A stretch of DNA of 44,378 nt from the IMG/VR virus record IMGVR_UViG_3300027771_000030, positions 1-44,378 of that record; one strand, 5' to 3'. Positions 1 to 44,378 of this stretch are shown here, in pieces. The notes under the pieces are model-generated. The model made no database searches. It worked only from the letters and a program-made list of their open reading frames with translations, and was not told where the DNA came from. Made by a program: the position numbers and the translations under genes. The stretch's first letter is position 1, and every line of letters starts with the position of its first letter. This stretch comes from a virus.

Positions 1-1
1 A

Positions 2-88
2 GGTATAAGAGATAAAGAAAATAAACAGGGCAAACAATACGGAGCATTGGATTTTAAACGACAACAAACGGATACAAACGGCTACTAG
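2..88 (+). CDS. C-terminal end of an unidentified protein, cut by the window edge
   Basis: A reading frame is open from base 2 to a TAG at 86-88 and gives 28 residues, rich in Lys, Gln and Asn and ending in TDTNGY. No start lies inside the window. The codons look like those of the neighbours, so I read this as the tail of a rightward gene that begins outside. The piece is too short to assign. It could also be a chance open frame, because short open frames are common in such DNA. Confidence 0.35.
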   Translation, partial: GIRDKENKQGKQYGALDFKRQQTDTNGY

Positions 89-103
89 CAGGTAGCTAGT
101 GCC
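80..103. other. Hairpin overlapping the stop of the left-edge gene
   Basis: GGC-T-ACTAGC (80-89) pairs with GCTAGTGCC (95-103) around a five-base loop, with one bulged T. The A-run that follows argues against a rightward intrinsic terminator. From 104 to 245 I see no gene, only a run of seven C (149-155) and a weaker hairpin GATCTT/AAGATC at 169-189. Confidence 0.4.
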
Positions 104-245
104 ATAAAAAAAGCTAGAATATTCTATCAAAAAAACAAAAATATTGTACCCCCCCATCGATTTTAAAAGATCTTTTGTTTTTCAAGATCATCGCGTATAT
201 TATATTATTACCCAAACCCCCTATATGTGTAATATATTTTTTTTG

Positions 246-253
246 TATCTTCG
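246..253 (+). promoter_or_regulatory. Variant -7 promoter element TATCTTCG
   Basis: TATCTTCG differs by one base from TATCTTTG, which stands before several other genes here and fits the Bacteroidetes -7 consensus TAnnTTTG. It lies 18 bases before the ATG at 272. No clear -33 TTTG is seen at the usual spacing. Confidence 0.5.
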
Positions 254-271
254 TAGTCTAAATTTAAAGTT

Positions 272-481
272 ATGAAACAAGTAGGGTCAATAATGCAAGA
301 GCATTTAAATAGTAGAGACAGGCATGAGATGCTTTCTAGAGGTAACTATTATGAGACAGGTATTTCTAAATTTGCAAGAATGCGTAAAGACAATAACCAG
401 AGAAGTGTAGTTCAAGACATTGCTGATGGAATTGGATTGGCAAAAAGCAGAGAAGAAATGAGAGAATTTTTTAAACGTTAA
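272..481 (+). CDS. Small unknown phage protein (69 aa)
   Basis: The product has 69 residues with a charged, probably helical composition and many Arg, Lys and Glu. It has no signal peptide, membrane segment or cysteine. I do not recognise a family. The gene stands alone as a transcription unit: a promoter-like TATCTTCG precedes it by 18 bases and a good hairpin terminator follows 30 bases after the stop. The ATG at 272 is the only sensible start. A single short monocistronic unit at the head of the rightward block may be a regulatory or host-takeover protein, but that is inference from position only. Confidence 0.6.
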   Translation: MKQVGSIMQEHLNSRDRHEMLSRGNYYETGISKFARMRKDNNQRSVVQDIADGIGLAKSREEMREFFKR

Positions 482-510
482 CTTTCTTCCCAAAGTTAAT
501 TTTGTTTTCC

Positions 511-544
511 AAGAGGCACGTACTTAGTATTTGCCTCTTTTTTT
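511..544 (+). terminator. Intrinsic terminator
   Basis: AAGAGGCA (511-518) pairs perfectly with TGCCTCTT (532-539) around a 13-base loop, followed directly by a run of T. It separates the 69-residue gene from groEL. Confidence 0.85.
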
Positions 545-592
545 ATGCTTACTTTTTAAATCTATGCTTAGTTTATTTTTAGTTTATGCTTA
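544..592. repeat. Three direct copies of TATGCTTA upstream of groEL
   Basis: TATGCTTA occurs at 544-551, 563-570 and 585-592, each followed by (C/G)TTT. The spacings are 19 and 22 bases, about two helical turns. The copies lie between the terminator and the groEL promoter, in a 300-base stretch (482-781) with no convincing gene; a 21-codon frame from 613 is the best it offers. The arrangement resembles an operator or iteron set, but what binds is unknown. Confidence 0.45.
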
Positions 593-745
593 CTTTCTTT
601 CTCTTAAGTACTATGGATAAAGAATATGTTATAAATGCTTTCTTTTTTCTATTTTTACAGGGAAATAAAAATATATAAATATATAAACTCTATAGAGAGA
701 GTATGGTAAGAAAAAGTGAGCATTTTAGTATCTAATAAAAAAGCT

Positions 746-753
746 TATATTTG
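746..753 (+). promoter_or_regulatory. -7 promoter element of the groEL-groES operon
   Basis: TATATTTG matches TAnnTTTG. It lies 28 bases before the groEL ATG, so the leader would be short. The leader is very A/T-rich and has no Shine-Dalgarno sequence, as is usual in Bacteroidetes. Confidence 0.65.
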
Positions 754-781
754 TACAATAATTTAATTTAATAAATACAAT

Positions 782-2353
782 ATGAATCCAAGGGAATTAC
801 ATTTTGACAAAGAGGGAAGAGAAAAATTATTAGAGGGCATTACTAAGATGTCCAAAACTGTAAAGAGTACATTAGGCCCATTAGGTAATACTGTAATGAT
901 GGAGTCTATGAATCACACAAGGGGAATGATTATCACCAAAGATGGTGTGACTGTTGCCAAGGAGATTGAGTTTGAAGATGCTGTAGAAAATTTAGCGGTA
1001 AAGATGATGAAGGAAGCTTCTGATAGAACTGCTACTTCAGCTGGTGATGGAACTACTACTGCGATAGTTTTGACTGAGGCCATTATAAAGGAAGGTATGC
1101 GACTGATAGATCGTGAGCCTAACATAAATACAAGTCAATTGGCTCGTGATATAGTTAAGGTATCTGAAGGAATCATAAAGAGTTTAGATAAATCTTCAAA
1201 GAAAGTTTCTGGTAATACTTTACGTGACGTTGCTACTATCTCTACCAATAATGATAAGGATTTGGGTAAGATGATCGCTGATGCTTATAAGGATTTAGGA
1301 AAAGACGGTAAGTTAACTGTTGAGAATAGTAAGACGGAAGACACGTATTGTGACATTACTAAAGGAATTAAGATTGACAGAGGATATTCATCGAAGCTTT
1401 TTATAAATAACCACCGTAATGACGAGTGCATATTAGATGATGTGTATATTTTAATGACGGACATGGAGATAACTAACATTCTTCAGATTGAAAATGTGTT
1501 GAAGCCGATTATAAACGAGAATAAGAAGCTACTAGTAATTGGGAATTGTTCTTCAAATGTAACTAACACACTGGCTGCTAATGTAGTACAGAACAGCCTT
1601 AAGCTTTGTAATATTATGCCACCATCGTTTGGTTATAAAACTAATGAGCTAATGGGTGATATTGCTTTGGCCACAGGTGCAAAGTATTTTAGTGAATCAC
1701 AAGGAGACAACATAGGTATGTTGACCATGAAGGATTTGGGTCATGCGGATAAGATAGTAGTTGGGAAAAACGAGACTATTATAATCAAAGAAGGTGAGCG
1801 CACTGAGGATATTCAGGACAGAATAAAAGAACTTAAGATTCAGAAAGAGAATAACAGCAACAAAAACGAAAGAGATTTCATAGATGAACGTATTTCATTA
1901 CTAACTGGTATGGTTGGTGTAATATATGTTGGTGCGAACTCAGATATTGAGCAAAAAGAAAAGTATGACAGGGTAGAAGACGCTGTTTGTGCTGTACGTT
2001 CTGCTATTGAGGAGGGTATATTACCAGGAGGTGGTATCGCATTGCTTAGATGCGCGGAAGATTTGAGTGACGGACACGCGAGTGATGTGTTATATGGTGC
2101 GCTTATAGCTCCGATTGAACAGATTCTTATTAATGCAGGAGAGGATGTAAAGGATATAAGAGATAAAGTATGTTCTTGTTCTGATGTTCCTAAGAATTTT
2201 GGATATGATGTAAAAAATAGAGTGTATGGAGATATGTACAAGATGGGTATTATAGATCCTGCCAAGGTTACGAAGAACGCGCTGAAGAATGCAGTGAGTG
2301 TAGCCACAACAATATTAAGTACAAACGCAATAGTAACCATGAAAAGAAAATAA
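782..2353 (+). CDS. groEL: Phage chaperonin GroEL (Cpn60), 523 aa
   Basis: Group I chaperonin: an ATP-driven ring that encloses and folds client proteins with a GroES lid. Seen: P33 and the TKDG motif (D54), the nucleotide motif DGTTT (89-93), the catalytic aspartate within RVEDA (E. coli D398), and GGG before the C-terminal equatorial part. At 523 residues it is shorter than E. coli GroEL (548) because it lacks the C-terminal GGM repeats and part of one equatorial loop. In the apical groove Y199, S201, F204, L237, L259, V263 and V264 (E. coli numbering) are kept, while Y203 becomes L and L234 becomes E. The inter-ring positions R452, E461, S463 and V464 are replaced by E446, D455, K457 and D458. 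The stop overlaps the groES start (TAATG). A divergent but apparently functional viral chaperonin that may fold capsid or tail proteins. Confidence 0.95.
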   Translation: MNPRELHFDKEGREKLLEGITKMSKTVKSTLGPLGNTVMMESMNHTRGMIITKDGVTVAKEIEFEDAVENLAVKMMKEASDRTATSAGDGTTTAIVLTEAIIKEGMRLIDREPNINTSQLARDIVKVSEGIIKSLDKSSKKVSGNTLRDVATISTNNDKDLGKMIADAYKDLGKDGKLTVENSKTEDTYCDITKGIKIDRGYSSKLFINNHRNDECILDDVYILMTDMEITNILQIENVLKPIINENKKLLVIGNCSSNVTNTLAANVVQNSLKLCNIMPPSFGYKTNELMGDIALATGAKYFSESQGDNIGMLTMKDLGHADKIVVGKNETIIIKEGERTEDIQDRIKELKIQKENNSNKNERDFIDERISLLTGMVGVIYVGANSDIEQKEKYDRVEDAVCAVRSAIEEGILPGGGIALLRCAEDLSDGHASDVLYGALIAPIEQILINAGEDVKDIRDKVCSCSDVPKNFGYDVKNRVYGDMYKMGIIDPAKVTKNALKNAVSVATTILSTNAIVTMKRK

Positions 2354-2610
2354 TGAAAGCAATAGGGAAGTATATAGTTATAGAAGAGATTAAAGAACAG
2401 ATAACAACTAACTCTGGAATTCTTTTAACGTCAGATGACAGCGACCAATTAAGATATAAGAAAGGGTTGGTAGTTATCCCTGGTACAAGTGTTGACACTG
2501 TAAAAAAAGGTGATACTATTTATTATGATAAAAGAGCTGGGCATTCCATGATTTTAAATGAAAACATGGTTAGTATTATATCAGAAAATGATATTGTCGT
2601 AGTACTATAG
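2353..2610 (+). CDS. groES: Phage co-chaperonin GroES (Cpn10), 85 aa
   Basis: The lid of the GroEL chamber, forming a heptamer in the known family. Seen: the N-terminal strand, then a mobile loop around residues 18-30 with the GIL tripeptide that corresponds to the GroEL-binding GIV/GIL of bacterial GroES, a KKGD turn, and a C-terminal SENDIVVVL closely like the SESDILAIV ending of E. coli GroES. At 85 residues it is about 10 shorter than the host type, mainly in the roof-loop region. It starts inside the groEL stop codon, so it is translationally coupled. The order groEL-groES is the reverse of the usual bacterial operon. Its 3' end overlaps the convergent gene at 2605-3072 by six bases. Confidence 0.9.
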   Translation: MKAIGKYIVIEEIKEQITTNSGILLTSDDSDQLRYKKGLVVIPGTSVDTVKKGDTIYYDKRAGHSMILNENMVSIISENDIVVVL

Positions 2611-3072
2611 TCCGTCTTTTATTTCTTGATTCATCTTTTTAATCATTTTACGGTAAACTTTATTACTGTATTCCGTTGATTTGTTAAAAATTGGGTTGTT
2701 TCTTCGGTCTTCGGAGATTACTTCTTCTTTATTTAACTTTTTATAAATTGAAGCGCATACGCGCTTACCCTTAAAGCCGAGTTCGTAAAGAGTAGACTCT
2801 CTTCCTTTACGTTCTCGCCACTTTATTATCCACTCATCTTTCAACATTTTATGAAATCTGTTCTTATCCCAGGACATTATCTCATTAAATTCTTCAAATT
2901 CAAATTTTGTGAACAGCCCTTCGCTATAAAGGAAGAGCATCATCTCAATATCTGCTGTTCCTAGGCCGTATTTAGCTCTAGCCCACTGTTTTATAACCTT
3001 CCAATACTTTAAATAGTCTGCATTGGGTTCTTTTCTATCGTAGTTTTTACGAAATCTTGTCTTAAATTTCAT
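2605..3072 (-). CDS. Possible winged-helix DNA-binding protein (155 aa)
   Basis: This is the only reverse-strand gene inside the rightward block. The 155-residue product is strongly basic at both ends. Its middle (about residues 30-110) has the look of a winged helix: a helix with GTADIEMMLFLYSEG, a second helical segment, then WRERKGRESTLYEL as a possible wing, followed by a helix-rich basic tail. A MarR-like or other winged-helix regulator is therefore possible, but I could not confirm the fold. It converges on groES with a six-base overlap, and its start is 40 bases from the divergent 3113 gene. A regulator acting on the shared upstream region would fit this place, but that is inference. 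Confidence 0.6.
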   Translation of the reverse strand: MKFKTRFRKNYDRKEPNADYLKYWKVIKQWARAKYGLGTADIEMMLFLYSEGLFTKFEFEEFNEIMSWDKNRFHKMLKDEWIIKWRERKGRESTLYELGFKGKRVCASIYKKLNKEEVISEDRRNNPIFNKSTEYSNKVYRKMIKKMNQEIKDGL

Positions 3073-3086
3073 TGAATTAAATTTTT

Positions 3087-3094
3087 TATCTTTG
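3087..3094 (+). promoter_or_regulatory. -7 promoter element of the micro-protein array
   Basis: TATCTTTG is a full match to TAnnTTTG, 18 bases before the ATG at 3113, inside the 40-base divergent gap. Confidence 0.65.
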
Positions 3095-3112
3095 CTAAGA
3101 TAACTTTTTTAT

Positions 3113-3424
3113 ATGGCATTAGGTAGAACAGCAAAATATTATAGGGATAATCCTGAAGCAAGAAAGAAAAGACTTGCTTACCAGAAAAGATATAACGCTA
3201 GAAAAGCTCAGATAGCTCGAAGAGTTAGAAATAACAGAGAGAATCATAAGTTTGGAACATATGGCAATTATGATGGAAAGGATGTTTCTCATAAAGGGAA
3301 AAGAATTGTTTTAGAAAAAGAATCTAAAAATAGAGCTAGTAAATCAAACACCCCTGGTGATAGAAGAGCTAGAGGAAAGAAAGGAAAAGGAAGAAAGAAC
3401 AAAGGTAATAAAGGGGGTAAATAA
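3113..3424 (+). CDS. Lysine/arginine-rich small phage protein (103 aa)
   Basis: First gene of the micro-protein array. The start MALGRTAKYYRDNPEAR and the following KKRLAYQKRYNARK resemble small basic proteins that recur in aquatic phages; their function is not established. The second half is low-complexity and ends in repeated GK, RK and NK. There are no cysteines or membrane segments. Such a charge suggests nucleic-acid binding or packaging with DNA in the capsid, but this is inference. A TATCTTTG promoter element lies 18 bases upstream, and the next gene starts two bases after the stop. Confidence 0.75.
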   Translation: MALGRTAKYYRDNPEARKKRLAYQKRYNARKAQIARRVRNNRENHKFGTYGNYDGKDVSHKGKRIVLEKESKNRASKSNTPGDRRARGKKGKGRKNKGNKGGK

Positions 3425-3426
3425 TA

Positions 3427-3579
3427 ATGGCAAAGAAAGGAAGAACAAAAGGAAACAAGATATGTCCATCAGGTATTGCATGGGCAAAAAAAACATTTGA
3501 CAAGTACCCATCTGCGTATGCGAACATGGCTGCTAGTAAATACTGCAAAGATCCTAACTACGCAAAAAATAAAAAATAA
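3427..3579 (+). CDS. Small basic protein with two cysteines (50 aa)
   Basis: A 50-residue reading frame beginning MAKKGRTKGNKICPSG, with a second cysteine near the end (KYCKDPNYAK). The middle, AWAKKTFDKYPSAYANMAAS, looks like a single amphipathic helix. Similar very short proteins appear beside capsid genes in other aquatic phages, with no known role. The start is two bases after the previous stop and the next start is two bases after its own stop, so it is part of one translated series. Confidence 0.65.
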   Translation: MAKKGRTKGNKICPSGIAWAKKTFDKYPSAYANMAASKYCKDPNYAKNKK

Positions 3580-3581
3580 TT

Positions 3582-3920
3582 ATGGCAAGAGATTTAAAAA
3601 ACCCATTATCACCAAGTACTGTACCGAGCTTTAGAACGGCTTTTTCAACTGCAAAAAAATCAGGAAAGAAAACATTTAACTGGAAGAACAAAAATTACAC
3701 TACTACAACTGCGGCTAATTTGGCAAAAAATATGTCAAATAAAAATTTATATAAAGCTGAAACAACAGCTTATAAAAACACAGTAAAAGTAGGAAACAGA
3801 CCTGATGATAATGTAACTCCTAGAAAAAGTACTGACTTACAAAAATCTACGGAAGAAGTATTTCAGTCATACTCTAAAGAATCATTAAAAAGAGAGATTA
3901 AAAAATCGAAAAAAAATTAA
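3582..3920 (+). CDS. Small phage protein with an FxxAFxxAxxxGxxxFxWxxxxYxT motif (112 aa)
   Basis: Residues 17-42 carry FRTAF, AKKSGKKTFNW and YTTTT, a short motif I know from many large and aquatic phage proteins, in which an aromatic 'F-W...Y-T' patch follows a helix with alternating Ala and Lys. Its molecular role is not established. The remainder is Lys- and Thr-rich and ends in a basic tail. No membrane segment. It sits in the array with two-base gaps on both sides. Confidence 0.7.
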   Translation: MARDLKNPLSPSTVPSFRTAFSTAKKSGKKTFNWKNKNYTTTTAANLAKNMSNKNLYKAETTAYKNTVKVGNRPDDNVTPRKSTDLQKSTEEVFQSYSKESLKREIKKSKKN

Positions 3921-3922
3921 TT

Positions 3923-4042
3923 ATGAAAAAAAAATTCAAAACACACATGATGTGTAAAAAAGACAGGTGCATTAAGGTCAATTCTATGACAGAGCATTTT
4001 AAATTAAAAAAAGACGGATACACTCATAATAAGAAAAAATAA
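3923..4042 (+). CDS. Micro-protein with two cysteines (39 aa)
   Basis: A 39-residue frame starting MKKKFKTHMMCKKDRC, with C11 and C16 and three histidines, which could allow a small metal site. It is very basic. I do not recognise a family. Support comes from its position: ATG two bases after the previous stop, and a stop two bases before the next ATG, without slack. Confidence 0.55.
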   Translation: MKKKFKTHMMCKKDRCIKVNSMTEHFKLKKDGYTHNKKK

Positions 4043-4044
4043 TT

Positions 4045-4128
4045 ATGGAAAAATTTATAGACTACTTACAACATCAATGGAATAGACTAATGTATAAATT
4101 AACATTTAGAAATTATAAAAATAAATAG
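4045..4128 (+). CDS. Micro-protein (27 aa)
   Basis: A 27-residue frame, MEKFIDYLQHQWNRLMYKL and a basic tail, with the pattern of one amphipathic helix. It fits exactly between its neighbours with two-base gaps. It is short enough to be chance, but the conserved spacing argues that it is translated. Confidence 0.45.
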   Translation: MEKFIDYLQHQWNRLMYKLTFRNYKNK

Positions 4129-4130
4129 TC

Positions 4131-4292
4131 ATGCCAACAGTAAATTATAAATGTGGAGACACAGGGAAGTCAATGAAGAAAAGTTTTCCTTACAATGCTA
4201 TGGGTAAAGCTCAAGCACACACATTTGCAAAAACTATGGGTGGTTCTATGAAGAATAATCCTACTACTAAAATGACTGAAGAAGGTTACTAA
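4131..4292 (+). CDS. Small protein with MGKAQAHTFAKTMGG motif (53 aa)
   Basis: The 53-residue product begins MPTVNYKCGDTGKSMKKSFPYN and continues with a short helix and a Met/Gly/Lys-rich stretch. This type of tiny protein is repeatedly seen in aquatic phage genomes next to the other members of this array; no function is known to me. The stop codon TAA overlaps the next ATG by one base. Confidence 0.65.
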   Translation: MPTVNYKCGDTGKSMKKSFPYNAMGKAQAHTFAKTMGGSMKNNPTTKMTEEGY

Positions 4293-4540
4293 TGGGTGAG
4301 CTTAAAAAGTGGAGAGATGAGAAGTGGGTTCGTATAGGAACGGATGGTTCTATAAAAGGAGCTTGCGGTACTAGCAAAAATAAGAAGAATCCAGATAGGT
4401 GTTTGCCTTTGGCTAAGGCTAAGTCTTTGAGCAAAGCAGAAAGAGCTAAGACGGCTAAAAAAAAGAAGGCATCAGGAGGAAAGAAACAGTTTGTCTCAAA
4501 CACAAAAAAAGCGAAAGTAACTAAAAAATATACTAAGTAA
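4292..4540 (+). CDS. Small protein of the 'LKxWRDEKWVRI' type (82 aa)
   Basis: The N-terminus GELKKWRDEKWVRIGTDG is followed by CGTSKNKKNPDRCLP and AKSLSKAERAKTAKKKK. This three-part pattern (WVRI strand, two conserved cysteines 20 residues apart, then SxxERAxTAxKKK) belongs to a family of small proteins found in phages and large algal viruses, from memory near Pfam DUF5872. No activity is established. The two Cys may bind metal or form a disulfide. It overlaps both neighbours by one base, so the three genes 4131-4794 are translationally coupled. Confidence 0.75.
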   Translation: MGELKKWRDEKWVRIGTDGSIKGACGTSKNKKNPDRCLPLAKAKSLSKAERAKTAKKKKASGGKKQFVSNTKKAKVTKKYTK

Positions 4541-4794
4541 TGGCAACACCAAGGAAAGGTAAAGCGAAAGTAAAAATTACTAAGTCAGGTAAAAAAGTAA
4601 GCTACGGTCAGGCTGGTAAAGCCAAAGGAGGAGGGCCAAGAGTAAAACCCGGCACATCTAAGGGTGATAGTTATTGCGCTAGAAGCTTAGGAATAAAGAG
4701 GGGTTTGTCTAGAAAAAAAGCAAACGACCCTAATACTCCTAACAATTTATCTCGAAAGAGATGGAAATGTTCAGGCGCTAAATCTAGAAAATAA
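4540..4794 (+). CDS. Small basic protein with YGQAGKAKGGGPR motif (84 aa)
   Basis: Recognisable segments are KVSYGQAGKAKGGGPRVKPG, DSYCARSLGI and LSRKRWKCSG. This pattern recurs in small aquatic phage proteins, often next to the previous gene's family. Two cysteines (YCAR and WKCSG) and many Lys and Arg suggest a metal-supported, nucleic-acid-associated mini-domain, but this is inference. It starts within the stop codon of the previous gene. A promoter element and another array gene follow. Confidence 0.75.
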   Translation: MATPRKGKAKVKITKSGKKVSYGQAGKAKGGGPRVKPGTSKGDSYCARSLGIKRGLSRKKANDPNTPNNLSRKRWKCSGAKSRK

Positions 4795-4802
4795 AATATT
4801 AG

Positions 4803-4810
4803 TATATTTG
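4803..4810 (+). promoter_or_regulatory. Internal -7 promoter element with an extremely short leader
   Basis: TATATTTG matches TAnnTTTG and ends only four bases before the ATG at 4815. A transcript starting at the usual distance from a -7 element would be leaderless or nearly so. Confidence 0.45.
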
Positions 4811-4814
4811 TATT

Positions 4815-4970
4815 ATGAGTAAATTCAATGAATTAGTTAAAAAGTTAATGTCTCAAGGAAAATCTGAGACAGCTGCTAAAAAAATTGCATACAGCATAGG
4901 TGCTAATAAGTATGGAAAAAAAGGAATGGCTAGGAAAGCATCAGCAGGGGTAAGAAAATCAAGAAAATAA
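4815..4970 (+). CDS. Small helical basic protein (51 aa)
   Basis: The 51-residue product MSKFNELVKKLMSQGKSE continues with AAKKIAYSIGANKYGKKGM and a basic tail. The motif 'LVKKL...G.s...A.KIA...G..KYG.KGMA.KA' recurs in phage genomes as a stand-alone mini-protein. It predicts two short helices and a basic tail. No function is established. The preceding TATATTTG could drive it separately from the upstream array. Confidence 0.65.
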   Translation: MSKFNELVKKLMSQGKSETAAKKIAYSIGANKYGKKGMARKASAGVRKSRK

Positions 4971-4993
4971 TTATTAATAAGTAAATTTATATT

Positions 4994-5191
4994 ATGAAAA
5001 AGCAAGGTTACAATTCAAGACTTGATGAGTCTTTAGCAGCAAAAAACGGAAAAAAATCTCAATCTATGAAATCTCGTAGAGACGAATCAAAGGCAATGTC
5101 TAAAAAAGATTACGGACATGCTTATGGTGGAGATCATTCTATGAAGTATGAACATCATTTAGGAAGCAATTCTAAAATATTTCAAAGATAA
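4994..5191 (+). CDS. Small protein with 'RLDESLAxKxGK' motif (65 aa)
   Basis: Residues 5-35 contain YNSRLDESLAAKNGKKSQS and MKSRRDESKAM, a repeated R-x-D-E-S pattern typical of a tiny phage protein family of unknown role. The last third, with HAYGGDHS and EHHLGS, is His-rich. A TAAATTTA sequence a few bases before the ATG is a weak promoter-like site that lacks the final G. Confidence 0.65.
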   Translation: MKKQGYNSRLDESLAAKNGKKSQSMKSRRDESKAMSKKDYGHAYGGDHSMKYEHHLGSNSKIFQR

Positions 5192-5194
5192 ATA

Positions 5195-5353
5195 ATGAAA
5201 TCAAAAGGATTTGGTGATACTGTGGAAAAATTCACAACCGCTACAGGGATTAAAAAAGCAGTAAATGCAGTTGCTAAAGCAACAGGGAAACCCTGTGGTT
5301 GTGGTGAAAGGAAAGACACTTTAAATAGAGTTTTTCCTTACGATAATAAATAA
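5195..5353 (+). CDS. Micro-protein with PCGCxxRxxxLNxxFPY motif (52 aa)
   Basis: The 52-residue frame has GFGDTVEKFTTATGIKKAV followed by GKPCGCGERKDTLNRVFPY. The pattern 'GD..EK.T..TGIK' then 'CGC..R...LN..FPY' recurs in many large and aquatic phages, sometimes as a stand-alone protein and sometimes as a tail on others; its function is unknown to me. The CGC pair could bind a metal. It begins three bases after the previous stop and is the last gene of the array, 18 bases before a virion gene. Confidence 0.65.
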   Translation: MKSKGFGDTVEKFTTATGIKKAVNAVAKATGKPCGCGERKDTLNRVFPYDNK

Positions 5354-5371
5354 TAAGATAAAACAACAACA

Positions 5372-5638
5372 ATGGCATATCAAAAATTACAAACAAGTAG
5401 AGCTGCTGTAGTAACTCCTAGTGATACAGTAGACATACCAAGTATTTCTACTCAAAACGGAAGGGGAAATAACGGCTGCGTATTATACGTAGGAGTAGGA
5501 GGAGACTTAACTGTTTTAACTGCAGGCGGTGACAAGGTTTTATTTACAGGATTTCCTACAGGAGGGTTTTTACCTGTACAAGTGGTGAGAGTTTTTGCAA
5601 CGGATACAACGGCTGCTTCGATTTTAGCTCTTTGGTAA
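5372..5638 (+). CDS. Small virion-associated protein (88 aa)
   Basis: The ending LPVQVVRVFATDTTAASILALW is the hallmark of a very common short structural protein of aquatic podoviruses and myoviruses, and the start AYQKLQTSRAAVVTPSDTVDIPS fits the same family. The body, CVLYVGVGGDLTVLTAGGDKV, predicts beta strands. It is probably a small head-decoration or neck-spike subunit, known only by association with particles. It has no signal peptide. It links the micro-protein array to the tail genes. Confidence 0.7.
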   Translation: MAYQKLQTSRAAVVTPSDTVDIPSISTQNGRGNNGCVLYVGVGGDLTVLTAGGDKVLFTGFPTGGFLPVQVVRVFATDTTAASILALW

Positions 5639-5658
5639 TAACAAATTAATAAAAACGT

Positions 5659-7332
5659 ATGGGTCTTGCAATAGGTATAGGTAACGGTATATTGTTTACC
5701 AGTCAAAGGGGTGTTTCCAGTATAATTCCAAAGCTAATAATTGATATATGCGCTAGGGCTACTTACTGTGAGAACAAAACCTGTACAACCTCAATTTTAC
5801 TAGAAATAGAGAACATACAATATACAGCATCCGCAGTGCCAGTTGGATTCCTAGCAAGTTATCCAGGTGCTTCTGCTGCGTATTCTTTAAGAAACCTTAT
5901 TGATACAACCACAAATGTTGTAAGAGTGAGACGTTCAAGTGATAACAGAGAACAAGACTTTTCAGCAACACAAATAACAGATGGAACACTAACAACCTTT
6001 ACTGGGGCAAACGATGGGCTTGTAACTATTTGGTATGACCAATCGAGTAATGGGTATGATTTTGCACAATCCTCTGCAATTAATCAGCCTAAAATAGTAA
6101 ATAGTGGTGTTCTTATTTTAGAAAACGGAAAACCCTCAATAAAATGGGACGGATCAAATGATAGACTTTCAAACTCTTCAGAAATAAGCGCAAATTTAAG
6201 TGATTATTCTTTTTTCGCAGTAGTTAAGAAAACAACAGGATGGTTATTTGATACCTCTATAGGTAGAATGGTAATTGACTTAAATCAAACACTTGCCTCC
6301 AAGTTTTATGCGGGTAATAGCGGAAGAGGTAGTCAAATAATAAACAACAATCAGTCTCTTCGTTCTTTCTTTTTAGATAGTTCTAATGGTGCGGATGTTT
6401 ATGTAGATGGCGATTTAAATCAAGGCGGATTAACTTATCCTCAAGAAAAAATAACAAGTTTCCAAACACTTGGTTCTGATATAAATTCTGGGGGCGGTAC
6501 TTTTTCGAATATGTCTTTACAAGAATTTATTATATATAATTCAGTTCAATCCTCAAATCGAGTTGGAATAGAAACTAATATAAATAACGAATATGATGTA
6601 TATAGGACTAATGAGGTTAGTGGATTATTATTTGATTATCCTGGTTCAATCGGTGCATACAGCTTAAGACAATTAGTGTTTTATCAAGATGGTCATACTC
6701 CAAATTTAATAAGGGTAAGAAGAAGTTCAGATAACGCAGAGCAAAATTTTACAGCCACAGAAATAACAGACGGTACATTAACCACCTTTACAGGTGCTAA
6801 TGATGGATTTATAACTACTTGGTATAATCAAGCGAGGAATATAGGAGATCTTATATCAGCAACGGCAGCGAATCAACCACAAATAGTTAGTAGTGGAACT
6901 TCACTTGGCTATATTCAAAGTTTGGGTTCTACGCAACTTAATAGCGATATCAAATATATTAACAGTACTGACTACTCTACCTTTTTTGTAGGACAAAATA
7001 CTGGTCAAACTGTTTGGGGGGCTGACTCAGGAACTGGTTATTACGCAGTTGCACTTGCTGGAAGTAATAACGGGAATGTTAGTGGGTTTACTGAAGGAAA
7101 CCGATATTCTAATGGTTCATTGATTGGCGCAACTTGGGGCGATATGTATAATGCGTTATCATCATTTGCTCAAGTTACTGCTTTGGTTAGAAGACAAAGT
7201 GTTGATAGAAACATTCGTATTGGGTTTAATACTTATAATAATGGAAGATATAAGGAGCTCATAATATACGGAAATCAAAGCGTAAGCAGAACAGGCGTTG
7301 AAACTAATATCATAAACCATTATAACTTTTAA
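5659..7332 (+). CDS. Tail or adsorption protein with two arabinofuranosidase-B-like/LamG repeats (557 aa)
   Basis: After a 60-residue N-terminal part with three Cys, two copies of a 230-250-residue lectin-like domain follow (about 63-315 and 325-557). Each begins with PGxxxAYSLR, continues with RVRRSSDNxEQxF, then DGTLTTFTGANDGxxTxWY, NQPxIV, and ends in GVETNI or GIETNI. This order is typical of the arabinofuranosidase-B-like/concanavalin-A-like modules of Bacteroidetes phage tail proteins, which bind surface glycans in related proteins. No catalytic residues can be argued. The duplication suggests avidity or a swapped module. A fragment of a third C-terminus lies just after the stop (7337-7378). 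Confidence 0.7.
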   Translation: MGLAIGIGNGILFTSQRGVSSIIPKLIIDICARATYCENKTCTTSILLEIENIQYTASAVPVGFLASYPGASAAYSLRNLIDTTTNVVRVRRSSDNREQDFSATQITDGTLTTFTGANDGLVTIWYDQSSNGYDFAQSSAINQPKIVNSGVLILENGKPSIKWDGSNDRLSNSSEISANLSDYSFFAVVKKTTGWLFDTSIGRMVIDLNQTLASKFYAGNSGRGSQIINNNQSLRSFFLDSSNGADVYVDGDLNQGGLTYPQEKITSFQTLGSDINSGGGTFSNMSLQEFIIYNSVQSSNRVGIETNINNEYDVYRTNEVSGLLFDYPGSIGAYSLRQLVFYQDGHTPNLIRVRRSSDNAEQNFTATEITDGTLTTFTGANDGFITTWYNQARNIGDLISATAANQPQIVSSGTSLGYIQSLGSTQLNSDIKYINSTDYSTFFVGQNTGQTVWGADSGTGYYAVALAGSNNGNVSGFTEGNRYSNGSLIGATWGDMYNALSSFAQVTALVRRQSVDRNIRIGFNTYNNGRYKELIIYGNQSVSRTGVETNIINHYNF

Positions 7333-7336
7333 CTAG

Positions 7337-7378
7337 GGAATAGAAACTAATATTAATAACGAATACACAATTTACTAA
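7337..7378 (+). pseudogene. Ghost C-terminal tail of a lectin domain
   Basis: In the +1 frame relative to the upstream gene, GIETNINNEYTIY then TAA can be read. This is the ending of the same domain as seen at residues 303-316 of the upstream protein. At the DNA level 7337-7365 matches 6565-6593 in 28 of 29 bases. The ghost stop TAA overlaps the next ATG (7378), the coupling expected of an ancestral gene end. I infer a remnant left by recombination that replaced the final domain. Confidence 0.6.
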
Positions 7379-7626
7379 TGACACAAGAAATAACAGGGTA
7401 TAAATACCTAATAGAACAAGAAGCAATTGATGCTCGTAAAGCGTGTGCAGATTATTATGGTTTACCTAAAACACCAGAGGATACAACTCTATACTGGGTA
7501 GACTACAATACAGCAGAAGATGATACACCCGTATTTTGGTACATTACATTTGATGATAGTATTGAGATGATATTAGGAACACCAACAACATTTGAAGTAA
7601 TATTTCCAGAAGAACCAATTATATAA
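7378..7626 (+). CDS. Small acidic tail-region protein (82 aa)
   Basis: The 82-residue acidic protein contains YKYLIEQEAIDARKACADYYG and WVDYNTAEDDTPVFWYITFD. Proteins with this pattern accompany tail-fibre genes in Bacteroidetes phages; I know of no tested role, and a chaperone or fibre-tip subunit is possible. It has no membrane segment. The start overlaps the stop of the ghost lectin tail, and the following gene begins six bases after its stop. Confidence 0.65.
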   Translation: MTQEITGYKYLIEQEAIDARKACADYYGLPKTPEDTTLYWVDYNTAEDDTPVFWYITFDDSIEMILGTPTTFEVIFPEEPII

Positions 7627-7632
7627 TTAAAT

Positions 7633-9156
7633 ATGGCCAATTTATTAGATCAAGCATCGATAGTATTAACACCCACCGCTTACGACAATGGTAAGGTGTT
7701 ATGCGCAAAACCCATAGATGGATCGGGGGATTTCGACTTCAGCAGGAATTCTGCGGCAACGCGCGTTAATTCTCAAGGGTTAGTTGAAGATGTACAGATA
7801 ATATCTGGTAATAAGATTACAAACGGAGATTTTAGTAACGGCTCTACAGATTGGATTATAGAGGCAGCTTGGACAATTAGCGGAGGTGTTGCAAATGGTA
7901 ATGGAGCAAATGGTACTAATCAGGAATTAGTACAAAGCAACAATTTGGCGATAGGTAAAACTTACAGCATAACTTACGAGATAAAAAACTATGTAAGTGG
8001 TGTTGTAAGTACTAGAAGACCACTTACTAGTGGTAGGTCAGCAAATGGAGTTTATACTGAAATTGCAGTATCTGCTAGTACTGCTCTTATTTTCAAAGGA
8101 GGTAACTTCAACGGTTCTATAACTAATATTGTAATTAAAGAAATTACAAATGATACTAACCTACCTAGAATAAACTACGAGGGTTTCAGTTTTGATGGTA
8201 GCGGTGATATAATTCCAAATAGTGGCTGTGGAAGCTGGTTGTTTGAACCACAGAGTACAAACCTAATAACATACAGCGAGAATTTTAATCAGTGGGGTAA
8301 CCTTGGTAACCGTTCAGCAGTTACATTAAACTCAATAATTAGCCCAGACGGAACAATTAATGGCACTAAGCAAACTCAAATTGTGGCAAATAATAGCGTA
8401 AGGCTAAGATTTTCGGCAATATTAACTATAGGCACTGAGTATACTTTTTCTGTATTTGCAAAAAAAGGTAATTACGACAAATTGGTTATGAACATATCTG
8501 GAGTAAGTACAAATTTTACTTTAACAGATAATTGGGTGCGATATGAAATTACCGCAACCGCTCCAAATAATACCTTTGTAGATGTTGGTATATCTCAAGG
8601 CTCTATTGGAGACTTTATTTACCTTTGGGGGGCTCAAGCAGAAGAACAATCTTTTGCGACTAGCTATATTCCCACCTCTGGAACACAAAAAACAAGAAAC
8701 CAAGATTTATGTACCAACGGAGGGAGTGTTGCAACAATTTCTAGTACATCGGGTGTTTTATATGTAGAGGCTGCTAAATTAAATGAAAATTCTCCAAATT
8801 TTAAACCTATAGGTTTGACCAATGGTTCACAAGATGAAAGATTAGTTATTATATTTGGACAAGGTCAAGAAAAAATTAGGTTTCAAGTAAAAAACAATGG
8901 TTTAGTTGTTTTTCAAAACGACTTTAATGTTACGTCATTATCACAACAAAATAAAATTGCAATTAGATATTCAAATACAACGGGATATGCCTTTTTTATT
9001 AATGGTGTAAAAGTAGGTGTTAATCCAAGTTTGATTGTGCCGCCAATAACAAGATTAGATTTTGGTGTTTTAAGCAATTTCAACGGAAAAACTAAATGCC
9101 TAGCAGTATTTCCACTTTTAACAGATACAGAACTACAAGAACTTACAACGATATGA
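7633..9156 (+). CDS. Tail/receptor-binding protein with carbohydrate-binding-like modules (507 aa)
   Basis: The N-terminus has DFDFSRNSAATRVNSQGLVE and, later, LPRINYEGF and FEPQSTNLITYSENF. This 'SRxSxATRVN...G.vE...lPRIdY...LepQsTNL' signature is common in Bacteroidetes phage tail proteins. Around residues 60-155 lies a CBM-like beta module (NGDFSNGSTDW), at 215-340 a second one, and near residue 345 the linker ATSYIPTSGTQKTRNQD leads to a final LamG-like domain. The likely role is binding host surface glycan. The stop TGA overlaps the ATG of the next gene. Confidence 0.7.
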   Translation: MANLLDQASIVLTPTAYDNGKVLCAKPIDGSGDFDFSRNSAATRVNSQGLVEDVQIISGNKITNGDFSNGSTDWIIEAAWTISGGVANGNGANGTNQELVQSNNLAIGKTYSITYEIKNYVSGVVSTRRPLTSGRSANGVYTEIAVSASTALIFKGGNFNGSITNIVIKEITNDTNLPRINYEGFSFDGSGDIIPNSGCGSWLFEPQSTNLITYSENFNQWGNLGNRSAVTLNSIISPDGTINGTKQTQIVANNSVRLRFSAILTIGTEYTFSVFAKKGNYDKLVMNISGVSTNFTLTDNWVRYEITATAPNNTFVDVGISQGSIGDFIYLWGAQAEEQSFATSYIPTSGTQKTRNQDLCTNGGSVATISSTSGVLYVEAAKLNENSPNFKPIGLTNGSQDERLVIIFGQGQEKIRFQVKNNGLVVFQNDFNVTSLSQQNKIAIRYSNTTGYAFFINGVKVGVNPSLIVPPITRLDFGVLSNFNGKTKCLAVFPLLTDTELQELTTI

Positions 9157-9539
9157 TGCAAATATATAAAACGAATTTTCCAACAGAACAACAAGGGAAA
9201 GACTACCTATTAAATCTAGGGGTAATAGTAGAAGTAGACGGAGAAATAGTTTTTGCGCCAACAACAGCAGCGGTTGTATATATCGGTAAGGTGGTAAAGA
9301 TACCAGCCACATACGATGCAGATGGTAATATTTTAACTCCTGCGGTTTTTTATGACGGATTTGCAATTGATGTAATGAGTAGCGACTTGTTAGACTTTGG
9401 TACATTTGAGGTGTTTCCAGCAGACAAGGCAGCACATAGCTTTTACGGATGGGCAAAGGATGCAGAAGTACCACCAATTAAAAAAAAAGACGAGAACGTA
9501 AAAAGCGTAGAAAACGCAGAAAACGTAAAAATAAAGTAA
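9153..9539 (+). CDS. Tail-associated protein, probable fibre cap or chaperone (128 aa)
   Basis: I start the protein at ATG 9153 (MMQIYKTNFPTEQQGKDYL), which overlaps the upstream TGA as ATGA. The longer frame from 9096 would run 61 bases into the previous gene. The sequence has GVIVEVDGEIVF, a VVYIGKVVKIPATYDADGN stretch and HSFYGW, then a Lys/Glu-rich tail with repeated ENVK/ENAE. Similar proteins follow the previous gene's family in Bacteroidetes phages. The function is unknown; structural assistance to the fibre is inferred from place. Confidence 0.6.
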   Translation: MMQIYKTNFPTEQQGKDYLLNLGVIVEVDGEIVFAPTTAAVVYIGKVVKIPATYDADGNILTPAVFYDGFAIDVMSSDLLDFGTFEVFPADKAAHSFYGWAKDAEVPPIKKKDENVKSVENAENVKIK

Positions 9540-9547
9540 AAGAATAA

Positions 9548-9555
9548 TAAATTTG
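9548..9555 (+). promoter_or_regulatory. -7 promoter element before the lysis genes
   Basis: TAAATTTG matches TAnnTTTG and ends five bases before the ATG at 9561, so the leader would be very short. Confidence 0.45.
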
Positions 9556-9560
9556 TATAC

Positions 9561-9644
9561 ATGAAATCAAACAATATATATATATACCAAAATAATTCTT
9601 GGATGATTGATGTTCAAATGAATTACAAACTAAAGAATGTTTAA
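9561..9644 (+). CDS. Micro-protein before the lysis cassette (27 aa)
   Basis: A 27-residue frame with NNIYIYQNNSWMIDVQMNY and a basic end. There are no transmembrane or cysteine features. It is supported only by the promoter-like TAAATTTG just upstream and by the small gap (4 bases) to the next ATG. It may also be a leader peptide for the holin-like gene. Confidence 0.35.
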   Translation: MKSNNIYIYQNNSWMIDVQMNYKLKNV

Positions 9645-9648
9645 TAAA

Positions 9649-9804
9649 ATGACCATATCAGACTTGAAAATATACCTGCTTAACAGCATTACATTTGCTG
9701 TATCTTTCAGTAAAATAGAAGCGGTCTTAAAATTAATATTACTAATAGGATCAATAGTATACACCGCACAAAGAATATACGTCAACTATAAAAAAAATAA
9801 ATGA
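9649..9804 (+). CDS. Small membrane protein, holin-like (51 aa)
   Basis: The 51-residue product has a short N-terminal amphipathic part (MTISDLKIYLLNSITFAVSF), a clear hydrophobic segment at about 26-40 (VLKLILLIGSIVYTA) and a basic tail (YVNYKKNK). Similar mini-membrane proteins sit before endolysins in Bacteroidetes phages. Its stop TGA overlaps the endolysin ATG by two bases, so the two are coupled. A holin or holin-regulator role is inferred from size, topology and place; the 3TM protein at 10174 is the better-known type. Confidence 0.65.
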   Translation: MTISDLKIYLLNSITFAVSFSKIEAVLKLILLIGSIVYTAQRIYVNYKKNK

Positions 9805-10172
9805 GATACTTTACAACATCAGAATTTGACTCTCCAGACAAGCCAGGAAGCGGAAGCCTAATGAGTGAAACTATTATTGAGATGCTAGACGATGTCAGGG
9901 GTAAGTTTGGTAATCCTATTGTAATTAACAGTGGATATAGAACGGAAAAACATAATTCAAAAGTTGGAGGGAAACCTAAAACTGAAACATCAAAGGGGTC
10001 AAGCCATATGTATGGACTTGCGGTTGATATAAAGTGCGATAACTCATCAGACAGATATCACTTGGTGTTTTTACTACAGGAAACAGGATTTCAAAGGATT
10101 GGAGTTGGTAATACATTTATCCATGTAGACATCGACTTTGATAAGTCTCAGGAAGTAATATGGACATACTAG
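9801..10172 (+). CDS. Endolysin, M15-family zinc peptidase (123 aa)
   Basis: A peptidase M15 domain that cuts peptide bonds in the peptidoglycan stem or cross-bridge at the end of infection. Seen: INSGYRTEKHN (42-52), SSHMYGLAVDIK (67-78) with zinc ligands H69 and D76, and FIHVDIDF (107-114) with ligand H108 and the conserved D110. It has 123 residues and is essentially one domain without a cell-wall-binding module or signal peptide, so it needs a holin for export. It is flanked by two membrane proteins, which completes a lysis cassette. Confidence 0.9.
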   Translation: MRYFTTSEFDSPDKPGSGSLMSETIIEMLDDVRGKFGNPIVINSGYRTEKHNSKVGGKPKTETSKGSSHMYGLAVDIKCDNSSDRYHLVFLLQETGFQRIGVGNTFIHVDIDFDKSQEVIWTY

Positions 10173-10173
10173 C

Positions 10174-10656
10174 ATGGAAGACAAGAAAAGAAAAAATAAC
10201 GGAAAGGGCACTAACGTAGGCAACGCACTTCGTTGGCTAGTGAAGCAGGGTAAGAGCGTTTCTCCTGAACTTTTAGACCTTGCTGGTAACATAACAGGGA
10301 TAAAGCAATTAAACTTATTAGGGACGGCTATACGAGGCGACAAGAATCTTAGTGAGCCAGACAAAAGTATTCTTCTTCAGGAAATGGAGAACGACATGAT
10401 TGAGATGGTTGAGGTAACAAAAAGGCTTGCTATGGATAACGAGCATGCCGTTACAAGACTTATAAGGCCTGTAATGACAGGGTGCATGTTTGTAATGTTT
10501 TTAGCCTGTGTATTCTTCGATGGAAATTTAGGTGAATTTACAATAGATAAGGCATACGTTCCTGTGATACAGTCACTCTTTGGTACTATGACTATATTTT
10601 ACTTTGGGAGCCGTGGCATCGAAAAAGTAATGAAAACCTTTAAAGATAAAAAATAG
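10174..10656 (+). CDS. Holin of the GTA_holin_3TM type (160 aa)
   Basis: A 90-residue basic, soluble N-terminal part leads into RLIRPVMTGCMFVMFLACVFF, a second segment around YVPVIQSLFGTMTIFYFGSRG and a C-terminal EKVMKTFK. The 'RPv...f.....G.FYFG.R..EK' pattern matches the three-helix holin family seen in gene transfer agents and many phages. The protein would form inner-membrane lesions that release the endolysin. The start is one base after the endolysin stop. The long N-terminal part is typical for Bacteroidetes phage versions. Confidence 0.75.
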   Translation: MEDKKRKNNGKGTNVGNALRWLVKQGKSVSPELLDLAGNITGIKQLNLLGTAIRGDKNLSEPDKSILLQEMENDMIEMVEVTKRLAMDNEHAVTRLIRPVMTGCMFVMFLACVFFDGNLGEFTIDKAYVPVIQSLFGTMTIFYFGSRGIEKVMKTFKDKK

Positions 10657-10664
10657 TATCTTTG
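10657..10664 (+). promoter_or_regulatory. -7 promoter element before the fibre gene
   Basis: TATCTTTG starts right after the holin stop and lies 19 bases before the ATG at 10684. Confidence 0.65.
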
Positions 10665-10683
10665 TTATAATAAAAAAATAGCC

Positions 10684-12810
10684 ATGGCAAAAATTAGTAC
10701 ATACTCAGTAGTTAGTCCAAAAGGGGCAGATAAAATAATTATTAGTGACGCAGATGGAAGTCCTTCTAACGCAACTAAAAACGTTACCGTTGAAGGACTA
10801 CAGACCTTTATAAATGATGTTCCAGCACCAACACTTCAAGAGGTAACCACATCTGGCAACACTACAAACAAAACTATAACCACACAGGGAATAAAGTCTG
10901 AAGGCACGAGAGATACAGACCTTGTTGTTAAGGTTGGAGACTATGACGGATCGCTTAACAAAACTAAATTAGAGGTTGATGTTGCTAATAAAAAAGTAAC
11001 TGTAGAATCAGATATATTAAGTCTTAATAAACTTGCAGGCAATAGAACAGAAATAACATTTAACCCAACTGCTACTAGGTCAATAGCTATTCCAAATGCT
11101 TCGGGTACAATAGCACTAACATCAGATTTGCCAAGTGCAACGCCATGGAATACAGATACAAACGGAATAAACTACCAGGCAGGAAATGTAGGTATTGGAA
11201 CTGTTAGCGGTGGTGACGCTTTAACTGTTGATGGTCAGATAACTTCAAGTAACATTGAGACTGGTTTTATTTTGGTTGAAGGAAACGCGACTATTGATGA
11301 CGCACTTTCAGCAGGAAGTGTTACGGCTACTACATTAACAGGAAACCTAGTGGGTACGGTAGACACAACCACCACAGGAATAACACAGCCAAGTACAACA
11401 GACAACAACTTACTTGCTACTACAGCATTCGTTCAAGACTTATTGGGTGATATAGTATCAGGATTACAATTTCAAGAACTATGGAATGCGACAACAGACA
11501 TTCCTGACCTTTCTACCGCTACTCCTAGTAACGGAGATTTTTGGATAGTAGAAGTAGCTGGTAATACAAACTTAAGTGGAATTACAAGTTGGGCCGTAGG
11601 CGACTGGGCTATATACATAGTCCCAGCAGGTGGTGGTGCAGCGTTTTGGCAAAAAGTAGATAATACTACATCAATAGCAGGAAACGGTACAGGTAATCAA
11701 GTTGCAAAATGGAGTGGAGCAGGAGCTTCCACTACACTAACTAACAGTATTATAACATCTACAGCAACCGCTGTAGGTATAAATGTACTTAATCCAACAG
11801 ACGCACTAGAAGTTAATGGACAAATTCAAGGAACATCGCTTGATATAGCTAGTGGAGCTTTAATTCAAGGTAATTTACAGGCAGATCAAGATTTAAATGT
11901 GGATGGTGTTACAACATTAGGTACTACAACAGCTGGAGGTAATTTACAGGCAGATCAAAATTTAAATGTTGATGGTGCTACAACATTAACTTCTGTAACA
12001 GCTTCAGGTACTTTAGGTGTTACTGGAAATGCAACATTTGGAAATGTAGATATTCAAAACACATTAACTGTTGGGAATCCTGCTACATTTAGCTCAGAGG
12101 TTATTACGCCAGAATTACAGGTTGATAAAATACTTGTTGAAATTCCAGGCAATATAATAAAAGTAAAAAACCCAGGGGTTGCTGACCAATTAGAAATTAT
12201 AGGTGAAAGTGGTGTTGATATTGTAAGCGAAGATGGACTAACATTAGAAGTTTCAGATGTTTTTGAGTTTAGGGGCTCGGCAGGAATAAGTGTTTTTAAT
12301 GGAAACGCATTAAATGCTTCCCTGGATGTTAGTCAGATAACAACATCAAGAAATTTTCAGTTTCCTGATAACAATGGAACTATAGCGCTACTAAGTGATA
12401 TCACACCAACAACTGGGCCTTTACAATGGGTAGGTCAGATAGGAACGGATATCTTTGGTGTTCCATCTATTAATAGAACACAGTCTTCTACATTATTTGT
12501 AGGAGACCGAGTAACCACTCCTGCCACATTTAGAGATATATCATTTTCTAAAGACGGAGTAGGAAATTATAGGATTAGAATAAACTTTACTCCAGATACT
12601 GTCCCTACAGATATAGCCAAACTAGCCTTGCAGTTTGGTGATAGCGTAGCTAGGGTTTATAGTTTCTCACAAGGAAGTCAAACTTCAGGGGGGATAACCG
12701 TATCTTATAAAGAATTTTTGTTTAGAACATACACTCCAGAAGGGGTGTTGTCTGACGGACAATTAGATGGGTCAGAAGCAGCTATGACAAGCGTTACGCT
12801 TTATCCATAA
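10684..12810 (+). CDS. Repetitive tail or head fibre protein (708 aa)
   Basis: The sequence has the composition of a beta-rich trimeric phage fibre: Thr, Asn, Gly and Val-rich with few charged residues. It contains repeats such as NVGIGTVSGGDALTVDGQI and VGINVLNPTDALEVNGQI, a TDNNLLATTAFVQDLL segment, and GNGTGNQVAKWSGAG, all common in Bacteroidetes phage fibres. A 23-residue unit (GNLQADQxLNVDGxTTL) is duplicated in tandem. The last 130 residues are a distinct C-terminal domain, probably the tip. No S74 intramolecular chaperone motif is visible. A role in host attachment is likely, but whether it is on head or tail cannot be said. Confidence 0.7.
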   Translation: MAKISTYSVVSPKGADKIIISDADGSPSNATKNVTVEGLQTFINDVPAPTLQEVTTSGNTTNKTITTQGIKSEGTRDTDLVVKVGDYDGSLNKTKLEVDVANKKVTVESDILSLNKLAGNRTEITFNPTATRSIAIPNASGTIALTSDLPSATPWNTDTNGINYQAGNVGIGTVSGGDALTVDGQITSSNIETGFILVEGNATIDDALSAGSVTATTLTGNLVGTVDTTTTGITQPSTTDNNLLATTAFVQDLLGDIVSGLQFQELWNATTDIPDLSTATPSNGDFWIVEVAGNTNLSGITSWAVGDWAIYIVPAGGGAAFWQKVDNTTSIAGNGTGNQVAKWSGAGASTTLTNSIITSTATAVGINVLNPTDALEVNGQIQGTSLDIASGALIQGNLQADQDLNVDGVTTLGTTTAGGNLQADQNLNVDGATTLTSVTASGTLGVTGNATFGNVDIQNTLTVGNPATFSSEVITPELQVDKILVEIPGNIIKVKNPGVADQLEIIGESGVDIVSEDGLTLEVSDVFEFRGSAGISVFNGNALNASLDVSQITTSRNFQFPDNNGTIALLSDITPTTGPLQWVGQIGTDIFGVPSINRTQSSTLFVGDRVTTPATFRDISFSKDGVGNYRIRINFTPDTVPTDIAKLALQFGDSVARVYSFSQGSQTSGGITVSYKEFLFRTYTPEGVLSDGQLDGSEAAMTSVTLYP
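11869..11988 (+). repeat. Tandem 69-base repeat in the fibre gene
   Basis: The 51-base units at 11869-11919 and 11938-11988 differ at three positions and have a period of 69 bases (23 codons). This keeps the frame and could allow length change by slippage. Confidence 0.8.
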
Positions 12811-12832
12811 ATAGCAGTCTAACATTACAAAG

Positions 12833-12863
12833 TACCTCTGTTTATTCGGGGGTATTTTTTTTT
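12833..12863 (+). terminator. Intrinsic terminator after the fibre gene
   Basis: TACCTCTG (12833-12840) pairs with CGGGGGTA (12847-12854), with two G-U pairs, around TTTATT and is followed by nine T. The T-run leads straight into the next promoter element. Confidence 0.75.
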
Positions 12864-12866
12864 GCT

Positions 12867-12874
12867 TATATTTG
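12867..12874 (+). promoter_or_regulatory. -7 promoter element of the packaging operon
   Basis: TATATTTG matches TAnnTTTG, 16 bases before the ATG at 12891. A TTTG at 12861-12864 lies too close to act as a normal -33 box. Confidence 0.65.
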
Positions 12875-12890
12875 TTGTAAATTAAATTAA

Positions 12891-13124
12891 ATGGAACAAA
12901 TAAGAAAAATATCAATAGGCGCTGATTATAAATCAGGAGCCATGCATTATATTCTAAATCAAGAAATATTTGGTGGTACACATGTAATTCATTTAATTAA
13001 AAAAAATGAATCAAATCAATCACTAACTATTTTTATTGAAAACAAAAAGGGAGAAATATTTCTTTGGAAAGAATTTAATTCTTCTATTCCTGTTTCAATT
13101 GAATATAATATATATTTTGAATGA
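12891..13124 (+). CDS. Unknown protein, first gene of packaging operon (77 aa)
   Basis: A 77-residue product beginning MEQIRKISIGADYKSGAMHYI, with strands predicted by ease of reading (THVIHLIKK, LTIFIENKKGEIFLW). I have seen similar short proteins ahead of packaging genes in Bacteroidetes phages, without function. No cysteine, no membrane segment. The next gene starts four bases before its stop. Confidence 0.6.
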   Translation: MEQIRKISIGADYKSGAMHYILNQEIFGGTHVIHLIKKNESNQSLTIFIENKKGEIFLWKEFNSSIPVSIEYNIYFE

Positions 13125-13684
13125 AATCACCTTTTTATTTTATAGTAAAACCTAAAGACAATAGGAGATACGATAACACTAAAAAAATAGGTAATATAGA
13201 TTTTATTACCAGTACATCAAAGGAAGATCATATCGCATCTAACCGATATGCAGTAGTGGTAGAAACCCCAATAAACTATTCTGGTCCTATAGAAATAGGA
13301 GACATGCTTTTAGTTCATCATAATGTTTTTAAATATTATAATGATATGAAAGGAAAAGAAAAAAGTGGAAAAAGTTTTTTTAAAGATGATTTATTTTTTA
13401 TAGATAACGATCAGTTTTTTATGTATAAACATAATAATGTTTGGAATGCACATTCTAAATATTGTATGATAAAACCAATACCTAAAAAAAGTTATTATTT
13501 AAAAAGTCATGAAGAAGAAGAACCCTTAATGGGTTTAGTAAAGTATTCTAATAAATACCTAATCAGTAAGGGGGTTAATAAAGGAGACAAGATTTCTTTT
13601 AAACCGGAAAGTGAATATGAGTTTGTGGTAGATGGAGAAAAATTATACAGAATGTTTGACCATCAAATAACTTTATCTTTATAA
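13121..13684 (+). CDS. GroES-like double-domain protein upstream of terminase (187 aa)
   Basis: Residues 40-105 read NRYAVVVETP, then GPIEIGDMLLVHHNVF and DQFFMYK. Residues 115-187 read KYCMIKPI, LMGLVKYS, GVNKGDKISFKPESEYEFVVDGEKLY and end HQITLSL. The order 'core strand - (loop) - GD - strand - glycine turn - E/D - strand' is the GroES barrel; here one seems split over two halves or doubled. No GIV-type mobile-loop tripeptide is visible, so a lid function with GroEL is not shown. It sits just before the candidate small terminase. It could be a head-assembly protein that borrowed the Cpn10 fold. Confidence 0.5.
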   Translation: MKSPFYFIVKPKDNRRYDNTKKIGNIDFITSTSKEDHIASNRYAVVVETPINYSGPIEIGDMLLVHHNVFKYYNDMKGKEKSGKSFFKDDLFFIDNDQFFMYKHNNVWNAHSKYCMIKPIPKKSYYLKSHEEEEPLMGLVKYSNKYLISKGVNKGDKISFKPESEYEFVVDGEKLYRMFDHQITLSL

Positions 13685-13685
13685 T

Positions 13686-13961
13686 ATGGATGTAGATGAA
13701 ATAAAATTAAGGATTATAAAAGCTGGTGAAAAAGCTGTTAATCAATTAATTAAAGTTGCAGAAGAACATATAATAAAATATGGAGAAGATGATGAACTTG
13801 CTGCAGACAAATTAAAAAATGCTGCTGCTACAAAAAAATTAGCCATATTTGATGCTTTTGAAATACTTACAAGAATAGAAGCAGAAAAAAATATGATAGA
13901 AGGAAATACTACAAACGAAAAAAAACCAACACAGGGATTTGCAGAACGAAGATCAAAATAG
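13686..13961 (+). CDS. Candidate small terminase subunit (91 aa)
   Basis: A helical, charged 91-residue protein (VNQLIKVAEEHIIKYG, ADKLKNAAATKKLAIFDAF) with a basic C-terminus (GFAERRSK). It lies directly before the large terminase and overlaps it by 23 bases. Length and place fit a small terminase that recognises DNA for packaging, but no helix-turn-helix is clear, so the call rests mainly on synteny. Confidence 0.45.
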   Translation: MDVDEIKLRIIKAGEKAVNQLIKVAEEHIIKYGEDDELAADKLKNAAATKKLAIFDAFEILTRIEAEKNMIEGNTTNEKKPTQGFAERRSK

Positions 13962-16185
13962 TTTAATAAAGGAATTAACTAATTTCTTACCTAAAACTGT
14001 TATAGTTAATAAAAACAAGGCTAAAGCTTGGGACTATGGTTATAATGAAAAATACGACTTTGTAGTTATTTCAAAAACTGGAGAAATTCAAGACATTATA
14101 GAAATAAGCGGAATAAGAATAGCACTTCCAAAGCCACCTAAAAAAATACATTCAAGAAGTAAAAAGAAATCTGAACAATATTGGGAGTCTTTTGAGTATC
14201 CGAAAAACTTACAAAAAATAAAATCTATATTCCAATGGCATGCAGCTCCTTCATCATTTAAGGACGAGTGGGTAGATTATATTGAACAAGAATTTGATAG
14301 AAGAGAAGAAGGTTTTTGGTTTATGAATAATGAGATACCTACTTATATTACGGGTTCTCACTATATGTATATTCAATGGACAAAGATAGATGTTGGTCTT
14401 CCAGATTATAGAGATGCAAATAAAGTTTTTTATTACCATTGGGAAGCTTGTAAGGCTGACAAAAGAAGTTTTGGGCAAGATTATTTAAAAATAAGACGTT
14501 CAGGATTTTCTTATATGGCTAGTGAAGAAGCTAGTAACATAGGGACAATAAGTAAAGATGCTAGAATTGGAATACTTTCTAAAACGGGTTCTGATGCTAA
14601 AAAAATGTTTACAGATAAAGTTGTTCCAATTGTAAATAATTACCCTTTCTTTTTTAAACCTGTGCAAGATGGTATGGATAAGCCTAAGACAGAACTAGCG
14701 TTTAGAGTTCCTGCATCTAAGATTACAAAAAAGAACATGTATCAGGAGGATGAAAATATTGTAGAAGGCTTAGATACTTCTATTGACTGGAGAAACACAG
14801 GAGACAACAGCTATGATGGAGAAAAATTAAAACTACTTATTCATGATGAATCAAAAAAATGGGAAAAACCTAATAACATACTAAACAATTGGAGGGTTAC
14901 AAAAACGTGTTTGCGTTTAGGTAGTAAAGTTATTGGAAAATGTATGATGGGTTCTACTGCTAATGCATTAGAAAAAGGTGGAGATAATGGTAAGAAATTA
15001 TATTTTGATTCTAAAGTTAATAACAGAAACCGTAATGGACAAACTAAGAGTGGTTTGTATAGTTTGTTTATTCCAATGGAATATAACATGGAAGGTTTTA
15101 TAGATAGATATGGAATGCCTGTATTTAAAACTCCAAAAAATCCAATAATGGGTATAGATGGAGAATACATAAAACAAGGCGCTGTTGATTATTGGGAGGC
15201 TGAAGTAGATAGCTTAAAGAATGACCCTGATGCATTAAATGAATTTTATAGGCAATTTCCTAGAACAGAATCACATGCTTTTAGAGATGAAAGCAAGCAG
15301 TCTTTATTTAATTTAACTAAAATATATCAACAAATAGATTACAATGATTCCTTAATAAAAGATAGATTTCTAACAAGAGGTTCTTTTTCTTGGAAAGATG
15401 GGATAAAAGATACTCAAGTTATATTTAGTCCTAATCAAAAAGGTAGATTTTTAATATCATGGACTCCAAATAAACAACTACAAAATAATTACAATACAAG
15501 AAACGGCTTAAAATTACCAGGTAATGAACACATTGGTGCGTTTGGTTGTGACAGTTATGATATATCAGGTACTGTAGGAGGTGGAGCATCTAATGGAGCA
15601 TTGCATGGACTAACAAAGTTTCACATGGATGAAGCTCCTGTTAATGAGTTTTTTTTAGAATATGTGGCTAGGCCTCAAACAGCAGAAATGTTTTTTGAAG
15701 ATGTGTTAATGGCTTGTGTTTTTTATGGAATGCCTATACTTATAGAAAATAACAAACCTAGATTGTTATATCATTTTAAGAATAGGGGTTATAGGAAATA
15801 TAGTATCAATAGACCTGACAAACCATATAATAAACTTTCTATAACAGAAAAAGAATTAGGGGGTATGCCTAATAGTTCTGAAGATATAAAACAAGCACAT
15901 GCAGCAGCAATAGAATCTTATATAGAAAAATATGTGGGATTTGATTTAGAAGAAAGTTATAGAGATCGTGATGTAATAGGTTCTATGTATTTTACTAGGA
16001 CTTTAGAAGATTGGGCTAGATTTAATATTAATAATAGAACAAAATTTGATGCTTCAATTAGTTCTGGATTAGCTATAATGGCTTGTCAAAAAACACTATA
16101 CCAACCTTTAAAAACAAAATCAAAAATAAAACTTAACTTTGCTAAGTATGATAATAAAGGAAGTTATAGCCAAATTTTAAGATAA
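13939..16185 (+). CDS. terL: Terminase large subunit (748 aa)
   Basis: The packaging motor: an ATPase that drives DNA into the prohead and a nuclease that cuts it. Seen: a degenerate Walker A around KIRRSGFSYMASEE (184-197), lacking the GKS/T; a Walker B LKLLIHDE (297-304) with D303 and catalytic E304; a coupling motif MMGST (336-340); and an RNase-H-fold nuclease motif GAFGCDSYDISGT (533-545) with D538 and D541. At 748 residues it is long for the family, with an extra N-terminal 160 residues, as in several Bacteroidetes phages. I kept ATG 13939 although it overlaps the previous gene, because the frame is continuous from there. Portal follows without a gap. Confidence 0.85.
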   Translation: MQNEDQNSLIKELTNFLPKTVIVNKNKAKAWDYGYNEKYDFVVISKTGEIQDIIEISGIRIALPKPPKKIHSRSKKKSEQYWESFEYPKNLQKIKSIFQWHAAPSSFKDEWVDYIEQEFDRREEGFWFMNNEIPTYITGSHYMYIQWTKIDVGLPDYRDANKVFYYHWEACKADKRSFGQDYLKIRRSGFSYMASEEASNIGTISKDARIGILSKTGSDAKKMFTDKVVPIVNNYPFFFKPVQDGMDKPKTELAFRVPASKITKKNMYQEDENIVEGLDTSIDWRNTGDNSYDGEKLKLLIHDESKKWEKPNNILNNWRVTKTCLRLGSKVIGKCMMGSTANALEKGGDNGKKLYFDSKVNNRNRNGQTKSGLYSLFIPMEYNMEGFIDRYGMPVFKTPKNPIMGIDGEYIKQGAVDYWEAEVDSLKNDPDALNEFYRQFPRTESHAFRDESKQSLFNLTKIYQQIDYNDSLIKDRFLTRGSFSWKDGIKDTQVIFSPNQKGRFLISWTPNKQLQNNYNTRNGLKLPGNEHIGAFGCDSYDISGTVGGGASNGALHGLTKFHMDEAPVNEFFLEYVARPQTAEMFFEDVLMACVFYGMPILIENNKPRLLYHFKNRGYRKYSINRPDKPYNKLSITEKELGGMPNSSEDIKQAHAAAIESYIEKYVGFDLEESYRDRDVIGSMYFTRTLEDWARFNINNRTKFDASISSGLAIMACQKTLYQPLKTKSKIKLNFAKYDNKGSYSQILR

Positions 16186-18621
16186 ATGAAGGACGTAAAA
16201 ATAAATATTAACTCTACAGGATTTCCAAGTCAATTTGTTTCTGATGCAGAAAAAGCATCACTTAATTTTGGATTACAAATAGGACAGGCTATTCAATATG
16301 AATGGTTTAGAAAAGATGGTGGACAAAGTAGATTTTATAATCAATGGGCTGATTTTCATAGATTAAGACTTTATGCTAGAGGAGAGCAATCTATACAAAA
16401 ATACAAGAACGAATTAGCTGTAGATGGAGATTTAAGTTACCTTAATTTAGACTGGACTCCAGTACCTATTATTCCAAAGTTTGTGGACATTGTAGTTAAC
16501 GGTATGGCCGACAGGATTTTTACTGTAAATGCTTATGCTCAAGATGGAATGTCTTTAGATAAAAGAAGCAAGTATCAAGTTAATCTTGAAAAAGATATGC
16601 TTGCTAAAGATATGATGAAGAAAGTTCAAAAAGAGTTTGATGTTAATACTTTTGCTATGTCTGAGGAAGAGATTCCAAATACTTCAGAAGAGTTAGCGCT
16701 TCACATGCAAATGAAATATAAGCCATCTATAGAAATAGCTGAAGAAGAAGCTGTTAATACTGTATTGGCTGAAAACAGATATAACGAAACTCAGAAAAGA
16801 TTATACTACGATCAAACTGTTTTAGGAATACAAGTATGTAAAAATACTTTTCAACCCGGAGCCGGAATAAAAGTAGAGTATGTTGACCCTGCTAGTGTAG
16901 TGTATAGCTATACTGAAGATCCTAATTTTCAAGATTGTTTTTATTGGGGTGAAATTAAAACCCTTCCAATTATTGAATTAATAAAAATTGATCCTAGCTT
17001 AACTAGGGTTGATATGGAAGAGATATCTAAATACAGTCAAAGTTGGTATGACTACAATAATACAGCTCAGTATTATAATAATAGTTTATTTAGCAAAGAC
17101 AGTGCAACTGTTTTGTTTTTTAATTATAAAACAACTAAAACATTTACCTACAAAAAGAAAGTAAATGCAGCAGGAGCAGAAAGAGTAATTGAAAAAGATG
17201 ATACTTTTAATCCTACAGAAGAAATGATGGAGGAAGGAAACTTTGAAAAAATTTCTAAAACCATTGATGTTTGGTATGAGGGAGTAATGGTTATGGGTAC
17301 TAGTATTTTACTTAAATGGGAAATGTCAGAAAACATGGCAAGACCACAATCCGCATCTCAAGAAGTATATCCAGAATTTGTAGCTTCTGCACCAAGAATG
17401 TATAAAGGAGCTTTAGAGTCTTTGGTAAGACGTATGATTACATTTGCTGATTTAATTCAGATTACACACTTAAAATTACAACAAGTAATATCTAGAGTTG
17501 TTCCAGATGGTGTATACATTGATGCTGATGGATTGAGTGAAGTAGATCTTGGAACAGGTCAGGCTTATAATCCTGAAGATGCATTAAGGATGTTTTTCCA
17601 AACAGGTTCTGTTATTGGTAGAAGTTATACTCAAGATGGAGATTACAACCAAGCAAAAATTCCTATTCAACAACTTAATAGTAATTCAGGTCAAGCAAAA
17701 ATTCAAAGTCTTATAGGTAGTTATAATCATTATATGTCAATGCTTAGAGATGTAACTGGATTAAACGAAGCAAGAGATGGGTCTACTCCAGATTCTTATG
17801 CGTTAGTTGGATTACAAAAACTAGCTGCTTTAAGTAGTAACACTGCAACAAGACATATATTAGATGCAAGTTTACAAATGTCACAAAGATTGTGTACAGC
17901 ATTATCTAGTAGAATTGCAGATATGCTTCAATATTCTCAATTTAAAGAAGAGTTTGTAAATCAAATAGGTAAGTTTAATGTAGGTCTAATAGAAGAAATT
18001 AAAGATTTATATTTAAGTGATTTTGGAATATTTATAGAAATAATTCCAGATGAAGAAGAAAGAAAATTACTAGAGCAAAATATTCAAATGGCTCTTCAAA
18101 GAGATTCTATAAACTTAGAAGATGCAATTGATATTAGAGAAATAAGAAATATTAAATTGGCCAATCAAGTTTTAAAATTAAAACGTAAAGCTAAACAAGA
18201 TTTAGAACAGCAACAGAAATCAGCAGCAGCTCAACAACAAGCTCAAATAAATCAGCAATCACAGCAGATGGCAGCTCAATCAAAAATGCAGCAATTCCAA
18301 ATGGAAAACCAAGCAGCTATACAATTAGAGCAAGCAAAAGCAGAATTTTCTGTTAAAAAAATGCAAGGTGAAGCCGCTATAAAAGCTGAGTTAATGAATT
18401 TAGAATTTAACCTCAACATGAAACTAAAAGGAGTTGAAGTTGAAGGATTAAAAAGCAGAGAAATTCAAAGAGAGAGTGCTAAATCTAATAGAATATCTCA
18501 AGCAAATACAGAACAGTCTAAATTAATAGAGCAAAGGAAAAACAATTTACCTCCAGTCAGCTTTGAATCATCAGAAGATAGCTTAGATGGTTTTGATTTA
18601 GCTGAATTTGAACCTAGGTGA
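16186..18621 (+). CDS. Portal protein (811 aa)
   Basis: The dodecameric ring at the capsid vertex through which DNA enters and leaves. Seen: WADFHRLRLYARGEQSI near the N-terminus, PVPIIPKFVDIVVNGMADRIF (a stem/wing signature), EYVDPASVVYSYTEDPNF, a long helical part with DVTGLNEARDGSTPDSYA, and a C-terminal Gln/Ala-rich coiled coil (about 660-790). The length of about 800 residues and the ring-interior motifs fit podovirus portals of Bacteroidetes phages. The coiled coil may reach into the head as a barrel. It begins directly after the terminase stop. Confidence 0.8.
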   Translation: MKDVKININSTGFPSQFVSDAEKASLNFGLQIGQAIQYEWFRKDGGQSRFYNQWADFHRLRLYARGEQSIQKYKNELAVDGDLSYLNLDWTPVPIIPKFVDIVVNGMADRIFTVNAYAQDGMSLDKRSKYQVNLEKDMLAKDMMKKVQKEFDVNTFAMSEEEIPNTSEELALHMQMKYKPSIEIAEEEAVNTVLAENRYNETQKRLYYDQTVLGIQVCKNTFQPGAGIKVEYVDPASVVYSYTEDPNFQDCFYWGEIKTLPIIELIKIDPSLTRVDMEEISKYSQSWYDYNNTAQYYNNSLFSKDSATVLFFNYKTTKTFTYKKKVNAAGAERVIEKDDTFNPTEEMMEEGNFEKISKTIDVWYEGVMVMGTSILLKWEMSENMARPQSASQEVYPEFVASAPRMYKGALESLVRRMITFADLIQITHLKLQQVISRVVPDGVYIDADGLSEVDLGTGQAYNPEDALRMFFQTGSVIGRSYTQDGDYNQAKIPIQQLNSNSGQAKIQSLIGSYNHYMSMLRDVTGLNEARDGSTPDSYALVGLQKLAALSSNTATRHILDASLQMSQRLCTALSSRIADMLQYSQFKEEFVNQIGKFNVGLIEEIKDLYLSDFGIFIEIIPDEEERKLLEQNIQMALQRDSINLEDAIDIREIRNIKLANQVLKLKRKAKQDLEQQQKSAAAQQQAQINQQSQQMAAQSKMQQFQMENQAAIQLEQAKAEFSVKKMQGEAAIKAELMNLEFNLNMKLKGVEVEGLKSREIQRESAKSNRISQANTEQSKLIEQRKNNLPPVSFESSEDSLDGFDLAEFEPR

Positions 18622-18652
18622 TTTTATTAAAATTAAATTTAAATTATATATA

Positions 18653-18660
18653 TAACTTTG
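18653..18660 (+). promoter_or_regulatory. -7 promoter element before the scaffold/capsid genes
   Basis: TAACTTTG matches TAnnTTTG, 16 bases before the ATG at 18677. A separate promoter here would allow high expression of scaffold and capsid protein. Confidence 0.6.
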
Positions 18661-18676
18661 TAAAAAATTAAATCAA

Positions 18677-19771
18677 ATGGAAATTAAAGTATCTGAAGTA
18701 AACCCTTTAGAACAAAAGTCAGTTCAAGAGGTAGAAAAAAATCTTTTAGACAAACATGAAAAAGAATTAAACTCTAATGAAGAGATTGAATCTGAAAACT
18801 TGTCAGAGGTAAAAGAAGAAGAAAAAGAAGAAGTTTCTCCAACTATAAAGGATGAAGACGTTCTTTCATATATTAATAATAGATATAATAAAGACATATC
18901 TTCAGTAGATGATTTATTTTCTCAAAAAGAAATAAATGAAGAACTACCAGAGGATGTTTCTAAATATTTAAATTTTAAAAAAGAAACTGGTCGGGGTTTT
19001 AATGATTTTGTAAAAGCCAATAGGGATTACGATGATTTAAACGAAGACCAAGTGTTAGCAGAATATTATTCTTTAACAGAAACTGATTTAGATAATGATG
19101 ATATTCATTACCTAATTGAAGATAAGTTTTCATACGATGAAGACTTAGATGATGAAAAAGAAGTTAAAAAGAAAAATATAGCTAAAAAAAGAGAACTTTC
19201 TAAAGCTAAAAAGTATCTTAATGATTTTAAAGAAAAATACAGCGTTCCTCTTGAGTCAAGTGGGAAAGCTATTTCTGAAGAAAACAAAAAGGAACTTGAA
19301 GCTTACCAAAGTTATATTCAAGAATCTAAAACAGTTCAAGAAGCTAATCTTAAAAAGAATGAGTATTTTGAAAAAAGAACAAGTGAAGTTTTTAACTCTG
19401 AATTCAAAGGTTTTGAGTTCGAAATAGGAGATAAAAAAATAGGTTATTCTTATGGAGATGCACAGGAAATGAAAGCGAAACAAATGGATCTGAATAATTT
19501 CATAGGTAAATACCTAGGAGATGACGGATTGATTAAAGACGCAAAAGGTTGGCATAAAGCAATTAGTGCTGCAATGGATCCTGACCGCTTTGCAAAGTAT
19601 TTTTATGAGCAAGGTAAAGCCGATAGTGTAGGAGATATTTCTAAACAAAGTAAAAACATCAATATGAAGATGAGAGGTACTCCACAAGCAATAGGTGAAA
19701 CAGGATTTAAAGCAAGACAAATTAATGACGCATCTGGAAAAGGTTTAAGAATAAGAAGTAAAAATAAATAA
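18677..19771 (+). CDS. Acidic coiled-coil protein, probable capsid scaffold (364 aa)
   Basis: The first half is very Glu/Asp-rich and low-complexity (VKEEEKEEVSPTIKDED, DLDDEKEVKKK), and the second half is helical and ends in basic GKGLRIRSKNK. This distribution, the location just before the major capsid gene and the lack of a fold signature are typical of scaffolding proteins, which shape the prohead and bind capsid through a basic C-terminus. No protease motif is visible. Confidence 0.65.
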   Translation: MEIKVSEVNPLEQKSVQEVEKNLLDKHEKELNSNEEIESENLSEVKEEEKEEVSPTIKDEDVLSYINNRYNKDISSVDDLFSQKEINEELPEDVSKYLNFKKETGRGFNDFVKANRDYDDLNEDQVLAEYYSLTETDLDNDDIHYLIEDKFSYDEDLDDEKEVKKKNIAKKRELSKAKKYLNDFKEKYSVPLESSGKAISEENKKELEAYQSYIQESKTVQEANLKKNEYFEKRTSEVFNSEFKGFEFEIGDKKIGYSYGDAQEMKAKQMDLNNFIGKYLGDDGLIKDAKGWHKAISAAMDPDRFAKYFYEQGKADSVGDISKQSKNINMKMRGTPQAIGETGFKARQINDASGKGLRIRSKNK

Positions 19772-19796
19772 ATAACAATTTTAAAAATTAAAAAAA

Positions 19797-21224
19797 ATGG
19801 CAGGATCAGTACAGAATGTTCCAGGGTTTGACTTACAGCCAAGCTCAGAACAAGTCTTATTACAGACAAATTACATTACTAACTTTGATTTCTTGAATCA
19901 GTATCTTCCAGATACTTACGAAAAAGAATTTGAACGTTATGGAAACAGAACAGTAGCATCATTCTTAAGAATGGTAGGCGCTGAAATGCCTTCTAACTCA
20001 GACCTTATTAAATGGGCAGAGCAAGGAAGACTACACACGAAGTATACAAATGTAACTTCAGCAGCAGCAGTAGAAGCTAATACAGCAACGTTGACAATTG
20101 GAGATGCCTTAGTACCAGGTTCTGGTTCTATAGCTATTCGTGTTGGACAAACAATTATGTTGTCTGACAGTACTGCTAACTCAACTAATAGTAACAAGGC
20201 AATTGTAACAGCAGTAGATACTGCAGCAGGAACAGTTGATGTAGCTTATTATGAAGCAGCAGGACAAACAATGGCAGCAGCAGTTGTATGTTCATTGTTT
20301 ATTTATGGTTCAGAATTTCAAAAAGGTTCTATCGGAATGCAAGGTCAACTTGAAGCTGATGATTCTATATTTGAAAACTCTCCAATTATCATTAAAGACC
20401 GTTACGCAGTATCTGGTTCTGATATGGCTCAAATTGGATGGATTGAAGTAACTACAGAAAACGGTGCAACTGGATTCTTATGGTACATGAAATCAGAACA
20501 TGAAACTCGTTTACGTTTCGAGGACTACCTTGAAACATCAATGGTTGAAGCCGTACCAGCAGAAGCAGGTGGTGGAGCAGCAGCAATTGTAGAAGGAGTT
20601 GCATCTGGAGTAGGTAACAAAGGTTCAGAAGGTATGTTCTATGTTATTGAAAATAGAGGTAATGTTTGGGCAGGTGGAAATCCTAACGCATTAGCAGATT
20701 TTGATGCAATTATTTCTCGTCTAGATAAGCAAGGTTCTATTGAAGAAAATGTTATTTTCTTAAACAGAGACTTTGGATTTGACATTGACGATATGTTAGC
20801 ATCACAAAACTCTTATGGAGGAGGTGGTACATCTTATGGTCTTTTTGACAATGACGAAGAGATGGCTTTAAATCTAGGATTTACAGGATTCCGTAGAGGT
20901 TATGATTTCTACAAAACAGACTGGAAATACCTAAACGACCCAACAATGCGTGGAGATATCGTAGGTGGAGCTGTTAATGGTGTTTTAGTACCAGCAGGTT
21001 CAACTACTGTATATGACCAAGTATTAGGAAAGAATGCAAAGCGTCCTTTCTTACATGTTCGTTACAGAGCTTCAGAAACTGAAGACAGACGTTATAAGAC
21101 TTGGATTACAGGTTCTGCAGGTGGAGCAGCTACTTCTAGCTTAGATGCTATGGAAGTAAACTTCTTATCTGAAAGAGCTTTATGTACTTTAGGTGCTAAT
21201 AACTTCTTTATTTTCACAAACTAG
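19797..21224 (+). CDS. Major capsid protein (475 aa)
   Basis: A capsid subunit, HK97-type by context and length. The N-terminus has NYITNFDFLNQYLPDTYEK and GNRTVASFLRMVGAEM; residues 90-175 are an Ala/Thr-rich beta insertion (VEANTATLTIGD, VDVAYYEAAGQT); then GSIGMQGQLEADDSIF, KDRYAVSGSDMAQIGW, and a C-terminal SLDAMEVNFLSERALCTLGANNFFIF. The coding region is less AT-rich at third positions and uses a narrower set of codons than its neighbours, as expected for a highly expressed gene. It is followed by a strong terminator. Confidence 0.8.
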   Translation: MAGSVQNVPGFDLQPSSEQVLLQTNYITNFDFLNQYLPDTYEKEFERYGNRTVASFLRMVGAEMPSNSDLIKWAEQGRLHTKYTNVTSAAAVEANTATLTIGDALVPGSGSIAIRVGQTIMLSDSTANSTNSNKAIVTAVDTAAGTVDVAYYEAAGQTMAAAVVCSLFIYGSEFQKGSIGMQGQLEADDSIFENSPIIIKDRYAVSGSDMAQIGWIEVTTENGATGFLWYMKSEHETRLRFEDYLETSMVEAVPAEAGGGAAAIVEGVASGVGNKGSEGMFYVIENRGNVWAGGNPNALADFDAIISRLDKQGSIEENVIFLNRDFGFDIDDMLASQNSYGGGGTSYGLFDNDEEMALNLGFTGFRRGYDFYKTDWKYLNDPTMRGDIVGGAVNGVLVPAGSTTVYDQVLGKNAKRPFLHVRYRASETEDRRYKTWITGSAGGAATSSLDAMEVNFLSERALCTLGANNFFIFTN

Positions 21225-21236
21225 AAGTAAATTATT

Positions 21237-21271
21237 AAAAGGGAGTGAAATTAAGTAGCTCCCTTTTTTTT
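21237..21271 (+). terminator. Intrinsic terminator after the capsid gene
   Basis: AAAAGGGAG (21237-21245) pairs with CTCCCTTTT (21259-21267) around a 13-base loop and runs into T at 21264-21271. Confidence 0.85.
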
Positions 21272-21300
21272 ATTATAAATTAAATTTAAATTCAATAAAA

Positions 21301-22050
21301 ATGGCAGTAAAAAAGAAACAAGTATTTGTAGATAAAATTTACAAATTAACACAAGACAAAGCACCTTTAAGCTATACTATTCCTTCAAGAAATTCAAAAA
21401 GAAAATCATTATTATGGTTTGATGAAGAAACTGGAGAAAATAAAGCATTGCGTTATGCAAAAAATACAAAAAGTGTTTTTGAAGATGAGCAGGATAAAAA
21501 TGTTATTTTAGAGCCTATCGTCTTTGAAGATGGTATGTTGTTTGTTCCAAAACAAAATCAGATATTACAAAAATTCTTATCTTATCATCCATCAAACGGA
21601 AATATGTTTGAAGAAGTTGATAAAGAAAAAGATGCAAGTGTAGATGTAGAGTCTTTAGATTTGGCACTAGAGTCTCAATTAATAGCAAAAGAACTAAGTA
21701 TTGAAATGCTTGAAACTATTGCTAGAGTTGTAATAGGTTTAAGGATTGAAAATTTAACCTCTTCAGAATTAAAAAGAGATGTTAGGATGTTTGCAAAAAG
21801 ATACCCTAATGACTTTATGGAGGCTATGAATGATCCTTTATTAAAGCTTCAAAACAAATGTGCTAATTATTTTAGTGAAAATCTTTTAACACTTAAAAAC
21901 AAAAAAGATGTTTATTACAATTTAAAAGGTAATAAAAATAAATTACTAACCGTTCCTTATGGAGAAGATCCATTATTTATAGTGGCGTCATTTTTACAGA
22001 GTGATGAAGGGTTAGAAGTTTTAAAGATATTAGAATCTAAAATGAAATAA
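21301..22050 (+). CDS. Conserved unknown head-region protein (249 aa)
   Basis: It begins MAVKKKQVFVDKIYKLTQD and contains LSYTIPSRNSKRKSLLWFD and VILEPIVFEDGMLFVPKQNQ, a pattern I recall in unassigned structural-region proteins of aquatic phages, followed by a helical half with ENLTSSELKRDVRMFAKRYP. No catalytic or membrane features are seen. It stands between two terminators, so it forms its own transcription unit, with only a poor promoter-like TAAATTTA before it. A DNA- or head-associated role is possible. Function unknown. Confidence 0.65.
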   Translation: MAVKKKQVFVDKIYKLTQDKAPLSYTIPSRNSKRKSLLWFDEETGENKALRYAKNTKSVFEDEQDKNVILEPIVFEDGMLFVPKQNQILQKFLSYHPSNGNMFEEVDKEKDASVDVESLDLALESQLIAKELSIEMLETIARVVIGLRIENLTSSELKRDVRMFAKRYPNDFMEAMNDPLLKLQNKCANYFSENLLTLKNKKDVYYNLKGNKNKLLTVPYGEDPLFIVASFLQSDEGLEVLKILESKMK

Positions 22051-22071
22051 TATCTTACAATAATTATATAT

Positions 22072-22104
22072 AAAGAGGCTTCAAAATATGAAGCCTCTTT
22101 TTTT
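22072..22104 (+). terminator. Intrinsic terminator
   Basis: AAAGAGGCTTC (22072-22082) pairs perfectly with GAAGCCTCTTT (22090-22100) around a seven-base loop, followed by TTTT. The next promoter element begins two bases later. Confidence 0.9.
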
Positions 22105-22105
22105 G

Positions 22106-22113
22106 TATCTTTG
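22106..22113 (+). promoter_or_regulatory. -7 promoter element of the connector/tail genes
   Basis: TATCTTTG lies 17 bases before the ATG at 22131 and immediately after the preceding terminator tail. Confidence 0.7.
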
Positions 22114-22130
22114 TGAAAACGATTTTATAA

Positions 22131-23144
22131 ATGGCCTCGATAATAAACACAGTAAGAGCTACTGTTCTTTCAATTGCTAATAAGAACAATTACGGGTATA
22201 TAACTCCAAATGATTTTAATTTGTATGCAAAGCAAGCTCAATTAGATATATTTGAAGATTACTTTTATCAGTACAATAGTTGGATTGTAAAGCAAAATGC
22301 AAGAGTGTCTGGAAGTAATTATGCTAATATTGTAAAATCATTAGTTGAAGTTATAGATAGCTTTTCATCTACTAAAGGATTAATAAACACAGGAATCAAT
22401 TTATTTGATTTGCCTGATGATTACTATTTGATAGATAAAGTAAACTACTATCCAAATATTACTACTACAGGAACTATTACTTTTCCTTCAATTGGAACAA
22501 CTTTAATTGATTCGGCTGCAAATTTTTTAGGATTAGTAAGTGGTTCAATTCCTGTAAAACCAGGTATGTTAATAACAAACACAAGCGCAGGAGGATTATA
22601 TTCAGGAGCAAGTGCATTTGTCGTTAGTGTAGATAGCAATACTCAGTTAACAATATCAAGTAATGATTTTCTTACTGGAAGTTTTGGAGATACTTCTTAT
22701 ACTATATTAAGTACAAAAGGTATTACAGAAGTAGAAAGAGTTTCTCAGAATAAAATATTTTATTTAAATTCTACGCCACTTACATCACCAGGTCTTTTAT
22801 TTCCTGCGTATGTATTGGGTGGGGCTAATAATATAAACACGGGTAATACTATTACTGTTTATCCTGAATCTATTGTTAATGCAGGTACAGTTGTTTCTCA
22901 ATATATTAGATACCCTAAAGATCCTAATTGGACATATGCTACATTGGCAGCAGGGGAGCCTCTGTTTGATGAGTCAGCAGCTGATTATCAAGACTTTGAA
23001 TTACCTTTATCAGATCAAGTTAATATTATAAATAAAATATTACAATATGCAGGTATGTCTATAAGAGAAGTAACATTAACTCAATTTGGTCAAGCACAGC
23101 AGAATATGGATGATAGTCAAGAATCACCTAGTTTAACATCATAA
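22131..23144 (+). CDS. Head-tail connector region protein (337 aa)
   Basis: The N-terminal half is helical, with VRATVLSIANKNNYGYITPNDFN and YAKQAQLDIFEDYFYQYN; the middle (about 100-200) is a beta-rich insert with Thr/Ser/Gly strands; and the C-terminus returns to QVNIINKILQYAGMSIREVTLTQFG. Proteins of this arrangement lie between capsid and tail nozzle in Bacteroidetes podoviruses. An adaptor or ring-protein role is inferred from position. The next gene starts after three bases. Confidence 0.6.
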   Translation: MASIINTVRATVLSIANKNNYGYITPNDFNLYAKQAQLDIFEDYFYQYNSWIVKQNARVSGSNYANIVKSLVEVIDSFSSTKGLINTGINLFDLPDDYYLIDKVNYYPNITTTGTITFPSIGTTLIDSAANFLGLVSGSIPVKPGMLITNTSAGGLYSGASAFVVSVDSNTQLTISSNDFLTGSFGDTSYTILSTKGITEVERVSQNKIFYLNSTPLTSPGLLFPAYVLGGANNINTGNTITVYPESIVNAGTVVSQYIRYPKDPNWTYATLAAGEPLFDESAADYQDFELPLSDQVNIINKILQYAGMSIREVTLTQFGQAQQNMDDSQESPSLTS

Positions 23145-23147
23145 GAT

Positions 23148-24071
23148 ATGGCATATATAACAGATTATCAATACTACGAAAATGGAGGACTAAATCCTGA
23201 AGATGAAAATTGGGGGTCTTACCAATATGTATCTTTAAATGATATAGTAAATAATTTTATAGTTATGTATGTTGGAAACGACAAACTAATTAATAATGTT
23301 GAAAGGTATAATATTTTATTTCATGCTAAAAGAGCTGTACAAGAGTTAAATTATGATTCTTTAAAAGAAATTAAAATTTTAGAATTACAAGTTTGTGACA
23401 CATTAAGGTTTGTTTTACCTCCTGACTATGTAAATTGGGTTAGAATATCAATGTATAAAAATGGAACGTTATTTCCATTAACTGAAAATATTCAAACTAA
23501 TTGGAGTAATGCATATCTACAAGATAATAATTGTAGAATTTTATTTGACCAAGATGGAAATATTTTAAAGCCTGAAAACTCTACTTTAGATATTGACAGA
23601 ATAACAGGAAGTAAAAAAAGCATATACTTAAACCAACAAAGCGCATATAATGGACAGGAGGGTTATTTCTATAATGGCATATGGTACTTTGAATATCCTG
23701 TTGGAGCAAGATATGGATTGAATACAGAAACAGCAAATGCTAATCCTACATTTAAAATAAATAAAAAAGGAGGTGTAATTAATTTTAGTTCTGATGTTTC
23801 AGGTGAGTTAATAGTTCTTGAATATGTATCTGATGGAATGGAGAATGGAGATGACTCTGAGATAAGTGTAAATAAATTATTTGAAGAGTTTATATACTCT
23901 TACATGAAGTATGTAATACTCTCAAGTAAATACGGTATTCAAGAATACATCATAAACAGGTCTAGAAAAGAGAAATCAGCACTCCTAAGGAACGCAAAAT
24001 TAAGATTGAGCAATATACACCCAGGAAGATTATTAATGAATCTAAGAGGTCAAAATAAGTGGATAAAATAG
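23148..24071 (+). CDS. Tail-ring/adaptor protein, gp11-like by position (307 aa)
   Basis: Recognisable parts are SLNDIVNNFIVMYVGNDKLI, YNILFHAKRAVQELNYD, FVLPPDYVNWVRISMY and, near the end, LFEEFIYSYMKYVILS and ALLRNAKLRLSN. The combination of an N-terminal helical bundle with an 'LPPDYVN' turn is common to the adaptor/gatekeeper ring that joins portal and nozzle in short tails, functionally like T7 gp11. The next gene, one base away, is the large nozzle-like protein, which supports this. No sequence match to T7 itself is claimed. Confidence 0.6.
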   Translation: MAYITDYQYYENGGLNPEDENWGSYQYVSLNDIVNNFIVMYVGNDKLINNVERYNILFHAKRAVQELNYDSLKEIKILELQVCDTLRFVLPPDYVNWVRISMYKNGTLFPLTENIQTNWSNAYLQDNNCRILFDQDGNILKPENSTLDIDRITGSKKSIYLNQQSAYNGQEGYFYNGIWYFEYPVGARYGLNTETANANPTFKINKKGGVINFSSDVSGELIVLEYVSDGMENGDDSEISVNKLFEEFIYSYMKYVILSSKYGIQEYIINRSRKEKSALLRNAKLRLSNIHPGRLLMNLRGQNKWIK

Positions 24072-24072
24072 T

Positions 24073-27000
24073 ATGGCTAAGATTCAAAAGAATTTCATAA
24101 AAGGACGAATGAATAAAGGCGTTGATGAACGATTAGTTCCTCAAGGTGAATATGTTGATGCTTTAAATATACGATTAGGTTCTACTGAAGGAACTGAGAT
24201 TGGAGCTGTAGAAAACTCAAAAGGAAATGAGCTACTAGTGCAGCTTAAGTTTGGTGGTCAAGCATTAAGTAGTAATGCTAGATGTATTGGAGCTTTTGAA
24301 GATGGCGGTAACGAAACTATATATTGGTTTATTAATGATCCTACTAATCTTATTTCAACCGTAACAGGGAAAGTTGATTTAATAGTTTCTTTTAATGCTA
24401 GATTAGGTTCGGTTTTTTATCATGTAACATCTACTTCGGTATTAAATTTTAACAGTAAGTATTTAATAAATGGAGTAAATCTTATAGATGGATTGTTGTT
24501 TTTTACTGACAATTTAAATCCACCTAGAAAAATAAATGTAAATAGAACTTATTTATCTCCCGTCTCTGGTGTAGATAATATTACAGAACAAGACATTGGT
24601 GTTATATTAGCACCACCATTAAATTCTCCAATTATAGAGCAATTTAATTTAGGGGGTGATGAAAACTACATGGAAGAATTATTCCTAAGTTTTGCATATA
24701 GATGGCAATACGAAGACGGAGAGTACTCAGCTATATCTCCGTTTTCACAAACAGTTTTTAGTCCTGGTCCTTTTAGATTAAATTATAGTACGTTTGATAA
24801 TGCAGCAATGGTTAATTCTTTTAATAGTGTAAGAATAACTTTTGAAACAGGCGGCAGAAATGTAGTTGCAGTTGATGTTCTTTTTAAGTTTTCTACAAGT
24901 CAAAACGTAAATGTAATAGAAAGATTTAAAAAAATAGATGAAGGTTGGTCTGATAATCAACCTGAGAATATTACGTTTACTAACAAAAAAATATTTACAG
25001 CATTACCTGCAGAGCAATTATTAAGACTTTATGATAATGTACCTCGAATTGCACAGGCTCAAACATTAATGGGCAATAGATTGATGTATGGTAATTATGT
25101 TGACGGATATGATGTCGCTAACAGCGTGGGAAAGCAAATAGACTTAGACTATGACTTAACGGTTATATCAACTCCTTTAAGCGCAGTTGAAATAGAGGCT
25201 ACAAAAGAAGATACAAACTACAATATAGGAATATCCACAGAGGTTGAGGACGCTACAATAACAATAGATTTTGGAGGGTTGGACTTAATTGAAGGTGCTC
25301 AGATAGGTGTGGAGTTTAATTACAGAGGAAGTAAGTTTAATGGAGATTCATCTTATGATGATGATGGAACACAACCTGAAAATACATTTGTTTTTACATT
25401 TTTGTTTAATCTTCAAAGAGATTATTTAAATGTTAATGATTTGGCTAGTAGCACAGAGTTTAAAATTGCGGTAAGTGAATTTGTAGACCCTTCTGTATCA
25501 AGTTGTTTTGATGCCGCTTTAGTGGATGGAACAAGAGGTTCTTCTTTGACCGATATTTACAACTGTCAAATAGTGGGGAGACCAGAATGGGTTTTTGATA
25601 AGTTTGGTATAACTGAAACAAATCAAGGGTTTGGAATTACAACTTCTTTAGGAAGCGATGAGATAGGATTTACTCTACCTGCTTTAAGATTTAATAAACT
25701 AAACCTTGCTGTTGACCCTCCTGTTTTTTACAATCCACCAATATTAGCGTATGAGTATATCTCAGCTATAAATGGAGTGGGGTTATACTCTAAAGATGCT
25801 TCCAAACAATCATTGCACAGTAATAGAGACTATGAGATTGCTATCGTTTATATGGATGAATATGGACGTAGTAGTACTGCATTAGTAGACACAGATAACA
25901 CTGTTTTTATTTCATGCAGTAGCTCAATAAATCAAAACAATATTAGGGTTAAGTTAAACAACTTACCTCCTTATTGGGCAACAAAATATAAATTTGTTAT
26001 AAAAGAATCTGAAGGAGAATACAGGACTGTTTACTCTCAAATATTTTTTTCAGAGGAAGAAACAGGTGATGTGTGGTTTAAAATTGAAGGAGACAACAGG
26101 GACAAGATAAAAGACAATAGTATTTTATATGTAAAAAGAGACACCACAGGCCCTGTGTTGAATTGTGCTAGTACAAAAGTTTTAGAGTTTGAAAGCAAAA
26201 TAGAAGATTTTTTATGTAAAAAAGATTCAGCTGGTGAGCCTATAGATAGTAGTTGCCAACAACCTGCTGGAACATACATGAAATTAAGACCATCGGGGTT
26301 TAACGCAAGTGCGCCAGCAAATGCTTTTATATCAGAAAATGATAGTAAAGATGCAGTAATTATTCCATTAGGAATATTTAAAGATTATCCTGTAGCAACA
26401 GTAACTACTAGTGTTCAAGTTCCAGGTTCAAATCCTGCATCTTTTGAGCCTTACACTATTCCTGCCGGAAGTATTATTCAGATAAAATTAGATGCAAACA
26501 GAGATAAAAACAGACTCGTTAGTAGTTGTGGTAGTCGTACTTATAAATATGATAAAACTTTTACATCTAGTAATGACTATGATAGTTTATACGATTGGGC
26601 AGTAGGAGATAATATAGACTTTACAAATGGTGAAACAACAGGTTCAGATAATAGCCAAAATATAGTTTCTTTTGATGAATTTATATATGGTTATCCTGTA
26701 AATACTGATCCACTTAACCCACCAATAGAACGTCCTAATGATTCAGGGCAAAGTGTTATATTTTTTCAAGAAGAAAAAATTGGTGGAGTACCTACAGGTA
26801 GACAATTTATGTCTTTTGGTTCTGGTACTCCTCCATGTACTGGTATTACTATAAAAAACTCAACTGTAAGAATTGAAACCATAGTAACTAGAGCATCAAC
26901 TTTAATGGTGTTTGAGACTGAGCCAATACCTGCTAATGATGAACTATATTATGAAAATGAGCAAACATTTGACATTGTAAGTGGATTTCATTTATCGGGA

Positions 27001-28992
27001 GATGCCGATGCTGACCAAAATCAAACAGCTAGTTTACCAGCTATAATAGACTTAACATTTTTTAATTGTTATACTTTTGGTAATGGTGTAGAAAGTGACA
27101 GGATATTAGACGCTTTAGTAAAACCATCTTTATCATTAGGGGAAAAAGTAACGTCTGTTGCTGAAGAACAATATAGAGAAATACATCGTTTTTCTGATGT
27201 AACCTATAGCGGTAACTTTAATCAAGAAACAAATCTGAATAAGTTAAACCAATTTAATTTGGCTTTAGCAAACTTTAAGACATTAGAGACTTCTTATGGC
27301 CCTATTAGAAAAATGCATGCAAGGCAGACAGATATACTTATTCTTCAAGAAGATAAAATATCCTACCTTTTAGTTGAAAAGAACTTGCTTTCTGATGCGT
27401 CAGGAGGTGGAGCATTAACTTCTGTGCCAGAGGTTCTAGGTAAACAAATTGCTAGGACTGAAGAATATGGAATTAGTAATAATCCTGAAAGTTTTTCCTC
27501 CTATGGCCCTAATGTTTATTTTGCAGATGCAAAAAGAAGCAGCGTAGTGAATTTAAAAGGAGAGTCTAGAGGAGGTGTTGCTGATAAGCTTTCTATAATT
27601 TCTCAAGTAGGTTTGCGTTCTTGGTTTAGAGATTTATTTATTGATTCTTTTGAAACTCAAAAGCTTGGAGCATTTGATCCATACATGAATGAATATGTAT
27701 TAAGCTCTAATGATATTTTAATACCTCAAGTTGAAATAGATAGAAACTGTGGATATACTTTATTACAAGAAAATTCTATTGCTCCTATTTCTTTTAATTT
27801 AGATTGTACAACTTTAATTGGAGATGTGTCTATTGATTACGCAATTTCATCAATAAATGGAGTAAATATATCTGTTAATTATAATGGAGTTAGTGTTCTA
27901 AATAGTAATGTAGTAGGTTCAGGAAGTGTTTCTTTTTCAAAATCACAAACAAATCCTATTTCAGCACAGGTAACAATAACTCCGTTAGGAGCAGCAACAT
28001 ATGAAATGACATTTGGATGCCCTCAAGGAGAGCAGTTAACAGTTACTCAGATTGTTATTAACTTTGAAGGAGAAGCATCAAAAACAACTACAACAAGGTA
28101 CAGATGGGAGTTCGCAGGAGACTCTAGTCCATACAATACAAATTCTATAATACTTGAAGATGACGGGGTTTCATTGTTTGAGTCACAAACAAATCAAACA
28201 TCATTCGGCTCTATACCAACTGAGGGAGCTACTATTACAATGCAGAGTAGACAATTAGCAGGACAGGATTTTGTATTTGACTCTACTAAAGATAAGTTTA
28301 AGTATTTAGTGTCTAATGTTGAATACACTAAAGGAACCATAAACGCTTTGTTGCCGCTGTTAAATACTGCCACACCAATTACAGGAGGCCCTTTAGACTA
28401 TAATGCATCTTTTGTTTATAATAATGCATTTAACACTGATTTCCTTTACCTTGTTTGGGACTTTAGGGAGCCGACAGCAATTGAGTTATGTTACAACCAA
28501 ACAAACGAAGTAGATGCATGTTGCAGTTGCTTTGAAGTAAATAAGTATATTAATTCAGATAATTTTTTAACTGCAACTGCGGTTTATAACGATGTTGATT
28601 TAACGGTGTTAGCACCAGATGGATTCTATCAATCTGCAGGAAGATACAGACAGCAATTACTAGGTGTTTTAGGTCAGTCTACAGCTTGTCCTGATTGTAG
28701 TCCTAGGTCATTGTATAGAACAGATGAAGAAACTACTGTTTGCGATAACTACTGTACTAGTTCGGCTTATGACATGGACATAGAGTTTACAACAATTCCT
28801 GCAAGAGATTATGATAATCTAACCAATGGAGACGAGATTCTTGGGGGTCTATCACCTAATGGCTTCTATGCGGTTTCCCCATACATAGCGACTACGGGTG
28901 CTCCTAAAGGCTTATGGAAAATATTAGAAATAGAAAATAATATAATAATCGATATTAGTAAATGTGGAGCTACTCAGTGTCAAACTTTATAA
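24073..28992 (+). CDS. Large tail-nozzle/stabilisation protein (1639 aa)
   Basis: The N-terminus KNFIKGRMNKGVDERLVPQG and EYVDALNIRLGSTEGTEIGA is a hallmark of large podovirus tail proteins of aquatic and crAss-like phages that play the part of the T7 gp12 nozzle. The following beta-propeller-like repeats (FEDGGNETIYWFIND, GLLFFTDNLNPPRKIN) and PYWATKYKFVIKES suit such a tube. A later part, HARQTDILILQEDKISYLL, is also typical. The last 160 residues hold ten Cys in close pairs (CCSC, CPDC, CDNYC, CGATQC), which suggests disulfide or zinc stabilisation. At 1639 residues it is about twice T7 gp12. Confidence 0.7.
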   Translation: MAKIQKNFIKGRMNKGVDERLVPQGEYVDALNIRLGSTEGTEIGAVENSKGNELLVQLKFGGQALSSNARCIGAFEDGGNETIYWFINDPTNLISTVTGKVDLIVSFNARLGSVFYHVTSTSVLNFNSKYLINGVNLIDGLLFFTDNLNPPRKINVNRTYLSPVSGVDNITEQDIGVILAPPLNSPIIEQFNLGGDENYMEELFLSFAYRWQYEDGEYSAISPFSQTVFSPGPFRLNYSTFDNAAMVNSFNSVRITFETGGRNVVAVDVLFKFSTSQNVNVIERFKKIDEGWSDNQPENITFTNKKIFTALPAEQLLRLYDNVPRIAQAQTLMGNRLMYGNYVDGYDVANSVGKQIDLDYDLTVISTPLSAVEIEATKEDTNYNIGISTEVEDATITIDFGGLDLIEGAQIGVEFNYRGSKFNGDSSYDDDGTQPENTFVFTFLFNLQRDYLNVNDLASSTEFKIAVSEFVDPSVSSCFDAALVDGTRGSSLTDIYNCQIVGRPEWVFDKFGITETNQGFGITTSLGSDEIGFTLPALRFNKLNLAVDPPVFYNPPILAYEYISAINGVGLYSKDASKQSLHSNRDYEIAIVYMDEYGRSSTALVDTDNTVFISCSSSINQNNIRVKLNNLPPYWATKYKFVIKESEGEYRTVYSQIFFSEEETGDVWFKIEGDNRDKIKDNSILYVKRDTTGPVLNCASTKVLEFESKIEDFLCKKDSAGEPIDSSCQQPAGTYMKLRPSGFNASAPANAFISENDSKDAVIIPLGIFKDYPVATVTTSVQVPGSNPASFEPYTIPAGSIIQIKLDANRDKNRLVSSCGSRTYKYDKTFTSSNDYDSLYDWAVGDNIDFTNGETTGSDNSQNIVSFDEFIYGYPVNTDPLNPPIERPNDSGQSVIFFQEEKIGGVPTGRQFMSFGSGTPPCTGITIKNSTVRIETIVTRASTLMVFETEPIPANDELYYENEQTFDIVSGFHLSGDADADQNQTASLPAIIDLTFFNCYTFGNGVESDRILDALVKPSLSLGEKVTSVAEEQYREIHRFSDVTYSGNFNQETNLNKLNQFNLALANFKTLETSYGPIRKMHARQTDILILQEDKISYLLVEKNLLSDASGGGALTSVPEVLGKQIARTEEYGISNNPESFSSYGPNVYFADAKRSSVVNLKGESRGGVADKLSIISQVGLRSWFRDLFIDSFETQKLGAFDPYMNEYVLSSNDILIPQVEIDRNCGYTLLQENSIAPISFNLDCTTLIGDVSIDYAISSINGVNISVNYNGVSVLNSNVVGSGSVSFSKSQTNPISAQVTITPLGAATYEMTFGCPQGEQLTVTQIVINFEGEASKTTTTRYRWEFAGDSSPYNTNSIILEDDGVSLFESQTNQTSFGSIPTEGATITMQSRQLAGQDFVFDSTKDKFKYLVSNVEYTKGTINALLPLLNTATPITGGPLDYNASFVYNNAFNTDFLYLVWDFREPTAIELCYNQTNEVDACCSCFEVNKYINSDNFLTATAVYNDVDLTVLAPDGFYQSAGRYRQQLLGVLGQSTACPDCSPRSLYRTDEETTVCDNYCTSSAYDMDIEFTTIPARDYDNLTNGDEILGGLSPNGFYAVSPYIATTGAPKGLWKILEIENNIIIDISKCGATQCQTL

Positions 28993-29001
28993 AAAATAAT
29001 T

Positions 29002-29751
29002 ATGGAAAATTATACCTTAACATATAGTGAATCTGTAAATGGATGGCCTTCATTTTACAGCTATTTTCCAGAGATTGCTTTGGGAATGAATCAGTATTTA
29101 TACTCTTTTAATAATGGAAATCTTTATAGGCATAACACTAATGAAAGACGAAACAATTATTACGGAGTTGATTATGAATCTACAATAACCAGTGTTTTTA
29201 ATCAAATGCCAACAACATCAAAGGTGTTTAAGACTATTGAACTGGAAAGTGATGATGCCTGGAACTGTGAACTAGTATCTGATTTAGGAGCAGGCTACAT
29301 GCCTGACAGTTACTTTGTTGAAAAAGAAGGTGCGTTTTTTGCTTTTATAAGAAGACTAGAAGGTGTTAATAATTTAGCCTTAAGATCAGCTCAAGGATTA
29401 GGGACACTTTCAAGCGCGACAGGTGTAGGGCCAGCTGTTATAACAATAACATTTGATTTTGCCATTGATTCAATAATGAGTATTGGAGATGTTGCTTTTA
29501 CAGATTCAATAATTGGGCCTGTAGAAATAGGAGCAATAACAGTCATAAGTCAAGATAGAAAAACGATTACAATAGGAGCTCCTACATATGTAGGAGCTGT
29601 TCCTAGCCCATATATATTTTATGTTAAAAATAGCGTTGCTGAGTCATATGGAACATTGGGGTATTTCTTACAATTTAAGTTAAGTAATTCAAACCCTAGT
29701 GCTGTGGAACTTTTTACTGTTGATTCAGATGCGTTCAAAAGTAATCCTTAG
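29002..29751 (+). CDS. Tail protein following the nozzle (249 aa)
   Basis: It starts ENYTLTYSESVNGWPSFYSYF and continues with LGMNQYLYSFNNGNLYRHN, TITSVFNQMP and KVFKTIELESDDAW. This signature directly follows the nozzle protein in many aquatic podoviruses. Residues 130-210 form a beta-rich insert. The product is likely part of the tail hub or spike base, but no experiment on this family is known to me. A promoter element follows its stop by nine bases. Confidence 0.6.
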   Translation: MENYTLTYSESVNGWPSFYSYFPEIALGMNQYLYSFNNGNLYRHNTNERRNNYYGVDYESTITSVFNQMPTTSKVFKTIELESDDAWNCELVSDLGAGYMPDSYFVEKEGAFFAFIRRLEGVNNLALRSAQGLGTLSSATGVGPAVITITFDFAIDSIMSIGDVAFTDSIIGPVEIGAITVISQDRKTITIGAPTYVGAVPSPYIFYVKNSVAESYGTLGYFLQFKLSNSNPSAVELFTVDSDAFKSNP

Positions 29752-29758
29752 TTTTTTG

Positions 29759-29766
29759 TATCTTTG
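29759..29766 (+). promoter_or_regulatory. -7 promoter element of the ejection-protein genes
   Basis: TATCTTTG is preceded by a T-run and ends five bases before the ATG at 29772, so the leader would be nearly absent. Confidence 0.6.
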
Positions 29767-29771
29767 TTTTA

Positions 29772-30182
29772 ATGAAATTTAATATAAGGAAATTAAATCA
29801 AGAAGATTACGACTCTATTTTAGTTGATTGGTGGAAAGATTGGAGATGGACACCACCCTCAAGGGACTTCTTACCAGAAAATGGTGAAGGAGGTTTTATT
29901 GTTTATGACGAAGATATTCCTGTATGTGCAGGATATATTTACTTGACAAATTCCAAAGTAGGTTGGTGTGATTGGGTTGTGTCTAATTTTAAATACAAAG
30001 ACAAGGGGAAAAGAAATATAGCATTAGTTAAGTTGGTATCAGCATTAACAGAGGCTTTGACTATACATGGTTGCAAATATTCTTATGCCTTAATAAAATC
30101 TGATTCACTGATAAATGTTTACAAAGAGATTGGATACGGTGAAGGAGATAAATACACAAAGGAAATGATTAAAAAATTATAA
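29772..30182 (+). CDS. GNAT-like acetyltransferase-fold protein (136 aa)
   Basis: Short N-acetyltransferase-like protein. Seen: KFNIRKLNQEDYDSI at the start, GFIVYDEDIPVCAGYIYL as central strands, a VVSNFKYKDKGKRNIALVKL segment that corresponds to the acetyl-CoA loop and helix (Q/R-x-x-G-x-G/A in the family; here K-D-K-G-K-R), and SLINVYKEIGY near the end. Such genes recur beside tail genes in aquatic phages. Either a modifying enzyme or a fold reused structurally is possible. The catalytic substrate is unknown. Confidence 0.65.
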   Translation: MKFNIRKLNQEDYDSILVDWWKDWRWTPPSRDFLPENGEGGFIVYDEDIPVCAGYIYLTNSKVGWCDWVVSNFKYKDKGKRNIALVKLVSALTEALTIHGCKYSYALIKSDSLINVYKEIGYGEGDKYTKEMIKKL

Positions 30183-30183
30183 T

Positions 30184-31092
30184 ATGGCAGCAGTAACATC
30201 AATAGTAATGGCCACAGTAGCAGTAGGTGGCGCTGTATATAAAGGAGTTCAAGCAGGTAATGCTGCAACTGAGGCTGCTAGAGAAGCAGGTAACCTTAGA
30301 GTAGAGCAAGACAAACTAGAAAAAGAAGCTATAGCTAGTTTAGACCAAGATTTCTACGAGGCGGTTAGAGTCAATACAGACATATATGATAAGGCTTTAG
30401 AGGTTTCTAATGTAAAAGGAGCTGAATTAGTACAAGCTGCTCAAGAAGGAGACCAAAGAGGTATTGCTGCAACAGCAGGAAAAGTAAAAGAAATTGAGCA
30501 AGCTGGTTTAGGTGCTCTTTCTGATAAATTCTCTCAAGATAAAACAAACATAGATTTAGCTAGAGCCAAGGCTCAAGAAATGTCAGCTGCTGAAATAGCG
30601 GCTATGCAAGACGATAGAGCTGCAGCGGCAGGAGTTAGATCAGATGCTTTAATGGCGCAATCAGATAAGTTAAAAGGAGATGCCATAGATAATTTTGTTG
30701 CGGCAGGAACTACGGCCATCACTAAAGGTGTTGGAATAGCTGATGAGATTTCAGGACTTAAAGCGCAAGGAGCTATAGACAAGTTGGTTGCAGGAGGAAT
30801 GACTATTCCTGAAGCTCAAAAAGTTGTAACTGAACAATCTAAAAGAAACACGAGACTCTATAACAGTGGGAAAATGGATACAAATGCTTTTACAGGAAAT
30901 AAAATAAATCAAAATACAACCATTGAAGCACCCCAAGTTAACAAAACAACTATAAACACGCCACTAGTTAATCCATTTACAGAAGGTCAATTTTCTAACA
31001 TGTTCCAAGGTATATTTGCATTAGGTGCACAAGGAGGACAAGAACAATTAATAGGTGAACCAGATCCTTTAAACTTTTATAACCAAAATTAG
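30184..31092 (+). CDS. Internal virion protein A, T7 gp14-like by place (302 aa)
   Basis: A hydrophobic N-terminus (AVTSIVMATVAVGGAVYKGV) is followed by a long Ala/Glu/Lys-rich helical body (ATEAAREAGNLRVEQDKLE, AAEIAAMQDDRAAAAG), and a Thr/Asn-rich C-terminus. Such small helical proteins with a membrane-active N-terminus are the first ejection proteins in short-tailed phages, forming a pore in the outer membrane after injection. It begins one base after the previous stop and is followed by two larger members. Confidence 0.6.
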   Translation: MAAVTSIVMATVAVGGAVYKGVQAGNAATEAAREAGNLRVEQDKLEKEAIASLDQDFYEAVRVNTDIYDKALEVSNVKGAELVQAAQEGDQRGIAATAGKVKEIEQAGLGALSDKFSQDKTNIDLARAKAQEMSAAEIAAMQDDRAAAAGVRSDALMAQSDKLKGDAIDNFVAAGTTAITKGVGIADEISGLKAQGAIDKLVAGGMTIPEAQKVVTEQSKRNTRLYNSGKMDTNAFTGNKINQNTTIEAPQVNKTTINTPLVNPFTEGQFSNMFQGIFALGAQGGQEQLIGEPDPLNFYNQN

Positions 31093-31094
31093 AT

Positions 31095-33164
31095 ATGGGT
31101 AACGCATTAGACGCAGCTAGAATTTCAATCGCTAAAGGATTTACAGGGGTAAGTGACCCTACATCAACTTTGTCAGCAATTACAAAGGGTATTGAAACAA
31201 TTTCTGATTGGAAAACAAAAAGAGAAGAAGCTAAAGAAAAATTAAAGAAAGATACTTCTGATGAATACTTAGCGGCAGAGAAGAAAGCGTATGAGAATAT
31301 GCCTACCGATAAAACTTTTAAAACTAATGTTTTAGAGGGTTTAGAATCTTACAAGGAAAGATTATACACCAACATGAAGTTAGTTCAAAGAGGTGTGGTA
31401 AGCAATAATGATAATCTTATATTTCGTGAGAATGCTACTCAAGGCATTGGTATAGTTTCAGATATGCAAAAGAACTATGCTAAAATACAGGAAGATTATT
31501 TAAAAGGAGCTAGAGGATATACCAAAGAAGACGGTACGTTTGTAAATCCTATATATGGGTCAGGCGCAGCAGCTTTGAATGATATCCATGTACAAATGAA
31601 TAACCCTGATTTATATAGCCTTACTTTTAATGAAAAAGGCTCTGCTGAAGTTGTAATGTATGAGACTGAGGTTGGCCCAAACAGTGTAATGATTGCCAAA
31701 AGAGATAAAAACGGAGACAGAATTCCAGTTAAAGGCGCAGATGGAAAAAGAGCTTCAAACATAAATGCAATGGCATTTGATGGGGGTAACAATCAGGTGA
31801 TGGGGATTATAGATTTAAATGCACAAACTTCCAAACTAACTGGTGATGGAACTGTTTTTCAAAGAGACTTTGAAGATGTAATAAGAAAAGGGGGATTATT
31901 GGGAGTTATATCTAACGACATTAAAACAAATAAGAAAGAAGGATTATCAGACTTAATAAAAAGTACCGCTGCTTCAATGATTAATGGGATAGATTCACAA
32001 CTTAGCGTATTGACTGATAACGGCCCTAAGGCTGAACAATCACAATCAATGAGTCCAGCTATGTATGCTAGGTTAACGACTGAACAAAAAGCCGAAACAA
32101 TTGAATACAATTACTTTAATTTTGAAACAGGTAAAATGGACACGGGAGAAAAGACTAGGTTCATACCTCTTAAAATGATGTCTAACAATCAGTATGTTCC
32201 ACAATTTCAGGAGAGAGATAAAGAGGCTTATTCTAATATAACAGAATTCTCTATATATAACTCATTAGGAAATAGTTATAGTGGGGGAACTAAAGACTTT
32301 GATCCTTATAGAACAAGTAAGACAAGTACAGATAACGATAAAAACACAAAGATTGGTAGAGTTGAATTAGCTAAAAGAATAGCTTTAGGTGGAAAAAATC
32401 AATCATCAGCATTTCAGGAAATGAAGTCAAGTGGTTTATATACTTTTGAAAAGGGATTTAACGAAATTTTAAGTAATAGTGAAGTAAAGGAAGTTACAGA
32501 CCCAGAAGGGAATACAAGAAAAGGTGAGGTATATAAAGTTCAAACTCCAAGAGGTGTAGAAGAAATGATTGTATACCATACAGATGAAGATGGAAGTACT
32601 ATATCTTTACAGGAAAGAACACAACAAACTTTAGGTCTTATTATGACAAATCCAACAGAGACTAAAGACTTATTTAACACATACATAGGTGAAGGAAACA
32701 ACTTTGATGAAGAGTATGATTCATCTATATTTAAACCAACTACCGTAAGTGCTGGCCCAAAAACTTCGTTAAGTATGGAAACGATTGTTGAAGGTAAAGG
32801 GGAGAAGGCTATTACATTAAACGATGTGATAACAGATGTTATTAAAACAGCGGATAATGCTACACTTCGTGGTATTGATGATGATTTACTAGTTCAAGGT
32901 ATTAGTGGCGCTCTTAATCAAGCTCTAACTAAGTCTAATCAAAAGGTTGATGGTCTTAAGGTAACTCATGACGGTGATGACAATGTAACTATAACAGGTG
33001 TGAATTCTCAGGGGAAAACAATAACTGTTACAGGTATACAATCATCAACAGTTCCAAATGAAATGAAGGTTGAGATAGATGCAATTCTTAGTGAATTCTT
33101 TCAAAACTTAGGTTCAGATAAAGACTATAACGCTGGTGGAAGTTTAGATAGTTTAGGAAATTAA
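31095..33164 (+). CDS. Internal virion protein B, T7 gp15-like by place (689 aa)
   Basis: A 689-residue, largely helical and charged protein, with GNALDAARISIAKGFTGV at the start, EEAKEKLKKDTSDEYLAAEK, and later KVDGLKVTHDGDDN. It has no recognisable enzyme motif, signal peptide or membrane segment. Length and place between the 302- and the 2315-residue proteins fit the middle ejection protein, which forms the periplasmic tunnel in T7. This is by gene order only. Confidence 0.55.
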   Translation: MGNALDAARISIAKGFTGVSDPTSTLSAITKGIETISDWKTKREEAKEKLKKDTSDEYLAAEKKAYENMPTDKTFKTNVLEGLESYKERLYTNMKLVQRGVVSNNDNLIFRENATQGIGIVSDMQKNYAKIQEDYLKGARGYTKEDGTFVNPIYGSGAAALNDIHVQMNNPDLYSLTFNEKGSAEVVMYETEVGPNSVMIAKRDKNGDRIPVKGADGKRASNINAMAFDGGNNQVMGIIDLNAQTSKLTGDGTVFQRDFEDVIRKGGLLGVISNDIKTNKKEGLSDLIKSTAASMINGIDSQLSVLTDNGPKAEQSQSMSPAMYARLTTEQKAETIEYNYFNFETGKMDTGEKTRFIPLKMMSNNQYVPQFQERDKEAYSNITEFSIYNSLGNSYSGGTKDFDPYRTSKTSTDNDKNTKIGRVELAKRIALGGKNQSSAFQEMKSSGLYTFEKGFNEILSNSEVKEVTDPEGNTRKGEVYKVQTPRGVEEMIVYHTDEDGSTISLQERTQQTLGLIMTNPTETKDLFNTYIGEGNNFDEEYDSSIFKPTTVSAGPKTSLSMETIVEGKGEKAITLNDVITDVIKTADNATLRGIDDDLLVQGISGALNQALTKSNQKVDGLKVTHDGDDNVTITGVNSQGKTITVTGIQSSTVPNEMKVEIDAILSEFFQNLGSDKDYNAGGSLDSLGN

Positions 33165-33180
33165 ATAAAATAAATAATTA

Positions 33181-36100
33181 ATGGAAGAATTATATAACGC
33201 ACTTGTTGAACAAGGAAAATACACAAAGTCTTTTGAAGATTTTAAAGCACAGTTTAGTGCGCCTGAAAAAACTAAAATGCTTTACGAGTCATTAAGTAGT
33301 TCGGGGGATTATACTAAATCTTTTGAAAAATTTACTTCTCAATTTGGTTTTACTGAAAAAAAAAATCAAGTCGATACTCCTTCAGGTGGTCAAGAGGAAG
33401 TTACGGAATCCATTACAGAAACGGAAACAATTCCTGGCTCTTCGGATTCTTTAGAAGAACAAGATGATTCACCCGTAATACAAGATGACAGCTCTGATTC
33501 AGTCCCATTTGTTGAATTTCCTGTCGTAGAGGAAGAGATTGAACCTTTAATTCCTGATGCACCTAATAGAAAGGGTGTGTTAAATAATGAAGACGGAAGT
33601 GTGTCTACTCATAAAATGAAGACCGAAACCGATGGTCAGGGCAATTGGTTTTCATTCCCTACAGTATTTCAAAATGAAGACGGAAGTTTTGTTGACATGT
33701 CTGAAGAAGCAGAACAAGACTGGGAGCCTGTATATGAAGAAGCCAAAAAGAGAGGAGAAGTTTCAGATTTTGGAACAGATAAGGAGTCTGCGATTTCATA
33801 TGGAAAAGGTTCATGGAAGCCTTCATATGATTCTAAGAAACAAAACAAACTGCTATTAGATTCAGGTTATTTAGCTTATGAAGAAGAGACCTCAGAATAT
33901 GCAAATGTAACTGATACTATTGATTTTGACAAAGAAGGTGTAACCCGAAACATAATACCAGAAAGGGAATATGGATTTATTAATCCAGAGACAGGTCAAA
34001 AAGAACTTAAGAAAGCATCAGAGCTTAGTCCAGAATTATTAGAAGCTGTTGAAACATACGACACTGCAACTAATGATGTTGAAAATCCAAATTACTTAGA
34101 TGTTGATCTTGATGAGGGAGAAGTTGGAAATGCTAACTCATTTTTAAGAGGCGTTATTGAAAAAGATGGCGGAAATGTAACAGATTATTTGAAGTGGGAA
34201 AAGAAAAATACTAGGAACGAAACTGGTGTATATAAGTGGATGAAGAATGTGCTACTTACCGAAGAACCTGAAAAGTTTTTTGAACAAAAAAATTATTATG
34301 AAAAAGTTCAATCATATAAAGCTGCACAACTCAATCAAATTGCTAAGAGATTAGCTAAAAACGAAGCACAACTATCTCTGACCTCTGACCCTAAACAGAT
34401 AAAAGAATTAAAAAGTGAAGGAAAGGAATTAGTAAAAGAATTTAAAACAAAAGCCAAGAGTATTTCTACTACAATTAATGATTTTCCTGATTTTAAAAAA
34501 GAAACAGAGGACACTGACTTAAGAAGAAGGAAAGCTATGTATGAGGCCGCTCAGGAAGGTGGAGCAGCTGAAGGAGGTCAAGGATTAGTTGAAATACTTG
34601 CTACCGGAGGAAATTCTTTAGCTGGTTTTGGTCTTGATTTTTTAGCTTCTGTACCTGCTTTTTTTGACCAAAGGATTGCAACTATAGGAAAGGGAGATGA
34701 TAAGTTTGATGATAAAGGTTTTTTAAAAGGTCTTGAAGAAATGTTTACTGACAGTAAGGTGGCTCTTGAAACATCAACTGGAGCAGTAAAAAGAAGTGCT
34801 TTTTTAGACGGAAAGCCAGTTCTTAGTTTAGGAAAAGAATATATTGTTGATGAAAACGGAACAGTATACGATGCGAATACAAACATAAGGATGGACGGGA
34901 TTATTTCTCCTGAAAAAATAAAAGAAATACAAACTTTATCTAAAGATGTTACAGAGACTGTAACTAATTGGACAGGAGGTTCTGTAGCTCAAGGAGGTGT
35001 AGGTATGCTTGTACACCTATACGGCTTAATTAGAACATCAGGAAAAGTAACAAAGAAACTAGGTTTCAAAGGCCCAAAAGGAGCTGGTTTAGGAATGGGA
35101 CTTACTTCTTTTGCAAGTGGTATTACGGGGAATGTTGAGGACGTAAGGTCTCAGCTAGTGGCTTCAGGTATGTCTGAAAAAGAAGCTATGGATATAGCTG
35201 TAAATGCAGGTCAGGCCATATCTACTTTAGATGGTATATTTTCTGGATTAGCAGGTGGTAATCAAAAACTACTAACAGGGTTTACAGGAGTTAAAGAGCA
35301 AATAAAAAACTTAGCAGTAAAAGAAGGTACAAAATTCACAGTTAAACAACTTGTAGATAAGGGTAAGGGTTTGTTAAAAGAAAACTTCAAAGAGGTTGTT
35401 ATTGAAGAACTTCCAGTTTATGCTTCTGAAAAGGGAATAAACTACTTGGTAAACAGACATATTGGAAATGAGGTATTAAATGATAAGATAACAAAAGCAG
35501 GTATAATGGAGACAGTAGTTATGACTGTAGGGGCTACATCTGGTTTAGGAAGCAGAAAGTTGTTGTCAGGAAACAGAAGGTCTGACCTAGTTAGGCTTGC
35601 AGCGGCAAATGTAAAAGACCTACAATCTACATTAGATGTTTTGGTTAAAGAAGGTTCTTTAACTGAAAAGGAGTCTTCAGACGCATATACAGAGATTTAT
35701 AATATGCAGTCAGCAGAGTTAAAAACTCAAGGAACTATAAAGGTTTCTGAAAACTTAGAGCCTGCATCTGACTTATTAACTCAAAGACAAAATTTAATAA
35801 ACAAAAAACAGGGACTAGAAGGCCCGGGTAAAGATCGCATTGATAAACAAATAGCAGCTGTAGACCAGCAACTAGATGCTCTTTATAAAAAAGACGAATT
35901 ACAGGTTCAAGAAGAATTAACTAAACAAAAAGAAGAAGATGCCATTTCAAAGCCAAGCACAGCAATAGAGATTTCATTCCCGTCAAATCCGTATTATTTT
36001 GAATATGAATCAGAACAAGACATACCTAATAAATTATTAGGTATTGTACCTATTTCTAAATCAGAAATCGAAGTTGATGGTAAAAAGAAAATAAAATTAA

Positions 36101-39100
36101 CATTTAGCGGTCAGCAGTTAATTGACGCAGGACTTGCTACTAGCCCAAAAACAGAAACAGATGCCATTTCAAAGCCAAGCACAGAGGAGCAAGTGCTACA
36201 GGATGCTCCAACAAGCAAAAAAGAGGGGGGAGACTCCGAAGTGGAACTGCGACAAGTGGGAGAAGGAGACGTTGGACAAGTCACTACCGAAACGCAAGTC
36301 GAAGAAGGTGAAACGCAAGCCGATAAGCCTAGCGACACGACTACGGAGGGAGATGCTGAACAGTTAGTAGAACCTAACTCAACAGAGGAAGGTATGAGTG
36401 TGAACAAGGAAAGAGTAGACTCTATTGTTGATGGTATAGTTAAGAAAACAAAAAGCCGAAACGTAGGAGAACAAACAAATCCTCAAAAACTTGCTGATAA
36501 TGCAATAGAATATTTAAAAGGTTCTAAGTTATTTGAACAAGCAACAGACACGGAAAGAGAGACAATACTTAGAGATGTTAGCAAAAAGCTAGGAGTAGAA
36601 ATTAAAGCTCCTACTGCTAAAAAACTTTTAGGTATAAAAAGAATTGGGAAACCTAAAACTATTACAGTAAAAAGTGACTATGCTGCAATGAAGAAAGATC
36701 TTCAGAAAGAATCGAAGGTTGCTAGAGATGCTAAGAACGATGTAAACAAAAGAAGAAAAGGTTTACAAGGGGCTATAGATTTGGTTTTGAAAACAGGTAA
36801 TATTACAACTAAAAAAGCAAACTCATTACTTAAAAAAGTTTCTAATGTAAATTTATATAACGCCAAGAAAGTTCAAGACGTAATAGATTTTACTACAAGA
36901 GCCATGAATGATGCTGAGTATTCTAATAAGTTAGATAAGGCTAAGAAACTTCAGGCATCTATTAAGAAAAAATTAAAGGGTAAAGAGGCTGGACTTTCTG
37001 ACGCTGCAAAGAAATTTACCCAAGTAAATCCAAGCAATGTAAACGATATTGATACATATTTAGAAAAAGCATCTGAAATTAGTAATGGTCTTAAGCCAAC
37101 TAGGAAACCATCTAAGGGGAAACTTAAAGTAAGTAAGCCTTTTGATATTAAAAAAATTGAGGAGTATTCAAAAAAAGAAACTGAATTAGAAGCAGAAAGA
37201 AACTATGAGTTAGCCAAAGAGTCATTTCAAGAATTAACAGGGCTAGAGCCAGGGGACTTAACTCTTGACCAAATTAAAGAGATGTTGTACGAGGTAGACG
37301 GTTCAACAACCACTTCTGAGGCAGATACAAAAACTCTTAAAGAAAAAGAGGCGGCAATTGATAAAGCAGCAAATAACGCTTTTAAAAACACTAAGATAAA
37401 TATAAAGGAAGCTATTAAGTCAGGGGATATGGAGCTTAGTAAATCCCAAAAAACTTTGATTGGTAATTTCTTAAATATGGACTTAAGTGTAATGACTACC
37501 AAGCAAAAATTGGAGGCATTAGATTCAATTGTTAATTTTGAACTGAACCAGTCTACAGGGGGAATGGAGGCTTCTTTTAAGCAGCAAGTTGGTAATAGTA
37601 AAATTAATAGTTTAGAAAATAAAGGAGTTAAAAGTGCTGACAACAAATCATTATTTGGTTTAGGTAAATTTTGGAACAAACAAATATCCACTTTACCTAA
37701 TGTATTTGAACTTACATTTAAGTCTCAACAGAAAGGGAGAATGGTTATGGATGCTTTAGGACTTGACGGAATAATAAACGGTAGCGCAAAGGCTCAAAAA
37801 GAAGCAGCTAAAACAGAGAAAGATTATGCAGATACATTTGCAAAAAAGAAAATGCAAGACGGTATATACTTTGACGAATTTAATGATACTGAAAGAAGTA
37901 TATTAGCAGATGTAAGGAGATTTACTCCAGGTAAAGAGCAAAAGGAATTTGAAGATAGTAAGAATCTTATTAAGCAAACTTACGAAAGACTTATGGCTTC
38001 AGGAGACAAGTTAAAAGTTAAAAAGGGTGAGATTGTTAAAGCTCAATATGACAAACTTATAAAGGACTCTAACTCTATAGCGGACGTTGAAAGTAAAGCA
38101 GACCCTGCAAATTTAGATGGAGTAAAATATGTTACTGAAATTTGGGCTGAAAAATATAACGAATTAGCTGATACGTCCTTGAACGTATATAACAAGAATC
38201 TAGGAAAAGACACTAACTATACCCCTAGAAATATTCAAAAATTAAAGCAACCAAAAGCAGAAGATGTAGATATAACACAACCTGTTTTTAATCCTGAAGG
38301 AAATAAAAGAAAAAGTGCTTACGACAAAAAAACAGGAGTTTTAAAAGAAGCTACTAAACCTGGGGCTCTTGAGGCAGGAGATGTATTAAATTTAAGTTTT
38401 GATGCTCAGAACATGAGTAATTATAAAGCTGCTTTAACTGATATATATACAGCCCCTTCTATACAACAAGTGAAAGGAGCTAGAGAGTCAAAATCTTTTA
38501 ACGAAGTTTTTACAAATGAATCAGCAAAAGAAATAATTAATGACAGAATAAATAGTTATGTAGATTCTAAACGAGGTAAAAAATATGTTGATGGTTCAAC
38601 AAAAAGAACTTTAAATCGTTTGAATAAGGTTGCTACATTAGGTGTATCTAGAGTTTTAGGTGGGCCAACTCAGTTTGTAAAACAAGTAGTTCCTATTTTT
38701 AACACAATGTTTAATGCAGGTCTCAGCAATACATTAAAAGGATCTAAGTTAATTTTTGATGCTGAGGTTCAAAAGGCTATAGACAATTCAGGCTTACCTA
38801 TTGCTAACAGGGGAATACAATCTCAATCAGATATTGAAAATGCTGATAGTAGAATTAAAAAGAAAGCACAGACAAAAGGAGGTAGAGTAATTGACGCTGC
38901 TGATTCAATAAATAAAAAGACTCTTGAAGCTTTCTTGGTGTATCCCGATGTTCAGACAGCAAGAGCTTCTTTTATTGCTTATTATATTCAGCAAGTAAAA
39001 AAAGATGGAGGAGATACTACTAATATTGATTGGTCTAAACCATTAGATAAAAAAGCTGCACAGTATGCACAGCAACAAGTGGATAGGCAACAAAATACAT

Positions 39101-40128
39101 CTGACCAAGACCTTCAAGGAGATTTGTTTACTGACCAAAGATTTTACCCACAACTAGTTCGTAAAACATTATTCCCTTTTGCAAACTTCTTGTTGAATCA
39201 AAAGACAAGAATGTATTCAGATATAAATACTTTAATTAATAACCCAACTGCTCTTCCAGGTGATAGGACTAGAGCGCTTAAGTCATTAGGGGGTTTAGGT
39301 GTAGAAACGGTAATGTTTAATGCTATTGGTTTAGGAATAACTCAAGCATTAGCTGCTGCCGCAAGATTAATATCAGGAGAAGAAGAAGACCCAAATTTAA
39401 ATAGATATGCTAATAAAAGAGCAAGGGAAGAAAAGAGAGATAAAGAGTTTAGTCAAAGATTAATAGGTAGGGGTGGAAATGCATTAGCAGATGTTCTTGT
39501 TCCAATACCTATTTTAAATGACGAAAGTCTAAATCAAATAAACGGATTAATGAGTTTATTTCAAGACGATGAGGATAATCCATTTCAGTTCTTTGCAAAG
39601 ACAGATAAAAAAATAATTGACATGTTAGGTACGTTGGGAATAGGAGGAAAGAAAGCAGTACTACTTGCTGATATGATTGAAACAATTGTTACAGGGAAAA
39701 AAACTAGTGTTTTTATGGGTAGAGAGAGCAGTGCCGAAATAGACCCTGAAAAATTAAACGCCTTAAAAATGACTACTATGGCTTATGCTATGCATTTAAT
39801 TGGAGTTCCTGTTTTAAATTCAAGCGAAGTAGGATATGTTGCTGAAAGAGCTTTTAAAGATATAGGTAAATCAAGAGAAATAGAAAAGAAAGTTGACTAC
39901 ATTGTAGAGGCTGAAGCTGTACTAAATGAGAGGGGTATTGAAAATCCTTCTCAACAAATGATAGATAATGAAGCAAAGCAATTAAAAAGAATAGGTCAAG
40001 GTAAGGAGCGAAAAGCTGTGAAAAGTAATAGCAAAAGTAAAGATGATAAATCTTTTTCACCAGCTTCTTTTGGTGATGAAAAAGGAAAAAATAAAAGTGG
40101 AAAATCGTTTAATCCTAAATCTTTTTAA
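33181..40128 (+). CDS. Giant internal virion protein (2315 aa)
   Basis: By order this is the largest ejection protein. Residues 1-60 hold two copies of LYxxLxxxGxYTKSFExFxxQF. Residues 125-225 have NEDGSVSTHKM, GNWFSFPTVFQ and RGEVSDFGTDKESAISYGKG, a domain seen in other Bacteroidetes phage virion proteins. Two less polar segments occur at about 470-500 and 600-625. The middle (about 920-1070) is an acidic, low-complexity linker with a duplicated DAISKPST. The second half is helical and Lys-rich. No lysozyme motif or RNA-polymerase DxDGD motif could be seen. A different small protein is encoded out of frame at 36161-36367. Confidence 0.75.
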   Translation: MEELYNALVEQGKYTKSFEDFKAQFSAPEKTKMLYESLSSSGDYTKSFEKFTSQFGFTEKKNQVDTPSGGQEEVTESITETETIPGSSDSLEEQDDSPVIQDDSSDSVPFVEFPVVEEEIEPLIPDAPNRKGVLNNEDGSVSTHKMKTETDGQGNWFSFPTVFQNEDGSFVDMSEEAEQDWEPVYEEAKKRGEVSDFGTDKESAISYGKGSWKPSYDSKKQNKLLLDSGYLAYEEETSEYANVTDTIDFDKEGVTRNIIPEREYGFINPETGQKELKKASELSPELLEAVETYDTATNDVENPNYLDVDLDEGEVGNANSFLRGVIEKDGGNVTDYLKWEKKNTRNETGVYKWMKNVLLTEEPEKFFEQKNYYEKVQSYKAAQLNQIAKRLAKNEAQLSLTSDPKQIKELKSEGKELVKEFKTKAKSISTTINDFPDFKKETEDTDLRRRKAMYEAAQEGGAAEGGQGLVEILATGGNSLAGFGLDFLASVPAFFDQRIATIGKGDDKFDDKGFLKGLEEMFTDSKVALETSTGAVKRSAFLDGKPVLSLGKEYIVDENGTVYDANTNIRMDGIISPEKIKEIQTLSKDVTETVTNWTGGSVAQGGVGMLVHLYGLIRTSGKVTKKLGFKGPKGAGLGMGLTSFASGITGNVEDVRSQLVASGMSEKEAMDIAVNAGQAISTLDGIFSGLAGGNQKLLTGFTGVKEQIKNLAVKEGTKFTVKQLVDKGKGLLKENFKEVVIEELPVYASEKGINYLVNRHIGNEVLNDKITKAGIMETVVMTVGATSGLGSRKLLSGNRRSDLVRLAAANVKDLQSTLDVLVKEGSLTEKESSDAYTEIYNMQSAELKTQGTIKVSENLEPASDLLTQRQNLINKKQGLEGPGKDRIDKQIAAVDQQLDALYKKDELQVQEELTKQKEEDAISKPSTAIEISFPSNPYYFEYESEQDIPNKLLGIVPISKSEIEVDGKKKIKLTFSGQQLIDAGLATSPKTETDAISKPSTEEQVLQDAPTSKKEGGDSEVELRQVGEGDVGQVTTETQVEEGETQADKPSDTTTEGDAEQLVEPNSTEEGMSVNKERVDSIVDGIVKKTKSRNVGEQTNPQKLADNAIEYLKGSKLFEQATDTERETILRDVSKKLGVEIKAPTAKKLLGIKRIGKPKTITVKSDYAAMKKDLQKESKVARDAKNDVNKRRKGLQGAIDLVLKTGNITTKKANSLLKKVSNVNLYNAKKVQDVIDFTTRAMNDAEYSNKLDKAKKLQASIKKKLKGKEAGLSDAAKKFTQVNPSNVNDIDTYLEKASEISNGLKPTRKPSKGKLKVSKPFDIKKIEEYSKKETELEAERNYELAKESFQELTGLEPGDLTLDQIKEMLYEVDGSTTTSEADTKTLKEKEAAIDKAANNAFKNTKINIKEAIKSGDMELSKSQKTLIGNFLNMDLSVMTTKQKLEALDSIVNFELNQSTGGMEASFKQQVGNSKINSLENKGVKSADNKSLFGLGKFWNKQISTLPNVFELTFKSQQKGRMVMDALGLDGIINGSAKAQKEAAKTEKDYADTFAKKKMQDGIYFDEFNDTERSILADVRRFTPGKEQKEFEDSKNLIKQTYERLMASGDKLKVKKGEIVKAQYDKLIKDSNSIADVESKADPANLDGVKYVTEIWAEKYNELADTSLNVYNKNLGKDTNYTPRNIQKLKQPKAEDVDITQPVFNPEGNKRKSAYDKKTGVLKEATKPGALEAGDVLNLSFDAQNMSNYKAALTDIYTAPSIQQVKGARESKSFNEVFTNESAKEIINDRINSYVDSKRGKKYVDGSTKRTLNRLNKVATLGVSRVLGGPTQFVKQVVPIFNTMFNAGLSNTLKGSKLIFDAEVQKAIDNSGLPIANRGIQSQSDIENADSRIKKKAQTKGGRVIDAADSINKKTLEAFLVYPDVQTARASFIAYYIQQVKKDGGDTTNIDWSKPLDKKAAQYAQQQVDRQQNTSDQDLQGDLFTDQRFYPQLVRKTLFPFANFLLNQKTRMYSDINTLINNPTALPGDRTRALKSLGGLGVETVMFNAIGLGITQALAAAARLISGEEEDPNLNRYANKRAREEKRDKEFSQRLIGRGGNALADVLVPIPILNDESLNQINGLMSLFQDDEDNPFQFFAKTDKKIIDMLGTLGIGGKKAVLLADMIETIVTGKKTSVFMGRESSAEIDPEKLNALKMTTMAYAMHLIGVPVLNSSEVGYVAERAFKDIGKSREIEKKVDYIVEAEAVLNERGIENPSQQMIDNEAKQLKRIGQGKERKAVKSNSKSKDDKSFSPASFGDEKGKNKSGKSFNPKSF
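35937..36184 (+). repeat. 26-base direct repeats 222 bases apart inside the giant gene
   Basis: The 26-base sequence beginning AGATGCCATTTCAAAG occurs identically at 35937-35962 and 36159-36184. In the giant frame it encodes DAISKPST. In the +1 frame it is the start (MPFQSQAQ) of the nested gene; in the first copy that frame stops after nine codons. The 196 bases between are AT-rich like the flanks. Confidence 0.85.
36161..36367 (+). CDS. Out-of-frame nested gene for a small basic 'FxSxAQRxxCY' protein (68 aa)
   Basis: In the +1 frame of the giant gene, an ATG starts MPFQSQAQRSKCYRMLQQAK, then KWNCDKWEKETLDKSLPKRK and a KKVKRK tail, and ends at TAG 36365. This is the pattern (MPF.S.AQR..CY..., W.C..WE..T, LP.RK) of a small stand-alone basic phage protein family, kin in style to the 3.1-5.4 kb array. 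The giant frame here reads a bland Glu/Thr/Gly linker. Bases 36181-36360 have 95 G or C in 180 (53%), against about 25% in 36001-36060 and about 32% in 36421-36480. Either a genuine overprinted gene or a former gene captured in another frame. Confidence 0.45.
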   Translation: MPFQSQAQRSKCYRMLQQAKKRGETPKWNCDKWEKETLDKSLPKRKSKKVKRKPISLATRLRREMLNS

Positions 40129-40225
40129 CCTTATCAATTAACTGTTGTAGTTTTCTAATTAAAGAGAAGTTGGGTTTATCTTTCAACTTCTCTTTTAGTA
40201 TTTGGTCTCTAATTTGTTCAGTCAT
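40115..40225 (-). CDS. Possible micro-protein at the convergent junction (36 aa)
   Basis: A 36-residue reverse frame (MTEQIRDQILKEKLKDKP then helix and KVKKI) that starts within the previous gene's stop region, overlaps the giant gene end by 14 bases and runs through the hairpin terminator. The helix-like composition is acceptable, but the terminator inside it weakens the case. Confidence 0.3.
   Translation of the reverse strand: MTEQIRDQILKEKLKDKPNFSLIRKLQQLIDKVKKI
40161..40195. terminator. Hairpin terminator between convergent blocks
   Basis: AAAGAGAAGTTG (40161-40172) pairs perfectly over 12 bases with CAACTTCTCTTT (40184-40195) around an 11-base loop. T follows on the + strand, and a weaker T-rich flank follows on the - strand, so it may act in both directions. 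Confidence 0.75.
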
Positions 40226-40349
40226 TTAGTTTTTTTATTTTCTCTGTTTTTTTAACTGAATAACCGTTACGTCTTAAAAGATCTGTAGCCGTTTTTAGTT
40301 CCCTTTGTTTTACTCTGTAGTGTTCAAATATTGAATTGCTTATTGCCAT
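40218..40349 (-). CDS. Small basic helical protein (43 aa)
   Basis: A 43-residue reverse frame, AISNSIFEHYRVKQRELKTA, then TDLLRRNGYSVKKTEKIKK. It predicts two short helices and a basic tail and could bind nucleic acid. It is the last likely gene of the leftward block before the terminator and begins 15 bases after the metallophosphoesterase stop. I do not recognise a family. Confidence 0.5.
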   Translation of the reverse strand: MAISNSIFEHYRVKQRELKTATDLLRRNGYSVKKTEKIKKLND

Positions 40350-40364
40350 TTTATAGAATTTAAA

Positions 40365-41396
40365 TTAAAATATATGTGTTAGTCTTGCTACTTGTCCATG
40401 ATCCATTGAGTGAATAAATCCTTCTACTGCTTTTACTCCTCCTATCCCATATCCTTTTCTGTGATGCCAGGAGTCTGTTCCGCTTGGAGACCTCAACGAT
40501 TCAACGGTAATACCATGATAGTCTTTACTAGACTTGTGGTGTATGTGGTGTGTGTAAACATAACGATGTTTCGTTTCTGCCCACCACTGAGGAAACTCAT
40601 TAGCCATTATAAGGGGTAAATCAGCCTGCTTCGCTCCATCTCCGTGTGTTGTTCCGATTAAGTTTTTACCGTACTTAAAACCCTTCCTATGGGCTATTGA
40701 GCAGTCAAATGTAATGTTATTGTTTTTCCTGAACCATGACTGTATAGAATCTGATAACATAAAACCTGATATGTAATCGTGGTTACTTGGGTTATACACA
40801 AAATGTATGTCTGCTATTGAAAGCAATGACTCAAGTACATCTACATAAAGTTTTTTTGCTGTAAGGAAGTTCTCGTACCACATTCCATCTGTGTCTTGTG
40901 GTGTTCCTGCTGTTGTCTTTCGGTGTGGTTCATCGATGTGAAGGATATCATTACCTCCTACAAATAATATCTTGTCTATATTAAAACCATTTGCTTTTTG
41001 AATTATACCCTGTATTCCTTCCTTCACTCTTCTTACTGCTATCTGTGAGTTATACTCTTCTCCAGTCTCAAATGATGATGCTAGTTTTCCGATATGTATA
41101 TCGGCAGGGTCTATAACTAATAGGTGTGGATCTTCTTGTTTTGTTCTTTTTATTTTAGGATAAGAAGGGGAGTGCTTATCCATTGACTTAATGATATCTT
41201 CTCTTACTTTGTCTAGAGATACACCATTGTTTTTTACATGAAGTGAAAAGCTTTTTCCTTTATACCAGTAATGATTAACATCACTTAGTGGTATTCCATT
41301 AGTGTCGCATTCTACTTTTAAGGCTCTGTGAGTGCTTATTATTTCGTTCTCTTCCTCAGTAAGCCTGGGCCTAAATTCTGGTTTATTGTTTTCCAT
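40365..41396 (-). CDS. Calcineurin-like metallophosphoesterase (343 aa)
   Basis: A two-metal phosphoesterase, probably acting on DNA or nucleotides. Motifs in order: DPADIHIGK (96-104) with D99 and H101, GGND (147-150), NPSNHD (202-207) with the N-H pair, GTTHGDG (248-254) and THHIHH (282-287). The spacing fits the family used by SbcD/Mre11-like nucleases, but no partner ATPase gene is visible, so a stand-alone phage nuclease or phosphodiesterase is more likely. The N-terminal 90 residues are an extra helical and strand region without assignment. A weak TATTTTG sits about 14 bases before the start. Confidence 0.85.
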   Translation of the reverse strand: MENNKPEFRPRLTEEENEIISTHRALKVECDTNGIPLSDVNHYWYKGKSFSLHVKNNGVSLDKVREDIIKSMDKHSPSYPKIKRTKQEDPHLLVIDPADIHIGKLASSFETGEEYNSQIAVRRVKEGIQGIIQKANGFNIDKILFVGGNDILHIDEPHRKTTAGTPQDTDGMWYENFLTAKKLYVDVLESLLSIADIHFVYNPSNHDYISGFMLSDSIQSWFRKNNNITFDCSIAHRKGFKYGKNLIGTTHGDGAKQADLPLIMANEFPQWWAETKHRYVYTHHIHHKSSKDYHGITVESLRSPSGTDSWHHRKGYGIGGVKAVEGFIHSMDHGQVARLTHIF

Positions 41397-41429
41397 GTTT
41401 ATAAATATACAAAATAAAAAGCAATTATT

Positions 41430-41810
41430 TTAATCTACTAAACACAAAAGCTCTTCGTTTAACTTCTCTATCTTATAAAGTATCTCTTCTCTCCTTGTGA
41501 GATCAGGTGTAGAAGTAATAAATTCTACCTCCTCTAGAGTCTTTTGATATGTAATATTTAGAAGCTTATCAATCTTAATTATATTTTCAAATGTTTTTAT
41601 TGCATATATAATAGTGGCGTGATCTCTTTCAGCCATATCTCCTATTGCTTGGTATGTTAACAGGAATTTATTTCTTAATACACAAAAAAATATTCTCCTA
41701 GAATCCACATACTCTCTTCTCCTTGTTTTTTGAAACATATCGATAACACGCATTTCTTGTTCAATAAATGTTTTTATTTTACTAATTTGATTTAATTCTT
41801 TTGATGTCAT
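41430..41810 (-). CDS. Stand-alone DnaA domain IV-like DNA-binding protein (126 aa)
   Basis: Residues 33-75 contain EYVDSRRIFFCVLRNKF, LTYQAIGDMAERDHATIIYA. The last nine (RDHATIIYA, 62-70) match the DnaA signature RDHSTVIHA, whose helix-turn-helix reads the DnaA box. No AAA+ domain precedes it (the whole protein has 126 residues), so it cannot be an initiator ATPase. It could recognise phage or host DnaA boxes, either to start replication, compete with host DnaA, or regulate transcription. The C-terminal 50 residues are a coiled-coil-like helix. It overlaps the next upstream gene by four bases. Confidence 0.8.
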   Translation of the reverse strand: MTSKELNQISKIKTFIEQEMRVIDMFQKTRRREYVDSRRIFFCVLRNKFLLTYQAIGDMAERDHATIIYAIKTFENIIKIDKLLNITYQKTLEEVEFITSTPDLTRREEILYKIEKLNEELLCLVD

Positions 41811-42121
41811 TTTATATGAAGGTTTTGATTTATGTCACTTAAATATTGGTCAAGTGTTATTTGAAATATATCTATAAGAATACAAGATGAATTCTTATTT
41901 CTTTTAGAATAAGAAAACGTAAAGAATGTTGGGGAATTTTCATCATCGTGAACAACCCCTGATTTTATTTTCATCTTTCCTTTTGTTGCAGGTAACCCAA
42001 CTTGAGTATCTATCTGATCTGCTATTTTTATCTTGGTTTGTGTTTCAAACAAATGCATTTGCATTAAAAATTGTTCTTCTACTTCAAACTCATCCTCTAT
42101 ATACTTCTGTTCTGACTCCAT
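41807..42121 (-). CDS. Unknown acidic protein (104 aa)
   Basis: The first 25 residues are strongly acidic and helical (SEQKYIEDEFEVEEQFLMQ), then a beta-like SPTFFTFSYSKR and a C-terminal helix. I do not recognise a family. The ATG at 42121 lies within the VRR-NUC gene (32-base overlap); a later Met at residue 20 or 22 would remove the overlap but also the acidic N-terminus. The four-base overlap with the next gene suggests coupling. Confidence 0.55.
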   Translation of the reverse strand: MESEQKYIEDEFEVEEQFLMQMHLFETQTKIKIADQIDTQVGLPATKGKMKIKSGVVHDDENSPTFFTFSYSKRNKNSSCILIDIFQITLDQYLSDINQNLHIK

Positions 42122-42329
42122 GATTTTCTAATTCTTTTAATCTATATTCTTGTAAGGCAGACACCCTGCCCTTTGGCTTTTTTATTTCTGAGAATAGGAC
42201 ACCGCAGTTAGGTGGTATTGCTACAACATCAGGTATTCCGTTCTTATTGGTTTTAATCAACTTAATAACGTAGTACCCTTCAGCTTCCAACTGCTTAATC
42301 CTCTTCGCTTGTATTTGTTGCTCTGTCAT
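42090..42329 (-). CDS. VRR-NUC family nuclease (79 aa)
   Basis: A minimal PD-(D/E)XK nuclease domain. Seen: GYYVIKLIKTNKNGIPDVVA with catalytic D34, VLFSEIKKPKGRVSALQ with E48-x-K50, and Q60, which are the family's conserved residues. At 79 residues it is near the smallest size. Stand-alone versions occur in phages and are thought to act on branched or flapped DNA. It lies directly downstream of the SNF2 helicase with a structured 73-base gap between them, which suggests that the two proteins act together. Confidence 0.85.
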   Translation of the reverse strand: MTEQQIQAKRIKQLEAEGYYVIKLIKTNKNGIPDVVAIPPNCGVLFSEIKKPKGRVSALQEYRLKELENHGVRTEVYRG

Positions 42330-42338
42330 TTAATTTTA

Positions 42339-42399
42339 AAGGGGTGCTCTGTGTCGCTCCGCAACGACCAAGTTTAAAGAGCTAATAGTTACACCCCTT
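42339..42399. other. Nested hairpins between helicase and nuclease genes
   Basis: Three nested inverted repeats lie here: AAGGGGTG/CACCCCTT (42339-42346 and 42392-42399), GCTCT/AGAGC (42346-42350 and 42378-42382) and GTCG/CGAC (42353-42356 and 42365-42368). It lies in the leader between two leftward genes. There is no T-run on the - strand side, so it does not look like an ordinary terminator. Confidence 0.5.
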
Positions 42400-42402
42400 G
42401 TA

Positions 42403-43638
42403 TTAGTTTAAAGTTAATAAGTCTCTTTTAAAATGTTTTAATGTGTAATCTTTTTTCTTACTTACTGCCTTGTATATTTTATCTTCAATACCTCCCTTTG
42501 TAAATATCCAAAACACTTCGTTCTCAGGTCTATCCTTGGTTGTCATTCGGTCACGACTCTGCCAATAACTTGTTGCACTAAAGTCTATGTTGTAATATAC
42601 CAAGTACTTAGCTTTTCTTAAACTAATACCTTCTCTACCACTAACAATCTGCAAAGCTATAGTCTTATCCGTTGTATTAAATGTCTCTAGGTCTGTGCAT
42701 AACTGGTCTCCGTAAACTTCTTTTAGACAGTTTAATTCTTCTTTAAATTTATAAAATATTCCTATCTTATTAGCACAAAAGTTATTATATATAAATTTAC
42801 CCTTGAAATTATTTAGAACCATTGACTTACCACTTTCAAACTTCACAGTTCCGCTATACATCTGATGTAGCTTCTGCATTAGTTTAACGCCTGTATCAGC
42901 CAATATAACATCTTCCTTTCCTTCTACTACTAAATACTTAGAAAGTCTGTTACAGAGGCTGTGAATAGATTCAGGGGCCTCTACTTTAAGTATTGTTTCT
43001 TTTATTGTAGAATTAAATCCTGCTTCTTTTTGCGTATATGAAATCATATACTGATTCATCTTATCTAGTATCGATTGTTTCCCATCTGAGTAATCGTTAA
43101 CCATAAAAGAACCTATTCGTTTTGTCTTAGCTACAACATGTTCTTTGGCGAACTTGTAGAAGTTTGTGTGTTCTCTAAATGGGTTACCAGCTATACCATA
43201 TATCTGATGATACATTTGACTAAAAGATTCAGGTGTAGGTGTACCTGATAATAGAATAACGTATGGATTGTTTTTCATTATCAAATCCTTAACCTGCTTT
43301 GCTCTTTTACTTGGCTTTGGAAAAGCTCCCATACTATGAGCTTCATCACACACGATAGCATCCCATCCTTTAATATCTATCTTATGCAGGGACTCGTAGT
43401 TTATTACAGTTAATTCAAACCCTGGTTTTAATAAATTAAAGTCAGACTCTATACTGCTTATAGCCTTCTTCTTTGTGATGAACAAAGCCTTGTTCACACT
43501 CATAATCTTGTTTAAGATTCCTAGTGACGTTAGTGTCTTGCCTGTTCTAACTTCCATAGATAAGTATACGAAGCCATTGTCTTTTAATATATCAGATCCT
43601 TGACTGATTATATCTTTTTGATAGTTTCTGAATTCCAT
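42403..43638 (-). CDS. SNF2/DEAH-type helicase-like ATPase (411 aa)
   Basis: Superfamily 2 motor. Motif I VRTGKT (30-35) within MEVRTGKTLTS, motif II DEAH (98-101), motif III SGTP (131-134), and in the second RecA lobe VSGREGISLRKA with QSRDRM as motif VI arginines. The order and the short length fit the small SNF2-like helicases of phages that translocate on duplex DNA. There is no N-terminal extra domain, and the start is unambiguous. A nuclease of the VRR-NUC family is next downstream, a frequent pairing. It likely acts in replication, recombination or host-DNA handling. Confidence 0.85.
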   Translation of the reverse strand: MEFRNYQKDIISQGSDILKDNGFVYLSMEVRTGKTLTSLGILNKIMSVNKALFITKKKAISSIESDFNLLKPGFELTVINYESLHKIDIKGWDAIVCDEAHSMGAFPKPSKRAKQVKDLIMKNNPYVILLSGTPTPESFSQMYHQIYGIAGNPFREHTNFYKFAKEHVVAKTKRIGSFMVNDYSDGKQSILDKMNQYMISYTQKEAGFNSTIKETILKVEAPESIHSLCNRLSKYLVVEGKEDVILADTGVKLMQKLHQMYSGTVKFESGKSMVLNNFKGKFIYNNFCANKIGIFYKFKEELNCLKEVYGDQLCTDLETFNTTDKTIALQIVSGREGISLRKAKYLVYYNIDFSATSYWQSRDRMTTKDRPENEVFWIFTKGGIEDKIYKAVSKKKDYTLKHFKRDLLTLN

Positions 43639-43660
43639 TTAATTTATTTTATTAGTTATC

Positions 43661-43854
43661 GTTATACGGTGTTGTATGCAATTAAAAAAGACATACAACA
43701 ATGTATAAAAGTAATAGCGGTGTTCGTTGCTGAACTTTAGTCTTCGTCTAAGTTAAGGTAACATCCAAACCCTTAACGCATTGGTACGATACCGCTACAT
43801 ACTCTTATACTAACCGTTGTATGCAATTAAAAAAGACATACAACAACGTATAAC
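43661..43854. repeat. Composite element: two identical palindromic repeats around a folded core
   Basis: Two identical 31-base copies (43671-43701 and 43816-43846) each contain GTTGTATG and CATACAAC around a 15-base A-rich loop, and are flanked by TTATAC and GTATAA arms (43662-43667/43703-43708; 43805-43810/43848-43853). Between them lies a 110-base core with TAGCGGT/ACCGCTA (43715-43721/43791-43797) and GTTAAGG/CCTTAAC (43752-43758/43771-43777). No gene is seen between 43639 and 43864. It may be an attC-like or MITE-like insertion, or a structured RNA. Confidence 0.6.
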
Positions 43855-43864
43855 AAAAATACGT

Positions 43865-43942
43865 TCACTTCTTTTTTCTACTATACCAAAGCATCATTAA
43901 TGGTATCATAATAAATGCTAATCCTAAAAATATTTGTTCCAT
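43865..43942 (-). CDS. Single-pass membrane micro-protein (25 aa)
   Basis: The 25-residue frame MEQIFLGLAFIMIPLMMLWY then SRKKK has the plain design of one transmembrane helix with an inside-positive tail. Such peptides can be small membrane toxins, holin modulators or leftovers. It stands just upstream of the palindromic element, in the leftward block, and is supported only by composition. Confidence 0.4.
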   Translation of the reverse strand: MEQIFLGLAFIMIPLMMLWYSRKKK

Positions 43943-43981
43943 AATTCGTTCTCTTTAAATTTGTTATTCAATCCGTTGGTG

Positions 43982-44203
43982 TTAATATTTTTGCCAATCA
44001 TTGTTATCTATTTCATAATCTGCTAACATCATTCCCTTTCCGTTTGGGCTATGACTTTCTATTATAACCTTACTTGCCTCCACACCTTTTACAACTCCTG
44101 TATATCTACCAAAAGGGCTGTCCATATAAACTTTGTCAAAAAGACTAAAACCAACAACGTTTATATCACATTGCTTTTTAGTATTTTTATTTTCTTCTAT
44201 CAT
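43982..44203 (-). CDS. Unknown small protein, possibly SH3-like (73 aa)
   Basis: The 73-residue product has a charged start with one Cys, then FSLFDKVYMDSPFGRYTGVV, VEASKVIIES and MLADYEIDNNDWQ, a run of short beta strands that would suit a small SH3-like barrel. I cannot assign a family. It is followed by another leftward gene cut by the edge. Confidence 0.5.
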   Translation of the reverse strand: MIEENKNTKKQCDINVVGFSLFDKVYMDSPFGRYTGVVKGVEASKVIIESHSPNGKGMMLADYEIDNNDWQKY

Positions 44204-44266
44204 AATATCTAAAGTTGTTTATTCTTAATTTAATTCTGGGAGAGCAACGTGCCATACACAAATAAG

Positions 44267-44377
44267 TTAGGCTTCATTTGGGTTTGTTAATAGTATATTC
44301 CTAACCCTATCAATATACAATTTACACTTACCGCATTGCTTTGTTTGTGGTTTAAGTATAGGTTCTTTGCATTTGCA
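44267..44377 (-). CDS. C-terminal part of a cysteine-rich protein, cut by the window edge
   Basis: A reverse frame is open from the right edge to TAA at 44267-44269 and gives 36 residues: CKCKEPILKPQ then TKQCGKCKLYIDRVRN. Its C-x-C and C-G-x-C pairs resemble a zinc ribbon or knuckle. The start lies outside the window. The function is unknown. Confidence 0.45.
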   Translation of the reverse strand, partial: CKCKEPILKPQTKQCGKCKLYIDRVRNILLTNPNEA

Positions 44378-44378
44378 T

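Follow-up and report, generated by a model that had tools for sequence, protein, structure and literature searches.

Both GroEL-type inter-ring contact sites are shown by site conservation to have lost constraint across an entire family of viral chaperonins; in the same proteins, the residues of the ATPase site and the elements that make intra-ring contacts are conserved. The member studied here is encoded in a stretch of 44,378 bases that constitutes a whole IMG/VR virus record (the window). Its GroEL is probably a single ring closed by a lid, or pairs at most transiently, and is predicted to form no stable GroEL-type double ring. A single ring or weak ring pairing had been proposed in the initial annotation; in its favor are the lost constraint, the loss of charge complementarity, and the Arg or Lys held at position 452 in the host phylum, from which we infer the oligomeric state.

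The window GroEL is 37% identical to E. coli GroEL and matches PF00118 (E 1.2e-54, 186 bits against a cut-off of 34.3) and phrog_5725, chaperonin groEL (E 4e-131). Its single-chain AlphaFold2 model (pLDDT 85.4) has the three-domain fold, with GroEL 4ki8 as the closest PDB structure (Z 43, rmsd 3.9, 514 residues aligned to 4ki8_A). All 17 ATP/Mg-site positions checked, including D52, D87, and D398, are identical to those of E. coli. The protein passes NF009487, the broader GroEL subfamily model, and scores 455 bits against TIGR02348, the equivalog of canonical bacterial GroEL, for which the cut-off is 582. The groEL stop codon and the groES start codon share one base (TAATG). Among annotated phages, the uncultured podovirus MW202828 is closest (GroEL 53.7% and terminase 71.5% identical), followed, by terminase, by Flavobacterium elemo phages. 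Given these nearest relatives, the host is likely a member of Bacteroidota, and the viral family appears to consist of podophage-like viruses of Bacteroidota whose closest isolates infect Flavobacteriaceae.

Coordinates of the chaperonin genes of the window and of the GroEL codons discussed in the text
Feature	Position	Strand	Evidence
groEL (group I chaperonin), 523 aa	782..2353	+	PF00118, phrog_5725, AlphaFold2
Left inter-ring site around K105/A109, where helix D ends: R L I D R E P, codons 107-113	1100..1120	+	alignments
Codon for E237 = GroEL L234, helix H GroES/peptide groove	1490..1492	+	alignment
Helix I groove, N T L A A (codons 262-266; GroEL 260-264)	1565..1579	+	alignment
Loop between helices N and O, shortened (approximately codons 426-432)	2057..2077	+	alignments
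E446 codon, at GroEL R452 in helix P, right inter-ring site	2117..2119	+	alignments, AlphaFold2 model
Codons 455-458: D455 = E461, V456 = P462, K457 = S463, D458 = V464	2144..2155	+	alignments, AlphaFold2 model
groES, 85 aa	2353..2610	+	PF00166 E 2.5e-11, phrog_3188
Tandem Cpn10 fold, second co-chaperonin-like gene, 187 aa	13121..13684	+	phrog_13932 E 2.7e-19, AlphaFold2 pLDDT 78

The initial annotation had placed E446, D455, K457, and D458 at R452, E461, S463, and V464 of E. coli GroEL. MAFFT and an independent alignment, with E. coli K-12 GroL (NC_000913) as the reference, put these residues in the same columns, and the stretch 450-465 is gap-free between the two proteins. As in GroEL, E446 lies within helix 443-451 of the AlphaFold2 model (helix P), and D455-D458, which also belong to the right inter-ring site, cap helix Q (456-463) and form its first turn. 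At the left site, a two-residue insertion sits just before the position of A109, where the aligned residue is P113 and not Ala, and the E. coli loop that carries E434 and D435 is deleted. Against the canonical inter-ring residues R/K452, E/D461, S/A463, V/I/L464, A109, and D435, the window has E, D, K, D, P (with the insertion), and a deletion. The claim that all contact positions are changed stands, with the right and left sites both altered; 461 is the only one of these canonical residues to keep its acidic character, and the replacement at K105 (R107) is conservative.

In GroEL, the R452-E461 salt bridge stabilizes the inter-ring interface through the cycle (PMC5941174), and V464 is in contact with its symmetry mate, V464-V464, at the two-fold axis (PMC3326522). 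Both sides of the former salt bridge are acidic in the window, as is the position of the V464 self-contact. Also lost in the viral family is D83, whose bridge with K327 stabilizes the taut state (PMC5941174). The GGM tail had been described as missing from the window, and it is absent from all 71 members of the viral family as well; a GGM or GGG tail is present in 70 of 80 bacterial GroELs.

These 80 bacterial sequences are the GroELs nearest to the window, that is, chosen by similarity, and the viral set consists of 71 full-length sequences. Position 452 is R73, K4, T1, A1, and H1 in the bacterial set (R/K in 77/80) and R51 and K1 in 52 loci of Bacteroidota, the phylum of Flavobacterium branchiophilum (R/K in 52/52). 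It had been recognized from the start that a Glu generally present at 452 in double-ring relatives would speak against the single-ring reading; Glu is found there in none of the 132 bacterial loci examined. In the 71 viral sequences, position 452 is E18, T15, K8, C6, S5, A5, R4, M3, Y3, I2, F1, and V1. The engineered mutant SR1 (R452E, E461A, S463A, V464A) is indeed a single ring, as the annotation had stated (PMC5653362), and the residue it was said to share with the window at 452 was correctly read. The position has drifted through many residues, of which this Glu is one, and because 452 carries at least 11 kinds of residue in the viral family, the exact match to SR1 matters less; engineered single rings have also been made with R452A, in which the charge is removed (PMC5575113).

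Bacteria vary conservatively at 461 (E/D), 463 (S/A, in 77 of the 80), and 464 (V/I/L, in all 80), with A109 in 79 and D435 in 75, the other 5 having Glu. That all positions differ in the window is meaningful because neither K at 463 nor D at 464 was seen among the 80 bacterial GroELs. The viral family is monophyletic (support 98) in a tree that included AR9, with EL and OBP left out; AR9, only about 24% identical, falls outside the viral clade on a very long branch. Within the clade of close relatives, E446 is kept in 11 of 12 non-redundant sequences, which says little because 324 of 548 columns are invariant there.

The loss of constraint was quantified by site rates, estimated separately for 48 non-redundant viral and 80 bacterial sequences under LG+G8. 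In this comparison of sites, which is neither a phylogenetic null nor a test over independent lineages and which draws on the similarity-selected bacterial sample, the mean rate percentile of seven literature-derived inter-ring positions (105, 109, 435, 452, 461, 463, and 464) goes from 0.49 in bacteria to 0.92 in the viral family. Control sets were matched for bacterial rate, and not one in 20,000 showed so large a shift, whether drawn from the whole protein or from the equatorial domain. For the right site alone, the shift was reached by 0/20,000 sets from all positions, 3/20,000 from the equatorial domain, and 0/20,000 from polar positions only. The ATP-site positions stay conserved (rate percentile 0.15 in bacteria, 0.13 in the viral family), the intra-ring stem loop is at 0.41 and 0.43, and the intra-ring N/C strands are tighter in the viral family (0.61 to 0.40). 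By parsimony, position 452 changes 20 times on the viral tree versus 6 on the bacterial tree, and A109 changes 18 times versus once. The buried side of helix P (I454, N457, G459) is fixed in the viral family, which argues against an alignment artefact. A pseudogene or decaying gene was considered and rejected, since conservation at the ATP and intra-ring sites matches that in bacteria.

Charges at 452 and 461 are complementary in 78 of 81 bacterial proteins (E. coli included) versus 5 of 71 viral ones, and 9 of the 71, the window among them, have like charges at the pair. Position 464 is charged, which sets like charges against each other at the self-contact, in 42/71 viral proteins versus 0/81 bacterial ones, and the 105-435 pair is rarely complementary in the viral family. 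A charge swap, with E452 paired to a basic 461 or to K463, was rejected as a family rule: 461 is mostly D/N/S/E whatever stands at 452, and K463 is lost in several members with E452. The preference at 461 would fit a helix N-cap.

These observations bear on the main rival to a single ring, a weak rewired double ring in which lineage-specific back-to-back pairing occurs during the cycle and negative cooperativity between the rings is slight or absent. Mitochondrial Hsp60 offers the precedent, pairing through S464, E462, and K109-E105 (PMC7174398), and the human protein, which is without both salt bridges, is still double-ring with Hsp10, which weighs against a firm call on the oligomer (PMC5575113, PMC7174398). 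Helices P and Q are kept in the window model, and the charged interface residues R107, D110, R111, E112, E446, and K457 could pair, with R107, R111/E112, or E446/K457 as candidates for new bridges. Sub-lineages could each have their own rewired interface that a family-wide conservation test would miss. Such rewiring is nonetheless unlikely, if worth serious consideration, given the like charges frequent at the two-fold self-contact, the scarcity of complementary 452-461 and 105-435 pairs, and a ring face without a family-wide conserved contact. In the viral family, the segments that face the other ring (99-113, 424-438, and 444-476) show no conserved replacement patch; a clear gain in conservation is confined to 453 and 100, with smaller gains at 458, 454, and 450, so few positions that no conserved new contact surface can be seen.

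An ordinary stable double ring, in which the substitutions are tolerated and backbone and van der Waals contacts keep the rings paired, is improbable. Single-site interface mutants, GroEL K105A among them, crystallize as a double ring that is identical to the wild-type one (PMC5941174), and chloroplast Cpn60 subunits vary at 452 and 461 (PMC4828840). The window differs from the case of single mutants because its published contact positions are all altered together, with a loop deletion and an insertion on the same face. Least credible of all, with hardly any weight, is an arrangement like that of phage EL, whose chaperonin has a rebuilt interface and splits on ATP (PMC7185714), since EL has an elongated helix N with an inserted helix, a loop in place of helix Q, and no need of a co-chaperonin, whereas the window shortens the N-O loop, keeps helix Q in the model, and belongs to a family that has a co-chaperonin.

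The apical groove, the binding site for client peptides and for the GroES loop, has been rebuilt in the viral family, with L234 replaced by Glu in 67/71, A260 by Asn in 71/71, and T266 by Val in 71/71; V263 and V264 are mostly Ala, and L237 and N265 are kept. L234, L237, and V264 of GroEL contact the IVL tripeptide of GroES (PMC3514286). The groove is more constrained than the ring face and is possibly the more telling functional change. In E. coli GroEL, L234E reportedly abolishes peptide and GroES binding, a result ascribed to Fenton et al. in 1994. The fixed groove points to a specialized set of partners, and the larger client range suggested in the initial annotation finds no support. Since partner recognition appears to have changed and then become fixed as the ring face drifted, the family has the marks of a specialized machine and not a decaying one.

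The lid gene accompanies the ring gene, groES adjoining groEL downstream in 81 of 82 loci. The viral GroES family keeps a mobile loop of the SG[IL]LL type; that of the window, NSGILLT, has the hydrophobic tripeptide of a Cpn10 and is two residues longer than that of E. coli. The GroES roof measures 16 aa in the window and 16-17 aa in the aligned family members, in comparison with 25 in E. coli, 20 in the Bacteroidota loci, and 20-26 in nearly all bacteria. A second gene just upstream of the terminase, also conserved in elemo and Cellulophaga phages, encodes the tandem Cpn10 protein. It matches 7ekq_R of the Chlamydomonas chloroplast ClpP complex over its full length (Z 10.0 over 161 residues), and GroES chains match its residues 106-187 (Z about 9). 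No obvious IVL-type mobile loop is found in this protein, which is a possible accessory lid.

Two further open reading frames of the window, both on the + strand, are large. The 708-aa protein of 10684-12810 bears a marginal resemblance to bactofilin over residues 388-482 (PF04519, 28.0 bits against a cut-off of 27.9), has no PHROG match, and is perhaps a beta-helical virion protein. The 2315-aa frame at 33181-40128 has no significant match in Pfam.

In the single-ring mechanism favored here, the window GroEL would assemble as a seven-membered ring whose lid is the roof-shortened GroES of the same phage. The rebuilt apical groove would bind an unfolded phage client, which ATP binding would then enclose under the lid. 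After hydrolysis, lid and client would be released with no opposite ring to give the signal, as mitochondrial Hsp60/Hsp10 can, and the loss of D83 together with the altered groove could tune affinity in lid release. The clients may be virion proteins such as the capsid protein, a faint suggestion drawn from the analogy of T4 gp31. A broader proposal, which we hold tentatively and at somewhat below even confidence, is that the whole Bacteroidota-virus clade has an obligate single-ring GroEL with its own roof-shortened GroES and a Glu-bearing groove for phage proteins, and has solved the problem of SR1, in which there is no opposite ring that could set off release of the lid. If true, the clade would be a natural single-ring chaperonin-plus-lid system outside mitochondria.

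Phages as such do not account for the changed ring sites: R452, V464, and an acidic residue at 461 are retained in the GroELs of Acinetobacter phage MD-2021a, Vibrio phage 2.275.O, and a 735-kb phage, so this explanation was rejected. Other phage GroELs are also changed, with like charges R452/K461 in elemo, E452/E461 in phi40:1, and E452/D461 in Vibrio K476. Ring-pairing loss may have arisen several times in phages. Carriage of GroEL by Bacteroidetes phages, including marine ones, has already been reported (PMC5332604). The literature searched yielded no description of a phage GroEL that has a lid and has lost its inter-ring sites, which is not proof of absence. A 2017 survey is said to have covered virioplankton chaperonins. 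The window GroEL family is a clade separate from the chaperonins of Flavobacteriaceae phages (the Cellulophaga phi40:1/phi38:1 group, Flavobacterium elemo phages, and marine environmental genomes), and the elemo phages share the terminase and the tandem Cpn10 gene with the window.

Like E. coli GroEL/GroES, the window system has the three-domain fold (Z about 40), the ATP and Mg residues, and a GroES partner. It has the Glu of SR1 at 452; unlike that engineered mutant, it is a natural protein with D/K/D and not Ala at 461/463/464, and it differs from both SR1 and E. coli GroEL in its left-site changes, L234 to Glu, missing GGM tail, and loss of D83. Engineered SR1 traps its lid and clients, a problem with which mitochondrial Hsp60 copes. 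Mitochondrial Hsp60/Hsp10 is single-ring-capable with a co-chaperonin and is without the R452-E461 and K105-D435 bridges (PMC5575113), and the window, as aligned, likewise combines the absence of both bridges with a co-chaperonin. The mitochondrial protein is a structural match of 34% identity whose residues at both sites, and whose apical groove, differ from those of the window, which is a viral gene pair with a shortened GroES roof. T4 gp31 resembles the window GroES as a lid without a full GroES roof and with a longer mobile loop (PMC6318259), the loop extension being smaller in the window; gp31 caps the host GroEL, whereas the window phage supplies the chaperonin ring too.

The known phage chaperonins include natural single rings (OBP, AR9) and EL, which switches between double and single rings (PMC9598537, PMC7185714). 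For AR9, MAFFT and BLAST against the window agree on E452/D461, and BLAST against E. coli yields a different register. All are phage-encoded, as in the window, and all work without a co-chaperonin, whereas the window family keeps groES beside groEL in nearly every locus and is therefore probably not of the co-chaperonin-free EL/OBP/AR9 type. It has long been asked how GroEL/GroES can function when there is no second ring. If the single-ring reading is true, a sequence-diverse family of phage rings that have a lid and whose ring-ring face has decayed would offer many independent solutions for comparison, and would separate ring pairing from lid use, because the phage single rings known so far work without a lid.

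Follow-up and report, generated by a model that had tools for sequence, protein, structure and literature searches.

Does the short open reading frame that lies out of frame inside a giant virion-type gene of this phage encode a protein of its own, and if so, how did two proteins come to share this DNA? An earlier note had described a small basic protein in the +1 frame of a 2315-residue gene of the window (i.e. the whole stretch of 44,378 nucleotides analysed here), at a place where the large protein reads a bland acidic linker. Both statements agree with what we find: the small frame comprises 68 codons, starts with ATG and translates as MPFQSQAQRSKCYRMLQQAKKRGETPKWNCDKWEKETLDKSLPKRKSKKVKRKPISLATRLRREMLNS*, and across the overlap the giant gene's own frame reads DAISKPSTEEQVLQDAPTSKKEGGDSEVEL..., an acidic linker. 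The following elements, all on the plus strand, are relevant to this locus:

36161–36367, plus strand: nested small basic gene of 68 aa, running from ATG to TAG within the giant gene, in its +1 frame
33181–40128, plus strand: host giant virion-type gene, 2315 aa; the overlap covers residues ~994–1062, an acidic linker between conserved parts
36146–36160, plus strand: A-rich upstream context without a Shine-Dalgarno motif; in the window copy A at −6 and at −10 to −14, C at −3
36181–36360, plus strand: G+C-rich stretch (95/180), a footprint of dual coding, with G or C at the wobble position of the small gene, which is codon position 1 of the host
35927–35962, plus strand: partial 5′ copy of the start of the cassette, 222 bp upstream, 92% identical to 36149–36184
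33620–33859, plus strand: another long +1 open run in the giant gene, 79 codons, unconserved, used as negative control

The count of 95 G or C in 180 bases is exactly as noted earlier; the flanks are slightly more variable than the 25–32% given there, with 60-base samples beyond 36181–36360 ranging from 25 to 40% and some edge samples intermediate.

Relatives of the small gene are numerous. A first scan of IMG/VR yielded 36, most of them 76–90% identical, and profile and pattern scans of the same collection brought the total to at least about 190 loci. At least 174 of these lie inside an ORF of 200 aa or more, with an identical register in 174/174 and at least 156 distinct nested sequences among the IMG/VR relatives; this sampling was pattern-based rather than a census, the MPF start belonged to the search pattern, the contigs are redundant, and E-values of the collection scans apply to candidates only. 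The nested gene is conserved in more than 100 related marine phages. Residues M1, P2, F3, S5 and Q8 are invariant in 126 aligned sequences, the MPF[QK]S part being a search seed, and P43 of the 'LP' motif, which was not a seed in those scans, is at least 90% conserved. Only two loci, L024:6001-6207 (codon 33, Trp in relatives) and L256:3137-3343 (codon 24), have an in-frame TAG with the rest of the frame intact, and each may reflect an error, a loss or suppression.

The earlier note had also pointed to a stand-alone phage family with the same motifs, and had named a profile search as one way to check it. Such a family exists, both as stand-alone phage relatives (L040, L041, L042) and as PHROG 1375 (function unassigned), which is matched by 43/126 aligned family members with a best E of 2.3e-7. 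The window copy has no match to PHROG 1375 at E<=0.01 but aligns with members that do. A module of the form MPFxSxAQ...W..ET...LPxR is shared between the family and PHROG 1375, and the motifs MPFxSxxQ, W..(E) and LPxR/K are present. When several family members were compared with annotated phages by tblastn, Elemovirus, ctfjg026, 023Pt, S-CBS2, Streptomyces phages and C75C1 were the only phages among the matches listed; the same search with one family member gave no match. The small gene was not found at E<=0.1 in the more distant phages phi38:1, phi19:3, phi13:2, phi46:3 and Gundel_1, and is thus not essential to all such phages. In L034, L083, L113 and L116, the MPFxSxAQ module forms the in-frame N-terminus of longer proteins (126–813 aa).

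Next, we asked which of the two frames is under selection. The open length alone is unexceptional: 306 of 20,000 synonymous recodings of the giant gene (1.5%) keep the stretch at 36161 free of stops. The +1 run at 33620 contains stops in many relatives, though the host frame there is 73–86% identical; it decays as chance ORFs should and therefore serves as a negative control. In the overlap, variation at host codon positions 1/2/3 amounts to.242/.163/.099 in the clade of the window,.453/.365/.292 in other giant genes and.426/.309/.310 in the scaffold-position hosts described below, with position 3 minus position 1 below zero, including the 95% interval, in all three groups. Downstream in the same scaffold-position genes the pattern is normal (.338/.213/.527). 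This reversed phase of variation indicates that the small frame constrains the sequence. Moreover, in 99% of pairs the small products resemble each other more closely, by identity, than do the host products encoded by the same DNA. An alignment of homologous giant genes and a codon-substitution test in both frames had been suggested as checks, with missing relatives, or a linker kept while the +1 frame is broken, named as evidence against the gene; the outcome is the opposite, the single TAG codons of L024 and L256 being the sole breaks. One could suppose that conservation serves the linker itself and that codon usage merely leaves the +1 frame open; a stop-free +1 frame is indeed not very rare here, as the recodings and the second 79-codon run illustrate. 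This idea is hardly credible, since the phase of variation is reversed, the small frame is the better conserved one, stand-alone homologues exist and the control run decays.

The host frame is selected as well. Given the small protein and the codon usage of the phage, the probability of an open host frame is 4.5e-6 for the window copy, and the host peptide has an acid minus base value of +13 where −14.9±3.6 would be expected when open. In 20/20 loci tested the host frame is acidic beyond this null, and in most it is also less hydrophobic. An acidic frame where random synonymous coding gives a basic one argues for selection on the host side. The small frame is kept for its sequence, and the host frame is kept open, acidic and hydrophilic. 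Judged from these substitution and composition patterns, 36161–36367 is almost certainly a genuine protein-coding gene, and we consider its nested, dual-coding arrangement highly probable too.

The choice of register appears to follow from the genetic code. In the register used, the best acidity over all synonymous codings averages +21.5; in the other it averages −6, and for 62/145 proteins no open coding exists there. The constancy of the register and the rise in G+C are both explained in this way: the wobble base of the small gene is the first base of the host codon, and G or C beside Lys/Arg codons gives Glu/Gln-type codons in the host frame. A Lys/Arg-rich protein could accordingly share its DNA with an acidic linker in one register only.

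How is the small protein expressed? The mean A content over −15 to −1 of nested ATGs is.62–.65, compared with.38 at 6,056 other +1 ATGs in the same hosts, with peaks at −13/−12/−11, −6/−5 and −3/−2, and a Shine-Dalgarno-like motif precedes only 1–7% of nested ATGs. In Flavobacterium johnsoniae, ribosome profiling showed that A at −3, −6, −12 and −13 promotes initiation (PMC6847099). In the window copy, positions −6, −12 and −13 are occupied by A and position −3 by C, and the gene starts of the window are in general A-rich and without upstream G, as expected for Bacteroidota. RNA around the nested start is less structured than shuffles (z +1.4), which does not suggest a hidden RNA element, and an Rfam search of the nested-gene region gave no match. 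Based on this start context, the small protein is very probably translated by independent initiation at its own ATG, and the same late mRNA would give the small protein through an A-rich, Shine-Dalgarno-free initiation signal of the Bacteroidota type.

Alternatively, the +1 frame could be reached by programmed ribosomal frameshifting, which would produce a fusion of host and small protein, and A-rich stretches do precede the overlap in many loci. A-rich heptamers, however, favour −1 frameshifts, i.e. the wrong direction. Most loci have a stop in the small frame 0–14 codons upstream of the ATG (directly before it in L150, L171, L198 and L215), and all 36/36 loci of the first scan matched from residue 1 despite other peptides having been used as seeds. 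In L080 and L086, the freed copy behind the giant gene starts at the same ATG as a plain gene. Considering these upstream stops and freed copies, frameshifting is very unlikely.

As a further observation, the partial 5′ copy at 35927–35962 reads MPFQSQAQQ* in the small frame. Similar partial same-frame copies lie upstream of the nested ATG in other giant genes, at a distance of 675 bp in L006/L007/L011/L012 and L020-L022 and of 396 bp in L037. These pieces may be scars of duplication or relocation. A recurrent peptide motif of the host frame, e.g. a protease site, was considered and rejected because outside the cassette the motif is limited to one partial copy upstream, present in a few related giant genes.

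For the genomic context, we used the head genes of the window as anchors:

16186–18621, plus strand: portal protein (PHROG 6547, E 4e-146), synteny anchor
18677–19771, plus strand: scaffold-position ortholog, 364 aa, E 4e-90, no nested ORF in the window
19797–21224, plus strand: virion structural / major-head-type protein (PHROG 13704), synteny anchor and basis of the rooted tree

The portal protein shares 67% identity with its counterpart in Podoviridae sp. ctfjg026, 45% with those of the Flavobacterium elemo phages and 38% with that of Cellulophaga phi38:1, suggesting a podovirus-like phage of Flavobacteria-type hosts. A 708-aa protein at 10684–12810 of the window has a Bactofilin-like domain (PF04519, E 2.7e-6, just at the cut-off), which is unusual in a phage structural region.

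The nested gene resides in two unrelated kinds of host, namely the giant gene and a gene of ~400 aa which we call scaffold-position because of its synteny, as it sits between the portal and the major-head-type protein. In the clade of the window the host is the giant gene; in most of the sampled relatives it is the scaffold-position gene, whose product has 353–430 aa and in which the small ORF begins at codon 23–65 (90 complete cases). A fold search with the scaffold-position protein returned no match. AlphaFold (AF2) modelled residues 1–61 and 66–88 of the window ortholog with very low confidence, and these segments are probably disordered. In addition, L080, L081, L086 and L087 carry the small gene as a stand-alone gene 1–2 bases after the stop of the giant gene, and this giant gene is homologous to nested giants on both flanks of the nested site. 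In this group of phages the small gene thus has three possible locations: inside the scaffold-position gene, inside the giant gene, or immediately downstream of the giant gene. Among 35 records searched over their whole length, 34 contain exactly one copy, and the remaining record has an 18-residue fragment in addition to its full copy; the scaffold-position gene was found in 34/35.

We then built trees of the scaffold-position protein without its overlapped part and of the major-head-type protein, the latter being rooted, with a weak rooting. Both trees need only three changes of state. The phages with the small gene in or behind the giant gene form one clade with an SH-aLRT value of 98 in each tree, including the elemo phages in the scaffold-position tree and excluding them in the major-head-type tree. 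The elemo phages, which are giant-nested, are basal on a long branch in the rooted tree and group with the giant clade in the other. The stand-alone state behind the giant gene lies inside the giant-nested clade (SH-aLRT 100) and therefore represents an escape. Here, the footprint of dual coding fades: GC3 is.28–.47 in escaped copies and ~.70 in nested relatives, and AAG makes up 9–29% of Lys codons compared with 62–86% in close nested kin, showing that AT-rich codon usage returns once the dual-coding constraint is lifted.

Taken together, there is good reason to believe that the small gene switched its host once inside this phage lineage, in either direction. DNA tuned in this way could be inserted where another gene encodes a disordered linker and not cut that gene short, and this would make a change of host possible. 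We probably deal with an itinerant overprinted gene, i.e. a single-copy gene that stays nested, changes its host between the scaffold-position and the giant gene, moving as dual-coding DNA with a second frame pre-adapted as an open acidic linker, and can escape to a stand-alone state, with the register dictated by the code. Weak scaffold-position profile matches (E 1e-4 to 4e-4) were seen around the nested gene in some giant genes (G021:26153-26341, G030:35089-35457, G032:9991-10293), with some flank included. Flanking DNA may have moved too; the sequence there is acidic and of low complexity.

Could the small protein have been born from the linker frame in this lineage, with stand-alone copies as later escapes? 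In one clade the stand-alone state does derive from the nested one, as L080 and L086 inside the giant clade illustrate. The family, however, is also stand-alone in unrelated phages (Streptomyces, Synechococcus) and as PHROG 1375, and it occurs in contigs of Acidobacteria, Chloroflexi and Gemmatimonadota, whereas the linkers are restricted to these phages. De novo birth is therefore improbable. The earlier note had left the choice between an overprinted gene and a foreign mini-gene captured so that its DNA serves as a linker. As the small family also occurs stand-alone, the capture reading is closer than de novo birth; its foreign and recent part does not stand, because the nested state is old and common to a clade of flavobacterial podoviruses, which excludes a recent foreign capture.

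What might the small protein do? It has a net charge of about +13 to +16 and a Lys/Arg tail, and a model of the window copy (pLDDT 86, pTM.50) predicts helices at residues 6–22, 30–37 and 57–67. In Pfam, no credible family was matched by the window copy or its relatives, a PDB sequence search returned spurious matches only (mostly designed proteins) and a PDB fold search with the small protein found none. In BFVD, the model of the small protein has weak matches (E 2.9e-3 and 3.2e-2, 35–40% identity) among uncharacterised proteins of two giant viruses, Harvfovirus and Terrestrivirus. Stand-alone bacterial-contig relatives (MPFKSQAQRRKFAELLVEGKIS...) with long histone-like basic tails were seen in L257, L259-L262 and L264-L285, from Acidobacteria, Chloroflexi and Gemmatimonadota bins; these are possibly a chromosomal nucleic-acid-binding family.

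The genomic neighbourhood of stand-alone copies bears on the role. In L093 and L095 they follow the portal gene directly and precede the scaffold and/or major head protein, and a further relative lies in the head region of phage 023Pt_psg01. Others lie outside head clusters, near a DNA polymerase (L061) or a ligase-like gene (L092). We tentatively favour a factor of head assembly or nucleic-acid binding, a role suggested by gene order, charge and the model; such a protein would act in head assembly or packaging, binding DNA, RNA or an acidic partner. A regulator or anti-host factor apart from head assembly, placed among late genes for its expression only, is a serious though uncertain alternative. 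It would fit the copies near replication genes and the histone-like tails of the chromosomal relatives, which suggest general nucleic-acid binding; the position of the L093 and L095 copies, and the fact that both nested hosts are virion-type genes, speak against it and for a role in the head.

How does this locus compare with known systems? PHROG 1375 is listed without a function, and the +1 nested state is outside its description. The Flavobacterium phages elemoA-F carry the same small protein, MPFKSKAQMKACYSQDNPKWDCKKWSKETPSKKSLPNKVKKK, in a shorter form of 42 aa in the +1 frame of a 3694-aa 'structural protein'; the nested gene of an elemo phage occupies 52606–52731 of MT497069.1. At the nested site of the annotated elemoA_15-9B and ctfjg026 records the giant gene alone is annotated, indicating that gene callers miss the nested gene. 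Our literature search, in a library with few subscription journals and preprints, found no paper describing it. As cultured Flavobacterium phages carry the gene, its expression and function are testable now.

The usual explanation of an overlap is that a new protein arose within an old gene and became fixed there; in the present case it is the nested protein that is old and the linker that is derived. Having the same gene nested in one host, nested in another and freed, with single-copy genomes for each state, amounts to a natural experiment, in which the cost and rules of dual coding are directly measurable, and a simple coding rule accounts for the single register in which a basic protein is combined with an acidic disordered linker. 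In phiX174, B in A and E in D, like other overprinted phage genes, are nested out of frame with both frames under selection, and in these cases the nested protein arose de novo and stays in a single host gene. Unlike B and E, the nested protein described here is older and widespread, and it has probably changed its host gene. Its whole ORF lies inside a larger one in another frame with its own start and is under purifying selection beyond that of the host frame, as in embedded genes, but it is not restricted to the lineage of a host gene as a de novo gene would be, since relatives occur in unrelated phages and bacterial contigs.

The closest parallel is lambda Rz1 in Rz, likewise a small gene that lies entirely within a larger phage gene, in its +1 frame, with shared DNA that codes for a flexible linker of the host and with separate genes in the same class (PMC6139136). 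Rz1 is a lipoprotein that acts together with its host Rz, whereas the product here is strongly basic with no membrane signal apparent; a direct reading of MPFQSQAQRSKCYRM... revealed no lipobox or signal peptide, no transmembrane segment and no hydrophobic stretch, and the net charge of this copy is about +16. In the survey of Rz1, o-spanins occur in +1 and −1 registers, and no single family mixes the embedded with other architectures (PMC6139136). Unlike the spanins, one family is here both embedded and separate, uses two unrelated hosts and is always in +1. The embedded architecture itself is known, for example from Rz1; what is new is the probable move to another host gene.
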